From positions 1 through 35,811 of the forward strand of contig BJGN01000019.1 in NCBI GenBank assembly GCA_014190515.1: DNA of 35,811 bases. The letters are read 5' to 3'. The notes below the pieces were generated by a model. That model was given only the letters and a program-made list of their open reading frames with translations, searched no databases and was not told the DNA's origin. This document shows, piece by piece, positions 1 through 35,811 of the stretch. The stretch is from Bacteroidota bacterium (lineage in GTDB: Bacteria; Bacteroidota; Bacteroidia; Chitinophagales; Saprospiraceae). Made by a program: the position numbers and the translations under genes. Numbering within the stretch: position 1 is the first letter of the stretch; each line of letters starts with the position of its first letter.

Positions 1-1
1 A

Positions 2-201
2 TATATTTATGCTAATACTGAGGATGTCTAAAATGCCTGGTGGCATTATGAACATTACTACGAAAACGGTGTGGCTATGTCTTGTGAGTTGACATGAAAG
101 AATCTATGGATAAATGTTGTTTTTATAACGAAGAGGTTCTCAGCAATCCTCAAAATTCTGTAAATCCTGATTCAAACCTTATTGTTAGAGAAAAATATTA
201 A
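2..201 (+). pseudogene. Decayed remnant of a MORN/YwqK-repeat gene
   Basis: No intact gene is present, but two overlapping frames read like one broken YwqK/MORN-repeat protein. From base 2 the frame gives TEDV, a stop at 29-31, then WWHYEHYYENGVAMS up to a stop at 95-97. The frame starting at the ATG at 94 continues with KESMDKCCFYNEEVLS and stops at 199-201. The spacing YYENG ... FYNEE is that of consecutive repeats in this family, and the lipoprotein gene at 7570-8157 has the same FYNEEG pattern. The reading needs one nonsense change and one frameshift. It is short and cut by the window edge, so this is a pattern-based inference. Confidence 0.4.
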
Positions 202-290
202 ATCGAAACCTGAGATTTATTGGGCACATGTACAGAAAATCATCTATTTTTTATCTTTTGCCATCATAAAGGCTTATTAGCCCAATATAA

Positions 291-319
291 AAAGAGGCTA
301 TCTTCTAGACAGCCTCTTT
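291..319 (-). terminator. Rho-independent terminator of the thrABC operon
   Basis: A 9-bp perfect stem (291-299 with 311-319) extends past one mismatch into three more pairs around a small loop. On the minus strand it is followed by a T-rich stretch. It lies 36 bases after the thrC stop codon and is the natural end of the thr transcript. The stem is flanked by A and T runs on both sides, so it could also stop plus-strand transcripts. Confidence 0.8.
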
Positions 320-354
320 ATTTGCATTCAATTACGATAATCAGCCTTCTCTTA

Positions 355-1683
355 TTAACTAAATGTAGATAATAATTGATTTTTAAAGCCATCATATTTT
401 GTATCCATTTCTATGGACACTTTTTCTTTATTTGCCAATATAGATAGTCTTTCTGGTACGTCTATGGTACGTCCCAATATTCTTTCCACGTCGGGTTTAA
501 ATTTTGATGAATGGGCTGTTTCCAATATGATTCCGTAAGTGTTTGGATGACTTTCCATGTACTCTATTAATGCATAATACCCTACAGCACCGTGTGGATC
601 TATAATATAGTTGTACCTTTCATATACCTCCTTGAGGGCATTTTCCGTTTGGGTATCATCTACGGCTATTCCGGTAATTTCATTTTTTACAATGTTCCAC
701 GTGGAACATTCTTTTGAATTACTTTCAAAAAGATTTAAAATTCTTGGGAAGTTAGATGGATTTCCAACGTCCATCGCATTTGATAAGGTTCTAATGGCGG
801 GTTTTGCTATATATTCTCCGGTAGATAAATAATCGGGAACTATTTTATTTACATTGGTTGCGGCTATAAAGTGATGAATAGGAAGGCCCAATTGTTTGGC
901 GATTAAACCTGCTGTAATATTGCCAAAATTACCACTCGGCACTACGTAGGTTATGTCTTTGGTCTTTCTAATATTTTCTGATATTTGCCTATAGCTTTCG
1001 AAGTAATAAAAGGATTGCGGAATTAAACGAGCAATATTAATTGAATTGGCAGAAGACAAGCGTAGTTGAGCATTTAAATCTTTATCCAGGAAAGCTTCTT
1101 TTACCAGCGCCTGACAATCGTCAAAAGTACCATCTATTTCTAATGCATGTACATTTCCTCCCAGGGTGGTTAGTTGCTTTTCCTGCAACTCACTTACTTT
1201 TCCTTTTGGATATAGAATAACAACGCTAATGCCTGGAACGTGATGAAATCCAAAGGCAACTGCTCCGCCCGTATCTCCGGAGGTGGCTACAAGTATGATT
1301 AATTCTTGTTTATTGTCACCATTGTAAAATTGCATTATTCTGGACATAAATCGCGCGCCAAAATCTTTAAAGGCTAAGGATGGTCCGTGAAATAATTCTA
1401 AAGTAGCTATATTATCATTTAAGAGATAATTTGGCGCTGGAAAATTAATAGCGTCGTAGGTAATTTCTGCTAATTTTTCGTCGGGAATAGATTCTTCAAA
1501 AAGATGTTTTGCAATTTGAAAAGAGTTTTCCTGAAAAGAGTTTTTCTCAAACTTTTCCCAGAATGACCGGGGTAAAGGTTTGATTTTAGACATGTACAAA
1601 CCATTATCTGGGGGAAGCCCTTCCATTATGGCTCTTTCTAAATCGACAACAAATTCTTTGTTTTTCGTGCTGTAAAGTTTCAT
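355..1683 (-). CDS. thrC: Threonine synthase
   Basis: Converts O-phospho-L-homoserine to L-threonine and phosphate, the last step of threonine synthesis, as a cytosolic PLP enzyme. The 442-residue protein has the PLP-lysine motif SLAFKDFGARF with the lysine at residue 106, the phosphate-binding stretch ATSGDTGGA, and the N-terminal YSTKNKE and DNGLYMS segments of bacterial ThrC. Length fits the shorter bacterial class. It is the third gene of a thrA-thrB-thrC operon, 13 bases after thrB, with a terminator just behind it. Odd feature: a 20-bp perfect palindrome resembling a parS site lies inside the gene at 691-710, encoding part of the stretch ECSTWNI. Confidence 0.97.
   Translation of the reverse strand: MKLYSTKNKEFVVDLERAIMEGLPPDNGLYMSKIKPLPRSFWEKFEKNSFQENSFQIAKHLFEESIPDEKLAEITYDAINFPAPNYLLNDNIATLELFHGPSLAFKDFGARFMSRIMQFYNGDNKQELIILVATSGDTGGAVAFGFHHVPGISVVILYPKGKVSELQEKQLTTLGGNVHALEIDGTFDDCQALVKEAFLDKDLNAQLRLSSANSINIARLIPQSFYYFESYRQISENIRKTKDITYVVPSGNFGNITAGLIAKQLGLPIHHFIAATNVNKIVPDYLSTGEYIAKPAIRTLSNAMDVGNPSNFPRILNLFESNSKECSTWNIVKNEITGIAVDDTQTENALKEVYERYNYIIDPHGAVGYYALIEYMESHPNTYGIILETAHSSKFKPDVERILGRTIDVPERLSILANKEKVSIEMDTKYDGFKNQLLSTFS
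691..710. other. parS: Candidate parS (ParB-binding) centromere site
   Basis: A 20-base perfect palindrome has the core TGTTCCACGTGGAACA at 693-708. This is the 16-bp ParB site of the Bacillus type (TGTTTCACGTGAAACA) with one symmetric substitution, and the inner 14 bases equal the site known from Pseudomonas chromosomes. It sits inside thrC, and parS sites commonly lie in coding sequence near the replication origin. No parA, parB or other origin-associated gene is in the window and no second copy was found by eye, so the assignment rests on the motif. Confidence 0.7.
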
Positions 1684-1696
1684 GAATATATCTTTA

Positions 1697-2623
1697 TTAT
1701 GAAAGAACTATGGCTCCTCCCTGATTTATTTTCCCTGTGTACAAAGTAGCAGGTATTCCGTGTAGATCAAAAATATTTTTCATTGCCATACCTCCTTTTT
1801 GGGCAGCCGTTTCTCCTTTAAAAAGGGCGAAAATAGATGGTCCAGCGCCAGAGATACTACAACCCAGGGCATCCATTTTTAAAGCCATATTCTTTATTTC
1901 ATAAAAATGTGGTATTAACACAGCTCGTTGAGGTTCAATGATATGATCTGTCAAAGATCTTCCAATTAGTTCATAATCAGAACGATAGAGTCCAGCAATG
2001 AAAGATGCCAAATTTCCAGTTTGTGCAATACACTTTTGAAGGGAAATATCAGGTTTGAGTATATTACGGGAATCTCTTGTTAGCACTTCTACTTCCGGGT
2101 AAATTACCGCAGCTACCAGATCGTCGGGAATGGGGAGTGAAGTTATGTCAAGGGTTGCATTTTCACGAATTAAAATAATGCCCCCAAGTAAGGATGGCGC
2201 AACATTATCGGCGTGATAAGAACCGTCGGCAAGTTGCTCTCCAAGGACGGCAAAATGTAGTAACTCCTTCTTAGTTAGGGGATTTCCTAACAAAGTATTT
2301 ACGGCAAAAACGCCAGCCACCGCACTGGCAGCACTGGAGCCTAGTCCGCTGCCAAAGGGCATTTTTTTGTGGATATCCAGTTCTATGCCTATCTCGCTTT
2401 TTCCAATATAATTCAATAGTGCCTGAGCCGAAAAAGTAGCCGTATTTTTTTCTGGCGAAAATGGCAAACGGTTTGTTCCCGTAATCTGGCCAATACTCAT
2501 CCCCTTTCCGTTAGAAAATCGAGCAACTACTTCATCTCCGGGGCTCTCCAAAGCAAAGCCTAAAATATCATAACCTACCCCAATATTAGCCACCGAGGCG
2601 GGTGCAAAAACACGAATTTCCAT
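1697..2623 (-). CDS. thrB: Homoserine kinase
   Basis: Phosphorylates L-homoserine with ATP, feeding ThrC. The GHMP-kinase ATP-binding motif is clear (PFGSGLGSSAASA, about residues 89-101), with an N-terminal FAPASVANIGVGYD and a C-terminal SISGAGPSIFAL glycine-rich stretch. I start it at the ATG whose codon occupies 2621-2623, giving 308 residues as usual for the family. An upstream in-frame ATG at 2698 would add 25 residues overlapping the end of thrA, without family resemblance. With the chosen start, thrA and thrB are only 4 bases apart, suggesting translational coupling. Confidence 0.95.
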   Translation of the reverse strand: MEIRVFAPASVANIGVGYDILGFALESPGDEVVARFSNGKGMSIGQITGTNRLPFSPEKNTATFSAQALLNYIGKSEIGIELDIHKKMPFGSGLGSSAASAVAGVFAVNTLLGNPLTKKELLHFAVLGEQLADGSYHADNVAPSLLGGIILIRENATLDITSLPIPDDLVAAVIYPEVEVLTRDSRNILKPDISLQKCIAQTGNLASFIAGLYRSDYELIGRSLTDHIIEPQRAVLIPHFYEIKNMALKMDALGCSISGAGPSIFALFKGETAAQKGGMAMKNIFDLHGIPATLYTGKINQGGAIVLS

Positions 2624-2627
2624 AAGA

Positions 2628-5087
2628 TTAATTGAGTTGATTGGCAATTTTAATGATTTCAGAGAAAATACCCGCTGCGGTAACTTCCGCCCCTGCACCA
2701 GGCCCTCTAATCACCAATGGCCTTTCCTTGTAACGTGAGGTAGTGAAAACAATCATGTTATCGCTACCACTTAGTTGGGAAAATGGATGTGTATCAGACA
2801 TTTTTTCCAGCGAAATACTGGCTTTTCCATCCTCTAGTTTAGCTACCATTCGAAGTACCTTGTTTTCTGCTTTAGCCTCTAAAAATAGCTGCTCAAAGGT
2901 ATCATTTTCAGCGGCTAAGGCTTTGATAAAGGCAGGCACATCGGGTGCATTTTGACAATTTTCAGAAAGAACTGAGGTGATAATTACCTCATCGCTTTCT
3001 ATCCTCGCGCCCGCTTCTCGGGCGAGAATGATGAGTTTTCTTCTTAAATCAATACCATTTAAGTCAATTCTTGGATCTGGTTCGGTGTAGCCTAAAGCCA
3101 TCGCTTCCTCAACCATTTGGCTGAATGTATGACCATTATTTCCAAAAGTATTAAAAATATAAGAGAGAGAACCCGATAAAACGGCTTCCATTTTAATGAT
3201 TCTGTCCCCACTATTTATCAAATCGTTCAATGTGGAAATAACAGGTAAACCCGCTCCAACATTTGTTTCGTACTGAAACATAACACCTCTCTTTCTGCTT
3301 AACGATTTTAAAGCGGCGTATTTTTCATAAGCAGATGAATTGGCTATTTTATTTGGCGTGGAAATTGAAATGCTGGCATTCAAAATTGCTTCGTAAAAAT
3401 GAGTTATTTCTTCATTTGCGGTATTATCAATAAAAATGGAATTAGGTAAATTGATATGCTCCATTTCTTCCACAAAAGTTGAAAGTTGGCTGGTCTCCCC
3501 CATTTCATTTAACGTTTCCTTCCATTGGTCTAAAGGAATCCCTTCTTGGCGGATTATCATTTTTTTACTATTGGCTAAACCAACAAGCTTTAAGTCTAAG
3601 GAGAGTTCTTTCTTTAAAAATTCCTGCTGGGCTAGTATCTGATTTAAAAGGGTACCACCAATCAAACCACACCCAACCATAAAAAGATGAATCGTTTTTG
3701 TGTGGGAAAGGAAAAATGCCTCGTGCATTACATTTAATGCTTTAGACTCATCTAATCGACTGATAACAACAGATATATTTAACTCGGAGGAGCCCTGTGC
3801 AATAGCAGCCACATTAATTCCATTTTTACCCAAGGATTGAAATAAACGTCCAGCCACACCAGGGAAATAACGCATTCTTTCCCCAATAACAGCCACCACG
3901 GCCAAATCTGTTTCTACTTTTAAGGTATCAATGAGCCCATTCTGGATTTCGGTTTCAAATAATGCCTCTACTATTTCTTTTGCCAGAAGTGCCTGATCAG
4001 GTTGAATGGCAAACGAGATGGAATGCTCGGAAGATCCCTGGGTGATAAGAATGATATTGATAGATTTTTGGGCTAAACCTGAAAATAATCTGCCGGAAAT
4101 ACCTGGAACGCCAATTAATCCACTTCCTTGCAAGGTAAGTAATGCAATATGTTGAATAGACGAAATACCTTTGACAGGATTATCACTCATTTCAGAATGA
4201 TTTGAAACAAGGGTACCTTCAAAAGTAGGATTAAAAGTATTTTTAATGTAAAGGGGTATCTTTTTTGTTAAAGCTGGTTGAATGGTTGGTGGATAAATGA
4301 CTTTTGCCCCAAAATGAGACATTTCCATAGCTTCAGCATAAGTCATTTTGTGAATGGTAAATGCCTGAGGTACTTTTCTCGGATCAGCCGTTAAAACGCC
4401 ATCTACATCGGTCCAGATTTCTATAGCTTCAGCATCGAGGCCTGCACCAAGGAGTGCTGCCGTATAATCGGATCCTCCCCTTCCCAACGTTGTGGTTAAT
4501 CCCCCTTTTCCAGCACCAATAAAACCTGTAACTATTTGAATTTCATTTGTTTGAGAATAAAACTCTTTGATTTTTAGATAAGTATTGTTTAAATCAACTT
4601 TTGCATTTCCAAAGTTCTTATCGGTTTTTATTATTTTCCTCGCATCTAAATAAGCTGCCGGAATGCCCGCTTGTTTTAGTACGTGCGAAATTATAAAGGA
4701 AGAACTTCTTTCACCAAAACTCAGAACGTAGTCCATGGTCCTTAATGATGCTTCTCTAACCAGAAAAACGCCGTGAAGTAAATTTTTTAATACTTCCTGA
4801 TTATTTTCCAGTTCAGCAATGACAATACTTCGGGTGGGCTCAATAAGTAAGGATTCGGCAGCTTCAAAATGACGTAAACGGAACTGTTCGTGTAAATTAA
4901 GATAACTGTTATCACCATTTGCAGCACGCTGACTCATTTCAATGAGCTGATCTGTCACTCCGCCAAATGCTGAAAAAACAACGGTAAATGGCTGTCCACT
5001 TAAGTAATAATCTTTAAGAATAGAGACAATTCCTCTAATTCTTTCAGGTTTTCCAACAGAAGACCCACCAAATTTTAGCACTTTCAT
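2628..5087 (-). CDS. thrA: Bifunctional aspartokinase / homoserine dehydrogenase
   Basis: Catalyses the first and third steps of the aspartate pathway: phosphorylation of aspartate and reduction of aspartate semialdehyde to homoserine. The 819 residues match the fused ThrA/MetL layout. The aspartokinase begins with VLKFGGSSVGKPERI and has GRGGSDYTA near residue 203. Two ACT-type regulatory repeats follow, each marked by QGSSE (about 350 and 431). A Rossmann motif VGCGLIGG (471-478) opens the homoserine dehydrogenase. Paired ACT repeats suggest feedback inhibition, as in E. coli ThrA, but whether by threonine or another end product cannot be read from sequence. It is first in thrABC, with about 90 bases between a likely promoter element and the start. 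Confidence 0.96.
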   Translation of the reverse strand: MKVLKFGGSSVGKPERIRGIVSILKDYYLSGQPFTVVFSAFGGVTDQLIEMSQRAANGDNSYLNLHEQFRLRHFEAAESLLIEPTRSIVIAELENNQEVLKNLLHGVFLVREASLRTMDYVLSFGERSSSFIISHVLKQAGIPAAYLDARKIIKTDKNFGNAKVDLNNTYLKIKEFYSQTNEIQIVTGFIGAGKGGLTTTLGRGGSDYTAALLGAGLDAEAIEIWTDVDGVLTADPRKVPQAFTIHKMTYAEAMEMSHFGAKVIYPPTIQPALTKKIPLYIKNTFNPTFEGTLVSNHSEMSDNPVKGISSIQHIALLTLQGSGLIGVPGISGRLFSGLAQKSINIILITQGSSEHSISFAIQPDQALLAKEIVEALFETEIQNGLIDTLKVETDLAVVAVIGERMRYFPGVAGRLFQSLGKNGINVAAIAQGSSELNISVVISRLDESKALNVMHEAFFLSHTKTIHLFMVGCGLIGGTLLNQILAQQEFLKKELSLDLKLVGLANSKKMIIRQEGIPLDQWKETLNEMGETSQLSTFVEEMEHINLPNSIFIDNTANEEITHFYEAILNASISISTPNKIANSSAYEKYAALKSLSRKRGVMFQYETNVGAGLPVISTLNDLINSGDRIIKMEAVLSGSLSYIFNTFGNNGHTFSQMVEEAMALGYTEPDPRIDLNGIDLRRKLIILAREAGARIESDEVIITSVLSENCQNAPDVPAFIKALAAENDTFEQLFLEAKAENKVLRMVAKLEDGKASISLEKMSDTHPFSQLSGSDNMIVFTTSRYKERPLVIRGPGAGAEVTAAGIFSEIIKIANQLN

Positions 5088-5666
5088 TTCCTGAAATTTT
5101 ATAAATAAAGTATAATGACCAATGAATTGGCGTTCAATATAAAATTTAACAATTATTTGGTTTTTCAGGCTAAGTTTTGCAAAGGTAGGGAAATAGAAAG
5201 GATACGGCTAATTTGAACTTAATAAATTTATGTAAAGCAAATAAAAAGAAGATCGTTACTTACTTAATGACAGAATTTGATGCTGACTGGTAAATAGTTT
5301 CGACTGATTTGAACAGATAAAGACGGAAATGAATAAGGTAAAGATGGTTTAACTTACATTACCCACATTAACGAACGAACACATCGCTTTTTTTACCCTG
5401 AAAAGCTAAGCAACTATGCTTTTAAAGCAAATTATTATAAAATGTTTGAATGCGATAAAAATTCACCTGATTCCGTAATATTAAAATAACTATATGTTCT
5501 TTTGAATCACTCATAAGCTAGTAGTTATTCCCAAAATACTAGCTTCGGACCAATCTTTCTAATGGACAAAATATTAGGAACTCCAAGGATATAGTTTGGT
5601 AATTCAGACTAAAGCGGCGAACTAATATTTGAAAATAATCTTATGAAATAATAATAAATCAGAAAG
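5088..5666. other. Noncoding gap between thrA and the methyltransferase gene
   Basis: 579 bases without a credible gene. The longest ATG-started frames I followed are about ten codons. The thrA-proximal part holds the thr promoter element. A 9-bp perfect inverted repeat (5515-5523 with 5537-5545, 13-base loop) has no T-run and looks unlike a terminator. No tRNA, riboswitch or known repeat was recognised. The stretch is AT-rich with frequent stops in all frames, so it may be old decayed DNA. Confidence 0.6.
5180..5187 (-). promoter_or_regulatory. Candidate -7 promoter element for thrABC
   Basis: On the minus strand the bases read TACCTTTG, a full match to the Bacteroidota -7 consensus TAnnTTTG. 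It lies 92 bases upstream of the thrA start codon. No good TTTG -33 element is seen at the usual distance. The leader shows no threonine- or isoleucine-rich peptide and no terminator hairpin, so classical thr attenuation is not supported. Confidence 0.45.
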
Positions 5667-6374
5667 TTAGTTTGTTGGTTTGATAAATATCATGCAGTGT
5701 TGCCAGGGAAGATTTTTTATGTTTTTTTCGAAGACGAATCCTGCCGCCTTAAGTTCTTTAATAGACTGTGCCTCACTCATTTTGTGGATGTCTTTGATGG
5801 GCACTTCGTTATCTTCTGACCTGAATTCCACTAATACTAGTTTACCACCGGGCTTTAAAGCGTTCAGCATTGAAATGGCCATTTCATAAGGATAAGAAAA
5901 CTCATGATAACCATCCACTAATAAAACGAGATCTACTGAGTTTTCAGGCAAAGAAACACTCGTTTCTTTACTAAGCACAGGCACAATTCCCGATAGTTTT
6001 TCCTGTTTAATCCTTTTGTTCAGGTAGGCAATCATTTCTGGTTCTATATCTACGGCATATACTTTACCATTTCCCACTTTTTTTGACAGCAATGCGCTGT
6101 GGTAACCACTTCCTGCACCAATGTCTGCAATAATCATCCCAGGTTTTACATCAAGGTTCTTCAATAATTGAGAGGTGTTTTCCTCCATCTCCCTCTCCTG
6201 TCTTTCAAGCCAATCTATGCCAAAATGGCTCATTACGTGGGCAATTTGTCGGCCCATATACCATTTATTGATACCATTTGGATCGCCACCTTTGATAATA
6301 TATCGCCCTTGAGCAGAAGCACCGAAGGTGAGGATAGTTATAAAAAATAGTGAAATAGATATTGATTTTTGCAT
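5667..6374 (-). CDS. Exported class I SAM-dependent methyltransferase
   Basis: Substrate unknown. Residues 1-21 form a signal peptide ending GASAQ. A conserved-looking helical lead follows (YMGRQIAHVMSHFGIDWLER), then a class I methyltransferase fold: SAM-binding motif I IADIGAGSGYHSALL near residue 83, acidic VYAVDIEPEM after strand 2, and VDLVLLVDGYHEF and LKPGGKLVLVEF for later strands. Similar short methyltransferases with signal peptides occur in other Gram-negative bacteria. The export signal is at odds with the need for cytosolic SAM. It lies 146 bases after porQ in the same direction and may end that operon. The fold is confident; the role is not known. Confidence 0.85.
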   Translation of the reverse strand: MQKSISISLFFITILTFGASAQGRYIIKGGDPNGINKWYMGRQIAHVMSHFGIDWLERQEREMEENTSQLLKNLDVKPGMIIADIGAGSGYHSALLSKKVGNGKVYAVDIEPEMIAYLNKRIKQEKLSGIVPVLSKETSVSLPENSVDLVLLVDGYHEFSYPYEMAISMLNALKPGGKLVLVEFRSEDNEVPIKDIHKMSEAQSIKELKAAGFVFEKNIKNLPWQHCMIFIKPTN

Positions 6375-6520
6375 GGTTGGACTATTGGTTTATTTAAGGG
6401 AGTAACATTAATTAATACGCAAAAGAGTGGTCATAAGTTCTCAATTTTTCTTCATTTTTTAGTAACTCCCTTGTTTCAGTACTATTTATATTATTTACTT
6501 CAACGTTTAGAACAGCTGGA

Positions 6521-7573
6521 TCAAAAAATATTTTTCTTGAGTTGAGTAGTAACACCTATATGGGTTAAACCACCGCCCAGATGATAGATAGATCGGCCGA
6601 AATCGAAAGAAAAGCGTTTTATTTTAAGTCCAAATCCAAAGGAAAAGCCATTTAAACCACCAACGCCAACGGTACCAAATTCCATTCTACTTCTATGATT
6701 GTAAGCCATTCTTAATTTGAAATTTTCATTTGCGCCCACAATAAGTTCTCCATTGAGAATAATATGCCTGAATAAATTATCAACAAAGATGGCAATCTGC
6801 GCTGGTTCAGCTAATTCCTCTCCGATAATAAGCCTAGTTGATTCATTATCTGGATTGTAGTATCTTACGTTCCAACGATTTAGATTGTTATAAAGAAGAG
6901 TAAACCGAAATGGTAAATAACGTAATTTTTTTGAAATAGCTATTTGTAAATCACTAGGTAAGGGTTCCTTGCCATCACCTAAAAAATATGGATTAAGTTG
7001 TACGCCAGCATTTCTATATACAATACCAATGGTAGTAAGCTTTGAAGAATCAGTATAAAATAAGCCGGCATCTAAAACAAGTGCGGAAGAAATAAATTCA
7101 CCTAAGGAAGATTGAGCGTAAGACAGGGTAGAACCAATTTGAAGTCTGTCATCAATAGAATGGGCAACTCCGACGGACATTCTATTTTCATTTGCCTTGA
7201 AAGTGCCGTTTGTTTGAAAATACTCGTCAGTTCGGGTCATTTCACCGTAATGAATATAATGTAGACCAAAATGTAACCATGTTTTGTTATCAGCTATAGT
7301 AAACGCATACGCAGCGTTTCCACTTTGTATATTTCCGGGTAAAAAAAAATGATTTAGTCCAATTTTTCCTGTCATATTCTGATTTAAAACAGCTGGATTA
7401 CCACCAATCAAATTAATATCATTATCAGATACTGAAATTTGGGTTCCACCGAGTCCGGTTAATCTGGCGGAGGACGGAGAGCTTAAAAAACTGAAAACTG
7501 ATTTCCCCCCCGGAAATTGGCCGTATGCGTTATAGCATATACTCAAGCAGAAGAGAAAGAGTACATTTTTCAT
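6521..7573 (-). CDS. porQ: Type IX secretion system protein PorQ
   Basis: Outer-membrane beta-barrel of the PorV/FadL-like group. In Porphyromonas, PorQ works with PorU, PorV and PorZ in processing and attaching type IX cargo at the cell surface. The 350-residue protein has a signal peptide ending NAYGQ, then the PorQ opening GGKSVFSFLSSPSSARLTGL, the DNDINLIGGNPAVL segment, and repeated amphipathic beta strands to a C-terminal phenylalanine typical of outer-membrane proteins. Its start overlaps the stop of the upstream lipoprotein gene by 4 bases (ATGA), so the two are probably translationally coupled. It is the only type IX component seen in the window. Confidence 0.88.
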   Translation of the reverse strand: MKNVLFLFCLSICYNAYGQFPGGKSVFSFLSSPSSARLTGLGGTQISVSDNDINLIGGNPAVLNQNMTGKIGLNHFFLPGNIQSGNAAYAFTIADNKTWLHFGLHYIHYGEMTRTDEYFQTNGTFKANENRMSVGVAHSIDDRLQIGSTLSYAQSSLGEFISSALVLDAGLFYTDSSKLTTIGIVYRNAGVQLNPYFLGDGKEPLPSDLQIAISKKLRYLPFRFTLLYNNLNRWNVRYYNPDNESTRLIIGEELAEPAQIAIFVDNLFRHIILNGELIVGANENFKLRMAYNHRSRMEFGTVGVGGLNGFSFGFGLKIKRFSFDFGRSIYHLGGGLTHIGVTTQLKKNIF

Positions 7574-8157
7574 TTTGTGGACTGGTTATCTTTCCATTGT
7601 GTGCGGCAAATACCACCGGAACAAATCATTTTTTTTACTAATTTACCCTCTTCATTATAAAATAATAAAGGACCGTCTTCGGTATTTCCATTTTTATAAT
7701 TTCCAGAAACACTTAGCTGCCCGGAAGGAAAAAACTCTTTGAAAGGGCCATTTTCTTTATTTTTTGAAAAAGTTACCTCCTCAATCAAAAATCCCCTCTC
7801 ATCATATTTATACCAGAGTCCAACCATTTCATCATTGATGTATTGACCTTTTAATTTAAGCTTATTTTTCAAAAAAAAGCTTCGGTAGGCACCATTAAAA
7901 TGTCCATTTTTATGCGTTTCCAAGACCGCAGTATCTTTTGAATCGGGAAAAAATAAGATTCTTTCCCCGTGGAGTAAAGAATCTTTTAAAGTATATATTT
8001 CTACCGGAAGTCCATTTTTATCTTTTATCACCACTTTTTTCCCGTCAGCCTTGGTACCATCTATTTTATGGCAGCCCGCTGTTAAGAATACCAAAATAAA
8101 AAGTACCCTGCAAGGATTAGTGGCTAATGATTTAAAAGATAAGTTATGCAGAAACAT
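7570..8157 (-). CDS. MORN/YwqK-repeat lipoprotein
   Basis: 195 residues with no known enzyme activity. The N-terminus has a hydrophobic stretch and a lipobox (FLTAGC, cysteine near residue 29), so it is a predicted lipoprotein. The rest consists of YwqK/MORN-type repeats with the pattern G-x-[FY]-x-[FY]-[FY]-x2-G: HGERILFFPD, NGAYRSFFLK, VGLWYKYDERG, NGPFKEFFPSG and DGPLLFYNEEG. Such repeats are usually thought to mediate protein or surface contacts. The gene overlaps porQ by 4 bases and sits 17 bases after ugd, so it may act with PorQ or in the envelope. A broken relative lies at the start of the window. Confidence 0.8.
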   Translation of the reverse strand: MFLHNLSFKSLATNPCRVLFILVFLTAGCHKIDGTKADGKKVVIKDKNGLPVEIYTLKDSLLHGERILFFPDSKDTAVLETHKNGHFNGAYRSFFLKNKLKLKGQYINDEMVGLWYKYDERGFLIEEVTFSKNKENGPFKEFFPSGQLSVSGNYKNGNTEDGPLLFYNEEGKLVKKMICSGGICRTQWKDNQSTK

Positions 8158-8174
8158 AGAAAAAATGTAGTGAT

Positions 8175-9488
8175 TTAGGAAATAACCGATCTTCCCATAC
8201 TTTCATAGTAGAATCCCTCCTCAGTCATCTGGTCCAAATCGTATAAATTTCGACCGTCAAATATTTGAGGTTGACGCATTAACTGTTTCATTATTTTAAA
8301 TCCAGGTGTTCTAAACTGGCTCCATTCTGTGACAATAGCTAGAGCGTCAGCTTCAATGAGTGCTTCGTAAGGTTCATTAACATAAATAATACGATCTCCG
8401 AGTGTTTTTTGAACATTAGGCATAGCCTCGGGATCAAAAGCTTTAACCGTTGCGCCGGCTGCCAGCAATTTTTCTATGATAAACAAAGCGGGAGCTTCTC
8501 TAATATCATCGGTATTAGGTTTGAAGGCCAGGCCCCATACGGCAATATTCAGGCCTTTAAGATTGCCATTAAAACGGTTAATTATTTTATTTGCAAGTAT
8601 TACTCTTTGATAGTCATTTACTTGCATAACAGATGAAAGGATGTGGAAAGGATAATTATTGTCATTTGCTGTTTTTGCCAACGCCTGAACATCCTTTGGG
8701 AAACAACTGCCGCCATAACCGACCCCTGGAAAAAGAAAACGTTTTCCTATTCTTGAATCTGAGCCCATTCCCTTCCTTACCATGTCAACATCGGCGCCTA
8801 AGATTTCACAAAGGTTAGATATTTCATTCATAAAGGAGATACGCGTGGCTAAATAAGCATTTGCAGCATATTTGGTCATCTCCGCAGATCTTACATCCAT
8901 AAAGAAAATAGGGTTTCCCTGACGGACAAAAGGTTCGTAAAGCTGTCGCATTAATTTTTGAGCTCTTGCGGAACTTGTTCCGATGACTACCCTATCAGGT
9001 TTTAAAAAATCATCAACGGCAACACCTTCCCTTAAAAATTCTGGATTTGAAACGACATCAAATAGATTTTTCGATAAGTTTTTTTCCAATATGGCTGATA
9101 CTTTTTCAGCGGTTCCAACGGGTACGGTACTTTTATCAACAATGACTTTATAATCAACAATGATTTCAGATAAATCTTTAGCTACCTTTAGGATGTAGGA
9201 TAAATCGGCAGAACCATCTGCCCCGGGAGGTGTTGGCAAGGCTAAAAAAATAATTGCCGCATCTTTTATGGCCTCTGGAAGATTTGTTGTAAACGAAAGC
9301 CTTCCTTGTTTAGTATTCCTTTCAAAAATTATATCCAGACCGGGTTCATAAATTGGTACTTCCCCTTTTTTTAATCTATCCACTTTATTTGCATCAATAT
9401 CGACGCAAATGACATGATTGCCGGTTTCGGCAAAACAAGCACCGGTTACTAAACCAACATAACCAGTGCCAATAACGGCTATTTGCAT
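8175..9488 (-). CDS. ugd: UDP-glucose/UDP-sugar 6-dehydrogenase
   Basis: Oxidises a UDP-hexose to the UDP-uronic acid with two NAD+, normally UDP-glucose to UDP-glucuronate, for surface polysaccharides. The 437-residue protein opens with the NAD-binding motif VIGTGYVGLVTG, has LALPTPPGADGSAD and STVPVGTAEK, the middle motif NPEFLREG, and the catalytic cysteine in GYGGSCFPKD (residue 262). The C-terminal UDP-binding domain contains AVWGLAFKPNTDDIREAP. Sequence alone does not tell UDP-glucose from UDP-N-acetylglucosamine use. It lies between a dehydrogenase-like lipoprotein and the MORN lipoprotein-porQ pair, 9 and 17 bases away, so co-transcription is likely. Confidence 0.95.
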   Translation of the reverse strand: MQIAVIGTGYVGLVTGACFAETGNHVICVDIDANKVDRLKKGEVPIYEPGLDIIFERNTKQGRLSFTTNLPEAIKDAAIIFLALPTPPGADGSADLSYILKVAKDLSEIIVDYKVIVDKSTVPVGTAEKVSAILEKNLSKNLFDVVSNPEFLREGVAVDDFLKPDRVVIGTSSARAQKLMRQLYEPFVRQGNPIFFMDVRSAEMTKYAANAYLATRISFMNEISNLCEILGADVDMVRKGMGSDSRIGKRFLFPGVGYGGSCFPKDVQALAKTANDNNYPFHILSSVMQVNDYQRVILANKIINRFNGNLKGLNIAVWGLAFKPNTDDIREAPALFIIEKLLAAGATVKAFDPEAMPNVQKTLGDRIIYVNEPYEALIEADALAIVTEWSQFRTPGFKIMKQLMRQPQIFDGRNLYDLDQMTEEGFYYESMGRSVIS

Positions 9489-9497
9489 AAAAATGAG

Positions 9498-10643
9498 TTA
9501 ATTTGAGTAATATATTCTATAAATAACATCGGCATAATCGTCAGATACAAGTACTGAACCATCAGGTAATAGTTCCAGGTCAACGGGACGTCCTGTAACG
9601 TCGTCATTTTTAGAATTTAACCAACCGGTAGCGAATGGTTTATAGCTTATAGCCTTTTGATTTTCATCCAGTGTCACGACAGATAGCTGGTAGCCCGACT
9701 TTTTAGTCCTGTTCCAGGAGCCGTGTTCTGCGATGAGTATTTGATTTTTATAGCTAGCAGGAAAATTATTTCCTGTATAAAATTCGATACCAAGAGGAGC
9801 CACGTGAGCGCCTAGTTTTTGAGCTGGTTTCACAAAATCGTCACAGGGAAATTTTTTACCAAACTCCGGGTCAGGTATATCTCCTTGGTGACAATAAGGA
9901 TATCCGAAATGTAAATTATCTTTTTCAGCTCTATTCAGCTCACAAGCGGGGACATCGTCACCCAACATATCTCTGCCATTATCTGTGAACCAAAGCTCTT
10001 TTGAAGTAGGGTGCCAATTGAATCCCACCGTATTTCTAATACCGGAATGAACTATTTCCAGATTGGTTCCATCAGGATTCATTCTCGTAATAGTATTAAA
10101 GATTTTATCTTCTGATTCACAAATATTACAAGGTGCGCCAACGGGTACATATAACTTTCCGTCAGGACCGAATGCGATATATTTCCAGCCGTGATGTTTT
10201 TCTGTGGGGAATTTATCGTAAATGACTTCAGGTTCCCCAGGGTTATCCAGATTTTCTTCTATATTTTTAAATCGTAAAATCCTGTTTACCTCTGCTACGT
10301 ATAAATCGCCATTTCTAAAAGCCACACCATTAGGCATATTCAGTTTAGAAGCAATCAAGTATTGTTTTTCTACCTTATAATCGCCATTTTTGTCAACCAA
10401 TGCATATACATTCCCTTTATCTCTTGTACCGACAAATAATACACCAGTGGGGGAAAGGGTCATAGACCGGGCATTTACCACATTTTCGGCATAAATTTCG
10501 ATGTTAAAACCATCGGGAAGTTTGATGGTGGAAACATCTATTTTCCCGCTAAATATTTTTGGCATGGGAGGGTTTATTTTCCCACAATAGAGGAAAAGTA
10601 ACATCGGCAACACCATCAATGAACTAAAAAGTGGCTTTTTCAT
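9498..10643 (-). CDS. Sorbosone/glucose dehydrogenase-like beta-propeller lipoprotein
   Basis: 381 residues in the soluble sugar dehydrogenase family (GDH-B / L-sorbosone dehydrogenase fold, often PQQ-dependent). The N-terminus has a hydrophobic segment ending FLYCGK, a probable lipobox. Propeller signatures include LPDGFNIEIYAENV, PNGVAFRNGDLYVAEV, FGPDGKLYVPVGAPCNIC, GFNWHPTSKELWFTDNGRD and ILIAEHGSWNRTKKSGY. Known relatives oxidise sugars or aldehydes in the periplasm, but many lack a proven substrate. The pair of cysteines in APCNICES could form a disulfide. It is 15 bases after the PD40 gene and 9 before ugd. The family is confident; PQQ use and substrate are inferred only. Confidence 0.85.
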   Translation of the reverse strand: MKKPLFSSLMVLPMLLFLYCGKINPPMPKIFSGKIDVSTIKLPDGFNIEIYAENVVNARSMTLSPTGVLFVGTRDKGNVYALVDKNGDYKVEKQYLIASKLNMPNGVAFRNGDLYVAEVNRILRFKNIEENLDNPGEPEVIYDKFPTEKHHGWKYIAFGPDGKLYVPVGAPCNICESEDKIFNTITRMNPDGTNLEIVHSGIRNTVGFNWHPTSKELWFTDNGRDMLGDDVPACELNRAEKDNLHFGYPYCHQGDIPDPEFGKKFPCDDFVKPAQKLGAHVAPLGIEFYTGNNFPASYKNQILIAEHGSWNRTKKSGYQLSVVTLDENQKAISYKPFATGWLNSKNDDVTGRPVDLELLPDGSVLVSDDYADVIYRIYYSN

Positions 10644-10658
10644 TTTAGAATTTTTTAA

Positions 10659-12641
10659 CTACTTTATATAATCTGATAAAACAGGATAGGTTGAAATGAG
10701 TTTAGAGGCTTGCTCTTTTGATAATTTTTCACCGTCTAAAAAGGCAACAATTTCGTAATTCTTGTTATTTGACCATTGAGCCAGCTCAAATGAACTAAAT
10801 AATCCACTATATATGACTATTTTGTCTTTGTCAGGTAAAATCTCAAACAGCAGGTTTTCATGCCCTTTAATGTCTTCAATATTTATATTTTGAATATCGG
10901 TGTAGGGTATTTCTTTTAAAAGCCACTTAAAGCAAAGGGCATCTTGAGCTATATTTCCATTTTCCCCATCAAAAAGCAAATTTGTATTCAACGCCATATC
11001 CATGGGCTTGGCACCGGAGAAACGAAAAGAAATACCTTGATTTCCTTTATCAAATAAGGGAGAACAAATTACGCGATAGTTTATGTTTGGATGTTTGAGG
11101 GAACTTTGTGAAAAAAAGCGATGAATATCAACCAAAGTGAACAGGCTATTTCTCACCCCAGTACCAAAATCTAAATCTTTATGAGGATAGGCAGAAATAA
11201 ATAACTTCAGCCCATCATTTTCATTTAAAACAGGAATTAAGGCATTAAAGTAAGGTTTATTACCACTTTCCAAAGGATGTTCAGCGCCATTTAACACTAT
11301 GGCATTGAATTCAAAATAATCTACTTTCTGATCATCTTTAAAAGCTATACCAGCTGTAAAAGATTGGGGTTTCATTTCGCTCAACGGCGCAAAAAAGTAG
11401 GCAGTGTATAAATCTCTTGCGCCGTATCCACTTTTTCTATTAGAGGCAAAATAAGCCGTTACACCATCTCTGGCGGCAGTAAAATGCGTATCATCTGCCG
11501 TAGAATTAATGGGCGTTCCCATATTTTCAGGCACCTGGGCTGAATTCAGAGATATTTTAAATATATCAAATCCACCAAGACTTTTTTCCGGATTATTAGA
11601 GGAAAAATATAAGGTAATTCCATCAGGTGCCAGGAAGGGATAATTTTCATCATATAAAGAATTTACTTCAGGACCCATATTTTCGGGCTTTGACCATATT
11701 CCATTCCGTTTACTTATTTTGAATAAATCATATCCCCCTTTACCACCTAAGGTATTTGATGCAAAAATAATAAGGGTATCAGAAATAAAATGAGGTGGTG
11801 TCTGAGCAGAAACCCGATCAAAAGTTGGGTAGAAAGGATTAATTTTAAATTTACCTGATTTCCTGATGGTATCTGTGAAAATAGCTCCCTGGAGAAGATT
11901 ATTTCCTCTAAAATAGTATAAAACCTGTCCAGAGGGATTAAATCCGATACCAACCTCATGATTAGGTGAATTTAAAATGGGGCTAAATAATTTTGGTTTT
12001 TCCCATACCCCATCTTCTTTAGCACAATAATAAATATCAGTTTGTGGTAAATCTTCTTTTCCCTCGGTTGGATTGGCAGCAGTATAATATATTCGGTTTT
12101 GGTAGAGAGGGTTCAAAAAAGGGGCAAATTCGTCACCCTGCGTGTTCACCTGTCCTCCTAAATTTTCAACTACGGCTAAAGGATTACGATACTGAATGGC
12201 CAACCCTGTAGCACAGTGTCTAATTATATTTCTAACCTCATTTCTATTGGGGTGCGAGGGAGAAATAGCTTTTAGATAACTTTTTAAATAGGAGGAAGCG
12301 GTGATAAAGTCCTGACGATGAAAGCGTATTTGGCCTAAAAAAAGAAGCGCTTCTACCTGAAGACTATTTTTGTTTTTTAGTAAAGAAACAAATTCTATTT
12401 CGGCTTCATCCAATTTATTTTTATAATAATAGCTTGCGGCACTAAGGAAAGTAATTTCAGGTGATTCTGTTTTGAAAAACTTTTTTCCTACCTGTAGGTA
12501 ACTTAAAACTTCGTCATATCTCTTTTGCTGAAACAGTTCATTCGCTTCATTAAATCTTTTGGTATTACCCTGCGCTAAAGAATAAAGAGGATAAAGATAA
12601 AGAAATAACATAATTAGGGCGAAAGACCGACAAAGGCTCAT
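10659..12641 (-). CDS. TPR and PD40-repeat exported protein
   Basis: 660 residues with a signal peptide ending YSLAQ. Residues about 25-150 look like TPR helices (FNEANELFQQKRYDEVLSYL; KLDEAEIEFVSLL). Residues about 155-410 carry PD40/TolB-like propeller strands (EFAPFLNPLYQNRIYYTA; NYPFLAPDGITLYFSSN; GGFDIFKISL; THFTAARDGVTAYFASNR; GYGARDLYTAYF). This layout resembles Bacteroidota envelope proteins related to PorE, but there is no C-terminal OmpA domain. The last 60 residues (KIVIYSGLFSSFELAQW, then a GEKLSKEQASKL turn) faintly recall a SPOR peptidoglycan-binding domain. It lies 21 bases after the E2 gene and 15 before the dehydrogenase-like gene. Role unknown; envelope or secretion scaffold is inferred. 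Confidence 0.8.
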   Translation of the reverse strand: MSLCRSFALIMLFLYLYPLYSLAQGNTKRFNEANELFQQKRYDEVLSYLQVGKKFFKTESPEITFLSAASYYYKNKLDEAEIEFVSLLKNKNSLQVEALLFLGQIRFHRQDFITASSYLKSYLKAISPSHPNRNEVRNIIRHCATGLAIQYRNPLAVVENLGGQVNTQGDEFAPFLNPLYQNRIYYTAANPTEGKEDLPQTDIYYCAKEDGVWEKPKLFSPILNSPNHEVGIGFNPSGQVLYYFRGNNLLQGAIFTDTIRKSGKFKINPFYPTFDRVSAQTPPHFISDTLIIFASNTLGGKGGYDLFKISKRNGIWSKPENMGPEVNSLYDENYPFLAPDGITLYFSSNNPEKSLGGFDIFKISLNSAQVPENMGTPINSTADDTHFTAARDGVTAYFASNRKSGYGARDLYTAYFFAPLSEMKPQSFTAGIAFKDDQKVDYFEFNAIVLNGAEHPLESGNKPYFNALIPVLNENDGLKLFISAYPHKDLDFGTGVRNSLFTLVDIHRFFSQSSLKHPNINYRVICSPLFDKGNQGISFRFSGAKPMDMALNTNLLFDGENGNIAQDALCFKWLLKEIPYTDIQNINIEDIKGHENLLFEILPDKDKIVIYSGLFSSFELAQWSNNKNYEIVAFLDGEKLSKEQASKLISTYPVLSDYIK

Positions 12642-12662
12642 GGGCGTATTTTATTGAAAAGG

Positions 12663-13943
12663 TTAAAAGCCTTGATTTCCATCAAAATTTTCAATATAAT
12701 CTGCGATTCGACGTAAAAAAGAACTTCCCAATGCTCCGTCCACAACTCTGTGGTCATAGGATAAAGATAAAAACATAAGATGTCGAATGGCTATAAGGTC
12801 ACCGTAAGGCGTTTCAACCACAGCGGGTTTCTTTTTTATGGCACCAATAGCTAAAATAGCTACTTGAGGCTGATTTATGATAGGCGTACCCATTATACTA
12901 CCAAAAGTACCTACATTAGTTGTTGTAAAAGTTCCACCTTGAACTTCGTCAGGTTTCAATTGGTTATTTCTGGCCCGGTCTGCAAAATTATTTACCTTAG
13001 TAGTAAGTTCTGGCAAGCTCAGAGTGTCTGCATTTTTAATAACGGGCACAATAAGATTTCCGGAGGGTAAGGCGGTGGCCATACCAATATTAATGTCCTT
13101 TTTAATGATAATATTATCCCCTTCAACAGAAATATTAATCAAAGGGAAATCACACAAAGCCTTTGCCACGGCTTGAATAAAAATTGGGGTAAAGGTAATT
13201 TTTTGTTGATATTTTGCTTCGAAAGGTTTTTTAATTTTTTCTCTCCAGAGAACTATTTCGGTAACATCGGCCTCGGCAAATGAAGTTACGTGGGCGGAGG
13301 TTCGTTTAGACATAACCATGTGATCGGCAATTAGCCTTCGCATTCTGTCCATCTCAATGATCTCATTTTCGCCTGAGGTTCGGATAACTATTTTTTCGGG
13401 AGTCTTGCTTTTACTCGAACCTACCTTTTTTATTGTTTCCAAATAGTCCAATAGATCATTTTTCGTTACTCTCCCTTGCATACCTGTGCCGGTGATAGTG
13501 TCTAACTGCTCGAAGGATATATTTTCCTTTAGTGCCATATTTTTCACAAGAGGAGAATAAAAGCGGTTAGATTTGACGGTTGGAGCTATGGATGTAACGG
13601 GAGGAGTTAATTGATAATCAGTAGAATATGTCTCGGTATGGTTTAGGGGAGATTCATTTGTAACTAAATCCTTAGAAATATATGTTTTTTCATCTTCACC
13701 CTTTTCAGTAGCTATGATAGCTATTGTTTGACCGACAGGCACCACATCATTTTCATTAAAGAGGATGTCGATTAACTTACCTTTTACAGGAGAAGGAACA
13801 TCGGTATCAACCTTATCTGTAGCTATTTCGACCAGGGTATCATCGATTTCAATTAAATCGCCAATATTTTTGGTCCATCTAAGGATGGTTGCTTCAATTA
13901 TACTCTCGCCCATTTTAGGCATGACAAGTTCAAAATGCGTCAT
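12663..13943 (-). CDS. Lipoyl E2 acyltransferase of a 2-oxo acid dehydrogenase complex
   Basis: Core acyltransferase of a pyruvate, 2-oxoglutarate or branched-chain 2-oxo acid dehydrogenase, moving the acyl group from lipoate to CoA. One N-terminal lipoyl domain (lipoyl lysine K44 in EIATDKVDTDVPSP), a linker, an E3/E1-binding domain about 130-172 (YSPLVKNMALKENIS, GTGMQGRVTKNDLLDYL), and the catalytic domain with H398 and D402 in YDHRVVDGALG. The long lead GESIIEATILRW is typical of Bacteroidota branched-chain or generic E2 proteins rather than SucB, but the substrate is not certain. No E1 or E3 gene is nearby. It follows cinA by 65 bases and has its own candidate -7 element. Confidence 0.92.
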   Translation of the reverse strand: MTHFELVMPKMGESIIEATILRWTKNIGDLIEIDDTLVEIATDKVDTDVPSPVKGKLIDILFNENDVVPVGQTIAIIATEKGEDEKTYISKDLVTNESPLNHTETYSTDYQLTPPVTSIAPTVKSNRFYSPLVKNMALKENISFEQLDTITGTGMQGRVTKNDLLDYLETIKKVGSSKSKTPEKIVIRTSGENEIIEMDRMRRLIADHMVMSKRTSAHVTSFAEADVTEIVLWREKIKKPFEAKYQQKITFTPIFIQAVAKALCDFPLINISVEGDNIIIKKDINIGMATALPSGNLIVPVIKNADTLSLPELTTKVNNFADRARNNQLKPDEVQGGTFTTTNVGTFGSIMGTPIINQPQVAILAIGAIKKKPAVVETPYGDLIAIRHLMFLSLSYDHRVVDGALGSSFLRRIADYIENFDGNQGF

Positions 13944-13971
13944 AAGGATATTTTATCCGTGTTAATTACTG

Positions 13972-13979
13972 CAAAAATA
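13972..13979 (-). promoter_or_regulatory. Candidate -7 promoter element before the E2 gene
   Basis: The minus strand reads TATTTTTG, matching TAnnTTTG, 28 bases upstream of the E2 start and inside the 65-base gap after cinA. No -33 TTTG is seen at the usual distance. It suggests the E2-to-porQ part of the block can be transcribed separately from birA-cinA. Confidence 0.4.
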
Positions 13980-14008
13980 CAAGGTATTTTATTAAAATGA
14001 TTCTTAAT

Positions 14009-15253
14009 TCAATTTAACAAAAAAAGACGTAAATAATTTAGTGAAACGTAAGCTGCATACTGAATATTTTTTTCTCGGTTTTTACCAGCTTTCACGAGGA
14101 AGGTCTGATGTTTTTCTTTACTACCTAAGGCTACCCAAATGGTGCCAACCGGTTTCTCCAATGTTCCACCGTCCGGGCCAGCGACACCTGAAATGGCAAC
14201 ACCTATGTCTGCATTGGTATGAGCAAGTAAACCATGGAGCATTTCAATAACGGTTTCTTCGCTTACTGCACCATATTTTTCTATGGTAACGGGATTAACA
14301 CCTAATGATTTTTCTTTTATTTCATTAGCATAGGAAACGATAGCCCCTTTAAAGTATTGGGATGAACCAGGCACCAGGGTAATAATATGACTTAAAAAAC
14401 CGCCGGTACAACTTTCGGCACAAGCGAGTTGGTAATTATTTTTCTTTAATATTCGTCCAATAACTACAGGCAGTGTGTCTTCATCTTCACCAGCAACGAG
14501 CTGCCCCAGTATGTTATGTAATTGGTTTGTTTTTTCAAGAATTAAGCCCTCCAATAGTTGTTTATTGTCGCCTGAGCAAGAAAGTCGTAACCTGATTTGA
14601 CTTAAAGCGGGCAAATAAGCGAGTTTAATAAAATGAGGCAGTTCATTTTCAAATGTTTCTAAACGCTGAGAGAGTGTTGTTTCAGGAATACCCGCTATAA
14701 GCAGGGTTTTATGAATTATTATTTCGGAAGGGAAGGTAGTCTGTAGTTTTGGAATAACCTCATTTTCCATAAGATATTCCATTTCATAAGGTACACCCGG
14801 GAGCGAAATAATAACTTTCCCCAAGCCAGTATTTAGCCACATACCTGGCGCTGTTCCCATTTTATTTGGTAAAACTACTGTATTTTCAGGCACTTGTGCT
14901 TGTTGCGCCAGATCCATAGTATTGGGGTCACGACCAATTTTAGTAAAAAAACGAAAGAGGGACTGTAGCGTTTCTTCATGTAAAACTAAAGGTACATTCA
15001 GAAATTCCGCTAATGCTTTTTTGGTAATATCATCTTTAGTCGGTCCTAGTCCGCCGGTGATAATAACTACATCCACCGCATTAAGTGAAAGTTGAAGCTG
15101 TGATTTGATGTCAGATAATTCATCGGAAATGGACTTCATCTGACTGACCTTCATTCCAATAAGATTCAGTCTTTGTGCAATCCACGAAGAATTTGTATCT
15201 ATAATTTGCCCGATCAAAATTTCGTCACCAATAGTAAGTACGTGAACTTTCAT
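14009..15253 (-). CDS. cinA: CinA-family protein (nicotinamide mononucleotide deamidase)
   Basis: 414 residues with both standard domains. The N-terminal MoCF-like domain has LTIGDEILIGQIIDTNSSWI and ITGGLGPTKDDITKKALAEF. The C-terminal CinA/PncC domain has ACAESCTGGFLSHIIT, PGSSQYFKGAIVSYANEIK and AISGVAGPDGGTLEKPVGT. The C-terminal domain in characterised members deamidates nicotinamide mononucleotide for NAD recycling, and the N-terminal domain in two-domain proteins can act as an ADP-ribose pyrophosphatase. The name comes from competence induction in other bacteria, for which nothing here argues. It lies 32 bases after birA and probably shares its transcript. Confidence 0.93.
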   Translation of the reverse strand: MKVHVLTIGDEILIGQIIDTNSSWIAQRLNLIGMKVSQMKSISDELSDIKSQLQLSLNAVDVVIITGGLGPTKDDITKKALAEFLNVPLVLHEETLQSLFRFFTKIGRDPNTMDLAQQAQVPENTVVLPNKMGTAPGMWLNTGLGKVIISLPGVPYEMEYLMENEVIPKLQTTFPSEIIIHKTLLIAGIPETTLSQRLETFENELPHFIKLAYLPALSQIRLRLSCSGDNKQLLEGLILEKTNQLHNILGQLVAGEDEDTLPVVIGRILKKNNYQLACAESCTGGFLSHIITLVPGSSQYFKGAIVSYANEIKEKSLGVNPVTIEKYGAVSEETVIEMLHGLLAHTNADIGVAISGVAGPDGGTLEKPVGTIWVALGSKEKHQTFLVKAGKNREKNIQYAAYVSLNYLRLFLLN

Positions 15254-15285
15254 GCCTTGATTTTAATAGTAAAAAGGGTAAAATG

Positions 15286-16056
15286 TTAAAGATAAATTAA
15301 ATCTCCATGTTGAAAGTACAATGACTGGTAATCAGAAGAAGATTTTACTATTAATTCACCCTTGTTAGAAACGCCAGTAATGGTTCCTTGCAATGTTTCA
15401 TTATTTTTTTTAATAAGAAAAGTATGTTCTTTGTTCATTCCTAACAGGCAGGAATGGTATTGAAATTCCAGTAAATCGGGTTGTTCATTAATATATGTTA
15501 AATATTCTTCCAGTGCGGCAAAAAGATTTTTTTCGATTTCTTTTCGGTTGGTTTCTTTTGATGTATTTAAAAACAGGGAGGTCGCCGACGGAAGAAAATC
15601 GGGAAAAGACGGCTGATTAACATTTAATCCAACGCTAATAATAGTATTTTGAACTTTATGAAAGTTAAGACTGTTTTTTATTAAAATACCAGCGACTTTT
15701 TTATTGAATATATAAACATCGTTTGGCCATTTTAGATAAATATTTTCAGGCACAGGATATTCAATGAGAATTGATTTTCTTACGGCCAAGCTAACAGCCA
15801 TGTTCATCAGAAAAAGTTTTGATGGAGCAATGTTATCTGGAAAAAGAATGATGGATAATAAAATATTTTTTCCTTTATCACTAAACCAGTTTTTTTCTTG
15901 CTGACCTTTCCCCGCTTCCTGGAAATCGGCAGAGATAACGGTTCCGTGCTTTGGAAAACTGTTGGAAAGCAATTCCATTGCATAAGAGTGAGTAGAAGGT
16001 ATGCTATTAAAAAAAAGATAGACATCACCAATATTTTGATTCTTATTAAAATGCAA
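15286..16056 (-). CDS. birA: Biotin-[acetyl-CoA carboxylase] ligase, catalytic-only form
   Basis: Attaches biotin through biotinyl-AMP to the carrier protein of biotin-dependent carboxylases. 256 residues: FNSIPSTHSYAMELL at the N-terminus, the adenylate loop AGKGQQEKNWFSDKGKN (usual form GRGRxGRxW), LKWPNDVYIFNKKVAGILI and the C-terminal SH3-like part with GTITGVSNKGELIV. There is no N-terminal helix-turn-helix, so it is not the repressor form known from E. coli. The loop substitutions (K for R, QQEK for RxGR) are conservative but noticeable. First gene of the minus-strand block, divergent from rsfS across 70 bases. Confidence 0.9.
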   Translation of the reverse strand: MHFNKNQNIGDVYLFFNSIPSTHSYAMELLSNSFPKHGTVISADFQEAGKGQQEKNWFSDKGKNILLSIILFPDNIAPSKLFLMNMAVSLAVRKSILIEYPVPENIYLKWPNDVYIFNKKVAGILIKNSLNFHKVQNTIISVGLNVNQPSFPDFLPSATSLFLNTSKETNRKEIEKNLFAALEEYLTYINEQPDLLEFQYHSCLLGMNKEHTFLIKKNNETLQGTITGVSNKGELIVKSSSDYQSLYFQHGDLIYL

Positions 16057-16088
16057 GTTTTATTATTTTAAAAGTTCTTAACTTGCTT

Positions 16089-16096
16089 CAAAATTA
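16089..16096 (-). promoter_or_regulatory. Candidate -7 promoter element for birA-cinA
   Basis: The minus strand reads TAATTTTG (TAnnTTTG consensus), 32 bases upstream of the birA start codon, in the divergent gap shared with rsfS. No matching -33 element is visible. Confidence 0.35.
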
Positions 16097-16126
16097 CCAA
16101 TTTTATTTTTTAAAACATTAATCATT

Positions 16127-16519
16127 TTGAGTACAACCATTGCAAAGTCTCCAAAGAAATTTCATAAAGAGGTGGAAAGCCTCAACAATGAGATTATTGA
16201 GAGCATCAAAAATCTTAAAGGAATAGATATAGTAAAAATGGATTTGAGGCATCTCCATGATGCACCCACTGATTTTTTTATTATTTGTGAAGGCACTTCC
16301 AACACCCAGGTAAAAGCTATAGCGAGCAATATTAATCGCCATGTAAAAGAAACTTTAGATATCAAGCCCAATCATGTTGAGGGGGAAAAATCAAGTTTGT
16401 GGATTTGCGTCGATTATTTTAATACCGTCGTGCATGTTTTCCACCCTGATATGAGGAAATATTATGCGTTGGAAGACTTATGGAGTGACGCAAAAACGGT
16501 GGTGTACGAAAATTTATAG
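16127..16519 (+). CDS. rsfS: Ribosome silencing factor RsfS
   Basis: Binds ribosomal protein L14 on the large subunit and blocks subunit joining under nutrient limitation. 130 residues with RsfS signatures: DIVKMDLRHLHDAPTDFFII, CEGTSNTQVKAIASNI, HVEGEKSSLWICVDYFNTVVHVF and MRKYYALEDLWSDA. The start is a TTG codon at 16127. The next in-frame ATG lies inside the conserved domain (the M of KMDLRH), so a non-ATG start is needed. ATC and ATT codons just upstream are less likely alternatives. Followed by ftsH after 99 bases, a common gene order in Bacteroidota. No Shine-Dalgarno sequence is seen. Confidence 0.93.
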   Translation: MSTTIAKSPKKFHKEVESLNNEIIESIKNLKGIDIVKMDLRHLHDAPTDFFIICEGTSNTQVKAIASNINRHVKETLDIKPNHVEGEKSSLWICVDYFNTVVHVFHPDMRKYYALEDLWSDAKTVVYENL

Positions 16520-16618
16520 TAAATTTTTTACAATTAAAGCTGCGGATTGCAACGATTATAGTAATTGATTGTTTGAACCCGTGTATATTTTAATTTCAGA
16601 ATAAAATAGCCTCCTGGC

Positions 16619-18625
16619 ATGGACAGTAACAAAAAGCCGGCAAGTCCGGAAAATGGCGGTAACCGCTTTAATGGTTTTTGGATTTACGGAGTAATCATTC
16701 TTACTTTCATAGCTATTAATATGTTCACGATGATTGGTGCTGATAAAAAACAGCTTACTCAAAATCGTTTAGAACAAATGATACGTGATTCTGATATTGA
16801 AAAAATTGAAGTGGTCAATAATCAGAAAGCGCTTATTTATATCAAAAAAGGCAGTTTGTCTAAATATAGTGATATAGAAAAGTCCAATCTTTCTGCAGAC
16901 AGACACCATTATTTTATAGATATTGGAAACGTAGAGGTTTTTAGTTCATCTTTGAAAGAAGTACAAGAAAAGGCAGGGATTCCAAGAGAAAATTGGGTTC
17001 ACCCTGCTTATGTTACCAAAACAAATTGGATAGGACCTATTTTAAATTGGGTTTTACCCGTTTTCATCCTTATTGCTATCTGGCTTTTTATTATGAAAAG
17101 AGTTGGTGGTGGTGGCGGCGGTCCCGGTGGACAGATTTTCAATATTGGAAAATCAAAGGCAACGCTTTTTGACCAAAATAGTAAGGTGAATGTTACTTTC
17201 GCAGACGTCGCTGGTCTGGATGAAGCTAAGGTCGAAGTAATGGAGGTAGTTGATTTCTTGAAAACACCTAAAAAATATACGTCATTGGGTGGAAAAATTC
17301 CAAAGGGCGTTCTTTTGGTTGGCCCTCCGGGAACAGGAAAAACCTTGTTAGCTAAGGCAGTAGCCGGAGAAGCAAGTGTGCCTTTCTTTTCAATTTCAGG
17401 CTCTGATTTCGTAGAGATGTTTGTTGGTGTTGGAGCATCAAGAGTCAGAGACTTGTTTAAACAGGCCAGAGAAAAAGCACCATGTATCGTTTTTATAGAC
17501 GAAATAGATGCTATCGGTAGGGCTCGTGGAAAAAATAATATGCAAGGTGGAAATGATGAGCGCGAAAATACATTAAATCAGCTTTTAGTAGAAATGGACG
17601 GTTTCTCTACTGATAAAGGAGTCATCTTGATGGCTGCTACAAATAGACCTGATATATTAGATAGTGCCTTACTCAGACCTGGTCGTTTTGATAGACAAAT
17701 TGGTATAGATCGCCCTGATCTAAAAGGAAGAGAAGCTATTTTCAAAGTTCATTTAAAGACCATTATCAAGTCAGATGATGTTAAGCCTTTTATCCTTGCT
17801 GAGATGACACCAGGTTTTGCCGGTGCCGATATAGCTAATGTTTGTAACGAGGCAGCACTTATAGCTGCAAGAAGAAACAAAGCGGCTGTCGATTTAGATG
17901 ATTTTAATTATGCATTGGATCGTGTAATTGGTGGATTAGAGAAAAAAAATAAATTAATCTCTCCAGAAGAAAAGAAAATTATTGCTTACCATGAAGCGGG
18001 TCATGCTATCTGCGGCTGGTACCTCGAGCACGCAGCTCCATTGGTAAAAGTGACTATTGTTCCCCGCGGAATTGGAACCTTAGGATTTGCGCAATATTTG
18101 CCAAAAGAAGAAAATATAACCAGGACAGAGCAATTACTCGATAGAATATGTATGACTTTTGGAGGCCGTGCAGCAGAGAAGTTGATTTTTAGTAAAATTT
18201 CAACAGGTGCCCAGAATGACCTCGATCAGGTTACCAAAATGGCGTACAGTATGATCTCTATTTTTGGTATGAATGATAAAGTAGGTCAGGTTTCATTTTA
18301 CGGTATGCAAAATGATTCTTTTCATAAACCTTATTCTGACGAAACAGCATCTTTGATTGACGACGAGGTAAGACAATTGTTGCAACTGCAATATGAAAGG
18401 GCTCAAAATTTATTAACAGAGAAAAAAACGGAGTTGGAAATGTTAGCTCAAGAGCTACTTACCAAAGAGGTTTTACATAAGTCTGATGTCGAAAAATTAA
18501 TCGGACCTCGCCCATATCAGGAGGAAGAGAAATACTATCATCCGGAAGAACCAAAGGAGGAAGTAAAAGAAGAAATAAAAGAGGAAACAAAAGAAGCAGT
18601 GGCTCCAACGGAAGAAAGTAAATAA
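16619..18625 (+). CDS. ftsH: ATP-dependent zinc metalloprotease FtsH
   Basis: Membrane-anchored AAA+ protease that degrades damaged membrane proteins and selected regulators. 668 residues: membrane helix 1 about 21-40, periplasmic part about 41-138, helix 2 about 139-159, then a glycine-rich linker. AAA domain: Walker A GPPGTGKT (235-242), Walker [10 protein letters not shown] (289-297), second region of homology [20 protein letters not shown]. The M41 peptidase has the zinc motif HEAGH with ligands H458 and H462 and catalytic E459. The pore motif [13 protein letters not shown] is intact. The last 35 residues are a charged E/K-rich tail, as in other Bacteroidota FtsH. Ends 3 bases from the convergent EamA gene. 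Confidence 0.98.
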
Positions 18626-18628
18626 GCG

Positions 18629-19519
18629 TTATATCCGTTTGTTGTTATAGAATTTATAGATAGGATATATTATAACAGAAAGGATAATTAGCAAACTTCC
18701 CCAATAAAAGGAGTTTGTTAATTGTTCGTTCTCGTTAAGCAGAAACCAGGCAAATACAATGCCATAAAGTGGCTCAAGCGTCATACTAAGGCTAACGGTA
18801 TAGGCACTCAGTTGCTTCATAGCATGAAGGGTTAGAGAATAGGCCAGGCTGGTGCACACAAAAGCTAAAAGAGCTATGTATATCCAATCGTTAGTTCCCT
18901 GAGGAATTACTGCTTCATTAGGGTTGAAAGTTAGCCAAAAGGGAATAGCAATGGTTATCAATATGAGCGCGCTACCGAGTTCGAGATATGTTAGGGTAAT
19001 AGCGTCAGAGAGCAAGGTTAATTTTTGATTTAACGAACTAAAAAGGGAAGCCAGGAAAGCGGAAAAAAGGCCTATCAAAAATCCATCTAAAAATTTTGTC
19101 GGTAAGGTTCGTACAATCAGAATCATTCCTGGTATAATAAGTAGAGAGAGTATTATTTCAATTATATTTACTTTTCTCTTCTGTACCAAAGGTTCAAGAA
19201 AAGCGGTAAATAAAGGCGTTGCGGCGAGAGCTAAAACGCCAACAGACGCATTGGATGCTTTAATGGATCCGTAAAAGGTTAACCAATGAAGACCCACAAT
19301 ACCACCTGTTCCGCAGATAAAGAGGATATTTTTTGTGGAAACCTGTTTAAAAACGGATGTTAATTTTGCAAAAAATCCAAGACTGATTACGGTTAAGAGT
19401 ATTCGCCACCATACGAGAGGCAACGCTGAAAGAGATATGACGGCACCTAAAATGGCTGTAAAGCCAAACAGAATAATTGAAAAATGCAATGCCAGATAGG
19501 AACGTAAAGGCTCTTTCAT
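18629..19519 (-). CDS. EamA-type (DMT superfamily) membrane transporter
   Basis: 296 residues from the chosen ATG (codon at 17-19 of 19500-block, i.e. 19517-19519), with about ten hydrophobic segments in two EamA repeats. The first opens YLALHFSIILFGFTAILG and contains WWRILLTVISLGFF; the second includes LFSSLNQKLTLLSDAITLTYLELGSALI and ends with SMTLEPLYGIVFAWFLLNE. Family members export amino acids or other metabolites, but the substrate cannot be predicted here. An ATG at 19543 would add eight residues; the shorter form matches relatives that begin just before the first helix. Neighbours give no metabolic clue: it converges on ftsH and diverges from a peroxiredoxin gene. Confidence 0.9.
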   Translation of the reverse strand: MKEPLRSYLALHFSIILFGFTAILGAVISLSALPLVWWRILLTVISLGFFAKLTSVFKQVSTKNILFICGTGGIVGLHWLTFYGSIKASNASVGVLALAATPLFTAFLEPLVQKRKVNIIEIILSLLIIPGMILIVRTLPTKFLDGFLIGLFSAFLASLFSSLNQKLTLLSDAITLTYLELGSALILITIAIPFWLTFNPNEAVIPQGTNDWIYIALLAFVCTSLAYSLTLHAMKQLSAYTVSLSMTLEPLYGIVFAWFLLNENEQLTNSFYWGSLLIILSVIIYPIYKFYNNKRI

Positions 19520-19572
19520 GAACAATTTTAGTATTAATGTCATTATAGTATTTTAAACCAAAATAACTTGCT

Positions 19573-20037
19573 ATGTTAAAAATCGGTGATACAGCTCCCT
19601 CGTTTACTTTGTTCTCAAGTGAGAAGAATGAAGTATCTCTTTCAGACTTCCAGGGCCAATCGGTAGTCATTTTGTTCTTCCCTCTTGCATTTACTGGTGT
19701 TTGTACCACTGAATTGTGTAATACCAGAGATGATATCCAGTCTTACAAAAATTTGAATGCCCAAGTTATTGCTATTTCGGTAGATTCTCTTTTTACCCTG
19801 GAAAAATTTAAAGCAGAACAAAATTTGAATTTCCCATTATTGGCAGATTTTAATCGCACAGTTTCTGCAGATTATGGTTGTCTGTATGAAGATTTTGTTT
19901 TGGGAATGAAAAAAGTGGCAAAAAGGTCTGCATTTGTTGTCGATAAAAATGGAATTATCCAATATGCAGAGGTATTGGAAAGTGCTGGAGATTTACCGAA
20001 CTTTATCGCCGTTAAAAATACCTTGCAAAATTTGTAA
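19573..20037 (+). CDS. Peroxiredoxin (AhpC/TSA-type redoxin)
   Basis: Thiol peroxidase reducing hydrogen peroxide or alkyl hydroperoxides, cytosolic (no signal peptide). 154 residues with IGDTAPSFTLFSSEKNEVSLSDF and the active-site stretch FFPLAFTGVCTTELC: peroxidatic Cys44 with Thr41 in the TxxC pattern, plus Cys49 five residues on. The spacing Cys44-Cys49 recalls the AhpE or BCP-like classes, where the second cysteine may resolve the disulfide, though a structural role is equally possible. The C-terminal FVVDKNGIIQYAEVLESAGDLPNF is typical. Runs 12 bases ahead of clpS, so the two are likely one transcript ending at the terminator after clpS. Confidence 0.92.
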   Translation: MLKIGDTAPSFTLFSSEKNEVSLSDFQGQSVVILFFPLAFTGVCTTELCNTRDDIQSYKNLNAQVIAISVDSLFTLEKFKAEQNLNFPLLADFNRTVSADYGCLYEDFVLGMKKVAKRSAFVVDKNGIIQYAEVLESAGDLPNFIAVKNTLQNL

Positions 20038-20049
20038 TTATATAGCTAT

Positions 20050-20364
20050 ATGACGTTTTCTCACGCAGATACGGATGAGCTGATCTTAACCGAAGTGATT
20101 GAGGAATTAGACAGCGATAATACAGGTAATGTGGCCAGATTAATTGTGTTTAATGATGAACACAATACGTTTAATTGGGTCATAGATTGTTTTATGCAAG
20201 TTCTGAATCATTCAGAGGCTCAGGCAGAGCAGTTAGCCCTATTGATTCACCTGAAAGGTAAGGCAACCGTTAAAACGGCACCTAAAAGTGTGCTAAAGCC
20301 TTTTAAGGACTCCTTAACAGATAAAGGTTTGTCAGTAATCATTGAGGAAGACAGTGGTAAGTAA
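20050..20364 (+). CDS. clpS: ClpS adaptor of the Clp protease
   Basis: 104 residues. ClpS binds the N-domain of ClpA/ClpC and delivers substrates with destabilising N-terminal residues. The core RLIVFNDEHNTFNWVIDCFMQVL gives the N-degron pocket residues (ND and the first alpha helix), then HSEAQAEQLALLIHLKGKATVKTAP, with the usual histidine-rich middle reduced to a single HLKGK, and a final strand GLSVIIEE. The N-terminal extension of about 28 residues is acidic and probably flexible. Length is normal. No clpA or clpC is in the window. The gene shares a transcript with the peroxiredoxin and ends at a strong hairpin. Confidence 0.93.
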   Translation: MTFSHADTDELILTEVIEELDSDNTGNVARLIVFNDEHNTFNWVIDCFMQVLNHSEAQAEQLALLIHLKGKATVKTAPKSVLKPFKDSLTDKGLSVIIEEDSGK

Positions 20365-20381
20365 ACGAAAGACTTTAAAAC

Positions 20382-20412
20382 AAAGCCCCAGAGTAAATCC
20401 CTGGGGCTTTTT
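20382..20412 (+). terminator. Rho-independent terminator after clpS
   Basis: A 10-bp perfect GC-containing stem (20382-20391 with 20401-20410), 9-base loop and T tail. It lies 17 bases after the clpS stop and ends the peroxiredoxin-clpS transcript. Confidence 0.9.
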
Positions 20413-20490
20413 AATTGGCTGAAAACTAATTCTTGAATGTATAATCTAACTTGACCTCAATATAAATTTCAATTTTTACAATTCCAAAAA

Positions 20491-20527
20491 ATAATAGGGG
20501 AATTAGGAGTTCCCCTATTATTTTTTT
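20491..20527 (+). terminator. Second strong terminator with no gene in front of it
   Basis: A 12-bp perfect stem (20491-20502 with 20510-20521), 7-base loop and a run of seven T. It stands 80 bases after the clpS terminator with no open frame between them, and 66 bases before the next gene. It may be a backup terminator, the end of a small RNA, or an attenuator for the Kelch gene if transcription starts upstream of it. The stem also has A residues on its left flank, so it could work on both strands. Confidence 0.75.
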
Positions 20528-20562
20528 AAAATGTTCTGATATTTTTTGACCAATTTTCCTTC

Positions 20563-20570
20563 TATATTTG
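20563..20570 (+). promoter_or_regulatory. -7 promoter element for the Kelch-regulator gene
   Basis: TATATTTG, an exact match to TAnnTTTG, 23 bases before the start codon and just downstream of the second terminator. A TTTG at 20545-20548 is only 14 bases away, shorter than usual, so the -33 element is uncertain. Transcription from here would not pass through the terminator hairpin. Confidence 0.6.
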
Positions 20571-20592
20571 TAAGACCGAAAAATATCGATGT

Positions 20593-22032
20593 ATGCTCAG
20601 AAATGTTTTTATTTGCCTTCTTTCGCTATCCCTTTTCATTTCTGACATTACGTGCCAATCCATAAATCAGCCATTAGTTCTATCTTCTGAACAATTTAAT
20701 ATAGCAGTTAATCCTCAAAACGGAGATTATATCGTTCTTGCAAAAGATAGTTTTTATTTATTTAATTTGTCAGTATCGGGAAGGTGGAGATCTTTTAAGT
20801 ACAAAAAGAACGACCTGGATACGGTTTTGAAGCAACCCGTAGAATTGAATTTCATTCACGATGCAAAACAGGTTCTTTTCTTTGCCGGAGGTGGAGGTCA
20901 GGTATATCTATTTAAAGATTCTTCCATTATTCGTAAGGATAAATCCTTTCTGCAAAAAAATCAATTTGGTGCGGCAAGCTTTGAGTTTAAAGATAAAATC
21001 ATTCTTTACAGCGGGTATGGCTTTTATTCGTATAAACCATATATGACTGAATATTCCGATAAAACCAATGAATGGTTTTTAAGACCTTATGCTTCTAATC
21101 AATATCTACCTAAAGGTAGGCAAGCGGTCGTTTTTCAGATAGATAAACAACGGGGTTATTTTTATATGTCTTCGGGTTATACATTAAACAAGCCTTATTT
21201 TGAAGATGTAGAAAATTTGGATTTAAATGATGTATGGAGATTTGACTTGAACACAAATAAGTGGAAACAACTTGGGTATATAAAAGACGATAGGAGAATA
21301 AGAAATCTTCGGTTTCCTTTCTTTGCCAAGGGAAATTTCTACGCGATTGAAAAAGGACCAAATAATGCTGTAGTAAAAATAAATATAGCTAATAATTCAT
21401 TTGAAAAATTTAAAACAGATCATCTGGTTGATCAGTCTTTAGTAGAATATGGGACGGTCTATAATACTAAGGATGAAAATATTCTTTTGGTAATACAGGG
21501 AAAAGACCTAAGGGACAAACATAGTTTTATAGTAAGTATAGTGCCACTCAAAGAATTAGAAAAGAACTTAATTATATCCAAAAAATATTATTTCACTGTA
21601 TTTGATAGGTTATGGCCCTTTGTTTTGATGATCGTGGTTCTTATGAGTGTAGTATTTTTCAATAGGGCGTTTAAGAAAAGAAAAAATAATCAGCGAAATG
21701 AAAAGCTGGTCATTCATTTTAATCTGGCTGTAAACGAATTTACTTTTAGTGAAATCAAGATACCTTTTGAGGATGAACAGATTCAGTTTCTACATTATCT
21801 GGTTGAAAACGGAGGAGAAATTTCAAACAATGATTTGTTAGACTTTATTAAAAAAGGTCAGGAATCCTTAGATACTTTAAAGAAAAGGAAGTTAAAATTA
21901 ATATTGGATATAAATCAAATTTTTAAAATTTGCACCGGTTTGAGTAAACCGTTTTTACTTGAACTAAAAGATGAAAACGACAGGAGGTATAAAGACTATC
22001 TAATTAACCCTATTTATGAGGTGAGGATGTAA
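20593..22032 (+). CDS. Kelch-like membrane protein with winged-helix-like cytoplasmic end
   Basis: Not a named family that I recognise. 479 residues. A signal peptide (1-21) leads into a periplasmic part to about residue 335 rich in propeller-like strands with Kelch features: DVWRFDLNTNKWKQLGYI, TEYSDKTNEWFLRPY, YFYMSSGY. A single membrane helix (about 341-357) is followed by KKRK, placing residues 360-479 in the cytoplasm. That end resembles an OmpR-type winged helix: IQFLHYLVENGGEISNNDLLDFI, basic helix KKRKLKLILDINQI, then a beta hairpin ending YLINPIYEV. This would be a one-component membrane regulator without a kinase. The DNA-binding part is an inference from secondary-structure pattern. 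Own promoter and flanking terminators make it monocistronic. Confidence 0.6.
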   Translation: MLRNVFICLLSLSLFISDITCQSINQPLVLSSEQFNIAVNPQNGDYIVLAKDSFYLFNLSVSGRWRSFKYKKNDLDTVLKQPVELNFIHDAKQVLFFAGGGGQVYLFKDSSIIRKDKSFLQKNQFGAASFEFKDKIILYSGYGFYSYKPYMTEYSDKTNEWFLRPYASNQYLPKGRQAVVFQIDKQRGYFYMSSGYTLNKPYFEDVENLDLNDVWRFDLNTNKWKQLGYIKDDRRIRNLRFPFFAKGNFYAIEKGPNNAVVKINIANNSFEKFKTDHLVDQSLVEYGTVYNTKDENILLVIQGKDLRDKHSFIVSIVPLKELEKNLIISKKYYFTVFDRLWPFVLMIVVLMSVVFFNRAFKKRKNNQRNEKLVIHFNLAVNEFTFSEIKIPFEDEQIQFLHYLVENGGEISNNDLLDFIKKGQESLDTLKKRKLKLILDINQIFKICTGLSKPFLLELKDENDRRYKDYLINPIYEVRM

Positions 22033-22037
22033 AATAC

Positions 22038-22067
22038 AAAAAGCCAACCTTTTCAGATTGACTTTTT
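22038..22067. terminator. Bidirectional hairpin between the Kelch gene and tRNA-Asn
   Basis: A 10-bp stem (22038-22047 with 22058-22067), complete on the minus strand with one G-T pair and with one mismatch on the plus strand. A runs and T runs flank it. It lies 5 bases after the Kelch gene stop and directly behind the tRNA-Asn 3' end, so it probably ends both convergent transcripts. Confidence 0.75.
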
Positions 22068-22068
22068 G

Positions 22069-22142
22069 CGCCTCAGGTAGGGCTCGAACCTACGACCTAC
22101 GGATTAACAGTCCGCCGCTCTAACCGGCTGAGCTACTGAGGC
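22069..22142 (-). tRNA. tRNA-Asn (anticodon GTT)
   Basis: The complete cloverleaf reads on the minus strand: 7-bp acceptor GCCTCAG/CTGAGGC, D arm GCTC/GAGC, anticodon stem GCGGA/TCCGT with loop CTGTTAA (anticodon GTT), variable loop AGGTC, and T arm GTAGG TTCGAGC CCTAC. Discriminator base G. The 3' CCA is not encoded. Confidence 0.97.
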
Positions 22143-22181
22143 AGGTTAGATGTACCTTCAGATATTTTCAAAAGGCGACTG

Positions 22182-22213
22182 CAAAAATAGTAGGATTATT
22201 AAATAAATTGCAA
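22182..22213 (-). promoter_or_regulatory. Promoter of tRNA-Asn
   Basis: On the minus strand: TTG, 21 bases, then TATTTTTG (22182-22189), a Bacteroidota -33/-7 pair. The start site would fall about 30 bases before the tRNA 5' end. Confidence 0.6.
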
Positions 22214-22245
22214 TATTTACACAATAAATTTTAAAAAAAATCACA

Positions 22246-23169
22246 ATGAAATTATTAACTGTTGGTACTGTGGCATTTGACGATATTGAAACGCCATTTG
22301 GTAGAGCAGAAAAGGCTATTGGTGGCGCTGCAACTTATATATCATTAGCCGCATCATACTTTGCCGAGCAGGTTAGAATCGTTTCTGTAGTGGGTGACGA
22401 TTTTCCTGAAAGCGTTTTGCAAGACTTAACAAGTCGCAATATTGATTTGGCAGGGCTGGAAGTAAAGAAAGGCGAAAAGTCGTTTTTCTGGGCGGGACGA
22501 TACCACAATGACATGAACTCCCGGGATACCCTTGAAACGCAACTCAACGTATTAGCCGATTTTAATCCTATTCTTCCTGAAGCATATAAAAGTTCAGAAT
22601 TTTTAATGTTAGGAAACCTTACGCCAGACATTCAATTATCGGTTATTGAACAAATGGTGGGTAAGCCAAAATTAATTGCGTTGGATACCATGAACTTTTG
22701 GATGGATATTGCCATGGAAAGTCTTAAAAAGGTATTAAAAAGAATTGACATGCTTATTATCAATGACGAAGAGGCCAGGCAACTCGCAGGTACCTATTCG
22801 TTGGTGACGGCAGCGGCAATCATTCATGAAATGGGACCTAAATTTGTTGTGATTAAAAAAGGAGAACACGGCGCCCTTTTATTTGAAGGGGAAAATATAT
22901 TTTATGCTCCTGCATTACCATTAGCGGAGGTTTTTGACCCAACAGGTGCCGGCGATACCTTTGCAGGCGGATTGATGGGGTATTTAGCGATGACCGGAGA
23001 GGTTTCTTTTGAAAATTTAAAAAGAGCTATTATTTACGGTTCAGCAATGGCTTCATTTTGCGTTGAAAAGTTTAGTACAGAAAGACTCCTGAACCTTTCT
23101 AAAGTTGACATTGATGCGCGGATAGAAAAATTTGTTAAACTCGTTAATTTTGATTCTATTCCAGTGTAA
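22246..23169 (+). CDS. PfkB-family carbohydrate or nucleoside kinase
   Basis: 307 residues of the ribokinase/PfkB family, which phosphorylate sugars or nucleosides with ATP. The N-terminal GGAATYISLAASYF and VVGDDFPESVL motifs and the C-terminal signature DPTGAGDTFAGGLMGYLA (catalytic base Asp237) are intact. LIINDEEARQLAG, KFVVIKKGEHGALLF complete the fold. The substrate is not predictable: the residues I can see do not pick out ribose, fructose, adenosine or inosine. No sugar operon surrounds it. It ends 1 base before the convergent rlmN stop. No promoter element with full consensus was found ahead of it. Confidence 0.9.
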   Translation: MKLLTVGTVAFDDIETPFGRAEKAIGGAATYISLAASYFAEQVRIVSVVGDDFPESVLQDLTSRNIDLAGLEVKKGEKSFFWAGRYHNDMNSRDTLETQLNVLADFNPILPEAYKSSEFLMLGNLTPDIQLSVIEQMVGKPKLIALDTMNFWMDIAMESLKKVLKRIDMLIINDEEARQLAGTYSLVTAAAIIHEMGPKFVVIKKGEHGALLFEGENIFYAPALPLAEVFDPTGAGDTFAGGLMGYLAMTGEVSFENLKRAIIYGSAMASFCVEKFSTERLLNLSKVDIDARIEKFVKLVNFDSIPV

Positions 23170-23170
23170 A

Positions 23171-24211
23171 TTAATCCTGATTGGCTAACTGTCCGCATGC
23201 AGCATCAATATCTTTTCCCCTGCTTCGGCGGACAGTTACCATTATTCCTTTTTCCCGGATAGTCTTTGCAAAAATATCTATCTTATTTCCACTGGCTTTT
23301 TCAAAAGGGGCATCGGGAATAGGATTGTATTCAATAATATTTATTCTTACCGGAAAATTCCTACATAGTTTAACCAGGTTTAAAGCATCGGCAACGGAAT
23401 CATTAAATCCCTGGAAAGCAATATATTCATAACTAATTCTATTTCCTGTTTTTTCATAATAATAAGAAATAGCTTCTGAGATAGCCTTTAAGTTGTTTGA
23501 TTCATTAATGGGCATTATCTGATTTCTTTTTTCGTCATCAGCTGCATGAAGAGAAAGGGCTAAATTAGTTTTTGTCCCATCATCGGCTAATTGCCTGATC
23601 ATTTTCCCAATGCCCGCTGTACTGATAGTAATTCGTCGGGCTGCCATGTTCCAGCCTGTCGGTGAAGTTAACTTTTCAATACTGTCCATAACAGGTTTGT
23701 ATGCTAAGAGCGGTTCGCCCATGCCCATGTAGACAACGTTTGTCAGTTTTTTATTAAAATGCTCGAGGCATAAGTTATTTATGGCATTGACCTGACTTAC
23801 AATTTCTCCTGCGGTCAGATTTCTTTCTCTTTTCATTTTTCCCGTTGCACAAAAACTGCAAGTCAAGCTGCAACCAACCTGGCTGGAAACGCATACGGTA
23901 AATCGGTTTTCATCCAATACGGGAATAAGTACGCTCTCTATGTTAAATCCGTCATGTAATCTGAATCTGGCTTTTATTGTCCCGTCTTCACTAATTTGTT
24001 GTTTGTCCAACGCAATGTTAAGGAAAATAAAATATTCATTTAGTTTTTCCCGAAGAGAAATGGGTAGGTTCGTCATTTCCTCGAAAGACTGAGCGTTATG
24101 TTGCCACAGCCAGGCATAGATTTGTTTGGCACGAAAAGATGGCTGTCCCCAGGAGCTTAGTAATTCAGATAAACTGGATAGAGAAGCCTCTCTAATATCT
24201 TGTTGTTTCAT
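23171..24211 (-). CDS. rlmN: 23S rRNA (adenine2503-C2)-methyltransferase RlmN
   Basis: Radical-SAM enzyme that methylates A2503 of 23S rRNA and, in E. coli, A37 of some tRNAs. 346 residues from the chosen ATG. The cluster motif CSLTCSFC gives C114, C118 and C121; the methyl-carrying cysteine is C339 in AACGQL. Other markers are FRAKQIYAWLWQ, VVYMGMGEPLLAYKPV, RRITISTAGI, LALSLHAADDEKR and INIIEYNPIPD. An in-frame ATG at 24274 would extend it by 21 residues across the end of the aminopeptidase gene, without family match, so I use MKQQDI. Likely co-transcribed with the upstream aminopeptidase (32-base gap). Confidence 0.95.
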   Translation of the reverse strand: MKQQDIREASLSSLSELLSSWGQPSFRAKQIYAWLWQHNAQSFEEMTNLPISLREKLNEYFIFLNIALDKQQISEDGTIKARFRLHDGFNIESVLIPVLDENRFTVCVSSQVGCSLTCSFCATGKMKRERNLTAGEIVSQVNAINNLCLEHFNKKLTNVVYMGMGEPLLAYKPVMDSIEKLTSPTGWNMAARRITISTAGIGKMIRQLADDGTKTNLALSLHAADDEKRNQIMPINESNNLKAISEAISYYYEKTGNRISYEYIAFQGFNDSVADALNLVKLCRNFPVRINIIEYNPIPDAPFEKASGNKIDIFAKTIREKGIMVTVRRSRGKDIDAACGQLANQD

Positions 24212-24243
24212 AGAAAACGAAATATTGTAATGATAGGGGGTGT

Positions 24244-26031
24244 TTAAATTGGAGAACACTGTTGTTGCAGCCATACTTTTTCATCATCAGAAATAAATGG
24301 TGATAAACCATTCCAAACCAAACGATGATAATTGTTTAACCATTCTTTTTCATCCTGGTTCAATAGAGAAGAATCAATAAGTTGTTGAGAAATGGGAAAC
24401 AGGGTTAAATCCTCAAAAGTAAGAAAGCCATTTTCAAGATCTTTACAAAGCAGGATGTTTTCAATCCGTATGCCATATTCGCCCTCAATATAAACTCCGG
24501 GTTCATTGGTGGTAACCATGCCGGGCTTTAACGCGGTAGTACCCCTGCTAGTAGTCGGATTTGTAGCAAACCCTTGTGGACCCTCATGGACGGACAGAAA
24601 AAAACCTACTCCATGGCCAGTACCATGCGCATAATTCAATCCTTGCTTCCATAAGTGTGTCCTGGCTAAAGTGTCGAGTTGCATTCCTACGGTACCAGAG
24701 GGGAATTGGGCAGAGGCTAAAGCAATAAATCCCTTTAACACTAAAGTAAAGTGTTGTTTTATTAGTAATGGCGGGTTGTTTCCAATAAATATGGTTCTGG
24801 TAATGTCGGTCGTTCCGTCCAGGTATTGCCCACCTGAATCAACTAAAAGTAATCCACCTTTTTTAATGATAGCTGCCTTTTCGGAATGAGGGTGATAATG
24901 TATTATGGCGCCGTTACTTTTATAACCAACAATGGCATTAAAACTTTCCCCTTTATAATCGGCCTGTTGTGATCTGTAAAAGGCACATTTTTCCGCAAAA
25001 TCAAATTCAGAGATAGTATGCTCATTTTCTATTTCACTTTCTAACCATCTAAAGGCACGAATCAGCGCTATGCCATCTTTAAGCATTGCCTTTTGAATGT
25101 GCGTTATTTCATTTTCCGATTTAACCGCCTTGAGTTCCATAATCCAATTAGGGTGCATCAAACACCTTTTAGGAGGTATAATCTTGTAAATGGCAGCATT
25201 TAACGACTCTGGGTGTACGATAAAGGTAACATCACTCCCTAAATGAGCTATGGACTCCATTAGGGTCTCATAAGGTAAAATGGTGATATTTTCCTTTGAT
25301 AAGGATTCCTTTGTTTTGGGGGATATTTTTTTTTCATTGACAAATAAAAAACAGTTTTCTTTCCCTAATAATAAATATGCGTAGAATAAAGGATTATACG
25401 GAATATCATTCCCTCTTAGATTTAATATCCAGGCAATATCATCCAAAGTGGACAGGACAAGATAATCAGCATCTAAGGATATCATTTTAGCTCTTAATAA
25501 ACCCATTTTACTCTCTCTGCTAATTGACGAAAAATGAATATCATGTTCAAATATTTCTAAAGGAGGTAAAGCAGGTCTGTTTGCCCATAGGTTGTCAAAA
25601 GGATTATATTGTGGAAGAAGAGTCAAACGATGTGTAGATAAAAGGGCTGAAATTTGTTCAAGTTGTTGTATAGAGAAAAGGCGGGAATCCAAACCAACCT
25701 GCTTGCCAGGAGTTAATTGTTTAACTAACCAGGGTAAATGTTCTGGTGCATGAGGTACTTTTTGTTTGTGAAGTGTTATGCCTGAGCCGGATAACTCAAT
25801 GTCGGCTTGTATAAAATATCTGGGGTCCGTCCAAAGTGCGGCATAGTCGGCCAGAATAATCAAGGTGCCAGCGGAACCTGTAAAACCACTTAACCATTCT
25901 CTTACGGCCCAATGATCTGCAATATATTCACTTTGATGCGGGTCACCTGAAGGTATAATCACTGCATCTATTTTGTTTTTTTGCATATCAATCCGTAGAG
26001 ATTGAATCCGGTTCTTTATAACATCACTCAT
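24244..26031 (-). CDS. pepP: Xaa-Pro aminopeptidase (M24B)
   Basis: 595 residues; removes N-terminal residues preceding proline, with a dimanganese centre in relatives. Three-domain layout like the long eukaryote-like APP1 form: two creatinase-like N-terminal domains (IDAVIIPSGDPHQSEYIADHW; DDIAWILNLRGNDIPYNP) and a C-terminal pita-bread catalytic domain. Metal-ligand segments are visible: LLVDSGGQYLDGTTDITRT (two Asp), HGTGHGVGFFLSVHEGP (His), TTNEPGVYIEGEYGIRIEN (two Glu). No signal peptide, so cytosolic. Divergent from rpoN across 148 bases that hold a palindrome. The gene symbol is by family and may differ for the long form. Confidence 0.93.
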   Translation of the reverse strand: MSDVIKNRIQSLRIDMQKNKIDAVIIPSGDPHQSEYIADHWAVREWLSGFTGSAGTLIILADYAALWTDPRYFIQADIELSGSGITLHKQKVPHAPEHLPWLVKQLTPGKQVGLDSRLFSIQQLEQISALLSTHRLTLLPQYNPFDNLWANRPALPPLEIFEHDIHFSSISRESKMGLLRAKMISLDADYLVLSTLDDIAWILNLRGNDIPYNPLFYAYLLLGKENCFLFVNEKKISPKTKESLSKENITILPYETLMESIAHLGSDVTFIVHPESLNAAIYKIIPPKRCLMHPNWIMELKAVKSENEITHIQKAMLKDGIALIRAFRWLESEIENEHTISEFDFAEKCAFYRSQQADYKGESFNAIVGYKSNGAIIHYHPHSEKAAIIKKGGLLLVDSGGQYLDGTTDITRTIFIGNNPPLLIKQHFTLVLKGFIALASAQFPSGTVGMQLDTLARTHLWKQGLNYAHGTGHGVGFFLSVHEGPQGFATNPTTSRGTTALKPGMVTTNEPGVYIEGEYGIRIENILLCKDLENGFLTFEDLTLFPISQQLIDSSLLNQDEKEWLNNYHRLVWNGLSPFISDDEKVWLQQQCSPI

Positions 26032-26101
26032 CCTTGATTAATTTTTATCACATAAAATTAATCAAAATAACCTAATGTAATGTTTAACGGAGAGATGTGT
26101 C

Positions 26102-26121
26102 TGTGTTCATATAAGAACACA
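26102..26121. promoter_or_regulatory. Palindromic operator candidate between pepP and rpoN
   Basis: A perfect 7-bp inverted repeat TGTGTTC / GAACACA with a 6-base spacer. It lies about 20 bases upstream of the rpoN -7 element, over the expected -33 region, and within 90 bases of the divergent pepP start. The form suits a dimeric regulator; no such regulator is identified. Confidence 0.35.
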
Positions 26122-26139
26122 CATATAATAAAAAATAGT

Positions 26140-26147
26140 TATATTTG
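26140..26147 (+). promoter_or_regulatory. -7 promoter element for rpoN
   Basis: TATATTTG, exact match to TAnnTTTG, 32 bases before the rpoN start. No TTTG at the -33 distance, which is where the palindrome lies, so activation or repression through that site is conceivable. Confidence 0.6.
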
Positions 26148-26179
26148 CTTAATAAACAAATAATTCGGAACAACAAAGT

Positions 26180-27709
26180 ATGCGGACAGGGTTAAGTCAG
26201 AAGCAGTTACAGATTCAAAAGCTTTCACCCCAACAGATTCAACTGATGAAGCTGCTGCAGGTTCCTACTGCCTTGCTTGAACAAAGAATTAAGGAGGAGA
26301 TTGAAGAAAACCCGGCACTTGAAGAGGGAGAAAATATAGTAGAAGCGGATACTCAGGATCAAGATCACGAAGAACCTGTAGAAAGTGACATAGAATCGGA
26401 GGACGAGCCTGCGATTGACGACGAAATGGAGGTAGTTGACTATATCCAGGAATACCTTGATAATGAAGACGATACTCCGGACTATAAGCTACAGGGAGAT
26501 GGTTATAATCCAGAGGAGGAGGAAAAATCTATGCCTGTAGTGCTTGAAAATTCTTTTTATGATTTTTTAATACAACAAATAGGCTTGTCCACTTTTTCTA
26601 ATGAAAAGGAAAGGATTATTGCCAGGCAGATTATTGGAAGTATCGACGAAGACGGCTATTTGAGAAGAGATACCTTTGCTATAGTGGACGATTTAATTTT
26701 TTCGTTAAATATAATAGTAACGGAATTTGAGATTGAAGAAGTATTAAAAAAAGTCCAGAGATTTGACCCACCAGGTATTGGTGCCCGTGATTTACAAGAA
26801 TGTTTGCTGATACAATTAGCACTGCGTATTGAACAAACAGGAAAGGAAAGCCAGTCAAAAGACGCCTTGATTTTGGCTTATAAAATGGTAGATAAATATT
26901 TTGATGCATTTTCAAAAAAGCACTATGAGAAGTTATTAAGATCCCTTAATATTTCTGAAAAGCAGTTAAAAAAAGCGGTTGAAGAAGTGCTGAAATTAAA
27001 CCCCAAGCCATCAAGTGGTTATATTGGCGACGCTAAATCGAGCAATAATCAATATATTATTCCAGATTTTATCATTACAAACCGCGATGAGGAGCTTGAA
27101 GTTGTCTTACATTCAAGAAATGCGCCGGAATTGAGAATCAGCGATCATTTCAGAGAAATGCTCAGGACTTACGGTGTTGATAAGACGAAAGGTTTAAGTG
27201 CTCAGTCTGATAAAGAAGCTGTTAAGTTTATACGACAAAAAATTGAATCTGCCCGTTGGTTTATAGACGCCATAAGACAGCGTCATGAAACCATGTATAG
27301 AACTATGTATGCTATTTTGGAATATCAATATGAGTTTTTTCTAACAGGTGATCAGAAAAAGCTAAAACCTATGATATTACAAGATATTTCAACGTCAACC
27401 GGACTAGATGTTTCAACGATTTCCAGGGTAGCCAATAGCAAGTATGTCCAAACAGAATTTGGAACCAAACGATTGAAGGAATTTTTCTCTGAATCTATGC
27501 AAATGAGTGACGGTGAGGAGGTTTCTACTATTGAGGTGAAGAAGATATTAGCAGAATTAATTGGAGGAGAAGATAAAAAACTACCTTTATCCGATGATAA
27601 ACTGACACAAATATTAGGAGAAAAGGGTTACCCAATTGCCCGCAGGACGGTAGCAAAATATAGGGACCAATTAAATATAGCTAAAGCATCATTAAGAAAA
27701 GAACTTTAA
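26180..27709 (+). CDS. rpoN: RNA polymerase sigma-54 factor
   Basis: Alternative sigma factor recognising -24/-12 promoters and needing an AAA+ activator. 509 residues. Region I (1-48) is glutamine-rich (LSQKQLQIQKLSPQQIQLMKLL, IEENPALEEGE). An acidic region II covers about 50-115. Core-binding and DNA-binding regions follow, with DPPGIGARDLQECLLIQL, a helix-turn-helix like IAEA... form at LQDISTSTGLDVSTISRVANSKYVQT, and the RpoN box ARRTVAKYR near the C-terminus. The overall length is normal. No bEBP activator lies in the window. The stop codon overlaps that of the convergent aminotransferase gene. Confidence 0.96.
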   Translation: MRTGLSQKQLQIQKLSPQQIQLMKLLQVPTALLEQRIKEEIEENPALEEGENIVEADTQDQDHEEPVESDIESEDEPAIDDEMEVVDYIQEYLDNEDDTPDYKLQGDGYNPEEEEKSMPVVLENSFYDFLIQQIGLSTFSNEKERIIARQIIGSIDEDGYLRRDTFAIVDDLIFSLNIIVTEFEIEEVLKKVQRFDPPGIGARDLQECLLIQLALRIEQTGKESQSKDALILAYKMVDKYFDAFSKKHYEKLLRSLNISEKQLKKAVEEVLKLNPKPSSGYIGDAKSSNNQYIIPDFIITNRDEELEVVLHSRNAPELRISDHFREMLRTYGVDKTKGLSAQSDKEAVKFIRQKIESARWFIDAIRQRHETMYRTMYAILEYQYEFFLTGDQKKLKPMILQDISTSTGLDVSTISRVANSKYVQTEFGTKRLKEFFSESMQMSDGEEVSTIEVKKILAELIGGEDKKLPLSDDKLTQILGEKGYPIARRTVAKYRDQLNIAKASLRKEL

Positions 27710-28893
27710 AGTACTACTTCGTTTAAACATTCCATCAAAATAGAGCAAGCCTCGTCAATTTCCTCAAAGGTAATGGTCAAAGGTGGCGCAATCCTTAGTG
27801 AACGATCATTGAACAGAAACCAATCGGTAATCAATCCTTTTTCAATAGCAAGGTTAATCACTTTTCGAACTAATACAGCATTATCCAGGTCTAAGGCCAT
27901 GAGTAGGCCGGCATGCCTGATTTCTTTAATGAAGGGGTGTTTTAGGTTAGAGATAAATCTTTCTGATTTTGCTTGAACTAAAGAAATAAGGTCACTGTCT
28001 ATTAAAAATTGAAGGGTAGCGAATGCCGCGGCAGAACTTACTGGGTGCCCACCAAAAGTAGTTATATGTCCCAGGACTGGATTTTCAGAAAGTCCAGACA
28101 TTATTTCTTTGGAGGAAATGAAAGCACCAATAGGCATTCCACCACCTAAACCCTTGGCTAGTAGGAGAATATCAGGAATAACATCATATTGACTAAAAGC
28201 AAAAAGACTTCCCGTTCTACCCATACCTGTCTGAATTTCATCAAGAATGAGTAGCGTTCCCGTCGATTTGCAACGATCTGCAACTTGTTTTAAAAAATCT
28301 CCATGGGGAATGCGCACCCCAAATTCAGCTTGTACCGTTTCAAGAATAACTGCCGCTGTTTTGTTTGTAATGCGTTCCAAACAGGAAAGACAATTAAAAT
28401 CGATATGATTAATGTGCGGAAGTAAGGGAAAAAAGGCTTCTGTAAAGGTAGTGGGAAACATAAGGGAAGCCGCACCTTGAGTACTGCCATGGTAGGCAAA
28501 TTTTGCTGAAATAATTTCTGAACGGCCCGTATATTTTTTCGCAAGTTTCATGGCTCCTTCTGTTGCTTCAGAGCCGCTATTCACCAAATAAACTGAGGAT
28601 AAATTTTCAGGTAATAAAGAAGTTAGCAGGGATACCAGTTTAATCTGCGGACTCAATACAAATTCACCATAAACGAGGGTATGCATGTATAAATCTACCT
28701 GATTTTTAATGGCATTAACCACGGCGGGGTGTCTGTGGCCTAATACACTAACACTTATTCCAGCAATAACATCCAAATATTTTTTATCATCGGTATCATA
28801 TAGGTAAACACCTTCTGAACGGACAATTTCCAGAGCTAAGGGAGCGGGACTGGTTTGTGCAAGGTGGTTGAGAAAAAGCTGTCGGTTATTCAT
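27706..28893 (-). CDS. Class III PLP aminotransferase (ArgD/GabT-like)
   Basis: 395 residues of the acetylornithine/4-aminobutyrate aminotransferase family. Seen are the N-terminal GVYLYDTDDKKYLDVIAGISVSVLGHRHP, the cofactor stretch LVNSGSEATEGAMKLAKKYTGR, the Asp-containing LILDEIQTGMGRTG, and the PLP lysine in LLLAKGLGGGMPIGAF. The AFGGHPVSSAAA element is complete. Which amino donor it uses is unclear: no arginine, lysine or gamma-aminobutyrate genes are nearby. Its stop codon shares the TTAA with the rpoN stop, with no terminator between, so each transcript probably runs antisense into the other. Confidence 0.9.
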   Translation of the reverse strand: MNNRQLFLNHLAQTSPAPLALEIVRSEGVYLYDTDDKKYLDVIAGISVSVLGHRHPAVVNAIKNQVDLYMHTLVYGEFVLSPQIKLVSLLTSLLPENLSSVYLVNSGSEATEGAMKLAKKYTGRSEIISAKFAYHGSTQGAASLMFPTTFTEAFFPLLPHINHIDFNCLSCLERITNKTAAVILETVQAEFGVRIPHGDFLKQVADRCKSTGTLLILDEIQTGMGRTGSLFAFSQYDVIPDILLLAKGLGGGMPIGAFISSKEIMSGLSENPVLGHITTFGGHPVSSAAAFATLQFLIDSDLISLVQAKSERFISNLKHPFIKEIRHAGLLMALDLDNAVLVRKVINLAIEKGLITDWFLFNDRSLRIAPPLTITFEEIDEACSILMECLNEVVL

Positions 28894-28963
28894 ATTTTAA
28901 TAAACTTAGGCAAAGTAAATAAAATTTGATTATAAATAAGGATATTTGGATAACACTAAAAAA

Positions 28964-29674
28964 ATGAAGAGGATAGGTTTTATAGTCATATTTATTTTAT
29001 TGATTTTGATTTGTTTATTATTATTGTTTCCAAGAAAGGAGATAATAAGCAGAATTTACCCTGTAAAGGGAATTGATGTTTCTCATTATCAAGAGGTCAT
29101 AGATTGGAAAAGTATTGCGGAAAATGATATTGCTTTTGTTTTTGTAAAAGCAACAGAGGGTATATCATTGAAAGATAAATTATTTACAAGGAACTGGGAA
29201 CGCATAAAGCAGGAGGGTTTAAAACGAGGTGCCTATCATTTTTTCCGCCCAACGATTTCCGCTGAAAAGCAGGCCGCTCATTTTAGTAGGAGTGTGGAAC
29301 TTGAATTGGGTGATTTTCCTCCGGTACTTGATGTAGAGGTTTTGGATGGTGTGTCGAAAAAGGTACTATTAATTGGAGTTCATGCCTGGTTAGTACACAC
29401 AGAAATGGAATATGGTGTAAAACCAATTATTTACACAAATCAGGATTTTTATAATAAGTATTTACGAAATGCATTTGAAAATTATCCATTATGGATTGCC
29501 AGGTATAGTTTGCGTGAACCAAAATTAAAGGATGACTCGAAATGGGTTTTTTGGCAATATACCAGCGCTGGAAAAATTAAAGGGATCAAGGGCAGAACCG
29601 ATTTTAATGTATTTCATGGTACTTTAGAAGAGTTAGATCACTTTAGTCTGCAACCAAGAGAGATATTGAGATAA
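28964..29674 (+). CDS. Membrane-anchored GH25 lysozyme-like hydrolase
   Basis: 236 residues of glycoside hydrolase family 25 (Cellosyl-type muramidase), which cuts the MurNAc-GlcNAc bond in peptidoglycan. One N-terminal membrane helix (about 4-22) is followed by the catalytic domain: GIDVSHYQ with D38, FVFVKATEGI, GAYHFFRP, and the DxE motif LDVEV (D123, E125). C-terminal PIIYTNQDFYNKYL, WIARY and WVFWQYTSAG fit the barrel. It is a predicted inner-membrane-anchored periplasmic enzyme. I start at the ATG at 28964; a TTG at 28946 would add six residues and is less likely. It may remodel the cell's own wall; no prophage or secretion genes surround it. Confidence 0.9.
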   Translation: MKRIGFIVIFILLILICLLLLFPRKEIISRIYPVKGIDVSHYQEVIDWKSIAENDIAFVFVKATEGISLKDKLFTRNWERIKQEGLKRGAYHFFRPTISAEKQAAHFSRSVELELGDFPPVLDVEVLDGVSKKVLLIGVHAWLVHTEMEYGVKPIIYTNQDFYNKYLRNAFENYPLWIARYSLREPKLKDDSKWVFWQYTSAGKIKGIKGRTDFNVFHGTLEELDHFSLQPREILR

Positions 29675-29689
29675 AAAAATGAAAATATC

Positions 29690-29721
29690 TTTGGAAAATA
29701 AAGAAGGTATTACTATATTTG
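29690..29721 (+). promoter_or_regulatory. Promoter of tRNA-Val
   Basis: TTTG (29690-29693), 20 bases, then TATATTTG (29714-29721), a full Bacteroidota -33/-7 pair. The start would fall about 10 bases before the tRNA 5' end. It overlaps the last bases of the gap after the lysozyme stop. Confidence 0.85.
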
Positions 29722-29738
29722 CATTCGCTAAGAGAAAC

Positions 29739-29816
29739 GGGTGATTAGCTCAGCTGGTTTAGAGCACCTGCCTTACAAGCAGGGGGTCATAGGTTCGAAT
29801 CCTATATTACCCACCA
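29739..29816 (+). tRNA. tRNA-Val (anticodon TAC), CCA encoded
   Basis: Acceptor GGGTGAT/ATTACCC (one G-T pair), D arm GCTC/GAGC, anticodon stem CCTGC/GCAGG with loop CTTACAA (anticodon TAC), variable loop GGGTC, T arm ATAGG TTCGAAT CCTAT, discriminator A at 29813, then CCA at 29814-29816. Promoter ahead and terminator behind make it a single-gene unit. Confidence 0.97.
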
Positions 29817-29849
29817 AAAGCGTCAGTTATTTTAACTGGCGCTTTTTTT
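29816..29849 (+). terminator. Rho-independent terminator of tRNA-Val
   Basis: A 14-bp stem (29816-29829 with 29833-29846, one G-T pair), three-base loop and T tail. The stem begins within the encoded CCA of the tRNA. Confidence 0.9.
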
Positions 29850-29887
29850 GTTTTGGAACATTGGTTTAAATGCCATATCTTAGCAAA

Positions 29888-30271
29888 ATGAAAAAGGTAG
29901 TATCTATTTCATTTCTTATCGTTTTTTTACTTGCCAATACTGAATTACATGAAGTATTGAAAGTACCATTACTTTTTGAACATTACTTATTACATAAACA
30001 AGAGGATAAAAATCAGTCTTTCGTAACCTTTATATATAAGCATTACGTATCGGTTCAAGATCATTTTCATTTGCAAAATGATCACGATGGTTTACCGTTA
30101 AAAACAAAAGACTGTATAAAATATAATCCAGGCATTGTTTCTTTTCTTTTAATACCTTACGCCAGACTCCAGGAAGCACCCTATCAATTAAAACAGCGTA
30201 TATTTTTCAAAAAGGTATTTCTATCCAATCTAAATCAAGGTAATATTTGGCAACCACCGCAGATTAGCTGA
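29888..30271 (+). CDS. Small exported His-rich protein of a metal-efflux operon
   Basis: Not a named family. 127 residues from the chosen ATG (29888); an upstream ATG at 29870 would add six residues. The N-terminus (KKVVSISFLIVFLLANTE) is a signal peptide or anchor. The next 70 residues carry seven histidines (LHEV, FEHYLLH, YKHY, DHFHL, NDHD) with several acidic residues, suitable for binding divalent metal; the rest is basic and hydrophobic. A similar small protein ahead of CzcA-type pumps occurs in other Bacteroidota. It is 35 bases ahead of the pump gene, so likely the first gene of the operon. A periplasmic metal chaperone or sensor is an inference. Confidence 0.7.
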   Translation: MKKVVSISFLIVFLLANTELHEVLKVPLLFEHYLLHKQEDKNQSFVTFIYKHYVSVQDHFHLQNDHDGLPLKTKDCIKYNPGIVSFLLIPYARLQEAPYQLKQRIFFKKVFLSNLNQGNIWQPPQIS

Positions 30272-30306
30272 TAAATTTCAAGGGATTGTTATTTTATCAC
30301 TAATGA

Positions 30307-33300
30307 ATGATTATGCTAAACAGAATAATTGCTTTTTCAATTAATAATAAATTAATTGTAGGTCTTTTTTTAATTGCGCTTATCGCTTACGGCAGTTTGC
30401 AGTTTACCCTCCTTCCAATAGATGCTGTGCCTGACATAACCGATAATCAGGTTCAGGTTATTACCGTTACACCATCTTTAGGTGCTCCTGATGTTGAACG
30501 ACTCATAACTTTTCCCATTGAACAGGCGAATAGTAATATTCCTGGTTTGAAAGAAATTAGAAGTTTTTCACGATTTGGGCTTTCTCTTATCACCATTGTT
30601 TTTGATGATGATATTGATGTTTATTGGGCACGTCAACAAGTAACCGAACGGTTAAAAATGGCGGAAACACAGATTCCCAAGGGGGTGGGCTCTCCAGAAC
30701 TTGCTCCAGTTACATCGGGTTTAGGGGAAATATATCAGTATGTGATCAAACCAAAGCCTGGATTTGAGGAAAAATTTGATCCTATTGAATTAAGAACCAT
30801 ACAGGATTGGCTTGTAAGGAGACAATTAATTGGTATAAAGGGTGTTGCAGATGTAAGCAGTTTTGGAGGACGTGTGAAACAGTATGAAATAGCCATTGAT
30901 GTAAATAAACTGAACGCACTTCAAATTTCTATTCAGGATATATTTTCCGCTTTAGAAAAAAACAATGAAAATACGGGGGGCGGTTATATTGAAAAATCTT
31001 CTACCGTCCTTTATATCAGAGCGGAAGGGCTAATAGGAAGTATTGAGGATATCAATAAAATAGTTGTTAAAAATATTGATAACGGAAATCCTTTGTTAAT
31101 TAAAGATGTAGCGGAGGTTCGCATCGGAAATGCGACCCGTTATGGCGCTATAACATATAACGATGTGGGTGAAGTGGCTGGTGGCATTGTTATGATGTTG
31201 AAGGGTGATAACAGTAGTCGGGTCATAGAAAGTGTAAAGGAGAAAATTCTTCAGATAGAAAAAACACTACCTGAGGGTGTGATGATTGAACCCTTTTTGG
31301 ATAGGACGAAGATGGTTAATAGCGCCATAAGTACGGTCTCAAAAAATTTATTGGAAGGTGCGCTCATCGTTATTTTTGTCCTGGTGTTATTTCTCGGAAA
31401 TTTTAGAGCGGGGATTTTGGTTGCCTCTGTGATTCCACTTTCTTTACTTTTTGCAGTCATTATGATGAACTTGTTCGGGGTAAGTGGAAATTTGATGAGT
31501 TTAGGTGCATTGGATTTCGGCTTAATTGTGGATGGAGCTGTCATTATTGTTGAAGCGGTCATGCACGGATTGGTGCATAGCAGACGTTTGTCAGGTATCT
31601 CACGAATAAATCAGGCAGAAATGGATAAGGAAGTTCAACATTCTGCCAGCAAAATGATGAATAGTGCCATTTTCGGTCAAATTATCATATTGATAGTTTA
31701 TTTACCCATTTTTACTTTGGAAGGGATTGAGGGAAAAATGTTTAAGCCAATGGCCCAAACTGTTGCATTTGCCCTTATGGGCGCCTTTATTCTGTCTTTG
31801 ACTTATATACCCATGATGAGTACTATCTTTTTGAGTAAAAAGGTATCTCATAAGGAGAATTTTTCAGACAAAATGATGAATGTATTCATTAGCCTGCACC
31901 AAAAAACCTTGAAAAAGGTGATTCATTATCCCCGGATGATTTTATCAGCTACCATCGTACTCTTCCTTTTTTCCGTTTTCATTTTGTCCCGATTAGGGGG
32001 AGAATTTATTCCAGAGCTACCCGAAGGAGATTTTGCAGTGGATACCAGAGTGCTAACGGGAAGTAATTTAAATACTTCAACCGAGGCTTGTTTAAAATCG
32101 GCACATATCCTTTTATCAAAATTTCCAGAAGTTGAAAAGGTAGTCAGTAAAACAGGTAGTGGAGAAATACCTACAGATCCAATGCCTATGGAAGCTTCTG
32201 ATATGATGGTCATTTTAAAAGATAAGAAGGAATGGTCTTCAGCAGAAACATGGGATGAATTGGCAGAAAAAATGAGTGCAGCTTTACAGGATATTCCTGG
32301 TGTTACTTATAGTTTTCAATACCCTGTTGCTATGAGGTTTAATGAATTGATGACGGGTGCCAAACAGGATATAGTTTGTAAAATATTTGGAGAAAACTTA
32401 GATTCTCTCTCTAAATACGCGAAACTTTTAGGGGGCGTTGCTAAAAAAATTGAAGGAGCCAGAGATATTTACGTTGAACCCATTGATGGGTTTCCCCAAC
32501 TTATTATAAGGTATAAAAGAGAGGCTATTGCTCAATTTGGTTTGAATATTCAGGACATAAATAAGGCAATTAATACTGCTTTTGCGGGCCAAAGCAGTGG
32601 ATTGATATTTGAGGATGAAAAAAGGTTCGATCTTATTGTCAGGCTTGCCGGAGAACAAAGACAAAATCTGGAGGATGTTCAGAATTTACTCATTTCTGCA
32701 TCTAATGGAAGTCAAATACCATTGCATCAGGTAGCTAGTGTGACGATTGAAGAAAGTTTGAACCAAATACAGAGGGAAGATGCAAAACGAAGGATTATTG
32801 TTGGGTTTAATGTGCAAGGAAAGGATGTCCAAACTATTGTTCAGGATTTGCAAGATCAGGTGGATAAAAAAATTAATCTTCCAACGGGGTATTATATTAC
32901 TTATGGTGGTTCCTTTGAAAACCTGATTGCAGCGAAACAACGACTTTCCCTCGCGGTGCCCATCGCTTTAGCTCTTATTTTTCTTTTTTTATATTTCGCT
33001 TTTGGCTCTCTCAAACAAGGTTTATTGATTTATTCAGCCATTCCGCTATCAGCTATTGGTGGTATTTTATTTCTTGCCTTAAGGGGTATGTCTTTCAGCA
33101 TTAGTGCCGGAGTAGGGTTCATTGCTTTATTTGGTGTGGCCGTTTTAAATGGTATTGTATTGATTGCTGAATTTAATAGAATTAGAAAAAATGGGGAAGA
33201 AGATTTAAAAGAGGTGGTCTTAATGGGAACAAAAACCAGATTAAGACCTGTTTTAATGACCGCATTTGTAGCCTCTCTTGGTTTTTTACCTATGGCGTTA

Positions 33301-34665
33301 AGTAACGGGGCGGGTGCCGAAGTTCAGAGACCGCTGGCGACCGTAGTTATTGGAGGGTTATTGATGGCCACTTTTTTGACACTCATTGTTTTACCTATTC
33401 TTTTTATTTTATTTGAAAAAAGCAACACAATGCGAAAAAACATGAAAATGCCGCTTTCTGTTCTTTTGATATTCCTGTTCGTTGGATTTAAAGTAGGTGC
33501 ACAAGATACTTTGGACCTTCAGGAATCTATTCAGATAGCTCTTAAAAATAATCTTAATTTAAAAAGTGAAAGATTAAGGGAAGAATATCTTGAAAAAATG
33601 ATTGACACTTATAGAGATATTCCTCCAACTGAAATTTTGGGTGAATTTGGGCAAATAAACAGTGCTTACAATGATTCCAGGTTTATCATTTCCCAATCGA
33701 TTCATTTTCCGACATTATATAAAAGACAAAAAGTTTTAAACACCGAGTCTTTTAAAGAGCAGGCATTTCAAATTGCTTTAAAGGAAAATGAATTAATCAG
33801 ACAGGTAAAAGAGGTCTTTTTCCGGCTGGTGCATCTAAAAGAAAAAGAAAAAATATTGGTAAGAATAGATACGATATATACTTCTTTTTTAGAAAGAGCG
33901 ATTTTTCGTTTCGAAAAGGGAGAATCTGATATACTTGAAAAAATATATGCGGAAACGTCCGTAAGTAAAATTCAAATGCAGTTGAAATTACTGCGTAGGG
34001 ATTATGAAATGGAGAAGTTAAGATGGAAGGTTTTGCTGAACCAGGAATCTGAAATAGAACCCAATTATAGTTCTGTGAAATTATTTTTTACGGAAGCGAT
34101 CCCAATACAGCAAATCCTTGAATCAAATCCACAATTGAAGGTTTTACAGCAGCAAAAGGAAATCGCAAACGCAACTACGCAAGTAGAGATAGCCAAAAAA
34201 CTACCGGATTTAACCGTGGCTTTCAGCAATGGCAGTATTCAAGGTATAGGCGCGGACGATATATATTATAAAAAATCAAATCGATTTAATGCCTTGCAGT
34301 TAGGTGTAGGTGTCCCTATATTTCTGGGAGCACAAAAAGCAAAAATTAATGGTTCTAAAGCAATGGAATTATTGAGCGAAAATAATTATCAGGTAGCCGT
34401 TCAACAGCTTTCAAATGACTATAAAATCCAGCTACAAGAATTCGAGAAAAATAAGGAAACGATTGCTTATTATGAAAACAGCGCCTTACCAAATGCTGAA
34501 AAAATGAAGAATGCGGCAAATCTTCAATATTCAACAGGGGAAATCAATTACTTGATCTGGGCTAATTTAATTCAAAATGCCATAGCTATTGAAAGCGAAT
34601 ATGTGGATGCAGTACATGAGATGAACCGGACTATTATTCAACTTAATTATTTGACAGCTAAATAA
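30307..34665 (+). CDS. czcA: CzcA-type heavy-metal RND pump fused to TolC-type outer-membrane factor
   Basis: 1452 residues, one reading frame. Residues 1-1041 are a full HME-type RND pump: helix 1 about 16-30, IDAVPDITDNQVQV, docking loops, and helix-4 motif LDFGLIVDGAVIIVEAV with D403, D409 and E416 in the spacing of the proton-relay triad of CzcA, pointing to divalent metals (Zn, Co, Cd, Ni) rather than Cu/Ag. The pump's twelfth helix ends LFILFEKSNT. At 1042 a fresh signal peptide (MRKNMKMPLSVLLIFLF... VGAQ) starts a TolC/OEP-type domain (LDLQESIQIALKNNLNL, QALNPQL-like repeats) to 1452. Fusion seen in other Bacteroidota; the adaptor follows 9 bases later. Confidence 0.93.
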   Translation: MIMLNRIIAFSINNKLIVGLFLIALIAYGSLQFTLLPIDAVPDITDNQVQVITVTPSLGAPDVERLITFPIEQANSNIPGLKEIRSFSRFGLSLITIVFDDDIDVYWARQQVTERLKMAETQIPKGVGSPELAPVTSGLGEIYQYVIKPKPGFEEKFDPIELRTIQDWLVRRQLIGIKGVADVSSFGGRVKQYEIAIDVNKLNALQISIQDIFSALEKNNENTGGGYIEKSSTVLYIRAEGLIGSIEDINKIVVKNIDNGNPLLIKDVAEVRIGNATRYGAITYNDVGEVAGGIVMMLKGDNSSRVIESVKEKILQIEKTLPEGVMIEPFLDRTKMVNSAISTVSKNLLEGALIVIFVLVLFLGNFRAGILVASVIPLSLLFAVIMMNLFGVSGNLMSLGALDFGLIVDGAVIIVEAVMHGLVHSRRLSGISRINQAEMDKEVQHSASKMMNSAIFGQIIILIVYLPIFTLEGIEGKMFKPMAQTVAFALMGAFILSLTYIPMMSTIFLSKKVSHKENFSDKMMNVFISLHQKTLKKVIHYPRMILSATIVLFLFSVFILSRLGGEFIPELPEGDFAVDTRVLTGSNLNTSTEACLKSAHILLSKFPEVEKVVSKTGSGEIPTDPMPMEASDMMVILKDKKEWSSAETWDELAEKMSAALQDIPGVTYSFQYPVAMRFNELMTGAKQDIVCKIFGENLDSLSKYAKLLGGVAKKIEGARDIYVEPIDGFPQLIIRYKREAIAQFGLNIQDINKAINTAFAGQSSGLIFEDEKRFDLIVRLAGEQRQNLEDVQNLLISASNGSQIPLHQVASVTIEESLNQIQREDAKRRIIVGFNVQGKDVQTIVQDLQDQVDKKINLPTGYYITYGGSFENLIAAKQRLSLAVPIALALIFLFLYFAFGSLKQGLLIYSAIPLSAIGGILFLALRGMSFSISAGVGFIALFGVAVLNGIVLIAEFNRIRKNGEEDLKEVVLMGTKTRLRPVLMTAFVASLGFLPMALSNGAGAEVQRPLATVVIGGLLMATFLTLIVLPILFILFEKSNTMRKNMKMPLSVLLIFLFVGFKVGAQDTLDLQESIQIALKNNLNLKSERLREEYLEKMIDTYRDIPPTEILGEFGQINSAYNDSRFIISQSIHFPTLYKRQKVLNTESFKEQAFQIALKENELIRQVKEVFFRLVHLKEKEKILVRIDTIYTSFLERAIFRFEKGESDILEKIYAETSVSKIQMQLKLLRRDYEMEKLRWKVLLNQESEIEPNYSSVKLFFTEAIPIQQILESNPQLKVLQQQKEIANATTQVEIAKKLPDLTVAFSNGSIQGIGADDIYYKKSNRFNALQLGVGVPIFLGAQKAKINGSKAMELLSENNYQVAVQQLSNDYKIQLQEFEKNKETIAYYENSALPNAEKMKNAANLQYSTGEINYLIWANLIQNAIAIESEYVDAVHEMNRTIIQLNYLTAK

Positions 34666-34674
34666 AAGGACATC

Positions 34675-35811
34675 ATGAAAAAATATCATTATTTATATCT
34701 TCTTCCCCTTTTTCTTTTTTCTTGTGAATCTGACAAACAAGTGGAGTCAGCACAAACACAGGAATCACTTGAAAACAAAGTGGTTCTAACTTCGGAACAA
34801 TTAAAAAATACGAATATTGAAATGGGTGTTTTAGCGCAAAAGGATATTTCCTCAAAGCTAAAGCTGAATGGTATCATTGATGTACCTCCCCAAAACTTGT
34901 TTTCGGTAAGTGTTCCATTAGGGGGATATCTGCAATCCACCCATTTATTGGAAGGTTTGAAAGTTAAAAAGGGAGAAATTATTGCTACTATCGAGGACCA
35001 GCAATATATTCAAATTCAGCAAGATTATCTGACGGCTAAAATAAGGTATGTTGCCCTCGAAAAGGAATTTGCACGTCAAAAGGAATTGAATGAGAACAAG
35101 GCGGGTAGCGACAAAGTATTTGAAAATGCACAATCGGACTATTTATCCCAAAAGGTTATGGTCAAATCATTGGCGGAAAAGTTGAAATTAATTGGCATAA
35201 ATCCGGAAAAACTAAATGAAAATAGCCTTTCCCGACGAATTAATATTTTGTCACCTATCAATGGCTATGTTTCGAAGGTAAATACAAATATTGGCAAGTA
35301 TGTTACGCCTGCTGACGTGTTATTTGATTTGGTAAATCCAGCAGATATTCACTTAGCTTTAAGCGTTTTCGAAAAAGATATACACCAGCTATCTATCGGT
35401 CAAAAATTGGTTTCTTTTACAAATAGCGACCCTGACAAAAAATATCATGCTAAAATCATATTGATTGGAAAAGATGTTTCTAAAGAAAGAGCAGTTACTA
35501 TTCATTGTCATTTTGACAAATACGAACCCTATTTAATTCCTGGCATGTATATGAATGCGGAATTGGAAACTAAGGTAAAAACGGGTTATGTGATACCTGA
35601 TGAGGGCATAGTTCGATTTGAGGGTAAACATTATTTATATGAGGTAACGGCGGACAAGAACTATGAAATGAAGGAAGTTTTAACTCATGGAAATGAGGGT
35701 GGACAGACTTTAATTACCTTTCAAGACAATTCCAGCCCTGTTGGAAGAACTTTTGTGACCAAAGGTGCTTATACGCTGCTCATGAAAATGAAAAATATGG
35801 AGGAGGAATAA
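34675..35811 (+). CDS. czcB: Periplasmic adaptor (membrane fusion) lipoprotein of the metal-efflux system
   Basis: 378 residues linking RND pump and outer-membrane factor in the periplasm. Signal peptide with lipobox LFSC (cysteine near residue 17). The lipoyl-like half (LGGYLQSTHLLEGLKVKKGEIIATIED), coiled-coil hairpin (QIQQDYLTAKIRYVALEKEFARQKELNEN), second lipoyl half (ILSPINGYVSKVNTNIGKYV) and beta-barrel (DIHLALSVFEKDIHQL) are in the usual order. It has no long His-rich N-terminal extension. Complete: the stop codon is the last three bases of the window. Any later genes of the operon (for example a regulator) are outside it. Confidence 0.93.
   Translation: MKKYHYLYLLPLFLFSCESDKQVESAQTQESLENKVVLTSEQLKNTNIEMGVLAQKDISSKLKLNGIIDVPPQNLFSVSVPLGGYLQSTHLLEGLKVKKGEIIATIEDQQYIQIQQDYLTAKIRYVALEKEFARQKELNENKAGSDKVFENAQSDYLSQKVMVKSLAEKLKLIGINPEKLNENSLSRRINILSPINGYVSKVNTNIGKYVTPADVLFDLVNPADIHLALSVFEKDIHQLSIGQKLVSFTNSDPDKKYHAKIILIGKDVSKERAVTIHCHFDKYEPYLIPGMYMNAELETKVKTGYVIPDEGIVRFEGKHYLYEVTADKNYEMKEVLTHGNEGGQTLITFQDNSSPVGRTFVTKGAYTLLMKMKNMEEE

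Follow-up and report, generated by a model that had tools for sequence, protein, structure and literature searches.

The locus described here raises the question of whether a membrane protein with a Kelch-type domain in the periplasm may itself regulate transcription, through a winged helix at its C-terminus. The window (the whole stretch of DNA that was analyzed) is a 35.8-kb contig of a draft genome totalling 3.57 Mb. It contains an open reading frame with an ATG start on the forward strand (20593-22032), whose product of 479 aa consists of a Kelch-type domain, a membrane helix and a winged-helix-like tail. Our answer, in which we have good confidence on sequence and model evidence, is that this protein would be a membrane-tethered one-component transcription regulator, with a Kelch sensor and a C-terminal winged helix on DNA. 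This reading starts from computed features (domain order, topology, tail fold, and a conserved basic third helix and wing) and extends them to DNA binding, dimerization, a ligand and a regulon, which we infer. In the proposed mechanism, the periplasmic Kelch domain would bind a signal, the bound state would alter the packing of two copies through the single helix, and the altered dimer geometry would place the OmpR-type winged helices at both C-termini on DNA close to target promoters; the regulator would stay in the inner membrane and act with no phosphorylation step. That the signal may be a sugar or glycan is a guess by analogy with the sugar-sensing regulators of Bacteroidetes (as described in an excerpt of PMC3878776), together with the neighboring pfkB gene.

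Locus, domain organization and membrane topology

The gene is flanked by clpS and a pfkB-type kinase gene (22246-23169), with a tRNA-Asn gene on the opposite strand before pfkB; the names of neighbors other than pfkB are our reading of the translations. It was present in all six same-genus genomes searched (85–93% identity), and the order of genes around it, between clpS and pfkB, was kept in all six loci, which argues that the gene is real. These relatives are MAG contigs, three filed under Saprospiraceae and one each as Haliscomenobacteraceae, Bacteroidetes bacterium and Haliscomenobacter hydrossis. Neighbors in the six loci were mostly 95–99% identical (eamA, 92–97%; pepP, 90–95%), so the 479-aa protein evolves more quickly than the genes around it. 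In 100 related genomes, a plain protein search detected it in seven (the own genome counted), all within the genus.

Hydropathy analysis revealed only two hydrophobic windows in the protein, residues 1–24 and 332–362. The first corresponds to a predicted signal peptide (residues 1–22; 20593-20658, forward strand), and the second, which peaks at residues 342–360 (KD 2.08), to a single membrane helix (residues about 338–360; 21604-21672, forward strand) followed by the positive flank KKRK. By hydropathy, then, the protein has at least one membrane region, as is required of transmembrane transcription regulators. The two hydrophobic segments support a cytoplasmic location of the 119-aa tail, irrespective of signal-peptide cleavage, and the positive flank agrees with it. 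The original prediction had read the protein as a signal peptide, a Kelch-like periplasmic domain, one helix, a positive flank and a cytoplasmic tail, with no kinase or receiver; hydropathy and Pfam bear out this anatomy, and neither Pfam nor NCBIfam listed a kinase or receiver domain.

Single-pass topology, with the effector in the cytoplasm at the C-terminus, also fits a mechanism in which the signal induces proteolytic cleavage within or close to the membrane helix, after which the released winged helix would act in the cytoplasm. Recurrence of neighbors gave no hint of such a pathway, no neighboring gene family being present in more than four of 29 family loci, and we consider proteolytic release unlikely. 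A regulator that remains tethered is the reading followed below.

The region between the signal peptide and the membrane helix (residues about 28–330; 20674-21582, forward strand) is assigned to the Kelch type by Pfam models. Kelch_6 and Kelch_2 each matched one stretch of the protein above the Pfam cut-off (Kelch_6, E = 3e-6, 27.5 bits against a cut-off of 25.3; Kelch_2, E = 2e-5, 24.8 bits against 21.3); the best-scoring motif, PF13964 (Kelch_6), covers residues 185–233 (21145-21291, forward strand). Another Kelch-repeat model, PF24681, matched 10 of 15 members of the family described below at E ≤ 0.1. A 15-member family profile (three of the members from the window's genus) matched solved Kelch propellers weakly, with KLHDC10 as the best (E = 0.0014). 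The two Pfam models and this weak profile match are in line with the propeller-like N-terminal part proposed at the outset, and the domain presumably folds as a beta-propeller. A full-length AF2 model, based on seven close sequences, had a pLDDT of 43, too poor for a fold search.

The C-terminal tail

For the tail (residues 361–479; 21673-22029, forward strand), searches of Pfam, NCBIfam and PDB sequences gave no substantial match, the weakest lead being DUF6293_C, a winged helix (E = 0.13). When the tail was modeled alone with AF2, the best of five models reached a pLDDT of 76.3 and a pTM of 0.70 (pLDDT of the other four, 59–65) from a shallow alignment of seven near-identical sequences, those of the window and six close orthologs. 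The model contains strands at residues 372–377, 382–385 and 388–390, helices at 394–405, 412–419 and 426–448, and strands at 456–458, 469–471 and 475–478; this order of N-terminal antiparallel strands, three helices and a C-terminal hairpin points to the OmpR/PhoB winged helix. A Foldseek search with the model gave 288 matches at E ≤ 10, none of them at E ≤ 0.001. The best was PrrA (1ys6; probability 0.99, E = 0.042), and the first eight were PrrA (two chains), BaeR, DrrD, CosR, SaeR, PhoP and CadC (5ju7, probability 0.93), with probabilities of 0.89–0.99. VIA-align, which re-ranks Foldseek's own list only, gave Z scores of 8.3–11.4 for the best 50 of 998 chains, all of OmpR/PhoB type judged by title. 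Its best alignment (Z 11.4) extended over 93 residues at 2.6 Å, with CadC at 9.7 and ToxR at 8.7, a shared fold being no demonstration of function. Assignment of the tail to the OmpR/PhoB-type winged helices is thus supported by the model. The original prediction, which had read an OmpR-type winged helix with an N-terminal antiparallel sheet in these residues and proposed structure prediction and a fold search as the check, is borne out by one AF2 prediction on a shallow alignment and by the PDB fold matches.

No DNA-binding Pfam model matched the 479-aa protein at a meaningful score, and the N-terminal receiver of OmpR response regulators was absent by Pfam. PF00486 (Trans_reg_C) was not listed for the family tails at E ≤ 5, a range in which the HMMER filters drop most matches above about 0.1, and a PF00486 search of the own genome at E ≤ 1 did not have the tail among its matches. 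Weak DNA-binding models were scattered over single family members (HTH_50, E = 0.05; BlaI, 0.037; SarA/Rot, 0.028). A profile built from the family tails and one further protein, L062 (profile A7), matched 10 non-family proteins at E ≤ 0.01 in 395 genomes of the phylum. Six of the 10 carried Trans_reg_C at the matched place (five response regulators and L146), and the others were one MarR protein, one GerE protein, one protein with Kelch (L137) and one that reads as a histidine kinase (L141). Among PDB sequences, the best A7 match was DrrD (1kgs), an OmpR homolog (E = 0.031), and the second was the wing of an organic-hydroperoxide regulator, presumably of MarR type (E = 0.18); with an earlier tail profile, Rot came first (E = 0.031). 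Profile-profile comparison with seven OmpR domains of the own genome was weak (probability 12%, P = 0.0025, 42 columns), as it was for one family subgroup (4%, P = 0.0099, 31 columns). The A7 matches, the PDB matches and the profile-profile scores are each insignificant alone but, together with the predicted fold, agree on a likely kinship with OmpR.

The third helix of the model (residues 426–448; 21868-21936, forward strand) is the putative recognition helix, and the wing hairpin region covers residues 454–472 (21952-22008, forward strand). In 30 aligned tails, which include those of the window, two close kin and L062, a basic residue was present at position 430 in 90% and at position 433 in 97%, and D463 and R465, a D-x-R wing motif, were invariant (30/30).

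Winged helices also act as protein-binding modules, and no DNA-binding Pfam model gives a convincing match to the tails; both points would fit a tail that binds a protein partner, such as RNA polymerase, an anti-sigma factor or another regulator, instead of DNA. However, the basic third helix and the R-containing wing were kept even though divergent family tails are only 14–24% identical to the window's, and the nearest relatives of the tail in both sequence and fold are OmpR-type DNA binders. A protein partner in place of DNA is therefore quite unlikely in our judgment, and DNA remains the preferred target of the tail.

Relatives and their distribution

With the first tail profile (A2), no match beyond the window's genus was credible; three of its weak matches (L022, L025 and L034) were unrelated proteins on reading. 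A full-protein profile matched eight of 298 genomes at the order level, three from the genus and three with divergent proteins of 474–490 aa (L045–L047) that have the domain order of the window protein. Of the remaining two, L048 matched at the membrane segment only and reads as an unrelated membrane protein, and L049 stands outside the family count. A tail profile from the order-level relatives matched 21 of 345 class genomes, 12 of them with family matches that include a tail-only frame (L050) and a multi-helix protein (L062). Eight class-level matches (L058, L060, L061, L064–L067 and L069) were unrelated on reading, and L068, a 32-aa frame with stops, was dropped. At the phylum level, the next profile matched 17 of 395 genomes, all 17 with family proteins on reading, and the last one, A7, matched 30 of 395 at E ≤ 0.01, 20 family and 10 not, leaving out a second match in G945. 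Because the same genomes recur across the samples, these counts cannot be summed; the loose first pass may also miss members. BLAST single-linkage clustering of neighborhood proteins placed the window protein and all 27 Kelch-type loci fetched in one cluster. By sequence, relatives are patchy across Bacteroidota.

The architecture was compared in 32 proteins, that of the window and 31 others, leaving out close orthologs, the fragment L050, L062, L084 and the second family gene of L098. A hydrophobic N-terminus was found in 30 of them; the exceptions, L080 and L086, have unsure starts (L086 had no clear signal peptide at the start chosen), L070 is cut by the contig end, and for L087 the N-terminal search covered a wider stretch of 110 residues. 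One internal hydrophobic segment followed by a tail of 90–150 aa was also present in 30 (exceptions, L087 and L134; the weak segment of L054, KD 0.93, is counted), and in 28 the flank following the segment was more positive than the one preceding it. Read together, these counts indicate an architecture shared beyond chance. A survey of homologs with the same order and of their neighbors, proposed with the original prediction, thus finds the architecture across the phylum; with the family itself set aside, each neighboring gene family was limited to at most four of 29 family loci, so no regulatory target is suggested.

Divergent full-length family proteins were 15–23% identical to the window protein, which fits varied ligands better than a single catalytic site, and no enzyme model recurs among the 15 members; it is thus very improbable that the Kelch domain is an enzyme or assembly scaffold with a merely local or autoregulatory tail, although Kelch propellers include enzymes and one of the 15 weakly matched the NANM epimerase model (E = 0.035). 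A sensor role of the Kelch domain is retained here.

In a tree of 34 proteins, 18 of the 31 inner branches were starred, and the end branches were long. Three rows of f113, three of f41 and seven of f107 formed groups, three further f107 rows and two f55 rows were scattered, and the f20 rows formed no resolved group. With such mixed grouping, old descent with losses, old duplication and transfer are all possible. Outside its own genus, the window was nearest to the f41 rows (path length, about 3.8).

Several unusual arrangements were observed. One example (L084:61-3276, and also L112:7941-11483) is a single open frame of about 1200 aa with two Kelch-helix-tail units in head-to-tail order; L098 and L106 contain adjacent pairs of family genes. 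In L062 (640-1716), a related winged-helix-like tail apparently ends a protein of seven hydrophobic segments (weak profile match, E = 0.0016; no Pfam match at E ≤ 0.001), in which case the tail would be a module. Another protein, L137 (31-2148), contains Kelch, the only name given by Pfam, and has a different C-terminal part, which we take to resemble a SARP/BTAD-type regulator.

Known regulators, gene neighborhoods and upstream region

ToxR, CadC and TcpP are membrane proteins with a periplasmic sensor and an N-terminal OmpR-type winged helix. The domains of ToxR and CadC are among the fold matches of the tail; however, the 479-aa protein starts with a signal peptide and, by hydropathy and the tail model, has its winged helix at the C-terminus, the opposite of the ToxR/CadC order, as had been proposed. 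Hybrid two-component systems contain a kinase, a receiver and an AraC-type domain, none of which was listed in the 479-aa protein by Pfam or NCBIfam. One of the A7 matches, L146 (1507-2382, 292 aa), also has its OmpR domain at the C-terminus (Trans_reg_C, 1.4e-20) and contains two hydrophobic segments; unlike the 479-aa protein, it has no Kelch model and its winged helix is canonical for Pfam. A Y_Y_Y search of 20 genomes led to L174 in the window's own genome, a protein that has Y_Y_Y and, after it, a helix-turn-helix at the C-terminus (GerE, 1.4e-5), with no kinase model in the 279 aa scanned, from Y_Y_Y to the protein end. It differs from the 479-aa protein in its LuxR-type domain and sensor family.

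According to an excerpt of PMC3878776, SusR of Bacteroides thetaiotaomicron has the order sensor, membrane helix and C-terminal DNA-binding domain; the 479-aa protein, with its putative DNA-binding tail, resembles it in this order. The same excerpt gives maltose as the ligand of SusR, reports no significant similarity of its DNA-binding domain to those of other known factors, and places three of five SusR-like genes with susC/susD-like genes, which, in contrast, were not seen beside gene 20593-22032. Within the phylum, SusR as described there provides the closest functional precedent for a C-terminal order. The TTR survey, as excerpted from PMC10269533, selected proteins by Pfam DNA-binding models and membrane regions; the 479-aa protein has no match to such DNA-binding models, and this survey probably missed the Kelch-winged-helix family. 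A literature search for Kelch-type or C-terminal winged-helix membrane regulators found no description, subscription journals lying largely outside its scope. The original prediction of a little-described class therefore needs narrowing: the C-terminal order alone is known from SusR (PMC3878776, excerpt), L146 and probably L174, and the novelty is the combination of a Kelch sensor, one helix and a divergent C-terminal OmpR-like winged helix.

We lean moderately towards a broader view, that these proteins may form an uncatalogued, patchy Bacteroidota family of one-step transmembrane regulators, passing from a Kelch propeller to a divergent C-terminal OmpR-type winged helix, with exchangeable sensor and effector and unseen by Pfam-based surveys. 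Exchange is suggested by the related tail on the multi-helix L062 and by the helix-turn-helix-like C-terminal part of the Kelch-containing L137. If so, Bacteroidota would have a further type of direct membrane-to-DNA switch, unnamed by Pfam and NCBIfam, and censuses of one-component membrane regulators would undercount. The C-terminal order would also make it possible to test whether a periplasmic propeller is able to control an OmpR-type winged helix across a single membrane helix and without phosphorylation, which mirrors the question still open for ToxR and CadC.

The sole recurrent neighbor family (at least three loci) that takes in the window was pfkB, found next to the family gene in the window's genus and in L093 and L095, two genomes of one other genus. 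The ortholog in these two loci, which belong to another taxonomic family, is 62% identical and lies on the opposite side of the Kelch-family gene; this adjacency, although suggestive, may be coincidental. When viral contigs were scanned once with a single relative (L053), nothing was found.

Upstream of the gene, a -7-like promoter element, TATATTTG (20563-20570, forward strand), was identical in six of seven same-genus upstream regions. The Bacteroidota -7 promoter element is TAnnTTTG, which we take this site to resemble; by eye, no -33 element was seen at the usual distance from it. Sigma-70-like sites near the gene numbered seven against 8.0 expected, no excess over chance. In addition, a perfect 17-bp inverted repeat with a 7-nt spacer, an A-run before and a T-run after it (20486-20526) ends 66 bp upstream of the gene. 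Read by eye, the core of the repeat (AATAATAGGGGA / TCCCCTATTATT) was identical in all seven same-genus loci, and its innermost and outermost pairs differed among them. This repeat could be a two-way terminator or an operator; a separate terminator-like repeat follows clpS (about 20385-20412).
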